Source of the DNA: Diabrotica undecimpunctata
Lineage: Eukaryota > Arthropoda > Insecta > Coleoptera > Chrysomelidae
Direction of reading: 5' to 3'
DNA: 64,000 bases
Assembly: GCF_040954645.1 (NCBI RefSeq)
Contig: NC_092809.1
Location: forward strand, 69,232,141 to 69,296,140
This document shows positions 1-64,000 of the stretch, one piece after another. The translations under genes were made by a program, and so were the position numbers. Positions within the stretch are counted from its first letter, which is position 1. Each line of letters begins with the position of its first letter. Below the pieces are notes generated by a model, which did not search any database, was not told where the DNA came from, and saw only the letters and a list, made by a program, of their open reading frames with translations.

Positions 1-202
1 TTGCAGATTTTATCTCTAGGGTATGGAATACCGTGTTTTAAAAAAAGTAGTTAGGAAAAAAACTGCGAATAATAAAGTAGAGAGCTGGTTTAAAGAAACG
101 ACAAATTTAATAATAGGCCAACGGCTTCATGTAAAAAAAGACGAAGAAATAAATTTATTAAATTTAAAAATTAAATCATACAGAGGGAATTTAATAAGAA
201 AT

Positions 203-262
<60 letters not shown>

Positions 263-587
263 TATGTATACTAATAATTCTTTTGTAGCTTTTTTTCATT
301 TGCAAAACTTTTGCAAATCTGTTTTGTTTATACAGATAACGACATTGTTTTGTTGACCATAGAAATTAAGATTTATTGCAATCCCATCTCTAGAGTATAT
401 TTATTACAATGCTCTAAAACTAATTTTTTGGTTATTTTTTAGCCTTAGTAGCAATACAAATAAATAAGTAAGTAAATAAGTAATATGCTTTATTGTTAGT
501 GAAAATTGTACAAATTTTATGGACAAAGCTTATAACAATAAGACAAGAAAAAATAAAAAAATCAAAATAAGAATCGTTTGTACTTTT
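1..587. other. AT-rich left edge, no recognisable gene
   Basis: No domain could be recognised here. A short open frame from about position 23 runs straight into the (TA)n block and has no supporting homology that I can name, so I do not call it a gene. Positions 430-587 are AT-rich and lead into the satellite array. Confidence 0.4.
206..260. repeat. (TA)n microsatellite
   Basis: About 27 uninterrupted TA dinucleotides. The same repeat type recurs at least six more times in the window. Confidence 0.97.
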
Positions 588-884
588 AAATAACTGTCTT
601 TTCCTTGTTATTTCGATATACTCTGTACGAGTTCTAGAAACCAATTCGCTAAGAATTTTGCTTAGTTGAAAAGATATGTTGTGGAATGCAAGTTTTAGAT
701 TCCCCATGTCTCTCTTAACACCTTTATCAACGTCTGTTTTTGCCTTGCAATTCTTAGAAGGCACAGATTAAAGCGGAATTCTTGAATTTGGTTTCGAAAA
801 TTAGTCTACGATTTTATTATCAGATGTCGCTACATTGCGTCTATACGAAGCCATGTTATAGTTGCTTCCTAAGACAGAGAAGAA

Positions 885-983
885 TTATTTCACGTTCAGA
901 GCGCTTGCGAAAGCCGTTCTGATGATGCCTATTGGGCTGAAATACGTATAAACGGATGCGCAAGCTCCCTATACGTGAAATAA
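885..983 (+). ncRNA. Type-I hammerhead ribozyme, satellite copy 1
   Basis: Seen in the sequence: CTGATGA core at 919-925; stem II GCC 927-929 with GGC 935-937; GAAA core at 939-942; stem III TAC/GTA at 943-948; cleavage triplet ATA at 948-950 with predicted cleavage after 950. Stem I pairs CCGTT 914-918 with AACGG 951-955, then an internal loop, then GCTTGC 903-908 with GCAAGC 960-965, then another loop, then an 11-bp outer helix 885-895 with 973-983. A long stem I with internal loops and a very short stem III is the architecture known from satellite hammerheads in salamanders, schistosomes and cave crickets. Because stem III has no loop, cleavage probably needs a dimer, in which TACGTA pairs with itself. 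No alternative RNA class explains all the conserved core positions. Confidence 0.85.
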
Positions 984-1282
984 AATCTTAACTGTCTTTT
1001 CCTTGTTATTTCGATATACTCTGTACGAGTACTAGAAACCAATTCGCTAAGAATTTTGCTTAGTTGAAAAGATATGTTGTGGAATGCAAGTTTTAGATTC
1101 CCCATGTCTCTCTTAACACCTTTATCAACGTCTGTTTTTGCCTTGCAATTCTTAGAAGGCACAGATTAAAGCGGAATTCTTGAATTTGGTTTCGAAAATT
1201 AGTCTACGATTTTATTATCAGATGTCGCTACATTGCGTCTATACGAAGCCATGTTATAGTTGCTTCCTAAGACAGAGAACAA

Positions 1283-1381
1283 TTATTTCACGTTCAGAGC
1301 GCTTGCGAAAGCCGTTCTGATGATGCCTATTGGGCTGAAATACGTATAAACGGATGCGCAAGCTCCCTATACGTGAAATAA
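1283..1381 (+). ncRNA. Type-I hammerhead ribozyme, satellite copy 2
   Basis: Same core, stems and cleavage position as the first copy, shifted by 398 bp (predicted cleavage after 1348). The C variant in AGAACAATT lies just outside the outer helix, so the fold is unaffected. Confidence 0.85.
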
Positions 1382-1680
1382 AATCTTAACTGTCTTTTCC
1401 TTGTTATTTCGATATACTCTGTACGAGTACTAGAAACCAATTCGCTAAGAATTTTGCTTAGTTGAAAAGATATGTTGTGGAATGCAAGTTTTAGATTCCC
1501 CATGTCTCTCTTAACACCTTTATCAACGTCTGTTTTTGCCTTGCAATTCTTAGAAGGCACAGATTAAAGCGGAATTCTTGAATTTGGTTTCGAAAATTAG
1601 TCTACGATTTTATTATCAGATGTCGCTACATTGCGTCTATACGAAGCCATGTTATAGTTGCTTCCTAAGACAGAGAACAA

Positions 1681-1779
1681 TTATTTCACGTTCAGAGCGC
1701 TTGCGAAAGCCGTTCTGATGATGCCTATTGGGCTGAAATACGTATAAACGGATGCGCAAGCTCCCTATACGTGAAATAA
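1681..1779 (+). ncRNA. Type-I hammerhead ribozyme, satellite copy 3
   Basis: Same core and stems, shifted by 796 bp from copy 1; predicted cleavage after 1746. All catalytic core positions are intact. Confidence 0.85.
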
Positions 1780-2078
1780 AATCTTAACTGTCTTTTCCTT
1801 GTTATTTCGATATACTCTGTACGAGTACTAGAAACCAATTCGCTAAGAATTTTGCTTAGTTGAAAAGATATGTTGTGGAATGCAAGTTTTAGATTCCCCA
1901 TGTCTCTCTTAACACCTTTATCAACGTCTGTTTTTGCCTTGCAATTCTTAGAAGGCACAGATTAAAGCGGAATTCTTGAATTTGGTTTCGAAAATTAGTC
2001 TACGATTTTATTATCAGATGTCGCTACATTGCGTCTATACGAAGCCATGTTATAGTTGCTTCCTAAGACAGAGAAGAA

Positions 2079-2177
2079 TTATTTCACGTTCAGAGCGCTT
2101 GCGAAAGCCGTTCTGATGATGCCTATTGGGCTGAAATACGTATAAACGGATGCGCAAGCTCCCTATACGTGAAATAA
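2079..2177 (+). ncRNA. Type-I hammerhead ribozyme, satellite copy 4
   Basis: Same core and stems; predicted cleavage after 2144. All catalytic core positions are intact. Confidence 0.85.
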
Positions 2178-2476
2178 AATCTTAACTGTCTTTTCCTTGT
2201 TATTTCGATATACTCTGTACGAGTACTAGAAACCAATTCGCTAAGAATTTTGCTTAGTTGAAAAGATATGTTGTGGAATGCAAGTTTTAGATTCCCCATG
2301 TCTCTCTTAACACCTTTATCAACGTCTGTTTTTGCCTTGCAATTCTTAGAAGGCACAGATTAAAGCGGAATTCTTGAATTTGGTTTCGAAAATTAGTCTA
2401 CGATTTTATTATCAGATGTCGCTACATTGCGTCTATACGAAGCCATGTTATAGTTGCTTCCTAAGACAGAGAAGAA

Positions 2477-2575
2477 TTATTTCACGTTCTGAGCGCTTGC
2501 GAAAGCCGTTCTGATGATGCCTATTGGGCTGAAATACGTATAAACGGATGCGCAAGCTCCCTATACGTGAAATAA
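2477..2575 (+). ncRNA. Type-I hammerhead ribozyme, satellite copy 5
   Basis: Same core and stems; predicted cleavage after 2542. One difference, TTCTGAGC instead of TTCAGAGC, falls in the internal loop of stem I between the outer helix and GCTTGC, so it should not break a helix. Confidence 0.85.
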
Positions 2576-2792
2576 AATCTTAACTGTCTTTTCCTTGTTA
2601 AAAAAAAACAATAAAATTCTTTCAAAGTTAAACATAAAAAATACTACCTGATTATGAACCTACAAACTTCGTAAAATGTATGTAACAAAAAATAAAAATT
2701 AGGAAAGCAGATTAATGAATTAAGGGCTCAGATACTCCACGTCCTTGTACTAAACACTAACCAAATCTGTCATACAGATTTCTCCTTATATT

Positions 2793-3777
2793 TTAGAGAG
2801 CTGGTGTAATGCTTGCAGAGAATTGAAGTATTTTTGCCCTTAATTCGACTAGGTTTGTGGCTCTTTCAAACTGATGCCTATAAATGTTTTCTTTAAGAAA
2901 ACCCCAAAAAAAGAAATCGTTAGGCGCTAAGACACAGGATCTAGCGGGCCATTTAATTGTACCACGTATAATTATCAGTCGATCAGGAAACATTTGATTG
3001 AGGAAGTCAATAGTTGCTCTAGAGCTGTGAGCCGAACACCAATCTTGTTGGAAATAAACCTCCCGAAAATTAACGGGAAGGCGTCGAACTGCCGGAATGA
3101 TCTCATTTTGTAAAACTTGTAAATATTTGGACCCGTTTAGGTTTTCGTCGATAAAAAATGGACCGACAATATGGTCGCCTAACACCCCAGTCCAAACATT
3201 TAACTTTTTCGAATGCTGAGTTCGCATTGCAACACTGAGGTGCTTATTTTTCCGAGAATAATACCTTGCAACGGATGGATTGTGTCTTTTATATAATGAA
3301 AATGAAGATTTGTCAAAAAATAAAATATTTTTTAAAAAGTGTACATTTTCATTCTGTTTATTTAACATAAATTCACAAAACTCCATCCGCCTAAAGTTAT
3401 CTTCCGGAAACAGTTCTTGTGTTGGTTGTATCTTAAAACAGTGATAACCATTCCTTTTGAGAACTTGCTGGACAGTTCGAGCATTCACGTTATCTTATCT
3501 AGCAATAGTTGTACACTATTGCAGGGTTCACTAGCTTCCACAAAAGCACAAATACAAATATCAATATCCCTGTTTTAAGGCTCCTTATCGACAGGTCTAA
3601 CACGTGGTTCATTACCTTCATGACACTTTGTATGTGTAAACAACTGTTTACACATCCCGAAGTTTGAAAAGGTTTAATGGTATTTTTAACTGTTGTTACA
3701 CAGGGTGAGGGTCTATTTTCAAAGGCAACAATAAATAAATTAATTAATTCGCGTATCGAATGACATGAAAGTACCAT
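2793..3777 (-). pseudogene. Broken mariner/Tc1-superfamily transposase
   Basis: The frame from 3488 down to 2793 encodes the catalytic half of an IS630-Tc1-mariner transposase: a first acidic motif FFDKSSF, the WTGVLGDHIVGPFFID block, the second Asp in QQDWCSAHSS and a third-Asp region ending LAPNDFFFWG. The usual SPDL before the third Asp is altered to SCVL. The N-terminal helix-turn-helix half continues upstream (3777-3489) but in other frames, so at least one frameshift separates it from the catalytic part. Length (231 codons plus the N-terminal part) is near the family norm of about 340. Terminal inverted repeats were not resolved. This is a decayed, non-autonomous copy; family assignment is firm, subfamily is not. 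Confidence 0.85.
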
Positions 3778-5027
3778 GTTACAAGTTGCACTTTTTCTTG
3801 GACGATATACAACGTAATAGGCATTTTATTAATTATTTGTTTATTTTTTCAGAACTTCGTTTAAAATATTTAATGTCAATGTGACAATAACGACAATTCG
3901 TACCTACTGTGAAACAAATATTAACAAAAATAATTCATCGAAACTAACTCTTACCGAAACTCAGCTTATAGCTTTCCTAGAAATTACAGATGGTATCACA
4001 GATCCTCCTAACTTCACCTCTAACATTCAAGGGTTACTAAACGACTTAACACTTCTCCATTCAGAAACAAAGGAAAGGTTTTTTAAAAACCGCATTACTA
4101 GACTGGAAAAAAAAATTTTTTTAATAACGGCAAAATTTGATGTCAAATTTTACTTTATACACGTCAAATTTAACCGTGAAACTACTTCATGATTTTCTTC
4201 GTGAATTTATTAAGAGACCAATGAAATACTGCTAACAACAATCATATAACTGCAACTTTTAAATAAAAGCCAATTGAATAATTTCGTGGTGATTATTCAG
4301 TTCAATAAGCAAAACTATAATATTGATACTAGCGGTTTTGCAGCTCCAAATGACTACATTTGTTGGGCGATATCTTAGTAATATTTATAATGTAAATACT
4401 GTAATCCAATAAAAGTTTTATAGATTAGATGACTAATTATAATATATGTAATCCTACAATAATGTAGTAAATTCTTAGATATTAAAAATAACTCAGTGAC
4501 TTAAGTATATTATATTTCCAATAGCAGGAAGACACTGTATTATTCTAAAAATATATAAGTACATTATCATGTCCTGTGTGTAAAGTTGTATCTATTTTAA
4601 CCTCACTAAATTACAAACATAACTTCCCACTTAGAATTCCTTACTAATTTTACGATAATTCCGAGATGCATATCAGTTACATCTGAGTAGAGGGAACTAC
4701 ACAGAATCCGTCCAATTTGTGCTGTTGACAACCGATTCAAATAGAGACAATTATCAGTAGTATTTGGTGCTCCCGGGAGAGGCTTTATTCTCTCCCCAAC
4801 AAGGAAACTTCATATCACCCATCTAAGATTTTGCTTGGAGCTCAAATCCCTTACTGCATTTCTACAACAGATAACACTTTACAGGGTGAACTGAATATAA
4901 AGTAGGAAAGGTCTTGTTTCGCAAGTTATAATTTATTATTCGTGAAATGAAATCGGTATAATTATAAACAATTGGCAATTGCCACTAAATTGTATCAAGG
5001 GTGAATATATTATTCCATAATTTACAC

Positions 5028-5030
<3 letters not shown>
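3778..5030. other. AT-rich spacer with an orphan frame and one hairpin
   Basis: A 103-codon plus-strand frame at 3881-4192 shows no domain I recognise. A hairpin with 7-bp arms GGGAGAG/CTCTCCC and an 8-nt loop lies at 4775-4796. Nothing else could be supported. Confidence 0.4.
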
Positions 5031-5119
<89 letters not shown>

Positions 5120-5123
5120 TATA

Positions 5124-5161
<38 letters not shown>

Positions 5162-5172
5162 TATATACCTAT
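5031..5172. repeat. (TA)n microsatellite block
   Basis: Long TA tract interrupted by a few CA, GT and TTT variants. It produces a spurious Tyr-Ile repeat reading frame. Confidence 0.95.
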
Positions 5173-5329
5173 ATAGAAATATATAGAAATGTTTCTTCTA
5201 CGTTAAGTTCCCAAAAAAAGTCTTCATTTCGAAAATTACAAGTTACAATTTTAAAAATACTACAAACTACTACATTTAAAGATTTAAAATTGACTATTGA
5301 AACGTACAATAATAATAAAAATTATTGAT

Positions 5330-6000
5330 TTCTTCCTTTTTATAACTTCGGACATCGGAATCTGCTGAGTCTCAATGGTAGGGGAACTTATGGCTACATT
5401 TCTCCTCCCTCCATTGGTTTGGACTTCACCCTCGAAGTTTTGGTTAAGGCACGATCTAATTTTTCTCCAAATAGGATTTTAGAAATTCGTTTTCTTTTCC
5501 TAATTAGGAAGATTATTAGGAAAGCTAAAATGGTTAACAATATTACAACAGAAGTGGTGCTCAGTCCTATCGATAATCAGGGTAGTACGTCTATGGTATC
5601 CAGTAGTTGAATTTGACCATGTGTCTCTAGGATTGTTAATATTTTGATTTTCATCTCATGGTTTGGTATTAATTTTATTAGAACAATTTTTGGAATGGAA
5701 ATGTCTTGTGACGTCTTTTTATTAAATTGGATACCTTCAATCATTATTGGTACATCTATCGTCAAGAGGCTGGTTGAATTGATTTCTATCTGCTGGATTC
5801 TCATCGGGTGAACTATTCCTAGCAATATGACTTTGCTGGCGTCTTGAAAAAATTATGTCTGTAATTAATGTTTTTGTGCAATTATCTACATTGGGTATGT
5901 TACATTGGGATTATTGGGATTGTACATGGTTGGAACAGACTATGTTGTCGCCTTGTCCTATACAAGTGTCGAACCATTTATTATTTGTATATTAGCTTGC
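5330..6000 (-). pseudogene. Possible envelope-like C-terminal remnant of an insect LTR retroelement
   Basis: On the minus strand an 82-codon frame (5825-5577), rich in Ile and Leu, resembles the membrane-proximal ectodomain of errantivirus-type Env proteins. In another frame just downstream, around 5560-5420, there is a predicted hydrophobic membrane segment followed by a strongly basic tail, the order expected at an Env C-terminus. Upstream sequence to about 6000 contains Cys-bearing pieces with stops. At least one frameshift and several stops make it non-functional. No LTR, primer-binding site, gag or pol was found beside it. The assignment rests on layout and composition, so it is tentative. 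Confidence 0.4.
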
Positions 6001-6096
6001 AGGTAGCAAAATCATAACATGATCTTTGTCTGGAATAGGGTAGATTCTATAGGTAGTGTAGGAAATTTCATGGAGTATAGGAATTTTAATTATTAT

Positions 6097-6467
6097 GAGC
6101 ATTTTATGGTTATGAATGTCATAGACTACGATCAAAAGATGAAAGATATTCTAGACGATCCATCATACGAGAAGATATCGACTGACCCGACAACATATCT
6201 AGAAAAAACAACAAAAGCAAAAATACAAACATCTAATATTAATAAAGAACATCATTTTTAACTTATTCCACGGGAAAAATCATCGAGATGTCGATGAAGG
6301 ATGGATTACCACTACGACCAATAGTGAGCTCCATCGGATCACCGTTACAACCACTGGCAAGGTTCCTGGCTGAAAAGCTACAGCCTTACGCAGAAGAAGC
6401 TGATTCCTACGTTAAGGACGCAGGCCACTTCATCGAGCGTATCAAAGATGTTACTCTTGGGCTGAGA

Positions 6468-6470
<3 letters not shown>
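6097..6470 (+). pseudogene. Penelope-like element reverse transcriptase fragment
   Basis: A short plus-strand stretch encodes the N-terminal fingers of a Penelope-like RT. A frame near 6097-6260 has the 'DDPSYEKISTDPT' segment, and after a frameshift the frame from 6288 has LPLRPIVSSIGSP, ARFLAEKLQPY and DSYVKDAGHFIE, all typical of the family. No palm motif follows: the sequence changes abruptly into (TA)n at 6471. It is therefore a truncated fragment of roughly 120 codons out of about 800. Whether the TA tract expanded at the break or served as the target is unknown. Confidence 0.8.

Positions 6471-6557
<87 letters not shown>
6471..6557. repeat. (TA)n microsatellite
   Basis: About 43 uninterrupted TA units abutting the truncated Penelope fragment. 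Confidence 0.97.
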
Positions 6558-6560
<3 letters not shown>

Positions 6561-7839
6561 GCTATCACGTGCAGAAACTTAAACTTTTTAGTTAGTAAGG
6601 TTTTATTATGCAATTTGCAATTTAGTTAAATTTTGCATTGGATTTTATATTTTATTATCTCTTTTTGTGATATTGCCGATTTATGTAATTTTAGTAAATT
6701 TTAAATTGTTATTGTTATTTTTTTTACATTTTGTAAGCTTTGTCCATAAAAGTATCGCGAGAGCAGGCTAGGTCTGTATAAGTATATGTCAATTTCGTTC
6801 AATGTTTTAATTTTACTTATTGGTTGTGCTTATTCAGCTTTCATATCTGTGCGAATTGTGCGTATACATAAACTTTTTCACCAATGCATATATCGATAAA
6901 CTAAAACATCGGCGAGAGCCACTTTTCTGTGGAAAAATCTAAGCAGGCTGTAGTAGAGGTCACTAGGAGGAACACGGTTACATCCTGAATTTAGTATTAA
7001 GAAAATGTTCTCAAAACAAATACATTTTAATTTTCGGAATACCAAACTACCATTTTCAATCATTTGGATATTTCTCTAGGGAATCTCTAGAGACAGTAGC
7101 TAAAAACCTGACTAGTTGCATAGTTGAATCGTTAAAATATAAAATATTAATACAAAACCGTCAAAAGTTTATTTGGAAACACATATATGTATAATAGCTG
7201 TTATGTGTTTGAAACATCTGTTGTAAAGCTGAATTTTGAAAAGCAACGTGATATGAGATGTAATTTAAAATATCTAATGGTTTTTATTATAGAGGAATGT
7301 AAAGTATGAGGAATATTATTAAGACAACAAAATATATCCTCAAGTTTATATTTTTTACCAGGTGTATATTTTTTAATAAATAATCTTTAAAACAGGTGGT
7401 GTTGTAGTTTCTTATGGTATATTATGTATTTAAAAAACAAATTATTAATATGAATATTCCTGCTCTTCTCCTTTTATTTATTTTAAATACGTTCACCACT
7501 GTTTCTAAAAACATTACAGTCATTATCAATATCTTTTTTTTTTCGAAGTTTTTTCATTTTTTTCTGTACTTTAGTTATAGTCCTTTTATTTTTTTCTTTC
7601 CGCTCATTTCATTTCATCAGTGCTAATTTAAGCAGTTTCATGCAAGCATTTTGGTCTTTACAGTATCCTTTCGGATCCTTATTGTTAATATTAAAATGAG
7701 TTAATGCAATTTATCGTATATCCCAGTATTTGCCGCATTTTGTGTAAAAGTCATCAACGAATTTTTTGAAAGATTAGTTTATATAACAATTAAAATCAAA
7801 AGAACATCACTTAAAATTATACAAGTTTACGCCTGTACA
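6558..7839. other. AT-rich spacer, nothing recognised
   Basis: Only short frames without recognisable domains. No repeat structure beyond poly-T stretches was seen. Confidence 0.4.
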
Positions 7840-8101
7840 TATAGGGTGTCACTCGTTTGCGTAAAATAAATTTTTTTTGAGCTACACTATCGCAATAGGT
7901 ATCCAAATTTGCGTAATTTTCCAGAGATTATGAAAAATGTAAAATAAATGCGTTTGTACAGACCTAAATCATATGCTTCAAATAATACACAAATTAAATT
8001 TAAAAGATATTTTATCTAAATAATTAATTATTATTAATTTCAAGAGAAAGGTTCAAAACAACTTAACAAACGAAATAGATCGTATATTTTATGACAAAAA
8101 C

Positions 8102-9618
8102 TTAAAATTTGAACTTATTTTTGTGTCCAAAGTTTGGCATTTCCGCCCGAGACTCCAACCTGGTTTTGATAAAGCTATCTCTAGAAGTAGCGTCAGTTAC
8201 ATTCTGTGACGCCTCTGTAATCAGTTTAATACATTTTTCCACAGATTGTGTGTGGCAGGGAAAGTAAAAAATATCCAAGCTTTTATCTTTTGCCATGATG
8301 TGAAGGTCCATAGTAGAAATATGCCGAAGAACCGGCGGTGTTGTAACCTGACAATCCTGACATTCGTGCCACATAATAATATTGATGTAATCTTTAGCAG
8401 AGAAGTTAATTTTTGGTGTTTTAAATATTCTACGTTTATCGCTACTTTCAGTGTCTTTAGCTTTTTTTATTCTTCGCCATGCCAGCTCCCTAATGTGATC
8501 TCTATCCTCAAACAATACTCACAAGTAAGTTTTCTGGGTGGGCAAAAAAGGCATTTCTTTCGATAACGGTATCCACAACAGATCTTAGATTTTCAGGTAG
8601 AAATCGAGAGTACATAATTAGTTGAAAAATATGCTTATCCATCCTTAAAAGACGCTTTTTACTTAATTCTGAACCACATCGGAGCATATACTTTAACAAC
8701 ATAGTTTAAAAGCAATTGTAAATTTGCTGATGGATTAAGCGTACTTACATAAAGTCTAAGTAGACGATTAGTAGTAGTAAGCCATCTGGAGTGCTCCATT
8801 TTTCCAGGTTGACGGTTTGCCAATTCAGGAGTACAGAAACCGGTTAATACTGCTTGACATAGTTTATATAGATATTTTTGATCTGTAGTTAATTCATTGA
8901 CCACATTTTTTGGCAAGTCAGGCAAATTACCATTCACAGCAGAAAAAGTTACGGTGGGTTTATTTTCATAGGCAACTTACTGTTTTCCAATAGGTCCGGA
9001 GTATTCTCTAGGACCCGAAGTAGAACCATCTATGGTCAGGAACAAGTGATGAAACGGTAACTCATTGGCATGAAGCAAACAAACGCACCATTGTAACGGT
9101 CTCTCCAAATACTCCTCTAATTATTGAATCACACCACCCTTCCAGCCAATATTAGTTGAAGTTCCATCACATCGAACGCAAATTACATCATCTAAATTCA
9201 AACTTTGACCCTCAAAAAAAGTTGTGATCGAAGTAAAAATTCCATTTGCCGTGCCACGACTAGGCGTATTTCTATTAAATGTGGAAGTCGACGGTGTCTC
9301 TGTTGAGAAAGAGTCAGGCTGCACACCCAAGTTTTTTGTTTCCCTCACTGATTCTTCTATTTTTATTTGCTGCCGTTTCATGAATCTGGCAGTTTCTTTC
9401 TTATTAACACCGCCTATAGCCATTTTCCTGTCATTTCTTTGATCCAACAGTAAGTCTCTATCATTGATAGGAACTTTTTTATGTTTTAAACATGAACAAG
9501 ATTTAATAGAAATACATTTACGAGCAGTAACGTGAAAAAGCTTTTCAGCTGACTCTACAAAATACTTCACTTTGTTTTCAAAACTGTTATTTCGTTTGCT
9601 TTTGGGGTGTATTTTCAA
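8102..9618 (-). pseudogene. Multi-copy arthropod transposon-associated protein, family not named
   Basis: Successive minus-strand frames 9618-9121, 8937-8659, 8702-8508 and 8515-8102 read as one protein of about 500 residues broken by frameshifts or short introns. Recognisable blocks in order: an N-terminal region with a Cys cluster (SCSCLKHKK), a VRCDGTSTNIGWKGG block, then in the gap a LERPLQW segment, then QPGKMEHSRWLTTTNRLLRL, YVVKVYAPMWF, VIERNAFFAHPENLL, DYINIIMWHE and finally FPCHTQSVEKCIKLITEAS. I have seen this block order in repeated, uncharacterised arthropod proteins and take it as a transposase or its partner, but I cannot assign a superfamily. The short-TIR frame around it supports a DNA transposon. 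Confidence 0.6.
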
Positions 9619-9783
9619 ACTGAGGTACGTTTCGAAATAATATTTTAGTAACTGAATAATCCGTTCCTTAGTTATGATTGGAATCGAAGCTTTTGTTCAA
9701 ATATTAATAACTTCTTTAGAAACAATGGCATATATTTCTGAATTGAATGGATCCTTTCCATTATACTTTAATTGTCATTTTAC

Positions 9784-10095
9784 GAAAATGACAATTTATC
9801 CAAACTTTGAAGATCGGTAGAACCCTTAAGATATATTTTTATTTTATTGTTAAAAATATTGTGATAATCTATTGGCAATTACATAAATTTTAATAGGTCT
9901 TGCATTAAATAATGTTTTATATTTAGTTCAGAATGCGAAATTAAGTATAGTGAAATATTACCATAAAAATGACAATTTTTCAAAACTTTAAAGTTCGGTA
10001 GAACCCTAAAGATATATTGTTATAATTTTTTTTTTAAATTACTGTGATAATTTACAAACAATTACCCCAATTTCAAGAGGTCTTGTGTTAAACAA
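9784..10095. repeat. Two diverged direct repeats of about 130 bp
   Basis: The block beginning AAAATGACAATTT followed by TCGGTAGAACCC and ending near GGTCTTG occurs at about 9784-9910 and again at about 9966-10095. Both lie subterminally inside the 7840-10125 element and could be transposase-binding subterminal repeats. Confidence 0.75.
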
Positions 10096-10618
10096 AAACA
10101 AAAAGCAATTTTTTGGGACACCCTACTGTACAATCGCTTACTGCTTGTTAAAAATCATATACAGTAAGGTTTCGTTTTATGCGGTGGATACGTTCCACAG
10201 ACAAGCGCATATAAAAAATCGCATAAAAAAAGACATTACTTGCCTTGAAAAAGTAGGGATACGTTCTGTAGCCTTCCAAAATTACATAAAATCAAGACAA
10301 AAACAAAAAAGTTTGCAGAACTTAAAAGAAATAGGCTGGATGATAAATTAGTTTGAATATCTGATCCATAAAAAAGTTTAAAAAACTTGTATTCCAAAAT
10401 TAATTAATTTTATTTTATAGAAAAGTAATAGGTACATAGAGTTTTACATTTACATTTTTAATCATTAAATTTCAATCATTATTGCTATCTAATACTAGTT
10501 TAAACCGTTTGCGAAGTGGCTCAAAATCATCATTGTCAGAAGACACTATCTCTGCAATAGAAATTTCATTCTCGTTCATTCTGTGTAGCTCTTTCTTTTC
10601 TGACAATTTAATCAGTAA

Positions 10619-10895
10619 TTATACTTTGCGATGATGATTGGTTTGTTCTAGAGGGGCCAATGGAGTTTTTGTCTTCGAAAATAACTTTCTGGCGGTTCTA
10701 GTGTTTTTTAAGGCTATTTTAATTGGTAAGTTTTGGAAAAGTTTGATAAGCTTGTGCATAATTTGTGGGAAGTACGGGAGCAAAGCATATTTTGTAGTTT
10801 TTTTAGGGTTGAGAGGGGAATTATTCATTTGTATTTTATTAGAAATGGACGCTAATGTTAGCCCGTTGGGTGTTTCAGTAACGGACTGCATATAG
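10619..10895 (-). pseudogene. Penelope-like element fragment just upstream of a lost GIY-YIG domain
   Basis: The 90-codon frame contains LPYFPQIMHKLIKLFQ, IKIALKNTRTARKLFSKTK and PLEQTN, the segment that in Penelope-like proteins links the RT to the GIY-YIG endonuclease. The endonuclease itself is absent because the sequence diverges at 10619. It lies inside the Tigger 3' region in the same orientation, so it is most simply a later insertion or a captured fragment. Confidence 0.6.
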
Positions 10896-12540
10896 CTTTT
10901 GAGCAGCCTTTTCCATCGAGGTAAATCGATGCTAAGAATGTCTTAGTCAAAAACGACAAAACGCGCAATTTTTATATGACCGATTTGAGCTAAATTTTCA
11001 TTAAATCTCTCCCACTGACCTATGATGCGTAAATTAATTAATTATCGGTTTATCCCATGAAACCTTCATATATGCATTAACAGTTTTCTGGTCCCAAAAA
11101 TTATAAGGACAAATGAAGGTATAAGATTTTAGTGAACATTGGACATTAAGAATAAAAGTTTGGTTTTACTACATATTAATAGGTTTTTCCTAATATTACA
11201 GTTTATTTTTAAAAGCAGTTTTAACTGTAGTTAATTGTAGGAAATATTAGAGAAATAATAAGCAATATTTGTATAAAACAGAAGTAAGCTCTTTTGGACG
11301 ATATGTTATTTTTATGTAACTCACGATATCCTGACATGCAGTTCTGCAGAAAAGTCAAAGACCTTCTCGAATTAATTTGGCTATGAGGGGGTTGGTTTTT
11401 CTTCCTTATCATTATCATCTTCTATACTCATGACGCCATCTTAAGTTAGATCCAAACCTTGAATAATTATGTCATGGTCACTTAATGCATCATCCACAAG
11501 AAATTCATCTATATTATCGTGGATGAAAGCATTGTGACTTAAAACCATCTCCGCCAATTTCATGTGCCAAATTAATTATTTCATCTGATAGTGTCTATGT
11601 TTAGATGGTTGCATTACTTGTTACACATGCTTGCCGCCAAACCTTTTTCCAACAGGTATTTAAAGTTCTTGGTCTTATTTGAGCGGAAGCAGATACAATA
11701 TGAATCAAACAAGCAAAAATAGAAAATTGCTTCCACACGTCTTTTAGTATTAAGGGCTCATTTTCTAGTTTACTCACAATGGATTTGTAAGTTATCTTTA
11801 TGTAATATTTTTTAAACGGTACAATTATGCCTTGATATAATGACTTAATAAGGCTTGTTTTTATTGTGTGTGAACGTTTGGATTTTATAAGTGTAGATGA
11901 CCTGCTGTATCTTCAATAAATAATAAAACTTTAAAACGAGAGATTCTTCCTTCTTATAGGCTTTAACTTCTGACACGAAGCACTTATTGAACCATTCTGT
12001 AAAATTAGCTGTTTTCAGCCAGGCTTTCTTTTTATCCATCCAATGCAATGGCAGTTCTTTTAAATCTTTGCCTTTTGAAGCACGTGGTCTAAGAGATTTA
12101 TATATTAAGAGCGGTTTCAACATCCGATCTCCTGATGCATTGCTACAACGTAATAATATTACTTAATCTTTACTTGCTTTATGCCCACTTGTAGTTTTTT
12201 TATTTTTTGCGATGTAAGTACGGTTAGGCATTTTTTTCCAATACCGTCCCGTTTCATTAGAGTTAAATACTTGATCGGCACAATATTCCCCATCTTGAAT
12301 AATTTTCGCTAGCTTCTGTGGAAATATTTTTGCTGCTGCTTAATTTGCTGTAGCACTCTCTCCTGTAATCTTGATATTATGAAGTGTATTTCTTTTAATA
12401 AACCCGGATATCCATCCTTTGCCAGCTAAAAATTCTTTAACAGCTTGGTAAATAGACACTAGTAGACACTGGTGGCTCTGACTGTTTCATTTACTCATAA
12501 AACTCAGAGCTTTTTACTAAAAAGCTGGATTAAATAACTT

Positions 12541-14830
12541 CTTCTTCTTAAGGTTGTCACTTCCCTATTACTGAAGGTTGGCTATAACTACAGCAAATTG
12601 CTCTCTATCTTGAGCTGTTCTTAGTATCGAATATGTGTCCATGCCTGTCCAGTATCTTACATTCTTTAACCAGGAGTATTTTCTTCTTCCTAGACCTCTT
12701 CTTTATTCCTCTTTCCCTTCCATTCTAAGTCGTAGGAAGTTGTATTTTTCTCCTCTGTAAATATGTCCTAGATAACTCGTTTTTCTGTTTTTTACAATAT
12801 TTAGGAGTTCTCTCTCAGTACCCATTTTTCTTAGCACCTCCTTGTTGGTCACGTGGTCTGTCCAAGAGATCTTCAGCATCCTTCGAAAAACCCACATCTC
12901 AAAGGCTTCTATACGCCTCATACTTGTAATTCCGAGAGTCCATGTTTCCACTCCGTATAGCAATATGGAATAAATAAACGTTTTTACAAATTGGTATCGG
13001 ATATCTAACGGTACCTTAGAGTTTATTAGGAATTTGTTCATTCGTTGAAATGCAGATATAGCATATTCTATACGAGCACGTATCCTCGTGGTCAAGGTCG
13101 TTTGTTATCCAGCAACCAAGATACTGGAATCTTTGTACTGGTTCTATATGTTTGTTATAGATACAAATATTAATGTCGACATTTGGTGCACGTGTAACAG
13201 CCATTTCTTTTGTTTTATTTGTGTTTATATTTAGTCCCAAGCTATCTCCCTCTCTGGTTATGACATTCGAAAATCGTTGTAAACCCTCAGCACTGTCCGC
13301 AATAATGACGGTGTCGTCTGCGTATCTTAAGTTGTTTACGTATTCTCCGTTGATTTTTATTCCTTCTTCAATATTTTCGAGGGCATTTTGAAAGATCTTT
13401 TCGGAATATATATTGAATAACAGTGAAGAAAGTACACAGCCCTGACGAACTCCTCTTTTTATTGGCAATTCTGCTGCCAGACGATTGTCCATTTGATCCC
13501 AATATAGTTTTTTAATAATTGCTACAGTGTTGTGGTATATATAATGTTGTGTTATGGTTTCTATGAGTTCTGTGTGTTTTACTCGATCAAACGCTTTTTC
13601 GTAGTCGATAAAACAGAGAAACACGTCTTTTCGCCATCTCGCTTCCATATCTGGAAGCCAAATAATGCCTCCCTTGTACCCAGCCCTATACGAAATCCAA
13701 ATTGATTGTCGCTCAGGTTTCTTTCGCATTCTCTGTATATTCATTGATGTACAATTTTAAGTAAAATTTTCAGAAAATGGCTCATCAGGCTAATTAATCT
13801 GAACTGTGAGCATCTATTTGCTTTATTTTTCTTGGGTATAGGTATAAATGTCGATCTAAGTCAGTCTTCTGGGAAAATTCCAGTGGTATATATTTTGTTA
13901 AATAATAGTGTTAACGTCTGAAGATTTTTTTCATTGATAAGCTTTATCATCTCTACGTATATTTTATCTGGACCTGAGGCTTTTCGTGGCTTTGCCATAT
14001 TGATTGTTTTTGTAACTTCCGATGTTAATATATCAAGGAATTTTTGTTGTACTATATTCATTTGTGGTTCTGTTCTCTCGTCATCAAACAGATCTTTGAT
14101 CTATTTTTCCCAGATATCTTCTACATTTTCTGGACTAGATACTATTTGGTTATTATCATCTACTAAATTTGTTGTAGTGATTTTTTTCTTCATATTTGTG
14201 ACTTCCTTAATCTTTTTGTATCCATTAAAGTAGTCATGCTTTTTAAGTAAATCTCCGAGTTCCTCACAGTTGCTGCTCATCCATTCTTCTTTGGCTTTCC
14301 TGATTTTGTTTCGGATGACTTCCTGGGTTTCTTTATATTTATCTTCATTGCGATTTTTGTAAGATCTTCTTATGTCCATCAGTTCTAGGACTTCTTCTGT
14401 GATCCATGTATTCTTTATTTTTCTGATGTTGTCTTGTAGTTGTTCTCTTTGTATAGTTGTGATTGTTGTTTTGAAGGTATGTCAAATACTTTTTATTGTT
14501 TCTTCTGCTTCCGCGGGTGCTTCATTGAACTTTTTTTTGAGTGTATCATTGAGTGTTTTCTCTATTTCTGCCTATACTATTGGATCTTTAAGTTTTTCGA
14601 GGCTACGTTTTATCTTCTCTCTGTATTTGATTTTCTTTAGTTTAATTAAAATTTTACCAATAACAGGATTGTGGTCGGAACCGATGTCCGCCCCGGAATA
14701 TGTTTTAACTCCCCTTATTCCATTTCTATAGCGTTTGTCAATTAATATATAATCAATCTGGTTTCTTATTAAATAACTACTTACAGAATCTCTTCTTTGA
14801 ATTAGTTCATAAATCCAAAAATTTGATGGC
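12541..14830 (-). mobile_element. 5'-truncated RTE-type LINE nested in Tigger
   Basis: The 3' end on the minus strand is an AAGAAGAAG tail at 12548-12541. The 5' side stops near 14830, inside the endonuclease domain, where Tigger sequence resumes. Both flanks belong to the same Tigger gene, so the LINE is the younger insertion. No clear target-site duplication was found. Confidence 0.8.
12703..14825 (-). pseudogene. RTE-type endonuclease/reverse transcriptase, frameshifted
   Basis: In order on the minus strand: the C-terminal end of the apurinic-type endonuclease (RNQIDYILID, then GADIGSDHNPVIG, about 14780-14660); a linker (14379-14101); the RT entry KPRKASGPDKI (14061-13861); the palm blocks CFIDYEKAFDRVKH, GVRQGCVLSSLLFNIYSEK and the catalytic RYADDTVIIAD (13744-13016); then the thumb/C-terminal part with LLYGVETWTL and RRMLKISWTDHVTNKEVLRK (13095-12703). 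Frames 13744-13016 and 13095-12703 overlap, showing a frameshift. The catalytic YADD is intact but the protein is not continuous. Confidence 0.88.
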
Positions 14831-15469
14831 TCTTATTGTTCTTTCTAATAATACATCCCTTATGTAAGATGAAAATTGGCGCTTAATTTTGAACCAGAAA
14901 TTATACATTTTCTTATAGCAATTTCATTCTTCTTAATTGCCCTTACAGTTGATTCGCCTAAATTAAAATGTTTTCCAATTGCCCTAGATCCTTCTCCTTT
15001 TCCTAAGCTATCTAAAATTGCAATTTTTTTGTTTGATTGTGTGTGATTTTTTTCCTCTACATTGGGCCAAATAAAATCTTTAAAAAATAATTAAAAAAAA
15101 TTAAACTTAGGATTTTAAGATAGCAAAAACCTCTTTTAATGAAAAATAAAGCTTTACAGCTTTACGACACTCAGTTAAACGTTTCAATCCGAAAACCGTG
15201 CTGCTTATTATACTGCAACTTGGAATCAGCAATCAGCAAACAGCATAAACAACTAATTATTAAACGAAGCATCACTAAGACAAAAATTATTTTAAAACAA
15301 TAACAAGTTAAACCTTGTTAATATTTAATTATAATAGTTAATAATAGAAATTTTGGACACATTTTTGGAGGAAATACAAATCGCACAACTTTAAATCGCA
15401 TAGAAATAGTCCGCATAAAAAGAGACTGTACTATGTTTTCTTAAGAATTGTATGTATACTTTAAATATA

Positions 15470-15918
15470 GCATGCTTTCTTCGTATTTTTTACTAACAGT
15501 TGAATATTTTCTGATCTTCTTGTCAACTGCACAGTGTCGTCTGCACACAGAATGTTATTTACAACTTTCCAGTTGACTATTGTTTCTTCGTCTGAATTTG
15601 ACGGAACTTTTACAAATTATTATAATAATTTGGACAAATAGTAGTGTAAAATATATAGGTCTCTGTCTTACTTCTAGTTTCACACTTACATCATCTAATA
15701 AATGACATTTTTACTATAATATTTGCTCTTTGGTTTCAATATAAATTCAGGATTATTTGAAATTCTTTATTATATATGCCTTTGTTTTCAAAATTTTCCT
15801 GTATCGAAAAGAGTATATCTCGACGTACTCTGCCAATAGCCTTTTTAAAGACTATGAAACTAGCATGCATTTTTTTGTTTAACACCCAGACCATACAGTG
15901 GCAGTACATTTCAAGCAA
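15470..15918 (-). pseudogene. LINE reverse transcriptase fragment
   Basis: The frame 15918-15736 carries FIVFKKAIGRVRRD and a GIYNKEFQIILNLY block, matching the 'FIDFQKAFDRV...GI..KDI..I..LY' region of RTE-like RTs. Some 150 bp further down, about 15580-15490, the palm motif appears as VNNILCADDTVQLT. Heavily mutated and truncated on both sides. It is adjacent to, but opposite in orientation from, the next LINE remnant. Confidence 0.65.
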
Positions 15919-16119
15919 ATAGAGCCTCCCAAGAACCCAATTACTTTTTGAATCCCATTTGGATATTGCTGATATAAAGTTATAACTTCTTGTAAATGCA
16001 GTTATGGATACTTCTAAGAAATGTCTTCACCAAACAAACGGCTCATTAATGAGATTTTTCAGTGATGGAAACATTCCTAGATAGAAACAACATCTTTTGC
16101 ACTCTTTACGTAGGGAAAA

Positions 16120-16565
16120 AAAGTTGAAAATTTAAAAAGACGAGTAAACTGACGAAAGAAATGAAAGGCAGAATTGACAAAACATTTATCAGACCAATAA
16201 TGACGTACACAGCATAAACAAGACCTGACACAGAGAGGACAAAAAGGATGTTAGAAACAACGTAGATGAAAATACTTACAAAAATTGATGGTAAGGCACT
16301 ATGGGACAGAGTTAAAAGTAGATATCCACGACATAGATGCAAGGTGGAAAACATCAAGAACTGAGTAAGAAATAGAAGAGTAGAATAAAACGATCATATA
16401 AGCAGAATCACAACAAAGAGAATATTAAAGACAGCAAGAGACGGTTACCCAATAGAAAGACGATTAGTAGGAAGACCACGAAAACGATGGAACGACAACT
16501 TACTGGAGGCACATTTAAAAACAGACAGAGTCATGTCTATATAAAAATAAAAAGAAGAAGAAGAA
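16120..16565 (+). pseudogene. LINE 3' end (post-RT domain) with GAAGAAG tail
   Basis: Plus-strand translation gives IRPIMTYTA, TRPDTERTKRMLETT, MKILTKIDGKALWDR, HISRITTKRILKTARDG and RRLVGRPRKRWNDNLLEA with scattered stops. This is the C-terminal region that follows the RT palm in a common insect LINE family. The tail AAGAAGAAGAAGA ends the element at about 16565. It is severely 5'-truncated. Confidence 0.75.
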
Positions 16566-16913
16566 GATAATGTTATAACAATCAAATAGTTGAGAGCATT
16601 TTATTTCAAATATAAAACTTACAGATACGAATTATTTCAAGAAATAAGGACAAGGGTTTTAAGGCTCACGAAAAATAAATCGCAAAACAATTTCAAAAAG
16701 CAAAATAAAATGTGTAAAAATGCTAAAAGACAAAAAGGGAATAAAACGGACGATGCCGTAAATATTTGACGAAGAAGGAATACACAACGAAACTAAAAAA
16801 AATAATACAATCGCAAGAAAAATGGCTGAAAGACACAGGCAAGATTAAAATATATCGAACGAACAAAGCATAGAAATGGTTAAGGATTTAAGGTCAATGT
16901 GAGGAAATCTCAC
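16566..16913. other. A-rich spacer, nothing recognised
   Basis: No domain or repeat structure could be identified. Confidence 0.35.
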
Positions 16914-17870
16914 TTAACCCTTAACTGGTGACGTGCCGTCAAAATGACGTATCGCAACTGCGCGTTAATTCGGGATCCCCATTTACTTTTAAATTTGTAC
17001 AGTCGACCCTCTCAGTACCTTTCAGTTTAGTCATCGAAAGTAGTAAGAACTTAGTAGTAAGTAGAAATTACCACGTGTAGAAAATCACAATACGTCAAAT
17101 TGACGGAACATCACAATTCACGTAACTATTTCATTAAATTGTGCAATATAAAAAGGAAATTCCACCGGCGTTCCTTCCAATGGTTTCCAGAAAAGTTGAC
17201 AAATCTCTTTATGGGTTTACTAAAGAACTAACGCTTCTTTCTCATGTGCCAAAGCGAAACAAGGCGGTTATACTTGTTTCATCGATGCACCAAAGTGAAA
17301 GTATTGACGGTTATTCTGGAAAGCCTGAAATTATTGCATTTTATAACTCGATAAAGGGTTCAGTAGATACTATGGATAAAAAATGCAGCAAATATTCGAG
17401 CAGTCGCCGTACACGTAGATGGCCAATGTCAATATTTTACAGAGTTGTCGACATAGCTTCTACGAATGCATATATTGTGTATTGTTCGGCAAATTCTGAA
17501 GAGAAAATAACTCGATTCCAATTTATCAAAAGTTTAGCACATGATTTAGTAACACTACTGCTTACCATAAGACTAGGCAACACAAGAATTCTTAGAGAAA
17601 TTCGAATAAATCGTAGTAGGATACTTCAGGTTCCAGTTCCGGTTATCGAAACAGTGAACGAGAAGTTGCCAAATAACAAAACCTGCCTTATATGTCAGCA
17701 AAGGCTAAAAAAAGAACTGCTTATGCGTGTGTTGAATGCAAGAGACCAACTTGTTTTTACTGTTTACAAAAAAATTTTTAAAACTTGTTACAGTCTACGC
17801 TAAGTATCGTATGCTTTTGTTTATTGTATACCTATTTTTGCCTAAGTTTACCCATTTCATTTTTCTAAGT
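16914..17870 (+). mobile_element. Internally deleted piggyBac element, left end visible
   Basis: TTAA at 16914-16917 is followed by CCCTTAACTGGTGACGTGCC, a typical piggyBac-like terminus, with subterminal GTCAAAATGACG and GTCAAATTGACG palindromic motifs at about 16938 and 17094. The transposase then starts directly in its C-terminal half, so the N-terminal half is deleted. I found no matching right terminus. Confidence 0.7.
17141..17830 (+). pseudogene. piggyBac transposase, C-terminal half
   Basis: The 220-codon frame has SLYGFTKELTLLSHVPKR, NKAVILVSSMHQSE, SGKPEIIAFYNSIKGSVDTM, CSKYSSSRRTRRWPMSIFYR and DIASTNAYIVY, the DDE_Tnp_1_7 C-terminal region with the final catalytic Asp context (SVDTMDKK). 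The Cys-rich zinc domain begins with NKTCLICQQ and continues in a shifted frame as YACVECKRPTCFYC. One frameshift therefore breaks the zinc domain. About 250-300 N-terminal residues are missing. Confidence 0.88.
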
Positions 17871-18649
17871 AAAGCAAAGAAGTGATTTATTTTGTTAATA
17901 CGAGTGGTAAATGAACTATCCTTTTGAATGTTTTGTAATGAAATTTATTGTTTTTTAAAAAAATTTTAGTAAAACGTTTAATTAGTGAATCTTTGTTTTT
18001 TTGTTGACGCTATACTCTGGCTAACAATTTTTTTAAAAGAATGACACTTTACGAGGTGTATTTAAGCATTAGTATTGAATCAATTGAATCTCTGAAACGG
18101 AGAAAACCATAAAAAAGAAATCGGACATCAGCCACTTAAGTGAAATTTACTCACATTTACTGTTTTTAGATAAAGAGTTCAATAAAAAAAACAGCATCGA
18201 ATTAATGTAGATTCTAATGCAGAAATCTAAAAGTTATGATTTTTCATTGTTTCTAATATAAAAATTCATCTGATTAACAATAAAGGTAGATTCCAGCTAT
18301 AAATGAACACAAATCAAACTGTCACATTAAGTCATTGTCAACTTTCAAGTGTTGTATCATGGAACACATATCTTAATGCAGCCGATTCAATGCGCTATTA
18401 ATTTTTCTTTTACCGAAAAAAGCTTTCTGTAAAAAAGGTTTCACATTGTACCTAGCAATAAAGCTTTCAAAGTTTCTAATATAATAATATAAAGTTTTTT
18501 TAAACTGTCCTTTTATGTTTTAGTCCTAAATGTTTGTTTTTTAAAAAAGAAATTGAACTCCACTTAACATGGTGATATGTTTGTTTTTTTAGAGGATTTT
18601 TTACATGCCATTTCAATCTTTGCTTGTATATAATGTATCTCATGATAAA
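17871..18649. other. AT-rich spacer, nothing recognised
   Basis: Only short frames; no repeats or domains seen. Confidence 0.35.
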
Positions 18650-18710
18650 CTTTTCAGCTATCACTGATGATGGTATAAAGCATACCGAAATATATTTGAT
18701 TACTCAAACA
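18650..18710 (+). ncRNA. Hammerhead-like motif, probably from a Penelope or similar retroelement terminus
   Basis: CTGATGA at 18664-18670, stem II GGTAT 18672-18676 with ATACC 18682-18686, GAAA at 18687-18690, a 2-bp loopless stem III TA/TA, then TT at 18695-18696, and stem I ATCA 18660-18663 with TGAT 18697-18700. The core is complete and stem II is perfect, but stem I is only 4 bp before it fails, so activity is doubtful. Confidence 0.55.
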
Positions 18711-19616
18711 GTGCTCTGGTCTTGCCATTAATCCATTCTTTTGTATATTATAAATGTATATATACGAATTTGTAGTTTTAAAAATTTTTTAGGAATTTCG
18801 TATGATTATCCTTTACAATATATAATAAACATTCATCTCAATATAATTTTTGTTGAGGTTTATATTTTAACTGTATATTGGATTGTTAGCTTTAAAGTTT
18901 AACCTCCATATTTTTTATTTACGTTAAAACATTTTTTCAGTATGAACCATATTTGTTTTTTATATACATGCCACCCATTGTTTCCAACTATATAGACGTT
19001 ACATTGACATTAAATTATTTTACAGGAATGCCTTTGAGAGCAGCATTTTCATATATCGCATGTGAGCTGACAAAGAGAAAAGCGCTGTATGAAGATCCTG
19101 CTGGAATACGCTCGATGGAGAGTTATTGAAATTTTTATAAATACAAATTTATTGTTTGTTTTTGTAAATTTTTTAGGAAGCTTTTCTTCTGAGTATTAAA
19201 GTATTATTTTTAATTAGAAATTAACTACGTCAAATACAGTGTTATAAGCTGTTTTTTCTGAAAGATTTTTTAATACAATTATTCATTCTACACCAAATGT
19301 AGACATCCGTGAATGAAGAGAATTTCCAACAACTTTTGAACGAGAAATTATTATATTATAAAATAAATTATATTAAAATATTAATTATATATAGTGTTTA
19401 GCTATATATTGTTACAGCGGGCTATTAAAAACTAGTTCTTACCTTTTATATTTTTGGAAATCATGTGAGAACCTTCCAATTCTTTGATAAGACTTAAGAC
19501 ATCCAGTAATAGTGCTAACTTTAATCAAATTTTCCAAAATATGTTATTTTGGAAGATGCTAAATTGATTTCCTTCGAAACATATCTTATTGCATAGCAGG
19601 CCGGGGCTAGTACCTT
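18711..19616. other. AT-rich spacer, nothing recognised
   Basis: No gene, repeat or terminus could be supported. Confidence 0.35.
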
Positions 19617-20000
19617 ACTTAACAAATCGATATAGGGACTATTTAAGGTTGCTATCTATAAAAATACCAAGAAATTTTACAGAATCGACGATATCCATAT
19701 GTCTGTTATTAAGAAGCAACGGTTGAAGAGTTTCATTATAGGATAATGCTGCTGTCTTATCCACGTTAAAAGAAAGTAAATTAGAGTTGGACCAGGTTTT
19801 TATTTTAAGTAGATCAGAAGTTATAATTGCATAAAGAGTTGCAATATTAGAGTTCCTTCAGGTAATACTGGTATCATCAGCAAAAAGAATAATGTTTCCA
19901 TCAATTTTTAAGTTAGTGATGTCATTTATAAAGAAAAGTAAAAGTGAAGGACCCAGTACAGAACTTTGTGGTACTCCACATATAATGCTTTTGTGACTAG
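19617..20000 (-). pseudogene. Jockey/CR1-type LINE reverse transcriptase fragment
   Basis: Minus-strand translation shows ICGVPQSSVLGPSLLLFFIND, then NIILFADDTSIT, then LLSFNVDKTAALSY and VKFLGIFID. These are the successive RT blocks around the catalytic FADD in jockey- and CR1-type LINEs, distinct from the RTE fragments elsewhere in the window. At least two stops are present and both ends are missing. Confidence 0.8.
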
Positions 20001-21634
20001 GTGCGAGTGGGTGCGACTAGGTGTGAGTCTTGGTGCCTATTCGTTTCGAATATTGGCGATGATTCTGGCTATAATTATTTTATGAACTGATGATTTCATT
20101 GGAACCAATTTAAATAAATACCTCGACTTCTGTAGAAATTTAGTTTTTTTATCAAAATGTATTTATCAGAATTTTTTTGACCCTACAAGCAATATGTTAA
20201 CTTACGAACTCACGCGATGAGAGAAACACTCACAGAGATCTGTGAGTAAAAACACTCCAAAAGTCAGCTAGGAATGGATGCAACAGTGAAAATGATCTAC
20301 CGTTTGTAGAATTTACATATTTAACCGAAGTGTGAGAGAAATGCTCATACTGTGAGTGATGCAGGGTTACAAATCTTTAAACTAATCGTAAAATTATAAA
20401 TTGGATCATAAAATTAGGATCTTTAATTAAAATTTATGAAAATTTCGAGTCTTAATGTGGATAAACAAGGAAAATATGAATAAAAAGAAATATTACCTCG
20501 GATACTATTATATATAATAATAAATTTTTTGGATAAATCCTTAAAGTTTTTTTTAAAGTTATTCCACCAAATTGAAAGTTTTTTTGTGCTTTAAAATCTC
20601 CAGTTTACCGATTATTTATAAAATTTTATTTAAAAATTAAATAAGCAAAATACTAAATTTTGGACTTTTCTATTGTTTATAAAAAACGATATATATTCTG
20701 GCTGAATATTTTTATGTATTTATCATTAGAAATACTCCCCCATTCATTCAAAATTTTGAGAGAGCTGATAAACTTTTTTTCACACAATACCTTTTTTGTC
20801 GCTGTAGCCTGTACTAATTCTTTTTTACTGTGTATTTGACATTTACTTTTTTTATCCTTCGTATAAATTTTAATACATTTTTCAATAGATTGATAGTACC
20901 TATTGTTTATATTGGACGTAAACAAACTATTAAAACTTTTGCAACAATCAATTGTTTTTTTCTTAAGTATTTTCTTAAAGTATTCTTTTTGCACCAAAGA
21001 GAACTTTCTGGTACCTAAAATGCAAAACTATAAAATTGATGTGTTCTCACTGGTGTAATCTTTTTAAAAATCCCGCCGTTTTACATCTCCCATTAGAGAC
21101 AGTAAAGTTGATACTGTTTTCCAGGTTTTATCTGCTTTCAGGACACGCAATATTCAGATTTAATCCAGATAAAGGAAGAAGTGAAAGCAAATCCCGATAA
21201 CTGCCTTTATTCTAATCAATACGGATTTCAAACGATAAAGTATAAGGCTGGTCTACTAAATAAAAACAAATTTTATTTATATCCCATAGCTATAAATCTG
21301 GTCCTACGAACGTTTTTCTTGGTTTTATGGCTTACACCGGTTTCAGTTCCTTTATATTGGATTTTAGTGTGGTAATTATATGGCTTCTATCTATAACTTT
21401 GTTAAAATATACGTTGCAGTAATGTTGCAGAAAATAAAACCAATGATGTGTTATATAGTTGGGTTTTATATGGCAAAATACGGGGACTTTTCTCTACGAG
21501 CTGTTTAGTTTTAAGAAAAACAAAAATAATTAATTTTAGAACCCAATTTTTTTGCTAAAAGATGATATAATAAAGAAATTTAATAAAATGATTAAAGTAA
21601 TAAATAAGCTACAGGTAACAAAGAAACTAACTAA
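20001..21634. other. AT-rich spacer with a small hairpin
   Basis: A hairpin with 8-bp arms ACTCACAG/CTGTGAGT lies near 20228-20247, and similar GTGAGAGAAA/TGCTCA motifs occur nearby. A 106-codon Lys-rich minus-strand frame (20997-20677) has no recognisable domain. Nothing else identified. Confidence 0.35.
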
Positions 21635-21900
21635 TGATCATCATTGGCTCTACAACACATGGTGGGTCTTGGCCTGTTATAAGATCAGTTTCCTTTCCTT
21701 TCTATCCTTCGTCATGGTTTTCCAAGTTCGCACTCTTAACAGTTGTAAGTCGTCTCCCACCTGGTCCTTAAATCGTGCTCTGGACTTGCCCTTTTCTCCT
21801 CACTCCATCCGATCTTTGGTTCTAAATGCCACCGTATCCTGTTTATTCTGATGGACCTACTACAGTACATTCAACCAACTTACGCCTCTAAACGATTAAT
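21635..21900 (-). pseudogene. RTE-type LINE C-terminus and 3' end
   Basis: Minus-strand translation gives ARFKDQVGDDLQLLRVRTWK, then MTKDRKERKLILEQAKTHH, then stops within a GATGATGAT-like end at 21635. This is the final segment of an insect RTE-type LINE protein. No RT palm lies upstream. Confidence 0.65.
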
Positions 21901-21924
21901 GGAATTCGCAGAAAATCTTTCGTT
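21861..21924. repeat. Inverted repeat arm (left), paired with 25012-25075
   Basis: About 64 bp, from TACAGTACATTCAACC to TCTTTCGTT, recurs in reverse orientation 3.1 kb away with only a few mismatches. Confidence 0.85.
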
Positions 21925-22262
21925 AAAGTAAAAGGCAGGGTAAAGTGCACTGGAGTTCTTCATAATCTTTTTAATAACTTATTTGTTTAAAATATATTGT
22001 TGCCTGTATTATCAGTTAGATTTAATTTGTATAAAATGAGGAGCATAATTTCAAGTGGAATTTTAAATATTATTGTTTATTTGGCTAATAATGCATATAT
22101 AAATATAATGGTTAACCTGCTGCACAATTATTTTGTAAATAACATTATAATAGTGTACATACTGATTATTTACATTTATAAATCATTATTGTCACTTAAT
22201 TCACTACCGCTGTCATTATGTAAATCTATAATCACTGGATTAATTTCACTAATTTTATTTTC
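21925..22262. other. AT-rich spacer
   Basis: Nothing recognised apart from short hydrophobic frames of AT-rich DNA. Confidence 0.35.
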
Positions 22263-23480
22263 CTGAATCCACCACTCCACTATTAATTTTTCACATGTAT
22301 TTACAGTTTTGGCCAATATTTCTGAAGTTGCAGTTTAAAGAGCTTCTTCCCACATTTCCCCAACTGCATCGTTACTGTATCCACCGCATTCAACGTGATT
22401 ATCATAATACGTTTTACATATACCCCAGATGTGTTCGATGGGATTAGGCGATAACCGTAGTACTTGATGTCCATAACTTGATACAATTTGGTCAACTATA
22501 TAGACTGTAGGTTTTTCATTACCTTTCGAAATTTACAGTTACTCTGATTTGAAGGCGTATTCCGGAAAATTGATATTATTTCTAACTTACCAATTGTTAA
22601 TGCTCGGTACATTTGACGACTGTTTTGGTTGTTTCTCCAAAATCTCCGAATGGTAAGTTGCATAATCTAAAACTATAACTGATGGTTTACTGAGACTAGG
22701 TAACAATTTCTTCTCAAGCCATTTAACAAACATATTTGCATTCATGTTTCATGGTAATTAGCAGATTTTGATTTTGAAGAAAAATCAAATCTGCGTTTTC
22801 TATAAAGCCTTCTTTCCCTCCTACATAAAGAATGACGTGTCTTTTGCCTTCGCTATCTGTTTGTTTTATTAATTTTATACTGCCATCGTGCCAAATTATT
22901 TTAATTCCACCCTTTGAAAATATTCATGTCTCATATAAGTATACGAACGTTGCATTTTCAGATTTAACTCTAGTATTATCTCTCAAGAATTTAATTCTTT
23001 TGTTAACCACACTAACTACTCCTTTCGCATAAAAGTAACCTATTATTTTCTTTTTTGAATTTAAATCCTAAACCTCTTAACACCTTCCAAAGGCTAGTCC
23101 TCTTAATTTCAAAAACTTGTCTTTCTCTTATTTTGACCAGTTAAGTATCTAAATTGACATGTTGATTGTTTTCACGCATTCGATACAAAATATTGCGAAT
23201 TTCAAATTTTTCTCCATCAGCTAGTCAATGCTCCTAGAATGTTTACAAGTTGTTTTCTTATCTTTTTGATACTCAGTCACAGTAAGATCTTCTTGAGAAT
23301 CTCTGACAGTCTTCATTTCACTTTTTAGCTTATTTTCATTAATCCCGAGTGCGTCACAAAGGCGTCGATTTATACATAATATTGACTTTAAAGGTCCACC
23401 CTTGGCTCTTTTCATTGGAAAGTATTTATGCACATTTGCAAAAAATTCATCAATATCCAACTTACGTCTAGGCATGATGG
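22263..23480 (-). pseudogene. Tc1/mariner-superfamily transposase remnant
   Basis: Minus strand: an N-terminal frame (23484-23221, starting near MPRRKLDIDEFF), then after stops a catalytic-region block with SENATFVYLYETWIFSKGG, where the expected Asp-Glu is Tyr-Glu. HVILYVGGKEGFIENADLIF follows, then a short Asp-less second-Asp region, then QIVSSYGHQVLRLSPNPIEH with IWG. The order matches a DDE transposase of the insect IS630/Tc1-mariner type with an 'HAGG' block. Many frameshifts and loss of catalytic Asp mean it is long dead. Termini not resolved. Confidence 0.65.
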
Positions 23481-23484
23481 TCAC

Positions 23485-24185
23485 TTGAAACTACACGTTT
23501 GAATTAAAATATATTGAGTACTATTGATCCCTAGATTGATATGACAGAAACTTTCTAACTGTTCTGCTTGAGAGGTAAAATATAGTATAACCACTTACAA
23601 AGACCCTAAACACATTATGCAAATTAGCCTAATGATCATTAGAAATGCCTATTGTAATTTAATTATGTTTGATAAAAAGTTTAGAAATGGTTGGAAACCA
23701 TACAGAAACAAATTCAAATGTTTTCCACAATTTTTTTATTTTTAGTACAAGTATTTTTATTTGAAAATAAAAAGTTATATATATTTACCAAACCCTAAGT
23801 TTAACCCGTAATCGCACACGTCTCAAAAACGGTACACTCAACAGACATTATGGTCAATCCAACCACCACTATTTAAATTGACAAAATGTTCTAGTTTACT
23901 CCGAAGTTTTTTAACAAAAATTAAAAGTGATATTTTAGTACTTTGTATATGTACTTTGAATATAAATTATCCTTAGCATGGTAGTATTTGTTTCGGAAAA
24001 AAAAATATTAAACAAGTAGTTGAAAGAAATTTACGTTAACTAACATTATGCAAGAATACAATTTATTTAAAAAACTTTAACAAAATGTGCAAAACTATGA
24101 ACAACGGGTTAATGACACATACAGTCGGAAAAATGAAAGATTACCCATAAACGGGTAAACATTCAGAAATCGAAATGGCCCGATG
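23485..24185. other. AT-rich spacer
   Basis: No gene recognised; flanked by the Tc1-type remnant and the Penelope 3' part. Confidence 0.35.
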
Positions 24186-24579
24186 GATGAGAGAGTTGAT
24201 CACATAATTCTTTTGGGCAGGATAGTGGTGTGATGAATGTGGACAAGTGTATATTGGCGAAACTGGTCGTTCCGTCAAAACTCGGATTCAAGAGCATCAA
24301 AGATGCATTCGATCAGGTCTTTTCTCCCATTCTGCAGTTGCAGAACACTGCCAAGAAACCGGTCATTCCATATTGTTCGAAAAAACCCATATTATTTCTA
24401 AGAGCCCCTTCTTTTATTCCAGGAAAATCCGCGAATCTCTAGAGATCCGAAAAAATCCACATAATATCAATCGAGAGGAAGGATACTACTTGTCTCCCAT
24501 CTGGAATCTCAGTCTAGAGCCGCCGTCCGGTCCCGCTACCACGATGCAGCCACATGATTGGCCAGCGCGCGCTTCTTGA
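24186..24579 (+). pseudogene. Penelope GIY-YIG endonuclease domain
   Basis: The frame at 24247-24579 has YIGETGRSVKTRIQEH, the YIG half of the GIY-YIG motif plus the conserved Arg helix, followed by SAVAEHCQETGHSI, the family's conserved His block, and FYSRKIRESLEIRKNPHNIN with REEGYYLSPIW at the end. That final Glu-His-Asn pattern is typical of the endonuclease C-terminus in Penelope-like proteins. A CGQ-type Cys precedes YIG, but the matching upstream Cys and the GIY residues are degraded by a frameshift near 24230. The domain therefore lacks its start and the RT. Confidence 0.9.
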
Positions 24580-24632
24580 CGTTCGTGTCACGGAGTGTGC
24601 CGATACGTCCCGACACGACAGGTCACCGCGAC

Positions 24633-24640
24633 TATAAATA
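24633..24640 (+). promoter_or_regulatory. TATA box in the Penelope terminal repeat
   Basis: TATAAATA in a GC-rich context about 25-35 bp upstream of a TTCACTCC-like possible initiator near 24667. It is the likely internal promoter for the element downstream. Confidence 0.55.
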
Positions 24641-24738
24641 GAGCGGTAGCGGAGTAATCGTCGGATTCACTCCCCGCCTCTCGACGCGTTAGTGTTCTGA
24701 GCTGTTGGACGTGAATCCCTGTCCTGGCATTTGGTTTT

Positions 24739-24865
24739 CACCTCTGGCTGCGTTAAGTAGTTGAGTTACTGTGACCAATTGCCCATCTTGGTAGTTAGTA
24801 TTCGCCTCTGGTTGCGTTGAGTAACTGAGTTACCGTTGCTAACTACCCATCTTCCTGTCTTTTGT
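24739..24865 (+). repeat. Tandem duplication of about 64 bp in the Penelope terminus
   Basis: The block CACCTCTGGCTGCGTTAAGT...CCCATCTT repeats at about 24803 as CGCCTCTGGTTGCGTTGAGT...CCCATCTT with moderate divergence. Confidence 0.8.
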
Positions 24866-24883
24866 TTTCTTTTTCCTTTTTTT

Positions 24884-24932
24884 GTTCTCCTGAAGAAGCT
24901 ACATACAATTGTAGCGAAACGTCGAGATGAAC
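24884..24932 (+). ncRNA. Minimal hammerhead ribozyme of the Penelope element
   Basis: CTGAAGA at 24890-24896; stem II GCTAC 24898-24902 with GTAGC 24911-24915; GAAA at 24916-24919; one-pair stem III C/G; cleavage triplet GTC at 24921-24923 with predicted cleavage after 24923; stem I TCTC with GAGA, then a 2-nt bulge, then GTT with AAC. Penelope-like elements are known to carry such minimal hammerheads in their terminal repeats, and the adjacent GIY-YIG ORF supports the assignment. Confidence 0.85.
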
Positions 24933-25011
24933 CCACTTTTGGGTCACTCACAAATGACACGGTCCAAACCCGGAAGACGAATAAACTATAATTACGGAGT
25001 ATGTTTACTAC

Positions 25012-25075
25012 AACGAAAGGTTTTCTGCGAATTCCATTAATCGTTTAGAGATGTAAGTTTGTTGAATGTACTGTA
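25012..25075. repeat. Inverted repeat arm (right), paired with 21861-21924
   Basis: Reverse complement of the left arm with a few mismatches, starting at AACGAAAGG and ending at TGTACTGTA. Confidence 0.85.
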
Positions 25076-25083
25076 ATACTTGT

Positions 25084-25281
25084 TTAGCTATAAAGGTGGT
25101 AAAGCTCAAAATGTCTGAGGATTTTACGTTTAAAATATCCTAAACGTTCTTCATTGCTTTTTGTCGTTATCCACGTTTCTGATCCATAAGTGAGGACGGA
25201 CTTGATAAGAGTTCTGTATATCAATAGTCTCGTTCTTTTTGTGACTATGTTTAATGTTAACAGATTCTTAATCCCTAGCAA
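25084..25281 (-). pseudogene. LINE RT C-terminal fragment
   Basis: The 65-codon frame contains TRLLIYRTLIKSVLTYGSET, the conserved post-palm segment of RTE-type LINEs, followed by the FKRKILR block. Truncated on both sides. Confidence 0.75.
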
Positions 25282-25380
25282 TGCTCTTTTTGCTAGATAT
25301 ATACTTCTGTTAATTTCATCTGTTAATAGAAATTAAGTAAACCAAACTGAATATGAAAGTGTAAACAAAAAGAATATATT

Positions 25381-26142
25381 AAGTAGTCATTCTTCTTCAG
25401 CCTTCAGTAATCCAATTTTGGACATAGGCCTCCCCCAAATCAATCCAGTGTCTTCTATTTTACGCCACTTGCTTCCAGTTGTGTTAGTAGTCGTAGAAAG
25501 AACAAAAACTTATATGATCGAAGCAATTAACGAACTAGACGCTGGAGCCAATTATTCATAGACTACACATAAATTATAAAGACAAAATATCTAAAACTAA
25601 GCTAAAAAGACCAAAAAATAAAAAGAAATGCCCGAAAAAACTCCAAGTTTGAAAAATTAATATTCAACTAAGTGGAAGTGATCATGGAAAAAGTCGAAAA
25701 ATAAAGAATTCAATAAAGAATAGTAACGTCTTCGGAAGAATTAAAAAGATGCTTAAAACAAAAACAAAGTAAAACGACAAAAATTGTATATTATACCACA
25801 ATATAAGAGAGGTTAAACTTTTTATTTTGTTTTTGGCGTTTTAATTTACAGCCCGGAAATAAGGAAAAAAAAATTTAAAGTAACAAAAACATGGAAAAAG
25901 AGTTGGACAGCAACGCCTAGAATGGATAGGATACTGCACGAGAATATCGGAAAACGAGATGATAAAAAGGTAACAAGGTGGACTTCAATCCAATGAAGAA
26001 GCCCAACGATGACGGTGTAATGTCGGGTTCCCGCTGCTTTAGCTTATTTTCCATGTTCACTTTCCAAGAGAAAGACAGATCGTGCTTTTTAGTTTATTGT
26101 ATAACTTAACAAATACAAACTTAACCTAGTTTGGTTAAAGCT
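25381..26142. other. LINE tail remnants in a decayed spacer
   Basis: On the minus strand, 25500-25381 gives TTGSKWRKIEDTG, a GLIWGRPMS-like end and KAEEE, ending in a GAAGAAGAATG tail, which looks like another RTE-type 3' end. Plus-strand pieces at 25520-26010 have Lys-rich decayed frames that might be LINE endonuclease linker, but I cannot support a firm call. Confidence 0.4.
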
Positions 26143-26690
26143 CGTTTTCACGATGATAGTACTTTCGCGAAAGTACTCTCACGAAAGTAACCTATCAGGT
26201 TAGTGCTGTCATGTAAGTAAATTATCACGATAGTAATTATTAACAAAATGGCCGGTACAGTGTTTTTGAAATCATTAAAAAAACGTAGAAAAACTAAAAA
26301 ACCTAAAAAGGTATGGGTGAGAAATTGGATAGAAAGGAGAAGTACACTTGGTGCTTTTGCAACATATTTAAAAAAAAATCAAAATGTTTATAACATTAGC
26401 AATTAAGATAGATACATTTTAAACTGGTACACCTAATAATTCTAAATTTTATTTAAAAAAAAATTATGTTTTTTAAGGTTAGCATTAAGATATAGAAGAA
26501 TAATACCGTTATGAGAATGCTTCTATCAGCAAAGCTAAAACTTCAACTAACTTACCGATATCCTGCTACTGGCGATTCACTAGGATCTTGGCAGTACCTT
26601 TACTGAGTGCCGAAGTGTACAATAAGCTAGTTTCTACCAGATATCTTTGACGCCATATACGAAGTATCGAAAGACTATATTATAATAATG
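26143..26690 (+). pseudogene. PIF/Harbinger transposase remnant
   Basis: Possible left terminus GCTCGTTTTCACGATGATAG at about 26140, next to a 20-bp palindrome. The start codon near 26251 opens a basic N-terminal segment with KKVWVRNWIERRSTLGAF, the family's characteristic entry motif. After a decayed stretch, about 26510-26690 resembles the family's 'LRYLATGDSxxSLxYLY' region: YRYPATGDSLGSWQYLY, then VPKCTIS and IFDAIYEVSKDY. The DDE catalytic part is missing, as is a matching right terminus. Confidence 0.75.
26158..26177. repeat. 20-bp perfect palindrome
   Basis: AGTACTTTCGCGAAAGTACT is its own reverse complement. It lies just inside the presumed left end of the Harbinger remnant. Confidence 0.95.
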
Positions 26691-27730
26691 AATAACACAC
26701 AGTAATTTTAATGTCTTTATTTATAGAAATTATAGAAAACATAGAAAAATTAAACGATGCTTAATAAAAGCAACAGAATATTTTAAAACATGTTAAAGTA
26801 TGGTTCTATATTATTACTATTATTAAGAGTCGGAACTAGCATTATCATCTCCCGTCCAATTCGGAAAATAATTTACAATGTGTGGCTTTGGTTTCTGCAT
26901 AGTCTGCTAGCTATAATATATCTGTCCCTTTGAAGAAGTTGACGGTTTATTATTGTGTTATCATACTGCTTCCTTGTCAGATACAGTATTTTTGCAAATG
27001 ACGTAGCCGAACAGTGGTTAATAATCTCTGGATATCAACCTGTAGTATTATTGCTTTTTTTAATGAAAGAGGCTTGAGTTAAGCAGAAACATGTTGACCA
27101 AATACATACGTCAAATTCATTAAGGGGGGGGGGCAGACGATTTTTGGAATGCCACTTCTTTCAAAACTTTTACAGGTTCGTCTAAATAATCATCCCTCTT
27201 CTTTTATTTTCTTGCAGATCTTTTGCGATTTGTCTGAATTATTCTAACTGAATGGACGAAAGGGGTTTCTTCGTTCTTCCTAGGCTCTTTCGCCAATTCT
27301 TCAACATATTTGGGCGGTACATGTACATTGGGCTTGTTAAACTTCCCTGTGTCACTCTCACCGGATTGGTAGTGAAAGGGGTTTTTTGGTTGTTTTCGGT
27401 TACAACTATTCGCAACTATGTATATCTGTACACCTTTTGAACCCGTTTTTTCTTAATCTATACCTAACCTTTATTACTGCTGAATCTTTCCAATGGTCAT
27501 GTATTTAGTTATTGGCCGTATATAGCATTTTACGACGAGAATACGAAGATTCCAAGGAGTTTGAGGTGATAAAGGTAGTTATTAAATCTAATAAGAGTAT
27601 TTGTAGCTATTGCTACTTGTATCTTTACTTCTTCGTCTTAAGGTATATCCAAGCTATTTAAGTTTCTCTACTATTTCTATAAGCTGGTTGCTTATTTTCA
27701 ACTGTGCTTGCATATGGAATTGTCTGATGA
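26691..27730. other. Spacer with a G-run
   Basis: A run of about ten G lies at 27124-27133. No domain recognised. Confidence 0.35.
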
Positions 27731-28321
27731 TCTATCTATATAAAAGGCTATGATGACAGTGACAGTCACACTGTAATTCCGGTCACCTAACGGCGCCATC
27801 TAGGGAAGAAATATGAAGTACCATATTTCAATAATATTTTGTTCTTGAAACGATATGTTTAAGTAATACTGTATTAATGATAATATTAATATAATTATAT
27901 TAAACTCAATTGCCCTAGCTTAAAGGTAAGATTTATTTTGCAAAATAATTTATGTTAGTTTATATTTATTTGGTTTATATGCAAGAAGGTACATGCTAGT
28001 TTTGTATGTAGATCGATTTCATAAGACGTCATTTAATTTTTTTTAAACTTTTTTATACAACTCGAGAAATACCGGATCGACTTGGGTAATTTTGATTTTG
28101 AAATATTTGTATAAATCTGATATTTCAATAATATTTTGTTTTAAAACGATACAATTGATTTATTGCTAACAATTTTGATTAATGATGTATAATATATATT
28201 ATACCTCACACGTGACTGGTTTATAAATAAATATTTATTAAATATATTTATTTAATAAAGAAATAACATTGTTTATAAAGGAATAAAGGCTTCAGAAAAT
28301 TTATAAAATAATATAGGTACA

Positions 28322-28331
28322 TATATTGCCT
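28322..28331. repeat. Target-site duplication, left copy
   Basis: TATATTGCCT, identical to 31459-31468 on the other side of the LINE. Confidence 0.85.
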
Positions 28332-28525
28332 GAGTGGGCGGCTGAACAATAGGTCCTCCAAAAGGGGGTTGTGGCGTTAGGCGTTAGCAACCTAGCACAC
28401 CTAAAAAAATCCAAGGGCTAACGAACAATTGGCAGAAATGAAAAATTTTAAAATTAATCCCCGGGTGGCAATCCACACCTCCGAAGGAGTGAGCCCCATC
28501 GGATACGGGGGGGGGCACTTCTGCT

Positions 28526-29191
28526 TTGAGTTCAACAAACCCGGCTTCGAAACTCAACCGAAGACAAAGACAGAGAAAACTAAGAATCGGCACATGGAAT
28601 GTGCAGAGCTGGAGAACAAAAGCCAGTGAAGTAAAATCAGAATTCGAAAAGATGAATCTCGATATCCTCGTCACAACGGAAACAAAAAATAAAGGAAACG
28701 GCACGGAAAGAATAGGGGAACTAATCCATTGTTGGAGCGGAGTAGAAAAGAAAGACCGCGCAAAAGCTGGAGTTGGAATTCTACTAAAGAAGAAATGGGA
28801 AAAATCTATAGACGATTGGGAACCCATAAACGAGAGAATTGCCAAACTGAAAATCAAGATGTATGGCAGAGAAATTATAATACTAGCAACATACGGTCCA
28901 ACGGAAGACAGTCCAGCCAATGAGAAAGAACGATTTATCGAACAACTTCAAGAACAAATGGATAAGAGAAAACCTAAACAAGAAATAATAATAGTGGGGG
29001 ATCTAAATGGAAGAGTCGGAAGAAAAGACAATGACAGAACAGTTGGTCCATTTGGAGAAGACACAATTAACGACAACGGAGAAAGATTGGTAGAACTATG
29101 TGAAGTAAATGATTTGAAAATTATGAACGGATTTTACAAACACAAAAATATACAAGACTCAAGAGACAAGAAAACTAAGATCCATTATTGA
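28526..29191 (+). CDS. LINE apurinic-like endonuclease portion
   Basis: The 221-codon frame carries the exonuclease-endonuclease-phosphatase fold: LRIGTWNVQSW at residues 19-29 (N-terminal Asn motif), LDILVTTETKNKGNG with the catalytic Glu, ATYGPTED, and the Asp/Asn motif IIIVGDLNGRVGRKD near residues 155-170, followed by LCEVNDLKIMNGFY. The final SDH motif lies beyond the frameshift, in the next frame (GTDHKLVVAWMEF at the start of the RT ORF). The true start may be downstream of the first ATG. The C-terminal residues after about 29140 are out of frame. It nicks target DNA for retrotransposition in this family. Confidence 0.88.
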   Translation: MSSTNPASKLNRRQRQRKLRIGTWNVQSWRTKASEVKSEFEKMNLDILVTTETKNKGNGTERIGELIHCWSGVEKKDRAKAGVGILLKKKWEKSIDDWEPINERIAKLKIKMYGREIIILATYGPTEDSPANEKERFIEQLQEQMDKRKPKQEIIIVGDLNGRVGRKDNDRTVGPFGEDTINDNGERLVELCEVNDLKIMNGFYKHKNIQDSRDKKTKIHY

Positions 29192-29201
29192 CTACATTAT
29201 C

Positions 29202-31430
29202 ATGAACCACAAAAGCTCCATCAAAGTGAAAGACATCAGAGTGAAAAGAGGGGCAGAGTGTGGAACAGATCACAAACTTGTGGTGGCATGGATGGAATTC
29301 CCCTATATCTGGACAAAACAAAAACATACATCGATTGTTACAACGGGAACGACAATAAATGAAAAGAGGCTCAAATTACATCTATTGCAGGAAGAATTAA
29401 TAAAAGATTTATACAAAAGAAGACTAGACCAAAAACTAGAAGAATTCAGATATGACACGTTAGATGAAATGCATGAACACATAAAAACCTGCCTGATTTC
29501 AGCGGCCTTAGAAGCTCTTGGAGAAGACGACCAAAGGAACACCCATCAGAATATCAAATTAAGGGAAGACACATTGAAATGCATAAAAGAAAAGAAGAAA
29601 CTACACATAAAATACCTAAACACCAAAAAACAGGAAGACTTAGACCTATATAGAGCGAAAAACAGAGAGGTAAAGAAAAGAGTAACAAATGAAAAGAACG
29701 AACGATGGGAACAAGCATGCACAGAGATAGAACGACATATCGGAGGAACGAGAAATTCAGAATCATGGCGAATATTAAAAGCACTTCAACGAAATAAGAC
29801 AGAGAAAACCCAGATCGGCAAAATTAGTGAAAACGAGTGGCAAGAATACTACGTAGAACTACTTACAGAAAACCGTCCCCAATTTCAGGAAGAGAATATA
29901 GAACATGCAGGAAATGGGGCATACGACCAGATAGAAATAAGCCTGGCAGAAGTTAAGAGAGCAATCAAGACATTGAAGAACAAAAAAGCCAAAGGACCCG
30001 GAGGAATACCAAACGAACTAATTAAAAACGGAACGGAAAAGTTATTCCGCATGCTACATAGAATGTTCGAAAGAGGACTAAATGGAGAAGAAATACCTGC
30101 GGAATGGACACAAGCATACATCACATCCATACATAAGAAAGGAAACAGGAAAAAATGTGAAAACTATAGAGGAATTAGTTTAATATCGTCGGTAGGTAGA
30201 CTTTACGGGAAAATTATTAAAGAAAAACTAGAAACTGAAATAATAGGAAAAATTGGAGAAGACCAAGCAGGGTTCACAGTAGGAAAATCATGCCTAGATC
30301 ATACGTACACATTAGAACAACTGATAGAGAAGAAAATGGCAAAAGGTAGACCGGTCCATCTGGCCTTTGTTGATCTAAAGAAAGCATATGACTCAATACC
30401 TAGAGTCAAATTATGGGAAGCAATGAATGATCTCGTAATCCGACAAACACTAATAAAAGCAGTTAAAGCACTATACAAAAAAAACAAAGTAGCTATTAAA
30501 TGTGGAAATAAAGCCTACAATCCATTTAAGACGACAAAAGGACTTCTACAAGGCTGTGCTACGTCCCCTACTCTGTTTAAAATATTCTTGGAAAAGACAC
30601 TCAAACCATGGAGGAAAAAGTGCGAAGGAATGGGCATACCAGTAAGAGACGAATACCTATACACCTTAAGTTTTGCCGACGATCAAGTAGTCATCGCACA
30701 AGATGAAGAAGATCTCAGCTTTATGCTCAGAAAACTAGAAGAAGAATATAAAAACAACGGAATGGAAATAAACTTAGAGAAAACCGAATACCTAACAACA
30801 GAAAACAAGGATATGAGAAACCTAGAGATAGACGAGGGAAGACAAATAAATGGAACAGATAAATTCAAGTATTTAGGAACCATAATATCGAACCAGGGAA
30901 CAACAGAAGAAGATATAAACAACAGACTGAGACAAACAAGAAACTGTATAAGACAACTAAACTCAGTGTTGTGGAATAAGAACATTACGATAAAGACAAA
31001 AAAGAGAATATATAACACCCTGACAAGAAGTATCCTGACATATGGGTCCGAAAACTGGACAATAAACAAGAGAAATAGAGGTAGAATAAGAGCAGTAGAA
31101 ATGGAGTTCCTGAGGAGAAGCTGTAGACTTACAAAAAGAGACAGAATTGAAAACGCAGAGATTAAGCGGAGAATGGGAGTGCAATCAGACATAATCGACT
31201 ATATAGAGGAGAGGAAACTATCCTGGTACGGCCACGTCAGAAGAGCGGACAGAGGACGCTGGATAAACAAAATCACAGAATGGAGCCCGATTGGAAGAAG
31301 AAAGAGAGGAAGACCCCAAAGGTCATTCAGAGATGAAATCGACGAGGCTATGGAGAAAAGAACGCTGCGAGATGGAGACTGGAATGACAGGGAAAATTGG
31401 AGAAAACGGTTGAGTGAAGGAAGACAGTGA
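29202..31430 (+). CDS. LINE reverse transcriptase, intact 742-codon frame
   Basis: Starts with the last endonuclease block (GTDHKLVVAWM, about residues 25-35), then a linker. The RT follows: KKAKGPGGIPNELIKNGTEK at about residue 265, SIHKKGNRKKCENYRGISLI, EDQAGFTVGKSCLDHTYTLE, the first catalytic Asp in FVDLKKAYDSIPR, TTKGLLQGCATSPTLFKIF and the catalytic LSFADDQVVIA at about residue 490. Next come EINLEKTEYL and FKYLGTIIS, and the C-terminal LTYGSENWTINKR, LSWYGHVRRADRGRW and GRRKRGRPQRSFRDEI. All key residues are present. There is no RNase H or zinc knuckle, consistent with an RTE-like element. The frame is open throughout; only the upstream frameshift prevents a full ORF. Confidence 0.93.
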   Translation: MNHKSSIKVKDIRVKRGAECGTDHKLVVAWMEFPYIWTKQKHTSIVTTGTTINEKRLKLHLLQEELIKDLYKRRLDQKLEEFRYDTLDEMHEHIKTCLISAALEALGEDDQRNTHQNIKLREDTLKCIKEKKKLHIKYLNTKKQEDLDLYRAKNREVKKRVTNEKNERWEQACTEIERHIGGTRNSESWRILKALQRNKTEKTQIGKISENEWQEYYVELLTENRPQFQEENIEHAGNGAYDQIEISLAEVKRAIKTLKNKKAKGPGGIPNELIKNGTEKLFRMLHRMFERGLNGEEIPAEWTQAYITSIHKKGNRKKCENYRGISLISSVGRLYGKIIKEKLETEIIGKIGEDQAGFTVGKSCLDHTYTLEQLIEKKMAKGRPVHLAFVDLKKAYDSIPRVKLWEAMNDLVIRQTLIKAVKALYKKNKVAIKCGNKAYNPFKTTKGLLQGCATSPTLFKIFLEKTLKPWRKKCEGMGIPVRDEYLYTLSFADDQVVIAQDEEDLSFMLRKLEEEYKNNGMEINLEKTEYLTTENKDMRNLEIDEGRQINGTDKFKYLGTIISNQGTTEEDINNRLRQTRNCIRQLNSVLWNKNITIKTKKRIYNTLTRSILTYGSENWTINKRNRGRIRAVEMEFLRRSCRLTKRDRIENAEIKRRMGVQSDIIDYIEERKLSWYGHVRRADRGRWINKITEWSPIGRRKRGRPQRSFRDEIDEAMEKRTLRDGDWNDRENWRKRLSEGRQ

Positions 31431-31458
31431 AAACTGTGGAAATCCTTAGTAGTAGTAG

Positions 31459-31468
31459 TATATTGCCT
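31459..31468. repeat. Target-site duplication, right copy
   Basis: TATATTGCCT, matching 28322-28331. Confidence 0.85.
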
Positions 31469-31886
31469 ATAATTGATTTAGAGCATGTATATCACTTCTA
31501 CTTATTTAGTAATGACATTGCTTATTTGTATCAAATTGGTATGCTAATTTAGGCACTTTTTTTATTTATTTCAGTATTTTTTTTGTTAATAAATAGACTT
31601 CATTTGGTCTTTTTTATCCCATTTTGGGTGTGTGTTCACATGTACTTTATTCTTATTTATATTATTAACCTAACCTAACATGTTTGTTTATAAACAACTG
31701 AACGGAAGGAATAACTGACACTATTTTGCAATAAAAAGTCGCATTGATGATTTAAATAGTTTTTTAGTGTTTTGTGGCGGGTGTAGAATGGATCATCGGA
31801 TCGTGACGTATGATACATCATTGGAAAAGAGAAGGGGTAGCGAATATGTTAAGACAGAACAAACTCACATGACGGCAATGCCAAAA

Positions 31887-32208
31887 GATTGATTTATTGT
31901 CTTAAAGAAAGCCTCTGCCTAAGTACAAAATAAACAACTGACCGAATCCTAACATGCGATATACCAAATAAAGAGGGAAGATATGATGAATATATTTAGA
32001 TAGAAAAAACAAACAAAGCGACTACCAGAAGGGCGTTACATATAATTTCGTTATTAATGGACGTATAGCGATTAACAATATATAATATGACACTATGGAT
32101 GATAAAAGACACACTATAGGGTCAAATTTTCTTTAGTGACCTGAAGAAGTCTTCTGGCTGAGTAGAAAATAAACAATTAGCCGAATCCTAGCATATGACT
32201 CATCAAAT
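31887..32208 (+). repeat. Two diverged direct repeats of about 80 bp, 240 bp apart
   Basis: The block containing AAAATAAACAA, CCGAATCCTA and CAAATAAA occurs at about 31887-31972 and 32130-32208. It may mark an older tandem unit of about 243 bp inside the Helitron. Confidence 0.7.
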
Positions 32209-32255
32209 AAAACGACATGAGACATGTAGTAGATATATTGTATATAGCGTACCAT

Positions 32256-32258
<3 letters not shown>

Positions 32259-32311
<53 letters not shown>
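32259..32311. repeat. (TA)n microsatellite
   Basis: About 26 uninterrupted TA units inside the Helitron. Confidence 0.97.
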
Positions 32312-32315
<4 letters not shown>

Positions 32316-32444
32316 GATATAGTAAAAAAAGATCAGAAGAGTCAGAAGAGTATCAGATCATACTTTATATTTACTTGGTTTACATGAAAGAAGTTTATTG
32401 TTTTAAAAATTTAACGAGTTGCAGATTGCCACTGATTAAACCTT

Positions 32445-32460
32445 CCGTCGCATGCGACGG
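32445..32460 (+). other. Helitron 3' terminal hairpin
   Basis: CCGTCGCATGCGACGG is a perfect 16-bp palindrome and sits 9 nt before the terminal CTAG, the expected position of the Helitron rolling-circle termination hairpin. Confidence 0.75.
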
Positions 32461-32473
32461 GCAGAATTTCTAG

Positions 32474-33386
32474 TTATTAATAATTACTGACAGAGGAGTA
32501 CCAGGTAACAAGTACTCGTGAAGGTCGGGTTAACTTTAAAGTAGTATAAGCCATTTGAGTTACACACCTCATGTTTTGGTCCAGATAAAATAATTCAACT
32601 TAAGAACAAAAAAAAAAATAAATCCCTTACGTCTAATTCCTTATGAAACCAATTAAATAAACACGTTTCTTAGACTATTATAAGCTAGCATATTTTTATA
32701 TCTGAAATTTTACAATTTAAGATACCTATAAAGAAAATTGTTACGTACTCATATTTTTCCAAATGATTATAACAAAATATATCGGAAATATATTCTATAT
32801 GTGATCGTAAATTCACTTATATTGCTTATATTTTATATATTCGAGTAACAAAATAGATATCAATAATAAAATCTATCGCATTCTACATTCAATCAATTTA
32901 AAAACGGTTGCACATAACATACGAACCAAAATGTATCATAAAATTTTACTGCAGTCATATAAAATATTAAACTCAATCACGTACTCATCTTTTTTCAAGT
33001 TCTCTTTCACATTTTTCTACACAACTTTCCGCTACACCATCTGTATATAATTTTAGCATTAAAAAACTGAGTAGAATAAATTATAAAGCTAAGCTTTGTA
33101 AACCAAGGCTTTATTAATTTTCCAGAAATGGCGAATACTACCATCTGTGGCTTGAGCTTTGACTCCCGTGTTCTTTTTAAAAGAGTTTTTTATTCTAGAC
33201 CAGTCAGTTCGTTACATTTTTAAAGTTAAAAGCTTTTTGTGGAGGAGGATTTAATCTGTTTTTTGTTTTTTGGATTTATTGGGGAACTTTTCTAGCAAAC
33301 TCTTGTACCATTTTCACAGCTAGATCGGATTGTTCTGTTCTCTTATATTTTATTAATAGCAAAAGTTCAAAATCTAAGTATATATT

Positions 33387-33389
<3 letters not shown>
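32474..33389. other. AT-rich spacer
   Basis: No gene or repeat unit recognised. Confidence 0.35.
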
Positions 33390-33427
<38 letters not shown>

Positions 33428-33490
33428 CTATACATACGTATGTATAGATACATATATATATATATATATGTATCTATACATACATCCTGT
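33390..33490. repeat. (TA)n block with a 64-bp perfect palindrome
   Basis: Positions 33406-33469 form one perfect palindrome centred on ACGT (33437/33438). The unique core GTATCTATACATAC and its mirror are flanked by TA runs. A partial extra copy of the core arm follows at 33470-33483. Confidence 0.95.
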
Positions 33491-33774
33491 TATCATTTTG
33501 GCATCGATACATTATGCTTTTACTAAAAATTTGCCTTCGTCTTGCAAAGTATCATCTGTATATCGATGCCACTTTACAAGACCTTAATAACTTATTATCT
33601 GCACTTGTTACAAGAAGTTTAACCATCTCAATAGTTAGAGATTTGCCTTTATACCGTTTACTTGCTGCCGCTATATACATGAAAATGGATATCCCACTTT
33701 AACAATCATTTTGGCGTCAGAAATTTGGCATGGCTGTTGAATAAAATATTGCCCACAAAAAATAGTCAATTTGA
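33491..33774. other. Spacer between two TA blocks
   Basis: A 62-codon frame (33514-33702) has no recognisable domain. The motif ATTTTGGC recurs several times around the TA blocks (33498, 33707 and 34005 areas). Confidence 0.4.
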
Positions 33775-33789
33775 GTATATATATATATT

Positions 33790-33856
<67 letters not shown>

Positions 33857-33900
33857 TTACATATATATATATATATATATATAAATATATATATATATTA

Positions 33901-33990
<90 letters not shown>
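33775..33990. repeat. (TA)n microsatellite block
   Basis: More than 200 bp of TA repeats with TTT, AAT and AGA interruptions. Confidence 0.97.
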
Positions 33991-33992
<2 letters not shown>

Positions 33993-34034
33993 CATACCAA
34001 AATTATTTTGGCATTATGTTTAAAAGTAACAGAT

Positions 34035-34480
34035 AATGATATATTGTATGTACCTATTGTATCTTTGCTCCAGTTGGTCCAGTCGTGAAGTACAGCGCCT
34101 CAAATAACCAATAAAATATAATAAAGACAGAAAAATCAAATACAGCAGCATGTCAAAAAGACCTTAGTTATATATCTTCGTTTCTATAAGTCCAATCGTG
34201 ACGAACAGTACCTTAAATGATAGGATTTAATCAATAGAATACAACGAAATAGAAAAATCAATTACAGCAACATGTCAAAAGGACCTTAATCACGTATCTT
34301 CGGTGCTATTAGTCCAATCGTGACGTACAGTAACTCAAATGATAGAATTTAACTAATAGAATACAATGAGGCAGAAAAATTAAACACAGCAGTATGTCAA
34401 ACGTGCCTAAGTTATGTATTTTCAGTCCTATTAGTCCAATCGTGACGTACAGTATTAATCATATAATGACATTTAATATA
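34035..34480 (+). repeat. 122-bp tandem repeat, about 3.5 units
   Basis: The marker GTCCAATCGTGACGTACAGT (or a close variant) occurs at 34077, 34190, 34312 and 34434, that is with spacings of 113, 122 and 122 bp. Each unit also contains ATGATAG-ATTTAA, AATAGAATACAA, CAGCA-CATGTCAAA and ACCTTA. Units are 80-90% alike by eye. Confidence 0.9.
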
Positions 34481-34489
34481 AGTAATCAA

Positions 34490-36010
34490 ACTTGTGACAG
34501 TTAATGAGTTATTAAAGTGTGAAATATTTCACATAGATCAACAAATTGTTTATAAGTTGTTTAATTTGTTTATCCAAAAGAGCGATTATTTAAACAACTG
34601 TACTTTCCCAGACAGGCACGCTGTATTCTGTATACACACTTTTATTCTGGAAATCGAACTCGAGTTCATTTGTAAGGTATTATTAAAAAAATTGCAACAT
34701 TTTACTAAATTTGTTATTAAAAACGAGTATGAAAAAGAGCTCACTTTTTAGCTTATAAACATTCATAATAACTTAGACATTTTTCATGTCACATGCTTAA
34801 TGAAAAGCTGGTGAAAAAACACAATTTTCAAAAAACAACAAAACCTATGATTAATAGAAACCGAGATAACATTTTTTTTTCTTAAATTTATATTTCCATT
34901 GTTAATCACAATTGAATATATTATAACCGAAGATCTAAATTTTATAAAAAAGATTTTATAAGCGATACACTTACCGAGAAGGAGTAAAAAGTTATGTCTT
35001 TAAAGTGATAGTGTTTGTAAAATACCGTCACGGAAAAGTGGAGGGGTAAAATACAAAAATATTATTTATATATTATATTAGCCACTTATCTTCATTAAAT
35101 AAAATATTATAATAAAATTAATTATTTTGTAGAAAAAAAATATCAGAAATAAAGGTAATTTATTATTTTATAATAATTATTATATATTTATATAAATAAT
35201 ATACAACTGTCAATAAAATTTAAACATTTCTTACGATATAATAGTAAAATTCAATAACTTTTTTACTGAAAAATTTAATTATTAATTTTTTGGGGATTTT
35301 CCGATAGGTCAAAATAGCATAATTCTTATTATTTGGTTGAGCTACCATAGTAAAAAATGAAGTTTCTATGTGCCACAGAAGACGAGATAATAAAAATTTT
35401 GCAAGCGTGCTTTAATTTAAGTTTCAAGTTTCAACCTAAGAATAACGAATCTCAAACAGTTCTTACCTCCATTTTTCCGTGGCGTTATTTTACGAATACC
35501 AATATTTTAATGGGTTATAACTTTTTACTTCTTTACTGTAAATACCATCCATAACTTCATCATAAAATATAGATCTTCGTTTGCCATCCTTTTAATTTTT
35601 AGATCTTAATGTTAATAAACAATGGAAATATGATTTTAAGAATAAAATACCATTTTAGTTCTTATTGGTTATATAAAGTTCTGTTTTTTTTTTCTCCAGC
35701 TTTCTATTAAGATTTCTTATAAGCGTGTGACATAAAAAATATCAAAGTTAATATAAATGTTTATAAACTATTATTAGAAATAAGTCCCCTATTCAAACTG
35801 GTTTTTGATAAAAAATTTAATATGTTGACTAAAACTGAAGCCGCAAAGAATCGATTGCAAGTTACAAAATACTTGTAGAGTCACTGTTTAAACAAGTACA
35901 GTTGTTTAAATATTCGCTTTCTGGAATAAACAAATTAAGTAAATTATAAACTATTTTTTTGATCCGCTTGATATTTAGCGCACTTTAATAATTCAGTAAT
36001 TACCATAATT
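34490..36010. repeat. Large diverged inverted repeat (fold-back)
   Basis: The left arm of about 565 bp (34490-35055) is found again in reverse orientation at about 35463-36010. Matching landmarks, left versus reversed right: AGTTATTAAAGTG/ATTATTAAAGTG, AATATTTAAACAACTGTAC-like blocks, TTTATGTCACACGCTTA-like blocks, AAAGCTGG, AGATCTAAATTTTATA-like and CACGGAAAAGTGGAGG/CACGGAAAAATGGAGG. The arms show substitutions and indels. The loop of about 400 bp is AT-rich. No transposase was found. Both arms keep partly similar short coding frames (ELLKCEIFHIDQ/ELLKCAKYQADQ), so an old coding fragment may have been duplicated head to head. Confidence 0.8.
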
Positions 36011-37336
<1,326 letters not shown>

Positions 37337-37384
37337 CATCTCCAGAAGATGCCAACCCCCAGTGTTGGCGAAACGTCGAGAACT
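37337..37384 (+). ncRNA. Degenerate hammerhead-like motif of Penelope type
   Basis: CAGAAGA at 37343-37349 (CTGANGA expected), stem II GCCAAC 37351-37356 with GTTGGC 37364-37369, GAAA 37370-37373, C/G one-pair stem III, GTC at 37375-37377, stem I TCTC with GAGA. The U-to-A change at the second core position would be expected to abolish or strongly reduce cleavage. Confidence 0.7.
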
Positions 37385-37589
37385 AATCTCAGAAGATAAC
37401 GGCCTAATAGCCCGAACAAACAGTTTACCAAGTTAAACGTATATTTGTACGCCAAGGGACAAATAATAGAACAGGTAACTTTCATAACATATTTGGAAGC
37501 TAATATCAACAGCCAGTGTAACCCAAAAAAAAAGAAATCCTGTCAAGAATCTAATAATCAAGAAAAACACTCATGAATATTAAAATATT

Positions 37590-37745
37590 TTTTACAAGAT
37601 CAGACCTTAGTTTAGAGCTCAGAATTCGAATGATCAGATGTTATCTTTTCTCCGTTTTGCTGTATGGCTGTTAAAGTTGGGCAATGAAAGAGAAAAAACA
37701 ATACATGCCTTTAAAATGTATATCGCAACTCCGCTAAAAAAAGTC
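37590..37745 (+). pseudogene. RTE-type LINE RT C-terminal fragment
   Basis: Plus-strand translation gives TRSDLSLELRIRMIRCYLFS followed by VLLYGC, matching the 'LRIRMLRCYVWSTLLYGCETW' segment after the RT palm. A stop falls where GCETW would continue. Fragment only. Confidence 0.65.
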
Positions 37746-39987
37746 ACAATTCAAAAAACGTTGTTTTGGGAAAAATGATGTTAAAGATTTTAGTTCAGTT
37801 GAACATATTATTTGTCAGTTCTTTGACTAAATGCAAGCTTATATGCTATATATTAGCTGGAATATATTAGCCTATTGTTATTAGTTCATTATTTTTCTCA
37901 GAAAATTCAATTTTTGCAGGTAATAGTAAAAAAATAGAAACATGCCGATATTGTGATACTTTTTTAGAACAAGATATTTTCATTTTAAAAATCACGTTGT
38001 TAGAGTATAATAAAGCAAACACAAAGAAAAATGTGGCGTACAAAACCGAATCTATATAAAAAAATTACAAAATGTACCAAATATAAATCAGACGTACACC
38101 CGGAAAGAAAAGTACTATACGGTGACAGTCTGGGAATGGCTCGCGGCTAGACAAAACAGTGGAGATGGTCGTGCGGTCCACAAAACAAAAAAAATCCGAA
38201 GTTATATCAGGGGCGCCAGATAAATTGGCCCACAGCCTTCCCTACGTTACTATTCAATAAACCACCAACTTACCAATAGGTTTACTACTAAAATACTAAG
38301 TAACAGTATACAACCTGAATAAATAAAAAAAAAATAAATGAAATTGTCAGATTAGAATTTAGTCAATTTTAATAAATAGATTTCCAAGATAGTTGAAAAT
38401 AAATACATATTACAATATTATTTAACTTTACCATAGGCTTAATAAAAAAATAATATAAAAATGCGGCTTCTACTGGCCTAACAAAAATTCATAAGTTATT
38501 TCTATTTAACAGAACAAAATGAAAGGTAAGACGTATAAAAAGTACCGGACGCTAAGGGGTGTGCGGTTCAATACCAACCAAAAAAAAAATAATTACCGCA
38601 AATAGGACACCACGTGAGCTCAAGTGCGTGCGCAGAAAATAATATAAAAAAATAAATCTCAAATATATAACCCCCCCTTAGACGCAGTTTACAAAATTAA
38701 AATAGGTATGTGTAAATATTTAATTAATAAAATAAACCGCAAATAATCTTTAAAAAAAACTGTTAAAGTATTTGTAAATATGAAAATAAAAACTAACAGC
38801 AAATAATCTTTAAAAAAAAAAACTATTGTATTCCGTAAACAAATTAGACGGTGCTTAAATCTTCCGTTGAAAATTAATTATCGATCCATACCTCGAATTT
38901 TCATATACTTCACCGCGTGGAATTCCAGTTACAGTTCAGCGTGTCTTCAATCCAAAATCCCATACGATTGTCGCTGTACATAGACTTGTGTGACAATGTT
39001 GAAAAGTTGAAAATTACAGCCAGACGGAAAAATACGAAGAAGAAGAAGCAGAAAAAAACAAACAAACCAACCCTGAAGCAAGAAAACATTAATTACCATC
39101 TGTGTCTAAAATAATTATTTGGAAATAAATATATTGATTTTAACACTTTGTTTATCTGCCTTTTGGCAATAATGGAGCAATACAAAAAAAACTTGTCTCC
39201 GAACTTGAATGTATGAAAACTGATAAAAATGTAAATAGCTTTTTAGAGATGGGATAAAAAAATAACTACAACTTTTTAATTAATTAAAAACGAAATGTTC
39301 TAACACTCACCCTTCTTAGCCAGATTAGGGGTTTGAAATATCCCAAATTGGACCGAAGCGTAGTCGGCTATTCGGACTCGTGATTAAGGCTAATTTCTTG
39401 ATCTAAATACGACTCCCGGTATTCACGTGTACTGTAGATCCGCTTTTTTTAGCGAAATTGTGGATATTCCAAAAAAAACCCTTCCACGAAGGCAGCAAAT
39501 CCCCTTGAATATCCACACGGTTCGGACTAGTCCAGATCCCACATGGAACAGCAGCAAAAGCAAAAAAACAAAATGCCGTTTTTAATCTAGCCCAACCCTT
39601 CAGTAACACCGTCAAACCTAGAATCCCTTTCTTTCCGTCGTCTTTCCGAACACTTGACAACTTGACACACGGAGGTCACCGAATAATACCGAGACTCAAA
39701 AATTTCAATTTTATGATCCCAATTCTTCCAAGATAACTCTAGAAAGAACGATCTAAATTAGTTTCTTCACAAAAAAGAGGACGTGTTCCCTTAACTTCAG
39801 CACAATTTGCCAGACATTACCCCTATTTGAAAATTACTAATTTTATTTTCGCCACCTTGCTTATAATATATTATAGGCAACCGCTCTTACACGTCCTGAA
39901 TTATTTAAATTTTGATAAAATAGAGGTGGGACTTTCTACTTTAAATTTGGAACGTAACAAAAACAGAAAAAACTTTTTTATTTATTG
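37746..39987. other. Spacer, no gene recognised
   Basis: A-rich with several homopolymer runs. A motif of about 20 bp containing GCAAATAATCTTT followed by A-runs repeats at about 38740 and 38798. GC-richer patches at 38150-38240 and 39340-39660 could be LTR or UTR material, but I found no paired LTR or coding motif. Confidence 0.35.
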
Positions 39988-40437
39988 TTACAAAGAGTTA
40001 TAGAATGCTAAATAACAACTGGAAATGTCAATATTCTTTACTAAATCCAAGAGATCTTTTTTCTTATTGTCTTTAATGCTAAGTACACTTTTGTAGGCCT
40101 GTTGTAAGGTACTTAGAATGGTATTGTTTTTTCTTCGGCAGAGATCTACTTGCTTGAACTCTTCATCTTTATAGGAGGTTTTATAATAGAGGGTGGTAGG
40201 ATTTCCTTGATTTAACTTAAACACCTTTACTTCAGTAATGTTCAAAGATTTGATGCCTGTCATGCCTATATTGTCACACAATTTTTTAAGCGAATAAAAA
40301 TCCAAATAACCGAATTCATTTACATGGTAAGGTTCTTTCTTTTTTTTGCCAAACAAATGGTTTGTGCATACTGACTTATATAACAACAGTATTTTACTTA
40401 TTTCAATAACCATATATATAACTAATAATTCACACAA
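39988..40437 (-). CDS. Insect transposon-linked protein fragment, function unknown
   Basis: The 149-codon frame has GYLDFYSLKKLCDNIG, a FKLNQGNPTTLYYKTSY block, FKQVDLCRRKN and the C-terminal KKKDLLDLVKNIDISSCYLAFY. The pattern of an 'ITEVKV...YYKTSYxDEEFK...KKKDLL...FY..L' C-terminus is one I associate with multi-copy insect proteins of unknown function that travel with transposons. Only the C-terminal region is present. No catalytic motif is visible. It could equally be a decayed accessory ORF. Confidence 0.45.
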   Translation of the reverse strand: MCELLVIYMVIEISKILLLYKSVCTNHLFGKKKKEPYHVNEFGYLDFYSLKKLCDNIGMTGIKSLNITEVKVFKLNQGNPTTLYYKTSYKDEEFKQVDLCRRKNNTILSTLQQAYKSVLSIKDNKKKDLLDLVKNIDISSCYLAFYNSL

Positions 40438-40689
40438 AAACGGTTACAATTCTAAATGTGACTCTTTTCAGGATTAAGAACTACGTGTAGACTGTTATAA
40501 AGTCAAAGGTGACACTGTAGCGGAATGCATACTGAGCTAACCTGTAAAAAACTAACATGTTACATCTTGCGGTAAATAATTCAAATATAGGAGTGACGCT
40601 TCTATGGAAGAAAGTATGACTTATTTTAATACTTGTAGCGTGATCATCTAAATAATGGCGATTTTTGAGTTGTGACTCTTTTTTAGCGG

Positions 40690-41066
40690 ATGTGCGATAT
40701 ATACAGACGAATGCTGAGAATTTCATGGATTTAAAAAGTTACCAATGGTGAGGTACTTTGGCGAATAAGTAAACAAAAAGAATTACTCATAAGCATAATC
40801 AAAGAGGGAAAAATACAATACTTGGGTCATATGTTAAAAGATGAAAGATATAAATTACTCCAAATCATATTGGAAGGTAAAATGGGGGACAACAGATTAG
40901 TTGGAAGACGCCAGAACTCGTGGCTGAAAGACCTGAGGAGATGGTTCGACCGCACTTTCAGGCAGCAGTTTCCAAAGCTACAATTGCCATTTGGATCGCC
41001 AACCTTCGAAAGGAGACGGCGTAATCAGAAGAAGAATGGTATTTTGATAAACTATAAAAAGTCCTA
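40690..41066 (+). pseudogene. RTE-type LINE 3' end
   Basis: Plus-strand translation: CDIYRRMLRISWI, then a stop, then KVTNGEVLWRISKQKELL, IQYLGHMLKDERYKLLQIIL, GKMGDNRLVGRRQNSWLKDL and RRWFDRTFRQ. The usual 'IAIWIANLR' end follows in another frame and an AGAAGAAG tail at about 41028. This is the same post-RT region as the element at 12.7 kb but a different copy and orientation. Strongly 5'-truncated. Confidence 0.85.
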
Positions 41067-42034
41067 GTTTATAGATTACCACACATATATACATATATGT
41101 TGTGGATTGCCTATCAAACAGACGAAAAGAAATAAATATATATTTAAAAAAATAAATGAATAAAACAGAAACTGAAAGTAACGTATCGTTACAAATGACC
41201 ACTGAAATAAAGATTAACAATTTCTTTTAAAAATAAGGCGAAAAGTAAAAAAGCTTGATCTCTGATGTCTTTTTCTGCTATCGATCCTGCCTCTTCTTCT
41301 GAGCATTTATGTATCTCTAAGATAAATCTTGAATATTATCTTATTACCTTATGATCAATATCAAATGACAGTTTCCTGTCGAACGATATCGGCTGCATAG
41401 GCATGCGCATAGACAGTGTTTATTTGCAACGGTAAAGTTACAAACACTTATTAGTTCCACAGATAAGTCTGTAACGGAAAGTGTGATTTGTTGAGTGTTG
41501 AACTATAACGCACGTTAACAAAAACAGTTTTTTGCCGCTTCTCGTCTGAAGTTAAAATATCCAAAGTAAGTATGTAATTTTAATTAGTATTAAGCTTCAG
41601 TAGGCAATGCATTTTAACTTCTGCCATTGTGGTGCTAGAAGATAACGCTCTGCTTTAAATCTGATGCGTACTTGCCTATGACGGCATAGCAGATGTGTTC
41701 CAATGATGGCACAGTATGCCATCATGCGCACATGTTATATACCATCGAAGGAAAAAAAATAATATTTGCAAAAATTTCAAAAACTCAACTTTTTACTTAT
41801 ATTAAGGTAAAAGTAAGTAAACAATACCATTTTGTAGGGTTTTTAAACAAATTTGGAGCTTTCAAATCGCACAAAATCTTCAATAGTAAATTTAAGTGTA
41901 TATCTGAAATATCCTTAAAGGTTTAGTACAATCGTTAAAAATTTGATTGTCGTTATCTAGTTATCCGTTAAACAGTCGAATATCTCCTGATATCAGATAT
42001 AAAGGCTTTGTTTTGTTGCAGGGCCTTTGTTATA
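41067..42034. other. Likely 5' flank/leader of the pogo element
   Basis: No gene recognised. Repeated GATGGCA/TGCCATCAT motifs at about 41700-41730 and 43995-44030 may be subterminal repeats of the pogo element. An AG acceptor-like site (TTGCAG) precedes its ATG at 42035. Confidence 0.4.
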
Positions 42035-43886
42035 ATGGCGTCTACCAAGAAACATAGGCAAGAGTGGTCAATTCAACATATCCAAGAAAAGAAGATGGGA
42101 TGGCTGTTGGTTTCCAAAACTTTTAATATTCCTGCTACAACACTCCGTAGACGTTTTGCAAACAACTCCGTAAGAAGAAAAGGAGATTTGGGTGGCCGAA
42201 GAATTACACTACCTCCTTATCTTGAGAAAGGCTTAGCTACTCATGTAATTGATATGGAAACAAGTATTTTTGGTCTCACAACGCTAAATTTGAGACGATT
42301 AGTTTTCGAACTTGCTGAGAGATATACCATCGAACACAAATTCAACAAAACGACTCGTCTTGTTGGGTGGAGGTCGGCGAGGGGTTTTTTAAAAAGAAGT
42401 ACCATTTCACTCAGAACACCAGAAAATACATATCTCGCGCGAGCACAAGCATCTAATGAGAACAATATTAAAGCATATTTTATCTCTTTAGCAAAACTTT
42501 TAGATACATACAATTTTAAATCCTAAAATATATTCAACGTGGATGAATCAGGTCTTAGTACTGTTCAAATAAAGCCTCAAAAAGTGTTTGCAACCAAGGG
42601 ACGGAAACAAGTTGGAGCACTAAGCAGTGCGAAACGAGGTCAGCATTTAACAGTTGTATGTTCAATGAATTAAATTGGTGCTTTTGTAGCACCTGCATTT
42701 ATTTTTTCCAGAAAAAGGTTTAAAAATGAATTAATGGACGCTGCCCCACCGGGAAGTGAAAGGACTTTTTGCCAGGAGAAAGGGTAGATGTCTTCAGACA
42801 TTTTTGTTCAATGGCTTAAACATTTTATTCACTATAACAATTCTTCGAATGAGAACAAAATATTATTATTGTTAGGTGGCCACGGTAGTCATAAGGGACT
42901 AGTAGTCTTATAAGTTGCAAAAGAGAATGGTATTGCACTTTTCTGCTTTTCACAACACTGTTCCCACCGGGTGCAGCCACTCGACGTGGGCTTTTTTAGT
43001 CCTCTACAAACCTATTATAACCAAGAGATTCAAAATTGGTTAAAACAAAATCCTGGAAGACTCGTTACGCACTTTCAAGTTGCTGTGTTGTTTAAAACAT
43101 CTTACCCTAAAAGTGCTTCTCCACCTAACGCCATAAATGCCTTTGACAAAACAGGGAATCAACCTTTTCATCCTGATATTTTTAAGGAATGGATGTTCGC
43201 TCCATCATTCATCAAACCTATGGAGAGCAATTAAGATCGAACTCAAAACATCCATCTAAACAATCCAGATTATAATCTAGAAAAAAACCTTGAAAGTGGA
43301 CAAAATCACCCACCTCAAGACTGCCAACGGGTCCTTCTAGAAAATACTCAACAGGATACTCTTCACACAATAATCCAAGATTTATCACTTATTCCAAGTG
43401 TTTCGCAGTCAAACACAAAAAAAACAAAAGAAGCGTGGAAAAACGGTGGTAATAAATTTAACCTCTAAAATTCAAGAATTGAAAGGTAAGGTTGTTGAAA
43501 AAAAAAAGAGGAGAACGAAGAAAATTGGCAAACAAAGTTAAACGACAAATAAAACAGAAAATAAAAATTAAAGGAAAAGCTACGTACAACAGTGGATTAG
43601 AACGGAAATCTGTGGATGACACTTTTCCTAAAAAACGAACATTATACTGAATGGCAAAAGAAGGAATAGAGGGAAATGATGAGAAGGAACAGGAATCCGC
43701 GAGCGATAACGAAATATTTAAAGATGATGAGTCCGTCGTCGCTTGCTTGTATTGTAATGGCCTGTATTCCCTTTCAAAGTCGAAAGAATTATAGATTAAA
43801 TGTCAGGAGTGCCAATCCTGGTGTCACTCTGAATGCGCTGGGGTTATTAAAAAATGTAAGATATTTTATTGTGATTTATGTTCTTA
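42035..43886 (+). pseudogene. pogo-type transposase with a C-terminal PHD finger, decayed
   Basis: Starts MASTKKHRQEWSIQHIQ at 42035 and has an N-terminal helix-turn-helix region (KTFNIPATTLRRRFANN) and a CENP-B-like second DNA-binding domain (to about 42490). The DDE region follows after an in-frame stop: FNVDESGLSTVQIKPQKVFA (first Asp-Glu), HLTVVCSMN, LLLLGGHGSHKG where the usual second Asp is Gly, and CSHRVQPLDVGFFSPLQTYY (third Asp). A frame-shifted Cys/His domain at about 43740-43886 reads CLYCNGLY, IKCQECQSWCHSECAGV and FYCDLC, a PHD-type zinc finger known at the C-terminus of some insect pogo transposases. Four or more stops and a lost Asp show it is inactive. Confidence 0.85.
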
Positions 43887-43889
43887 ATT

Positions 43890-45080
43890 GTTTTAATGTG
43901 TGTTATTTTTTATTTGTTGTATTATTGTTCTCTTTAAATAAAATGCGAAAATTCCACTAAAACATATTTTTTTCTATTATACATACTGTGCAGTCATGCC
44001 ATCATAGGGAAGGAATGTGCCTATTATGGCACACTTGACATTTCTGATATTTCAATTTTTTAATATAAAAATCTACATTCCCTTTAACCTTTATATGTCC
44101 AGCTTAATTGGTACATTCAACTGAACTAGAAAAAAAAATGTACCAAATATGATAATTTATTTTAATAAAAAAAACGAGAGGTGAAGTTAGGTATGCCCTC
44201 ATACCTAACTTTAGGCATACTTCCCCTATATAACAAAGTGGTCCAGTCACTTACATGTTTGCCATATGCTTTGACAGATCCTATAGATTATATTAGCTCC
44301 CAGTTCAGTTGTTGCCATCATAATTTCTGTTATCTGATTATTACCTGAATCTAGTTTAATATCATCTGCTGTAATTTTGGTGGTTGTTATTTTATGATCA
44401 GCGATGAAATTTTCTCTATATAACTTCTATTTTTATCTGCTTTGTTTATTTGGTTGGTATCTACTGTAACAAAATTACTATGTAAAATGTACAAATTCTG
44501 GCTCTTTTGATTTTCCTCTATTTACCTCTATTTGAGGTACATATTGTTTGAATTATATTTTTAAATAAATCAAAATAGTTATAAAATATTTAAATATTTT
44601 AAACTTCACAAACGTAATTATTATCTAACAAAGTTGGCTTTTTTACACTAACGTATGATAGAAAAATACAAATCTATTCTCTGATCTTCACAAAACCTAA
44701 AAACGAATAAATTTAATGAAAGGATACATGCTCGGCGTCGCTCTCTTGTTTCGCTACAGATGTGGATGAACGGATCTGTGTGGCAAATTAGAGTTCGTGG
44801 GATGAATTTCAGATTAGTTAGATTACTTATTAGATGACAGGTGTTGTATTATGTATCTAATGAGTACAAATATACCGAAAGACGTGGTAGCTACAATGTA
44901 CAAAGTTTCTTAACTACTAAACGCTTTTGGGTTTCGGCTGTCGTTTATTAGTTTATAGTATTTAGTCCAGGAAATCACATCTTCCATATTTTAATAGATT
45001 ATTTCTCTCTTTGTAATATTTTTGGGGAAAACCAATCATACTTTATAATTAGGCGAACGGAGGTGTTGCAGTCAATATTC
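43890..45080. other. Spacer, no gene recognised
   Basis: A GAAGTTAGGTATG...CATACCTAAC inverted motif lies at 44182-44215 and may belong to a transposon end. Nothing else could be supported. Confidence 0.35.
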
Positions 45081-45082
45081 TG

Positions 45083-45182
45083 ACACACACATACAAACAC
45101 ACACACACATACACACACACACACATACACACACACACATACACGCACACACACAGAGACAGAGATGCATACACATACACAA
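45083..45182. repeat. (CA)n microsatellite, imperfect
   Basis: About 100 bp of CA repeats with TA, GC and GA interruptions. Confidence 0.95.
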
Positions 45183-45409
45183 CATTTTATTAAATTAGAC
45201 ATAGACCAGTAATCACCTTATATAACCACTGACATAAAACTTTATTTTTATTTGAAACTGTTTTAACCACAACGGTTATTAGCAATGGTCGATTTTACAG
45301 ATAACATAAATATAAAAAAAAACAAAGAATACAACTAGATTTTGTTGATTAGTCCTGAGGAAACCAAAATAAGTATGGTACCACTATGGTCACTATGTTC
45401 ACTAAATGT

Positions 45410-45640
45410 CTTTTATTATTGTAGGTAACTTACAGGTAACATGTTGTCTTTCAAATGCGTGCAACGGACACTCCACTAATAAGTGATGTACTGCTAATAC
45501 TGCTAGATCACTATCGTACGCGTAACACAAAAGTTTGGGTAGCTTCTGTAGTAGGAAATCATCTGTGATCTTGGTGTGTCCTAATCTTAGTCTGGAGATA
45601 ATAACTTGATCTCTTTTTCGTATAGGTAGCCTTCATAGTA
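45410..45640 (-). pseudogene. LINE ORF2 C-terminus (RNase H / post-RNase H region)
   Basis: Minus-strand translation gives LPIRKRDQVIISRLRLGHTK, then ITDDFLLQKLPKL, a CYAYDSD segment and LAVLAVHHLLVECPLHAFER. The 'RLRxGHTxxTxxxLL...C...HxLxECP' pattern is the C-terminal tail of I-, R1- or jockey-type LINE proteins. One position of the usual Cys-Cys pair is changed. Truncated. Confidence 0.75.
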
Positions 45641-45699
45641 GTGAATATTAAAATTAAAAATACTTTAATTAATAAGTCTTCAGAGAGGAATCGCTAGGA

Positions 45700-45960
45700 T
45701 CATCTCTCGGTAGAAATATTATTTAAAATTTGTTTTGTAATTTTGTTTATAATTCTAGAACAACGGGATTTAAGATAAGTTAGACTTAACATAGGATGTA
45801 TTTTCTTTAGAAAGTCTATCAATCCTTCGATATCTTCTGAGTAAGTTCTGGAAACACTGAGAAGATCTGAAGAACTACGCACATTTTCAAAAAAGTCAAT
45901 GAGTTCTTCTTGTGTTAAGTATCTATTGTTGGAGTTTTCTTTGAAGAATTGACTGGTGCA
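45700..45960 (-). pseudogene. Possible LINE ORF1/gag-like fragment
   Basis: Minus-strand translation from 45960 reads FFKENSNNRYLTQEELIDFF, then VRSSSDLLSVSRTY, SEDIEGLIDFLKKIHPML and a C-terminal Arg/Lys helix. It resembles a C-terminal segment seen in jockey-type ORF1-associated proteins, but no zinc knuckle is visible. It lies upstream of the RNase H remnant in the same orientation, so both could come from one heavily deleted LINE. Confidence 0.35.
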
Positions 45961-46679
45961 TTTATTAAAATCTTCTACTAGGTTACTGTTGCTTTCTTGT
46001 TGAGTTTTTGAGTTTTTGCTTCGTGGTAATGACTTAAAACTGTTTTATCGTATTTTTGTATTTTTGCAGCTAATCAATATTTTATGCAGTAATTTATTGC
46101 AAATGATTCAAAACGAAATTTACTTTTTATTTGAAGTTTTTACTTTCGGATCGATATTAGCCTTTTAGATTAAAAACAAATCACACCATTTCTTCTCACA
46201 ATTTGATCTCTTAAATTTGAAATAAGGGAGTTATCAGCAGCCGAATATAAAAGATAAGTTTTATAATGTATTGTTGTAATAAGTAGTATACATCCATTTG
46301 TTGTATTATAAAGTCCAATAGAAGCAAAACTCTGTATTTGCAAATACAGAGTGTCAGCTAACAGATATTTGTCAGATGTTTGTCACATAGCTATCTTCTG
46401 ATGTAGAAATTCAGCTGCAAAGACAGGTGTTAACTAAGAAATAGGCATTAGAAATCTAGAGTTAGGTACAAAACTCTGTATTCGTGAGTCAATGCCATTT
46501 GCATAACTGTGCAATTGCAAATGACCAATTACTTACATTGTTTGAATCAAATAACACGTCACATGTGCACATTCTAATTTCGTTATTATAAGCCATTATG
46601 AAGCGCCATGCGACCGGGTTCACTGTTTGTTATTTGAGTGTTAAAAACACCATGTATTGCAAGTAATTGATATTATGGA
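45961..46679. other. Spacer with a palindrome
   Basis: A 24-bp perfect palindrome lies at 46329-46352 and a partial copy of its left arm (CAAAACTCTGTATT) recurs at about 46479. No gene recognised. Confidence 0.4.
46329..46352. repeat. 24-bp perfect palindrome
   Basis: ACTCTGTATTTG followed by its exact reverse complement, with no loop. Confidence 0.95.
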
Positions 46680-47340
46680 TCTTTATGTGTATATTAGACC
46701 TTATAAAAAAGAAAAATAGAAAAAACAAGTTGTACAAACAGAAAAATATAAACAAAATGTAATAAAACTTATGAGGTAAGATATGTCCCACAATTATTAA
46801 CTTGATAGGTTACGAGCTTATTACGTATATATGTATAATACTTATTCAACAACTGACAAAATAAAACAACATATATTTTTTTAAATTTTGTGAAGGTCAA
46901 AAGCCCAAGAGATCAGGTACAAACCTACATGGAATTTTAATTAAATATTTTGTTCCTATAGTAGAGAGTGGACTTCCAAGAGGAATACTCTTAAAGAAGG
47001 GTAGCATTTCCTGAAACAACCCATTTAAGTTCTGAAAGAATAGAGCGTGTTTTAAAAAGGTTTGCTATCCGAAGTGAAATACCAAAAGAAAGAAGAGCTG
47101 GAGATACAGCGAAAGGTAGATTTCATTCAATGAAATTATCTATCTAAACATTTATGGGGCATTTGAACGGTGCAGAGAGTCATTATTATAATAGAGGACG
47201 ATCAACTAGATTATATTTACCATGTGATCTGAATTTTACAAAGCTTTACAGAATGTACCGTCAACACACATCATTATCCACATATTTTTCCGAACATACG
47301 TTTTCCGCCCAAAATATCATTTTGGTGAAAATGTGAGAGA
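46680..47340 (+). pseudogene. Decayed copy of an insect multi-copy protein with an ESHY motif
   Basis: A possible first exon (MDLYVYIRPYKKEK..., ending at a GTAAGA donor near 46776) is followed by a stretch at 47020-47340. That stretch has ERIERVLKRFAIRSEIPKER, AGDTAKGRFHSM and, after a stop, FMGHLNGAESHYYNRGRSTR, LYLPCDLNFTKLYRMY and YFSEHTFSAQN. The 'ESHY.R..S.R.YL..DLN..KLYRMY' block occurs in a repeated, transposon-associated insect family whose function I do not know. Several stops break it. Confidence 0.45.
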
Positions 47341-47559
47341 CCAGCCGAATCTGACATTTTATAAAATATAAATAAAAAGTATATTTTCATGCATGAAGAA
47401 GTATTTAGTAAAAGTGAAGAGGAATAATTCAGTAAAAAGAATGCCACCCCAAACAACGGGTGATTTGTCTGCTTTTTAGGAAAATGAACATGTGAATGGT
47501 GACTGGATGATGGATGGCAAAATCTTCGGAAAAAAAAGAGTAAAACAATGAAAACAACA

Positions 47560-48330
47560 CAGCTACTGATGATGTTGATGCTGCAACGTCGTATTAAATG
47601 GCTTAAGATGGGACTAAGTGAAAAAATGCAAAGTGTTGGTAGTTATACTTAATATTAATACCACAATATTGTGCTTTAAAACCCAGACCTTTGGCTCCTT
47701 GTTACTCAGCTGGAAGGTTTTGATCGTAGAAACACTAGCAAAATAAGTTCTACATTCTCCAGGAGATGTAAAACAACAAATATAATAAGGAAAACTTCTC
47801 CATTCTTGGTTTCAGTGAGGATGACAAAGTAGCTATTTGCTTCTATGTCCAAAATAACGACCGTATTGTTACTGTATTATTAACACTGCACAACGATATT
47901 AGCATCCCTGGCCCAAAGCAAAAACGTTAAATTATAATGTACTACAATGCTACTAAACTAGGCGTAGACAAGATGGACAAAATGGGTACCCATTGTACAA
48001 CTAAGAGGAAAGCCCTTCGTTCGTCTTAAGCAATATTCTTCAATACGCTAGATGTATCCGCCTTAGACGCTTATATAATTTGTTATAAAAATTAAATCAC
48101 AACACGCAATTACACGCAGAGTCAGCGAACTTTTTTTTCGGATCTGTGAGAACAACTATGCCTTGAGTTGAAATGCGCTTAGAAACATGCACAAGTTTTT
48201 GAAACATTTTGCTAGAAGTTCTGGAATAGTGGCTTTTCTAGTCTAGGGTATCATATCTTCTTTGCACAGGAAGACATAAAAGTGTGGTGAGTTTTGTACA
48301 CGACCTATCTGTAACGAACATTCTGTACAA
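47560..48330 (+). pseudogene. Old piggyBac transposase remnant
   Basis: Fragments in plus-strand frames: a GDWMMDGKIF-like stretch near 47500, LLTLHNDISIPGPKQKR, IIMYYNATKLGVDKMDKMGT (last catalytic Asp context), TKRKALRSS, AIFFNTLDVSALDAYII and EQLCLELKCA. This matches the C-terminal half of piggyBac transposases, from a different family to those at 17 kb and 51 kb. Many stops and frameshifts; termini not resolved. Confidence 0.75.
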
Positions 48331-49010
48331 ATAACAAAATGTTACCATTGTAATTTGTAAGCCGATTTATATGTACAAAAAACTGTTTTTTTTTTTATAA
48401 AGTAGTCCTTAATTATATTACTTACTCTTTTTCTTGTTTCTTTCCTATTGCTTTATTTATAGATCAATGTATAAAGTATATATACAGGTACCACGGAACC
48501 TTATCTGTGTGTTTAAGGTATAAATTTTTTTTTGGACTAAAACTTTTTTTATTGACTTGTGTTATTTGTATCACTTAGTTAATAACTTAAAATAGATTTA
48601 TTTAGAAAAATAAAAGTTTCATTAATATACCTTGAGGCAAAGTAATAAAAAAACGAGCAAGAAGTTGCAAAAGGAGCTCGGTAACCATAAGGTATAAATA
48701 CGTCTTGTAACAAAGTATTTTTGTAATTGTGCTACATAAAGTAAAGTACTTTAAACTCATCAAATAATATTTTACTACTAATTCGACTTTTGAATTTGTT
48801 TCTACGAAGGATTCTTCGATTAAAGTCTTTATTTTTAGCCAGTTTCAACCTCTGGCTCGCTATTAATGTTGGAGAAAAGAGACAATTTACAAGACTTATT
48901 TGAATAAAAAAATTTTAAATTTAAGGAAGTATAATAACCAACAATTTGGTCCAATCTAAGACATTCTATATGATATCTTGGAGTGTAACAAACCTTCTTG
49001 ACAATGACTA
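48331..49010. other. AT-rich spacer
   Basis: Nothing recognised. Confidence 0.35.
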
Positions 49011-49463
49011 TAGTGCTCGGAAAATATTTAAAATGCATATTAAGTGCATTTTTGCATAAATGCATATTAAGTGCATATTTGCATATTTTGGATAAATTGT
49101 ATAAGTGCATATGCATTTATTAAAAGTGCATATGCATTTATTAAAAGTGCATGTTTTCAGGTATACCACAATATAGACAAATGTCTGAGAACGTAAGTAA
49201 CGCGATTTAGCGACGTAGTTAAAAATATCCCTCGGTAATACCCCTTATTGGTATTAACATAATAAAAAATATCGGCAGTAAAACGCGATAAGCCATTTGC
49301 TGACATCAAATACAATCATAAATCATAAATTAATATGGCTTTTCCCAAAAGCTTAACAAATAACAAATTACCAGAACTTGTATTAGCAAAAGACAAAATG
49401 CAATTGTCGTTCTGTCCGTAGTTACAGTTAGTTCAGTTTGGTATAATCTTTGGTTCAGTAAAG

Positions 49464-49613
49464 TTGTGTTTAAGTGTTTATGAAAAGTGTTTAAGTGAAA
49501 ATGCTAAACAAAGTGCAAGTAAAGCAATTCTTCTGAAAAAGTGGATTAATAGTAAAACAGAGTTCAAAATCATTGATGACAACCATATTATATTTTGCAC
49601 GGTTTGTAACAAA
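49464..49613 (+). pseudogene. hAT transposase, first exon (BED-type zinc finger)
   Basis: The frame encodes KAILLKKWINSKTEFKIIDD followed by NHIIFCTVCNKAV, the start of a BED-like finger with a C-x2-C pair, and ends at GTAAGTATT, a good splice donor. The upstream start is not clear because the frame opens without an ATG. The remaining exons are broken by the piggyBac insertion. Confidence 0.65.
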
Positions 49614-50106
49614 GCAGTAAGTATTATGTTTAATTTAATTATTGGTTTAATGTTTAAATACTTTAAAAATATAAGCTAAATATAATTTTACGTTAAAATG
49701 TAAGTTTTAGAATGGGACTGTCATTTATTATGAAAAACTTATTTATTTTAACACGTTGCGTACGGCGTGAGACAATACGTATCTCACACTCAATTTGATC
49801 CTTGAACGGCGTGGCACAAATGGTGTACCACATGGTATACTTTCACTTAGACGGCGTGTATTACAAAACGGTTCATGCGACTGTGCTATTTAAGCAGGAA
49901 TACAAAAAGAGCCGTTCTAGCGAGAGGCTGATATGCGCCGGACGTTTGTTTTAATTTTATGAACCTATTTTTGGTAAGGTGAATAAAAAAATGCAAATAG
50001 TAAAAATTCTGTTTTAGTGGAAAGCTATAATAAACATATAAAACATCTAAATATTAGTAAATTATAACAAAACATGTAAAATTACGAAACAAATATTATT
50101 TCTTGT

Positions 50107-51527
50107 TCATCTTATGTTCCTGAAAAAAACAAGGAATACAATAATTCTTTTTACACCCATTGCATTGCCATCTGATCGGGAATAAGTATTCGCTGCAGTA
50201 TTCCTGTCATTTGATTCTTTTAAGGCCTTATAACACACAACACAACGGTTTCGTCTATGGTGTACCAAAACGTGTTCTAGTTGTTTTATATCATCTGCTT
50301 TTTCGTTCTCCATGTGGTCCACACGATGTTTACCGAATAATAACATTGCAGCTAACAGCTCTCTGTATTCCGTTATTTGAATTGTTTTCTGTGTTACCTC
50401 CTTATATATTAGAAAAGAATTTACTAATGCACAGCCAAAAATCAGGTCAACTGCTAATTTTCGGTACCACTTATTACCTCGTCTAAGGCAAAGAGAGTAA
50501 GACTTGAGTTGATCTCATAAATCAATGTAGCTCTTGCACCTGTTTTAACTAACGACAGCAGTTGGTTTCTCTATTTCACCGCGTCTGTTCTATATTTTAG
50601 TGGTGTCTGCTTGATGTTTCGTCGTAAGCATCATCACGTTACGTTTGTCTTTCCACTTTAGCATTACTATACCAGTAGAACTTTCTTCAGCAACAATTTC
50701 ATTTTTTATTTAAGTTAGTATTAACCACTTTGGAAGAATTGAGTTTACGATTAGCTCTTACAGTGCCAACTAGGTGTGTATTTCTTTCTAATAACTTGGT
50801 TGCAAGACTCACACTTGTGAAATAGTGGTCGGTGTATAAAGTACGCCCACAGTCAAGTAGATTATCCATCAAATACAATACAACTCCTGCGGAAGCAATA
50901 CCATCATCAGTCTTATCAGACTACCAGAATACACTTTGAAATTGTATGTGTACCCACCTATAGTACATAATTTGTACAGTTTTAGGCCAAACTTGTACCG
51001 TTTGTTCTTTATATATTGCCTAAATTTTAGGCGTCCTCTAAACGACACAAGTGTCTCATCTATGCATACTTCTTCCCATGGCACCATTACTGCTTGAAAC
51101 TGTTCAATTAGCTTCTCGAGAAGTGGAGTAATTTTTCTTAGCCGATCATTTACTACAGATCGGTCATTATTGTCGCTAAAGTGCCACATCTTTAATAGCT
51201 CTTCAAAACGATCTCGAGACATTATACTTTTTATCGAATTTGTATACAAAATGTCGTTACTCCAGTATGCTTTTATTCGAGGATATTTGACTAATCCCAT
51301 CCACATAATAATGCCAAAAAATTTTCCATTTCAGAAGTATTTGTGAGAACCCACTTTTTGTGTTTCCCCTTATTTGACGGTTTAGTATAATTGTGTAAAA
51401 CCTGCTGTGCATACAAGTTGGTTTGTTCAACTATATAATTTATTATGTCGTCAGTAAGGATGTAGCGTTTTAAATTTGGTGCAATATTTTCGTTTTTCTG
51501 TTTGCAAATGAATTTTAAAACGATCAA
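50107..51527 (-). pseudogene. piggyBac transposase, frameshifted
   Basis: Minus strand: 51527-51291 has LTDDIINYIVEQTNLYA and EMENFLALLCGWD. Frame 51306-50869 has MGLVKYPRIKAYWSND, MSRDRFEELLKMWHFSDN, the first catalytic Asp in VCIDETLVSFRGR and LKLYKLCTIGGYTYNFKVY. The second Asp region (LLDCGRTLYTDHYFTSVSLA) and RANRKLN follow in a shifted frame at about 50880-50730. The C-terminal zinc region is at 50346-50107 (LEHVLVHHRRNRCVVCYKA). At least two frameshifts plus a decayed stretch at 50700-50350 (roughly where the last Asp should be) leave it non-functional, although the termini are intact. Confidence 0.9.
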
Positions 51528-52241
51528 TATATTATGGCATTTTAAGTTGAGATTCTAAATTTCAAGTTTTGGTATTCAGCTGTTTTTGTCTTTTGTCGTT
51601 AAAACGCAATAAACTGGAATATTTAAAAGTTGTTTCGAGTTCCCTAATATAATATTGCAAGTCACGTATACGGTTTTTCTAATACGTATTAACTGAGAAT
51701 ATTTTTTTTGTCTTTGTTTACATTAATATTCCCCTATTCTCTGTATGTATTTTGAGGTAAAAAATTTCCAGTTAACCAATTTAAAAGTACATACTCAAGA
51801 AGTTTTTTGTCGGTTCGTTGCTAAGAACGAGGTCAAAAAAGGGTAGATTGTTTGTTTTAAGTTTGTAGGCAAAAACTAGCTGTGAGACGTAAAGGGAAAT
51901 TTATTTTGCGTTGAAATTTGTAAAATGTAAGCCCCCTTTCAGACGAGGATACTGTATCCGAGATACGCGTATCCGAGACGCAGATATTACATAGACTCAA
52001 ATGGAGCTTTTCACACGAGACGCACGAGAGATACAGTATGCGAGATACCGAATTCAGTATCTCGGACCTTCCTGTCGCCGACGACTGAATGCGTATCCAG
52101 ATACAGAAAAAACATTACGTTAAATGAACGCTTTCAGACACGAATACTTTTGCACCACATTCCATAGACGCGCGATTTTCTGTCGAATAATTGTGAATGA
52201 GCAAAGAAAGAAAGACGGTGTTTTCTGAATATAGTTAAATA

Positions 52242-52436
52242 ATGGAACGTACTGTATTTGATAGTGACAAATTTATTTGTTTGGCACAATCGAATCCCTG
52301 TCTATGGGATACAGCATCGCCAGATTACTGCAATAGAAATAAAAAGCAGCAGTGCTGGGTCGAAATTTCTAAGCAAATGTGCGACAATTTTGAGGCCATG
52401 ACTGCAGTACAGCAAAATGAATATGGTAAGAAATAA
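52242..52436 (+). CDS. Harbinger MADF/Myb-like DNA-binding partner, first exon
   Basis: The frame MERTVFDSDKFICLAQSNPC continues with LWDTASPDYCNRNKKQQCWV and an EISKQMCDNFEAM end. This is the MADF-type domain: Phe-Asp-x4-Phe-Ile start, Trp after the PCLWD turn and a late Trp. PIF/Harbinger elements encode such a protein separately from the transposase; it helps bring the transposase to the nucleus and to DNA. The exon ends at GGTAAGAAAT, a good splice donor near 52425, but no second exon was recognised, so the gene is probably truncated by the internal deletion. Confidence 0.85.
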   Translation: MERTVFDSDKFICLAQSNPCLWDTASPDYCNRNKKQQCWVEISKQMCDNFEAMTAVQQNEYGKK

Positions 52437-52593
52437 ATATGTTTTTATTATAAATACATAGGTTTTTTGTTTCATAATATTTCATAAATATTGTGAAAGG
52501 AATACGGTCATTTTTTTTAGGGCGAGGTAAACAATTTACAAATTGGAGATAAGTACACAGATTTATTTTAAATTTAAGTCATAGACTTTAACT

Positions 52594-52893
52594 TTAACTT
52601 AAAGTCATAGAAAGCTGTTTTTTTGACGAAATACTTTTACGCATAGTTGTGTCTTTTTTACTCAATTGAATTTCTAAAATTTTATGAAGTTCTTCAAACG
52701 ACTTCACAGACATTCGAAAATAATTAAAAAACTTCGATGGATCTTGCAATAAATCTTGATACAGCAAATTATACGTTCCCTTGGTTTCTCTTAATTCTAC
52801 AATAGGATGAACCCACAAATTACGTCGTCTTTTCAGTTTCTTTTTCTTTTTATTTAATATGTACCACAGCATAACATACTCTTCTACATCCAT
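52594..52893 (-). pseudogene. Harbinger transposase N-terminal portion
   Basis: The most plausible start is MDVEEYVMLWYIL at 52893. RRRNLWVHPIVELRETKG follows, then YNLLYQDLLQDPSKFFNYFR and MSVKSFEELHKILEIQLSKK, then DTTMRKSIS near the end. This is the conserved N-terminal region of PIF/Harbinger transposases before the DDE core, about 100 of the usual 380 residues. The DDE catalytic domain is absent, so the copy is non-autonomous. The longer open frame upstream to 53007 is read-through from the terminal repeat. Confidence 0.88.
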
Positions 52894-53032
52894 AATCCAA
52901 AAATATAACCGCACTGCACTGCTACTATTTTCATACTGACGAGCATGCCCGTGAATCCGATACAGTAGCCATCGAAAATTCTGTATCTCGCATACAGTAT
53001 CTCGCATACAGTATCCTCGTCTGAAAACCCTC

Positions 53033-54526
53033 TAAGGCATCGAGGAGTCGACATTTAAGCCCCAAGCAAAGCAGACAGAAGAGATTTTGAATCGCGAGTC
53101 GATTCAATTTTTTTTGTGTAATATCTTAAGACCGGTTAAGGTGATGATACTCTATGCAATGTGGCAGTTTAGATCAGAGTAATCACCCATAAGATTTGTG
53201 CAGTATATCGACACTGATGAAATTTGGAAAATGTTTATATAGAATGTCCCCGTCGACAGCTTGATTTCCTCCATCAAGTTTCTGTTCCAATCGTTCCTGC
53301 CTACGTATGGAAATGGTTTATTTTTATTCAAGTTGAGAGTTATGTCCTTTGCAGCCCCAGTCCCATAGACGTTAACAAGTTTTTTTTGAAAGTTAAGTGC
53401 TAGACAGTGAAATCAGGTAACAATTAACATTTTAATTTTAAAGTAAAGACAGACATTTTTTTTACTAAAACAATAATTGCTTTCATTAAAATTTAAAGGA
53501 TTTGTAATAAATAATAAATTGTAAAATTTATGGTTTAACAGCTGTCATTTTAATTGTTGTTTTTTAATATAATGTTAACATATGACAGCTAGCTTTGTTC
53601 TTTTCGATATTCATTTGTTTTGTTTGTTTAAAAAAAAGGTTAATCTCTGTGCGATAACATTTGTAAGTTTTGTAGTATCTCCAACCCCTTTGTAAACGAA
53701 GTTTGTAAACGGACACATGTAAGTTTTTTATTCTGTTTTTGGCAACTATTTATATAGTATATTTTTTGTGCCATTTTTATGTTTGATAACTGTTTGTATG
53801 AGACAAAAATAAACGTTTGATTTGTTTCTCCGATCCTTTGTTTATTTTAGTTTAGAAAATCTCCTAACACTTTTTGATTTTAGGGATGAAGAAATTTTCT
53901 TTCTTTTTCCAGCAGAAAGTTTTCTTCGAAGCGGCGTCCAAATTTAAATAGCTAGAGGTAACCTTATTTGCCATATCTTATTTAATTTTGTCCAGGAGAT
54001 TTATGTAAGTACCCTTTCATTTTTTTTGTAGCTGCCCCAATCCAACCCATTTATTTCAACTTATCCACGACCCCAGCTCTCCAACAACCCCCTGAGTACC
54101 GTTCGCATAGTAGCGTTTATTTTGCTTGTCCTATCTTCGCCCCCATAGTTTCTGTCCCCTATTTCTACCCCCATAATCTTAACCTATGGTAAGCAAAATA
54201 ATTTCGTTACGAGGAAGATCTTGAAACAATCAAATGGTTCTTGATCTATATAATTTTCGTAATACGAAGATTTTATTCCGTCGTTTTCTACACTGTAATC
54301 GAATGTTTTCAGCGATGTTCCATCAACTTTCCTCCTCTGAAATTGCTCGCTATGACACACTTCTTCAGTAATGCCACAAAGTATATTCTGAAAAAACCTA
54401 TGATATATCGAAAATCAAACAGGAAAAATTACTGTGGCATGTTAATAAGATAAAAATGAATCTAGATACATAAAAGAAAACGCCGGCTGGGGGTATATTT
54501 TTTTTTGTACAGCCGTACGCAACGTG
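53033..54526. other. Right arm of the piggyBac, no gene recognised
   Basis: AT-rich. It should hold the transposase 5' side and leader, but nothing beyond the terminus at 54512-54526 could be matched to coding sequence. Confidence 0.4.
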
Positions 54527-54959
54527 TTAATGCACTGATTTTAAAATTATTTTTAGCAAAGGTGTAAACATGGTTTTCACACTGACTTATTCGTAAAAAA
54601 TAAATACGTTATTTTTTTACGATAAAAATGTGTCATTGTACTAAAACCTTTGATATTTTTAAAGAAAAATTCTACGATCAAAACTCAAAAAGGACGGTAT
54701 ATTGCAAATTTGGTTATAGGAAGTTTAAACGGGGATGAGTGTAGCACCGGATATTTAGTTTCCGTTAAGAAGTTGCAAAAAAAACGAACAGTGTAACTAT
54801 TTGTAGATTTGAAAATGAATGTCTGAGTAATTTTTTTTACTTCCACTGATACCAACTGAAAAAACTTTGTTATTTTAAGTGGTGCTGTGCCATATATGAT
54901 CAAAGCTGGACAGCATTTAAAAATATTTTTTCCAAATTTGATACACGTTTTCTGTTTAG

Positions 54960-55620
54960 CACATGCTAAATAGATTAGCAGAAACTGTAAGACAGAGTTC
55001 CAATAGTCAATACCCTTTTATCAAATATAAAACAATATTTAAAGCCCCCCCCTGCACGTAATGGCGTATAAAGATCGTGTACCTAATGTACCTTTACCAC
55101 ATGAACCAGTGATAACTAGATGGGAAACATGGTTAAATTTAGTAAATTTCATAACCGATAATTTTGAGGGAATTAGAGACTAAGATATACTTAGAGATTA
55201 AGATAGCTCAGGTGATATAAAAACATGTGTGGACGTTTTAAAAAAACCGTTATTAAAAAGTAATTTGGCACATATCCAAACCAATTTTGTAAATATTGCT
55301 GAATCATTTACTAGATAAGAAAAGCGAAATATTTTATAATACCAAAGTATTGAAATTATTAATTCATTAAATGAAAAAATTAAACACCTTGGGGAAACCA
55401 AATAAAAAAATAATTCAAATAAATAATATGATTAAGATAGGGAATTGTGAAGATAATTTAATTTTACAGGTAAAACCCTCAATTATACAAAGTTTGCACC
55501 TTTAACTTCATGTGAAGTAGGAAAAAATTTTTCAGCATATAAACAATTATTATCAGATAGGCGGCACAGTTTTTCTCTAGAAAATTTAGAGAAAAATTTA
55601 ATAATATATAGTTTTAACTG
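54960..55620 (+). pseudogene. hAT transposase body and dimerisation domain, decayed
   Basis: Plus-strand fragments: VPNVPLPHEPVITRWETWLN, then LVNFITDNFEGIRD, SSGDIKTCVDVLKKPLLKSN, AHIQTNFVNIAESFTR and, near the end, TKFAPLTSCEVGKNFSAYKQ and DRRHSFSLENLEKNLIIYSF. The last is the hAT C-terminal dimerisation segment (with the family's 'S..ER.FS.YK' variant). Several in-frame stops occur between the fragments. Same family as the element at 60447-62863. Confidence 0.85.
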
Positions 55621-55880
55621 TAATAATAGTATAATAAAGAATGATGATGATGAATCAAAGAATAGATAAATATAATGATGTAGAATAATATAAGTTTCAA
55701 TAAATATAACTATAGTATAAAATAAATTAAATACCTTCAATACAAGTATTACTGTGTTTTTATTTATTTTCTATAAACGCATAAAAGCATAAAAAGCATA
55801 TTATAGTGCATATTTTAACTGTTTTTGTGCATATTTGCATGCATATTTTAGGGTTTTTAAGTGCATATTTCCCGAGCTCT

Positions 55881-56779
55881 TAATAAGTGATTGTACAAAG
55901 AACTATTCTCTCTCGTACATAACTATTTAAAGTGGAGTTGATTATAAATTTCATTTTAAGACATAAAAAATTAAATCATTTAAATATGGCTTCCCTGAAT
56001 TTGTAAATTTTTATTTCACTGACTTTCGTGATAGAGCTTGATAACTTTTATCGAGTATTATATAAAAATACAATGCACCTAGCAACAACGCCTCATTCGA
56101 AATATCTGAATAATTCATACCCGAACCCTGAAGCAACATCTATTTTTTATTACCTCACAACAAAAAGCAAAAAAGAGAGAATAAAAGAAAAATCTCTCTT
56201 TTTATCCAATTCAGATTATAGGAAGTTATTGTCGGTGCGTAATGGAAACCAGAGAATATATGGTGCCGAGCATATGCAATATTAAAAACACTCAAAGTAA
56301 TGGAAAGAGAATACACATATGCATATTTATGACCTAGACACTTCTGTTTTGCGTTCTTGTTTTATTTGTTAGGACAGAGAATAATAGCGTAAGCTCGGAA
56401 ATCGTTTCTGAAAATAAAGCCAACGTCGCTCGGTGGACCATATTTTACTTTGATAAAGGGATTATCACAGGAGAAAAACAATAACATGAATACATTTTAA
56501 GTTAAGTGATTTGGAAGAGTAGCAAAATCTAAAAATTTTGTTTTGCTGTATGACGTGCTAGATTAATGGATTTCTACCAGTCTATCTAATATATTACCGG
56601 TTGGTAATAGTTTATAGAGAGATTCATTTAGCGAATTGTCTGGGAAAATGTTAAGTTCTATCGTTCTCTTAAAAGCTGTAACTATAATAACAAAGTAAAA
56701 CCGTTGTTGTAATGAACGTGCACATCTCAATACACGAAATGTCTTAATAAAACTTTCGAATAAATATTAAGAAAATATA
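55881..56779. other. Spacer between two composite elements
   Basis: No gene recognised. Short frames only. Confidence 0.35.
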
Positions 56780-57300
56780 CAGGGTGAGTTTTTAATGCGA
56801 TATCTGTCGATAATTTCATTATGGTATAAAATATTAAATAAGACTTAATGTAGCCAATTATATTCTCCATACTAAGCAAATATGTGAAATTCTACAGGGT
56901 GATTATTACCTACGTGGTATAGCAAACAAACAATGTTTTAAATGGGACACCCTACATAATTTTTCAAATTTGTATTCTTCTCATAATTCTTGTTCTTAAA
57001 GTATTGGGTTCTGCATTACTATACAGAGTATTTAACAAGTTATGACCATTTTTATTTCGAAATCCCTATGAAATCAACACCATGTATATAGAGAAGTAAT
57101 GCATAAACAATTATTTATTTTATATAATAAAGTAAGCAATGTATTTTAGTTTTTAAATTTAGTTTAACTAATATCATTGACAAAAATTTATATACAGGGT
57201 GAACTACAAAACAAAGCTACGATTTTCTCAATTTTTTAATCGATCACCCTATATTTTATTTTTTAGAAATATTGTATTTATGACACTCGTTCATTTTTAT
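56780..57300. repeat. Long terminal inverted repeat, left arm
   Basis: Matches the reverse complement of 63360-63881 with roughly 75-85% identity by eye. Further inverted matching (AGTAGAAATAAGTATTGAGT, 57309 onwards) pairs with about 62866-62905, so the right arm has been split. Confidence 0.85.
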
Positions 57301-57404
57301 AGTAGAAGTAGAAATAAGTATTGAGTATTGAGTGATAATATGACAAAATTATTTTTATTCAATAAGTAGCTAACAAAAAATATAAACAAAACAATATGCT
57401 ATGC

Positions 57405-58891
57405 TAGGCTTACCATACGTCCCGGTTTAACCGGGATTGTTTCGGTTTTAGACATCGGTCCAGGAGTCCCGGCCGTTTGTCATTTTGTCCCGGTTTGACA
57501 AAACTGTCGTAATTTTGAATTTTTGTTAAGTGATTTCACACAAATGATTTTTTTCCTCCTGGATTCATATTTACTGATAATAAATAATGCATTATCATTT
57601 ACTGCTATTGCATTTGGTGGCAAAAATTGTAATACAAATTTTGGAGGTGTGCATAGAAAAGGACAAAATAATGTTTACAGAAGACTTGAACAAGAACTCG
57701 GTGTAGATATTGTAGGAATTGGATGTGGCGCACATATTGTACACAATGCTTTTCAAAATGCTGTGGATGGTTTACCTATTGAAATTGAAGTACTAGTTGT
57801 CAAAATATATAAACATTTTCATATGTACACAGTTCGAGTAACTCAGTTGAAGGAATTCTGCGAATGTGTAGATGTAGAATATAAAAACCTAATCCAACAT
57901 GGAAGTACCAGATTTCTTTCTCTTCTGCCGGCAATTGATAAAATTCTAAATATATTCGAAGGACTAAAAGCATATTTGCTTTCCCAAGATATCTGTCCAC
58001 GTGCAATGCGAGATTTTTTTGAAAGTGAAACGGGTGGGTTATATTTTTGGTTTGTGCATGAACAACTAAACAATTTTAACAAGACTGTACTTATGGAAAA
58101 AAGTGAAGCAAGTGCGACTTACATTATTTTGGAATTAAGAACATTGAAATCTAATCTTCAAGAACGCATGGACAGCAATTTTGTACCACAAAGAGCAAAA
58201 CAATTATTATTAAAGAATCCTGGTAGTAGCCAGGATATTCATAAATTTCAAACAGAAGTAACTGATTTTTACCGACGATGCATTTCATACATTGAATTGT
58301 GTGAAGACAGTTTCGGAGGAGCCAACATTTTCGAATGGATTGAACTGAATCACGTATTGAAATGGAACAAAATCGAAGAATCTGCTGAAATTATAAACAA
58401 AATACACGGTTCGGACGATCGACAAAATATTAATACCTTTTTGACGAGCTGTCATTTACAAAAGTTTTTATAGCATCAAAGAATGATGAATGGAATTCCA
58501 CGACGATACAAATTGATTATGTTGACAAATGGGTTTTACTGTTTAAACATTTTCATCACATCGATACATCCAACCTGGTAAAAATGATGCAATATATTTT
58601 ATGCTTACCAGGCACCTTTGCTCCTTTAGAGCGTGGCTTCTCGATGATGACACAAATTTGGTCGGACGATAGAAGCCGTATGTTGGAGTATACCGTACAA
58701 GCATTCCTATACTGTAAATTAAAATTTAATATGACATGTAACGATTTTTACGAAAAAATAGTATGAATAGTACAAAAAATAGGTATTTTATTAATAAAAA
58801 TTTTTGGCAGCAGCTTAATCGTTTTTTTTATACTTTACCCTATCCACCATTTACTGTCGAGGTTAAGAGTTTTTTAATTATGGTAAGCCTA
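57405..58891 (+). mobile_element. hAT element in the left arm
   Basis: A 13-bp perfect inverted repeat TAGGCTTACCATA/TATGGTAAGCCTA bounds the element. Flanking GCTATGC (left) and GCTATGG (right) look like a diverged target duplication. GTCCCGG motifs recur three times near the left end (57420-57500). It is about 1.5 kb long and lacks the N-terminal part of the transposase. Confidence 0.85.
57595..58766 (+). pseudogene. hAT transposase, catalytic and dimerisation parts
   Basis: The frame to 58473 carries AIAFGGKNCNTNFGGVHRKG, VDIVGIGCGAHIVHNAFQNA (the conserved CAAH variant), VYKHF-like turns, TRFLSLLPAIDKILNIFEGL and ALRDFF-type segments. After a shift, 58520-58766 gives YVDKWVLLFKHFHH, then LCLPGTFAPLERGFSMMTQI and WSDDRSRM, the hAT dimerisation region. 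The N-terminal BED finger is absent. One frameshift near 58473 separates the two parts; otherwise the frame is long and little decayed. Confidence 0.9.
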
Positions 58892-59319
58892 GCTATGGCT
58901 GTATCAATACTTGTGATATTATGGAAATATCATATTTTCCTTAATGCATTACAAGACCCCTAAAATTCCTACAAGATAATATGTTTTGTATAATAATATA
59001 ACAAAATTATTTTTATTCAATAAGTAACTCACATAAAACAGGAATGAAAACAATATAAAATTGATATAACAAATTTTAGATTGGTATAGCAACAGGATTC
59101 TAAGCCAGGATTTTTTCCATCACTGCAGATAGTGACGCGCTGTTATTAATAAATAAAAGACCATTTGTGTCAGTTACAAAGATAAAATAGAAGGCTTTGA
59201 AAAAATCACAGTTTATTATAACCTTTTTAATCGGTATTTATTGTTAAAAATCGGTGTGGCTTGTCTTTATTGTTAAAAATAAATTTTTCTGCTGAAGAGT
59301 TAACAGATATGATCTAAGT

Positions 59320-60290
59320 ATTAGGAGAAAGTTCGAGAAATTGCTAACTTACATCCAGAATATATCACGGGCGATATCCTGAACAGAGGAAGCCAAAAGC
59401 TTTTGAAAAATTAATGGATGTTTTCTTCACACTGGGTCAGTTGTATTATGAAAAAAATGAGAGAACCAAAACTGTTCTAAGTGAAGGAAAGGAATATGGT
59501 GTACTGATGCTACTACTGAAGATTCCGACGTCAGCACTCGTGAAACTTCATACCAAAATGACATTAGTCAAACTTCAGCGACAAAAATTCTTCGTAAACA
59601 TAAAGTGCATCCCTAAAAGTTAACTTAACTTAAATCGCATACAGTTACATCAAGAATTGACAGTAGATGAGTATCAACACAGATTAGCTTTTTGTCAATG
59701 GTTTCAGCAGCAAGTGCAAAGAGACCGATTTTTTTTGATTGTGTGCTTTTTAAAGATGAGACTACATTTCACAAAAACGGAACGGTAAATCGGCATAATT
59801 TTTATTACTGTGCATCAAACAATAATTAGTATTTTGTTAACACACATAGTCAAACTAGGTGATCTATAAATATTTGGGGTAGTATTGTTGGCGATTATGT
59901 GATTGGCTCACATTTTTTGATGGTCCTGTGAATGGTGCCATATATCTGGATTTTCTAAATAATCATTTGCCAATACTACTGCAAAATGTACCGGTTATTA
60001 TTAGACAACGATTGTGGTTTTTACAAGACGGTGCTCCAGTTTACCACACCGCTCCTATTCACAATCATCTAAATAATAACTTTCATAAGAGGTGGATAGG
60101 CAGAGGAGAACCAACTGTTTGGCCACCTCGATCACCGAAATTATCAAAATTGATATTTTCATGTGGGGCTATATAAAAGACCTTGTAAACCAGATGCTTC
60201 CAACGACGCCAGATGATCTGAAAAATAGAATAAGAGAAGCTTTTAATAAAATTGACTTAAAATGTTAAGAAATGTGGCTCGGTCATTTAA
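59320..60290 (+). pseudogene. Mariner-type transposase of the long-TIR element
   Basis: Fragments over three frames: KLMDVFFTLGQLYYEKNERT (N-terminal helix-turn-helix part), the SATKILRKHKVHP block, YQHRLAFCQWFQQQVQRDRF, CVLFKDETTFHKNGTVNRHN (first catalytic Asp), the INIWGSIVGDYVIGSHF region, and WFLQDGAPVYHTAPIHNHLN (second Asp). The third block reads PPRSPKLSKLIFSCGAI, where the catalytic Asp is replaced. Multiple stops and the lost Asp make it inactive. It resembles the copy at 2793-3777 only at superfamily level. Confidence 0.85.
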
Positions 60291-60438
60291 ATTACAAACA
60301 TAGACGTTGAAGGTGGAAATTTTGAACATTTACTTTAGACTTATTTCGTTAATATCACATTAATTGTTACATGTATTACATATTATTATGGTTTATATTT
60401 TTTGTTAGTTACTAATTGTATAAAAATAATTTTATTAT

Positions 60439-60446
60439 ATTATCAC
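60439..60446. repeat. 8-bp target duplication, left copy
   Basis: ATTATCAC, identical to 62864-62871; the 8-bp length is expected for hAT. Confidence 0.9.
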
Positions 60447-62863
60447 TAGACTTGGCCAAATATGCAAATAAAAAAGTATGAAATATGCGCATAAATATGC
60501 AGTATTTTATGCAAAATATGCATATTTATCTAGAAAATATGCATGTAATGAAAAATATTTACAATATTTTTCTATTTACAAAAATACTTACAATATTATA
60601 AATACATAACATATAGAACTATTTTAATATAGAAATAAATATTTTTACCACTTCAGAAAGTACCTGGTAACAACTATTTTTCTCCATGGTTACTTTAAAT
60701 TATTAAAAAATTTCCTTTCCAGTAGTACCTTTATCATTTGACACAATGACTCAAATTCTTTTATTAAAACTGTACTCTCTAACAATGATAATTTGGAGGA
60801 TTCTAATTGAGTTATAGTTTTCTGGACAAAACTGTAATTTGATTTAATGAATGACAGTTGCTGTTGGAGGATGTTATTTTGGAGCTTGGTTGCTTAGCTT
60901 CCGTTACTATCATCCGTTAAAAGGTGAATTATTATTTTTTTTAAATCGACAAAATGATCAGCCTAGAGATTAGTTGCTTCCAACCATGTTCCCCAACGTG
61001 CTAAAATGGGTTGCGGTGGCAGTGGAACAGCAGGAAGCGTATCTTTGTAACATTGTATTCTTACAGGTAATTTCAGGAATACCTTTTTGACGCTCGCTAT
61101 TAAACTGTTAACTAGTGAAAATTTTTTTCTTACTCCCTCCGCAACTATGTTTATTCCATGAACCAAACTGACCTGTATTAAGTTTGGATAAAATATTTTC
61201 AAATTTTGTCCTGCTTTCACCATATGGTGCGGCATTAGATAAAATAAGCAATAATTTATTAGATTTATTTATTTTTAGCAATATTTATTGTTAGAGGGTC
61301 TTTTCCAATTGCTTACAGGAAATTAAATACAATTTTGGAAAGGTTTCATGGCTAAGTACACCAATCAATAAGTGCACAATGTATCTTCCTAACCAGTCAG
61401 TGGTCTCGTCCCCACATATGTAAAAGTAATTATTACCCATTTCGGCTTTTATGTTGTGGATAACAGAGGAGTATAACAAATTGACATTATTTCTCTTTAA
61501 AGTTCGTTCACTGGGAATGTTTTGTTTGCAATATTTTTTTAAAAAAGAATTAAAGTTTTTATTGGATAATTTTGAAAGCTGTATATTAGAAGACACTAAG
61601 GCACGACACTAATTTTCGTTAAAAGTTTATTGTTTGGTTTGTTTTTTGGAACTTGACTGAAAGCACTTGGACACTGAAGGTTGATATTTTTCACCGGACG
61701 TGATTTTTACTTTTTTGCTAAATGTTTCGCGGTTCTGACATGCTGATCTATTTGAAATTTTTTTTCAGATGAAATCTAAAAAAGAATATGAATATTCTAT
61801 AGCTGTATCCATTTTTAAAATCTAAGATTGTAGAAATAAACTAAAAATGAACCGTTTTTAAATTTGAATTGGTTTTTGATTGATTTGAATTTTGAATTTG
61901 ATTAAATTAAATAAAAATCGGTGTAGTAATCTTGAAAATGTCGAGAACTGTTTGTGCAAGAAGGAAGAACCCCCAAATATTTTCAAGAGGCTCTTGGTCT
62001 TTTCTGTTTACATTTAAAGAAAAAATACTGTGAGCATAAATTATAAGCACTTAATTAATTAAGTCCAATATATGATGTTTTTAGCAAAATTAAAGCAAAC
62101 TATGCTATTGTTAGAAAAAAAAATGTTAGCTACCTTTCAGTAGACTTTTGAATGATTTGAATTTTAAACAGGTATCCTATTTTTTATCGCAAGGAGTTTA
62201 AGAAATGCTTGAAAAAAGAAAAAATACATCGATTTATTGCGAACTAGTCTTGTGTCTGTACTTTTCTTAAACATAATCTCCAATTTTAAAATCTTTGTTT
62301 GTATCACCGTGTAAATTTTTAAAATAGAATATAAAATAATACGTATGTACTTACGGTTTTGCCACAACATGACAAATAAACTTTATCCATATCCATAGAT
62401 AGCTCTTTGTAAGGTTTTATCCAAGTTAAAACATTGCTTATTTTCGGCATTTTCAAAGCACAATTTTGATTCAAAATTAGAAATACACGTTGTCTACGCC
62501 TCCAATTTTACACTAAAAGTGCAACCAATTGAAACTGACAGTCAAAATAAAATTTTTTACATAGAGACATAAACTGGCAAACACAAACCCTTAATTCCAG
62601 GACAAAACGTGATAAAACTATAAGTCGCTGTCTTTTGTTAGTTACTATACAAAGAATTTGAATATCAAGTGAATATAAAACAAAATTAAATATTGACATT
62701 TTCATGCTATCTGTAAGTTTGAATATAAACATATATAGTTAACACCAAATTTTCAAATTATATGCACTTTATGCTCACTTTTATAAAAATATGCAAAATT
62801 TTACATTTTTGTATTTTTTATGCATTATATGCAAAATACAATTTGCATATGTGCCTAAGTCTT
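60447..62863 (-). mobile_element. hAT element in the right arm
   Basis: A perfect 8-bp target duplication flanks short inverted ends (TAGACTTGGCC and, reversed, AAGACTTAGGC), and both ends carry clusters of ATATGCAAAT/ATGCATA motifs. The transposase is on the minus strand. The element is about 2.4 kb, a normal length for hAT. Confidence 0.92.
60963..62449 (-). pseudogene. hAT transposase with BED exon, broken
   Basis: Minus strand: a first exon at about 62449-62358 starts MPKISNVLTWIKPYKEL and has VYLSCCGKT, the beginning of a BED-like finger, ending at GTAAGTAC, a splice donor. The second part (61596-61291) has SSNIQLSKLSNKNFNSFLKK, then IPSERTLKRNNVNLLY, YFYICGDETTDWLGRYIVHL and LISCKQLEKT. 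The third (61235-60963) has PHHMVKAGQNLKIFYPNLIQ, VSLVHGINIVAEGVR, NSLIASVKKVFLKLP and PLPPQPILARWGTWLEA. The dimerisation end is missing, and the frames are separated by stops or shifts. Same family as the 49-55.9 kb hAT. Confidence 0.88.
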
Positions 62864-62871
62864 ATTATCAC
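62864..62871. repeat. 8-bp target duplication, right copy
   Basis: ATTATCAC, identical to 60439-60446. Confidence 0.9.
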
Positions 62872-63359
62872 TTAATACTCAATATTTATTTCTACTTTCA
62901 AAAATTCAAAATATCTCGAATAATAATCAGTTTAGGTATACGGAATGCTATACAAAAATGAAATAGTATACTCGGTTCGCTATTCCCAGTCCGAACTGTC
63001 TAGTGAATTTAGTAATTATTTTTCTGCGAAGTTAGTTACTTTTTGACAGACTAAAAGTGGCTGGAAATTACCATACAACCAAGCACACGTACTCATACCC
63101 AATATTAATAGTAAACAAACTAAATAGTAAATAAAATAGAACTTTGCGAATTACCCACAAAAAATATTTATTTATCTGCACCATATAATAAATAGTTATG
63201 TTAAATTATAACAACTAAAATATATTTTTTAAATATATACTACCCAAAATTTGATGAGTTTAGTATACACTTCCACTATTTTGAATAATTCTTCTTTTTT
63301 TAAAGAAAGAAGTCTGCAATAGTAGGATACTTGAGCTATTAATACTAAGAAGTAGGAAT

Positions 63360-63881
63360 TGTTGTGTTGTAGGTTTCCGACAATGAATCTGTCAAAATAT
63401 GCCCAAGCTAAGCGAATGGAGTATATCATCAATACATTATTTATAAAAAATAAAATGTAGCGTGATCTATTTAAAAAAATTGACAAAATCGTAATTTTGT
63501 TTTGTAGTTTATTCTGTATACAAATTTTAGTCAATGACTTCAATTAAACCTAATTTTAAAATTACAGTATATTATTTACCTTAATATATTAAATAAATAA
63601 TTGTTTATGCATTACTTCTTTACATACATGGTGTTGATTTCATACGGATTTCGAAATAAAAATGGGCATAACTTGTTAAATACTCTGTATAGTAATGCAA
63701 AACCTAATGCTATAAGAATAAGAATTATGAGAAAATACAAATTTGAAAAAAGTATATACAGTGTCGCATTTAAAAAAGAGTATGAAGAATATAATTGCCT
63801 ACATTTTTTCTAAATAAGTTTTTTGGATATCTTGTACTATAATGGAATTATCAACCGATGTCGCACTATAAACTCACCCTG
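63360..63881. repeat. Long terminal inverted repeat, right arm
   Basis: Reverse complement of 56780-57300. It ends ACTCACCCTG before the TA target. Confidence 0.85.
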
Positions 63882-64000
63882 TATATGCAAGGATAGTGCA
63901 ATAATATACATGGTAGAACCTCTAAAACAATAATTATAATATTAAAAAGTATTTAGTGCTTATTTAAATATTTGTCTTATTATTCGTAAAATTTTTAACA

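Follow-up and report, generated by a model that had tools for sequence, protein, structure and literature searches.

The analysed window comprises 64,000 nucleotides (64 kb) of contig NC_092809.1 of the leaf beetle Diabrotica undecimpunctata; the features of a tandem array located in it are listed in Table 1. The array was detected with Tandem Repeats Finder at 591-2600 on the plus strand with a period of 398 bp, 5.1 copies and 99% matches. The five 398-bp units with an unchanged core (CTGATGA, stem II, GAAA and ATA in each) named in a preliminary description of this DNA were confirmed. At its 3′ end, the array closes with a 20-bp partial unit (2581-2600) corresponding to the first 20 bp of the unit. 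The G + C content of the array is 37.4%. No ORF of at least 100 aa, the minimum length of the search, lies within the array, and the one ORF overlapping it (432-764, minus strand) crosses its left end. In the remainder of the 64-kb window no further copy of the 398-bp unit could be found, and for the flanks of the array one weak similarity over 46 nt turned up in another part of it.

Table 1. Features of the 398-bp tandem array, positions being counted from the first nucleotide of the window.
Feature	Position	Strand	Remarks
Tandem array, 398-bp unit, 5.05 copies	591..2600	+	20-bp partial unit at 2581-2600
Hammerhead 1, extended stem I	885..983	+	helices of 11 bp (outer, 885-895/973-983), 7 bp (middle, 903-909/959-965) and 5 bp (inner, 914-918/951-955)
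Hammerhead 1, match by model R1	913-956	+	covariance search
Hammerhead 2	1283..1381	+	pairing; model R1 match 1311-1354
Hammerhead 3	1681..1779	+	pairing; model R1 match 1709-1752
Hammerhead 4	2079..2177	+	pairing; model R1 match 2107-2150
Hammerhead 5	2477..2575	+	T in place of A at 2490 (stem I, outer internal loop); model R1 match 2505-2548
Core box CTGATGA, copy 1	919..925	+	other copies at 1317, 1715, 2113, 2511
Stem-loop II, UGCCUAUUGGGCU	926..938	+	mismatched U-U (10.1/11.1) followed by 3 G-C pairs; an additional U-G is possible
GAAA and stem-loop III	939..949	+	AUACGUAU from A942: 2 bp, palindromic ACGU tetraloop
Predicted cleavage after ATA	950/951	+	also 1348/1349, 1746/1747, 2144/2145, 2542/2543; NUH rule
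One predicted 398-nt monomer RNA	951..1348	+	as circle MFE -102.4 kcal/mol, 62% paired

Across the five whole units, 3 of the 398 unit positions are variable (43, 292 and 308). The variants at 43 and 308 belong to units 1 and 5, respectively, and at position 292 units 1, 4 and 5 have a G and units 2 and 3 a C. Units 2 and 3 are identical; units 1, 4 and 5 differ from one another and from units 2 and 3. The mean pairwise difference amounts to 0.35%, which agrees with the young age that had been proposed for the array. The near identity of the units, complete between units 2 and 3, is what an assembly artefact that turned a single copy into a tandem layout would leave behind, but the mutual differences between units 1, 4, 5 and the pair 2/3 make such an origin very improbable. 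The pattern at position 292 would fit rolling reverse transcription of one circle, resulting in identical units, followed by a change in one unit and its local duplication or conversion; it could equally stem from a mixed template or from two changes that occurred independently.

A target-site duplication of 6-8 nt was not found in the flanks compared. Among the 5-nt words common to both flanks, only TTAAA (586-590/2598-2602) directly adjoins both ends of the array, and part of this word belongs to the unit. A location of the array within the inverted repeats of a transposon was rejected, as no enclosing arms were present among the 25 longest of 83 repeat pairs. The scan for internal Pol III promoters, carried out with consensus boxes and without a control, gave a best B box of 8 of 11 positions and a best A box of 11 of 12 on the minus strand.

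Several other repetitive elements could be annotated in the window. Just downstream of the array, a transposase-like ORF (2793-3488, minus strand) is of the Tc/mariner type according to the Pfam labels of its 16 relatives (many PF16087, some PF13358 or PF01498), one of which belongs to Aromia moschata, also a beetle (52% over 72%); the Pfam search with the ORF itself gave no match. A LINE at 28526-31430 (plus strand) is split into two ORFs, a 221-aa endonuclease part matching Exo_endo_phos and a 742-aa reverse transcriptase part (29202-31430) matching RVT_1 (E 1e-37). Among the 120 relatives listed for the latter is P0092 from Diabrotica undecimpunctata, which tblastn aligned to the window in two pieces, with 304 identities in 358 columns including 44 gaps (304/314 without gaps) and 101 identities in 121 columns including 6 gaps (101/115 without gaps). 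An ORF at 24247-24579 (plus strand) contains the peptide VYIGETGRS, which we take to be a GIY-YIG-like signature; GIY-YIG was not matched in Pfam up to E 10, and three relatives of the ORF carry no informative names. About 310 bp after it, the sequence CTGAAGA-hairpin-GAAACGTC is found (24890-24925, plus strand), similar to the minimal hammerheads of Penelope-like elements. The region 24247-24925 looks like the remnant of a Penelope-like element and is possibly a relative of the helper of retrozymes (see below). A second tandem repeat (34105-34454) has a period of 122 bp, 2.9 copies and 81% matches.

Anatomy of the hammerhead motif

An identical type I hammerhead is present in each of the five whole units, as the preliminary description had stated: the pairing was found in all of them, and they were recovered both by a descriptor and as the top five matches of the covariance model R1. 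Three helices are arranged with stem I open, which defines type I, and the CUGANGA and GAAA boxes, the A15.1-U16.1 pair and an NUH triplet before the cut occur in all five units. Every CTGATGA is followed by the same stem II, GAAA, TACGTA and TA.

Stem I is indeed three-part in five of five units, including the 11-bp outer helix reported previously. Its inner helix of 5 bp (CCGUU/AACGG) is followed by an internal loop (AAAG/AUG, loop 1), a middle helix of 7 bp (GCUUGCG/CGCAAGC), a 7 × 7 internal loop and the outer helix of 11 bp (UUAUUUCACGU/ACGUGAAAUAA). Loop 2 consists of UAUUG, and the eight nucleotides of stem III (AUACGUAU) are self-complementary. The site of hammerhead cleavage is governed by the rule NUH. 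The predicted cuts are spaced 398 nt apart, so that four whole 398-nt monomers would be contained in the array.

The G10.1-C11.1 pair, near-universal in hammerheads and not strictly required, is absent from the array, where all five units have U-U instead. According to PMC3088659, a natural stem II can begin with U10.1-U11.1, a mispair supporting more activity than others. Because of this mismatch and of its two-bp stem III, the array hammerhead is not of textbook form; the preliminary description called it complete and did not mention the mismatch.

Detection by descriptor and covariance models

A hammerhead descriptor (at least 4 bp in stem I, at least 3 bp in stem II, and a short stem III whose loop may be as small as 2 nt) detected five loci in the 64-kb window, all within the array. 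Applied to 474 random 64-kb windows generated by a first-order Markov model, it detected six loci, equal to 0.013 expected per window. The descriptor was composed after the motif had been seen, and the outer 7-bp and 11-bp helices were not demanded. For this reason, a test from other data was sought in the form of a phage-based covariance model. This model, R1, was built from 38 aligned type I hammerheads of IMG/VR phage contigs, 10 of which had been obtained with a pattern fixing G-C at 10.1/11.1; of the pairs at this position, 37 are G-C and one is U-U (L055). In the alignment, the helices pair in 99.1% of the cells and 13 of 15 pairs have changes on both sides, which is not independent proof of the pairing, because the phage sequences were chosen for it.

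In an unfiltered search of both strands of the 64 kb, the five array copies were the top five matches of R1 with 21.4 bits and a rough E-value of 2.5e-4 each. The sixth match reached 10.6 bits, and 28 matches were listed at E up to 10. The R1 alignment spans positions 1-50, and non-standard pairs are confined to 10.1/11.1 and to the outermost of the six stem I pairs. R1 leaves out the stem III loop of the array and scores all eight letters of AUACGUAU as paired; as such loopless pairing is impossible in a hairpin, the score is somewhat generous for a single motif. The stem III geometry scored by the model could be formed by two molecules, not by one hairpin.

Searches with Rfam revealed no hammerhead, neither in the whole window at gathering cut-offs nor up to E 10 in stretches of 2,201 nt or 106 nt. 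The refuting result named in the preliminary description, no match to any hammerhead covariance model, was thus obtained with Rfam but not with R1. For the 106 nt, five Rfam matches were listed, of which the best, mir-1597, reached 24.3 of the required 93 bits on the minus strand and 18.7 bits on the plus strand; this match is explained by the long hairpin. The gathering cut-offs of the models RF00163 and RF00008 are 34 (type I) and 48.5 (type III), and with them none of four textbook phage hammerheads (L018, L029, L037 and L044) could be found. In E-value mode all four were found with 28.4-39.9 bits, together with an extra one in L044 at 44.7 bits. As a fifth control, the small phage locus L048 was discarded since it failed the hammerhead descriptor. 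From the Rfam type III model, a phage hammerhead sharing the U-U mismatch and otherwise of textbook form obtained 16 bits (E 3.6). After missing four of four textbook controls at gathering, Rfam was dropped as the decisive test, and in the light of these controls its silence shows the motif to be off-consensus more than absent. The Rfam hammerhead cut-offs can overlook motifs like that of the array. Between RF00163 and RF00008, the gathering scores shut out textbook-form phage hammerheads at 28.4-30.5 and 39.9-44.7 bits.

A chance resemblance, in which the hairpin of an ordinary tandem repeat merely looks like a hammerhead, would account for the missing Rfam match, but is hardly credible in view of the few descriptor loci in random sequence, obtained even without demanding the outer 7-bp and 11-bp helices, the E-value of R1, rough as it is, the strong fold of the region (z -5.13) and the failure of Rfam with textbook hammerheads at gathering.

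Of 12 matches to the box pattern, seven lie outside the array (7593, 7597, 13768, 18664, 24890, 32141 and 59516); none of them agrees with the descriptor, and R1 has no match at these boxes at E up to 10. One of them (18664-18700, plus strand) consists of CTGATGA, a 5-bp hairpin, GAAA and then UAUAUU. A decayed hammerhead is conceivable here, UAUA being its palindromic loop, but neither the descriptor nor R1 reports it.

On the phage side, L055:2535-2583 (plus strand) is a type I hammerhead with a U-U at 10.1/11.1 like that of the array and is textbook otherwise. Single stretches of 9-14 kb of phage contigs hold several type I hammerheads with dissimilar stem II sequences: seven distinct ones were counted in L097 and four each or more in L108, L094 and L077. 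The core pattern had no match in bacterial, archaeal and viral contig collections, nor did a relaxed core pattern in the bacterial/archaeal collection, which says little on insects. Fourteen viral loci share the U-U stem II together with its flanking pairs, but in none of them did stems I and III seem to fit on visual inspection; Rfam at gathering found no hammerhead in any of the 14, a weak result given its missed textbook controls. Three viral contigs detected by a relaxed pattern with GAAATACGTATA were rejected as well, as visual inspection showed fitting stems I and II in none of them.

Folding of single motifs, neighbouring motifs and circles

The fold of the 106-nt region is more stable than that of any of 200 shuffled sequences, which is explained by the long stem I. 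In the 44-nt context as well as in the 103-nt context, the hammerhead fold of a single motif is less stable by 4.7 kcal/mol than the MFE fold, in which nucleotides of the core are paired with those of stem III and the core is buried. Among the 38 phage controls, 34 have no energy gap, and the largest gap is 3.5 kcal/mol. Due to the competing fold, the U-U mismatch and the two-bp stem III, efficient self-cleavage of a lone copy is not to be assumed. In terms of computed energies the gap argues against a strong single-copy ribozyme; it is no proof of inactivity, since folding energies ignore the tertiary core. The processing into monomers, perhaps circularized, that had been suggested earlier is kept as the best reading of the array, without the assumption that single copies cleave efficiently.

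Between two molecules, stem III would form a duplex of 8 bp with a computed energy of -6.5 kcal/mol. Cutting by paired neighbouring motifs via the palindromic stem III seems likelier than cutting by single motifs. As described in PMC7229834, axolotl motifs alone cut weakly (6% and 22% in an hour) and dimeric constructs much better, and a two-bp stem III with a tetraloop is called similar to invertebrate hammerheads; single coral repeats cut efficiently and mussel repeats too, more slowly. In view of this published cutting by single invertebrate repeats, the dimer step is a leaning here, not a result.

As a circle, the predicted 398-nt monomer has a lower MFE than all of 100 shuffled circles (mean -79.0 kcal/mol, sd 5.1). 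Its paired fraction is close to the 60% (sd 3) of the shuffles; retrozyme RNA is given as paired 'above 70%' in PMC4918200.

The array as a candidate animal retrozyme

Animal non-LTR retrozymes are a named class of elements, expressed as circles of around 170-400 nt and stated to occur in insects (PMC7229834). In PMC4918200, PMC7229834 and PMC7761336, retrozymes are described as tandem non-coding repeats of around 150-450 bp with a G + C content below 50% and a type I hammerhead in each unit; linear and circular RNAs were found in the animals tested, the circles being most likely closed by tRNA ligase, and Penelope-like elements (PLEs) or LINEs are the suspected helpers. Many genomic copies at dispersed sites and a stable monomer with a high degree of self-pairing are further traits of the class. 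The array shares with this class its unit size, tandem arrangement, hammerhead per unit, low G + C content and lack of an ORF of at least 100 aa. Poorer is the fit of the flanks, with the ambiguous 5-nt TTAAA only, and of the circle, whose paired fraction is near that of shuffled sequences. For Nematostella repeats, target-site duplications of 15 bp are given in PMC4918200; in the retrozyme class such duplications exceed 4 bp where they occur, and the array differs in having no clear one.

The likening of the array to hammerhead satellites in the preliminary description was not wrong, but the animal non-LTR retrozymes of coral, mussel and axolotl (Cervera and de la Pena 2020, PMC7229834) are the more fitting comparison, with tandem repeats of 150-450 bp, low G + C content and one type I hammerhead per unit. 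Their sequences are called species-specific there, and the array is likened to them by its described features. The axolotl hammerhead HHR_Amex2, from a repeat of 353 nt compared to 398 bp in the array, likewise starts its stem II with a U-U and caps a stem III of only two bp with a tetraloop; its monomer is weak (22% after one hour) and its dimer better, according to the same paper. The pDo500 satellite of Dolichopoda cave crickets (PMC2837043) is also an insect repeat with a hammerhead in each unit, for which a single and a double (dimeric) mode were proposed, the double one with an extra stem 0; its unit has about 500 bp and the satellite is common to 12 species, whereas the array has five units of 398 bp. 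For the minimal hammerheads of Penelope-like elements, type I topology and dimeric action are proposed in PMC7761336 and PMC11167929. They are described as lacking stem III or the loop contacts, whereas the array has a two-bp stem III and a much extended stem I; the array repeat is without a long ORF, and Penelope-like elements are regarded as a possible supplier of reverse transcriptase.

A plain satellite, spread and homogenized solely by unequal exchange and carrying the hammerhead as an inherited, now weak or inactive passenger, would be in line with the U-U mismatch, the competing fold, the missing clear target-site duplication and the variant common to units 2 and 3, as local duplication or conversion would give. 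However, all five units agree in the core, in stems II and III and in each of the three helices of stem I, an observation that says little because only three sites vary at all, and the array is short, sharply bounded and located among several transposon remnants, not in a long satellite block. We regard this origin as unlikely. Most probably, the array represents a single insertion of an animal retrozyme that is neither autonomous nor coding. Judged from its sequence, the hammerhead repeat family is real and belongs to a known class, and its predicted ribozyme is off-consensus.

For the retrozyme, the following cycle is proposed. Read-through transcription of the array would result in a multimeric RNA, in which the hammerheads, more likely as neighbour pairs joined via stem III than singly, would cut after ATA every 398 nt. 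A tRNA ligase of the host would close the monomers, which would have 5′-OH and 2′,3′-cyclic-phosphate ends, to circles. The reverse transcriptase of an autonomous element (PLE or LINE) would then be used to copy the circle repeatedly into tandem cDNA, which would be inserted elsewhere in the genome. Later unequal exchange or conversion within the array may have produced the C at unit position 292 in units 2 and 3 only.

In the openly licensed literature, searched by titles and the beginnings of abstracts, no hammerhead repeat of Diabrotica was found, and the passages seen of PMC11722881 mention Diabrotica only in an unrelated context. Within this literature, the 398-bp sequence family may be undescribed, and the earlier suggestion of a new family stands for this sequence family only.

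A further, rather doubtful extension of the retrozyme reading is a conditional hammerhead, in which the core would be buried in the single-copy circle and tandem neighbours would pair via the palindromic stem III and cut. If true, this would amount to a built-in switch holding the circle closed, and it would explain how circles avoid being cut again, a question raised in PMC7229834. The array adds a probable leaf-beetle family to the retrozymes, a class for which the mobilizing enzyme and the protection of the circles are still open questions. With its clean layout, intact motifs, a stem II starting with U-U and a palindromic stem III of 8 nt, it is suited for a direct comparison with the axolotl hammerheads in terms of cleavage as monomer and dimer and of the stability of the circles.
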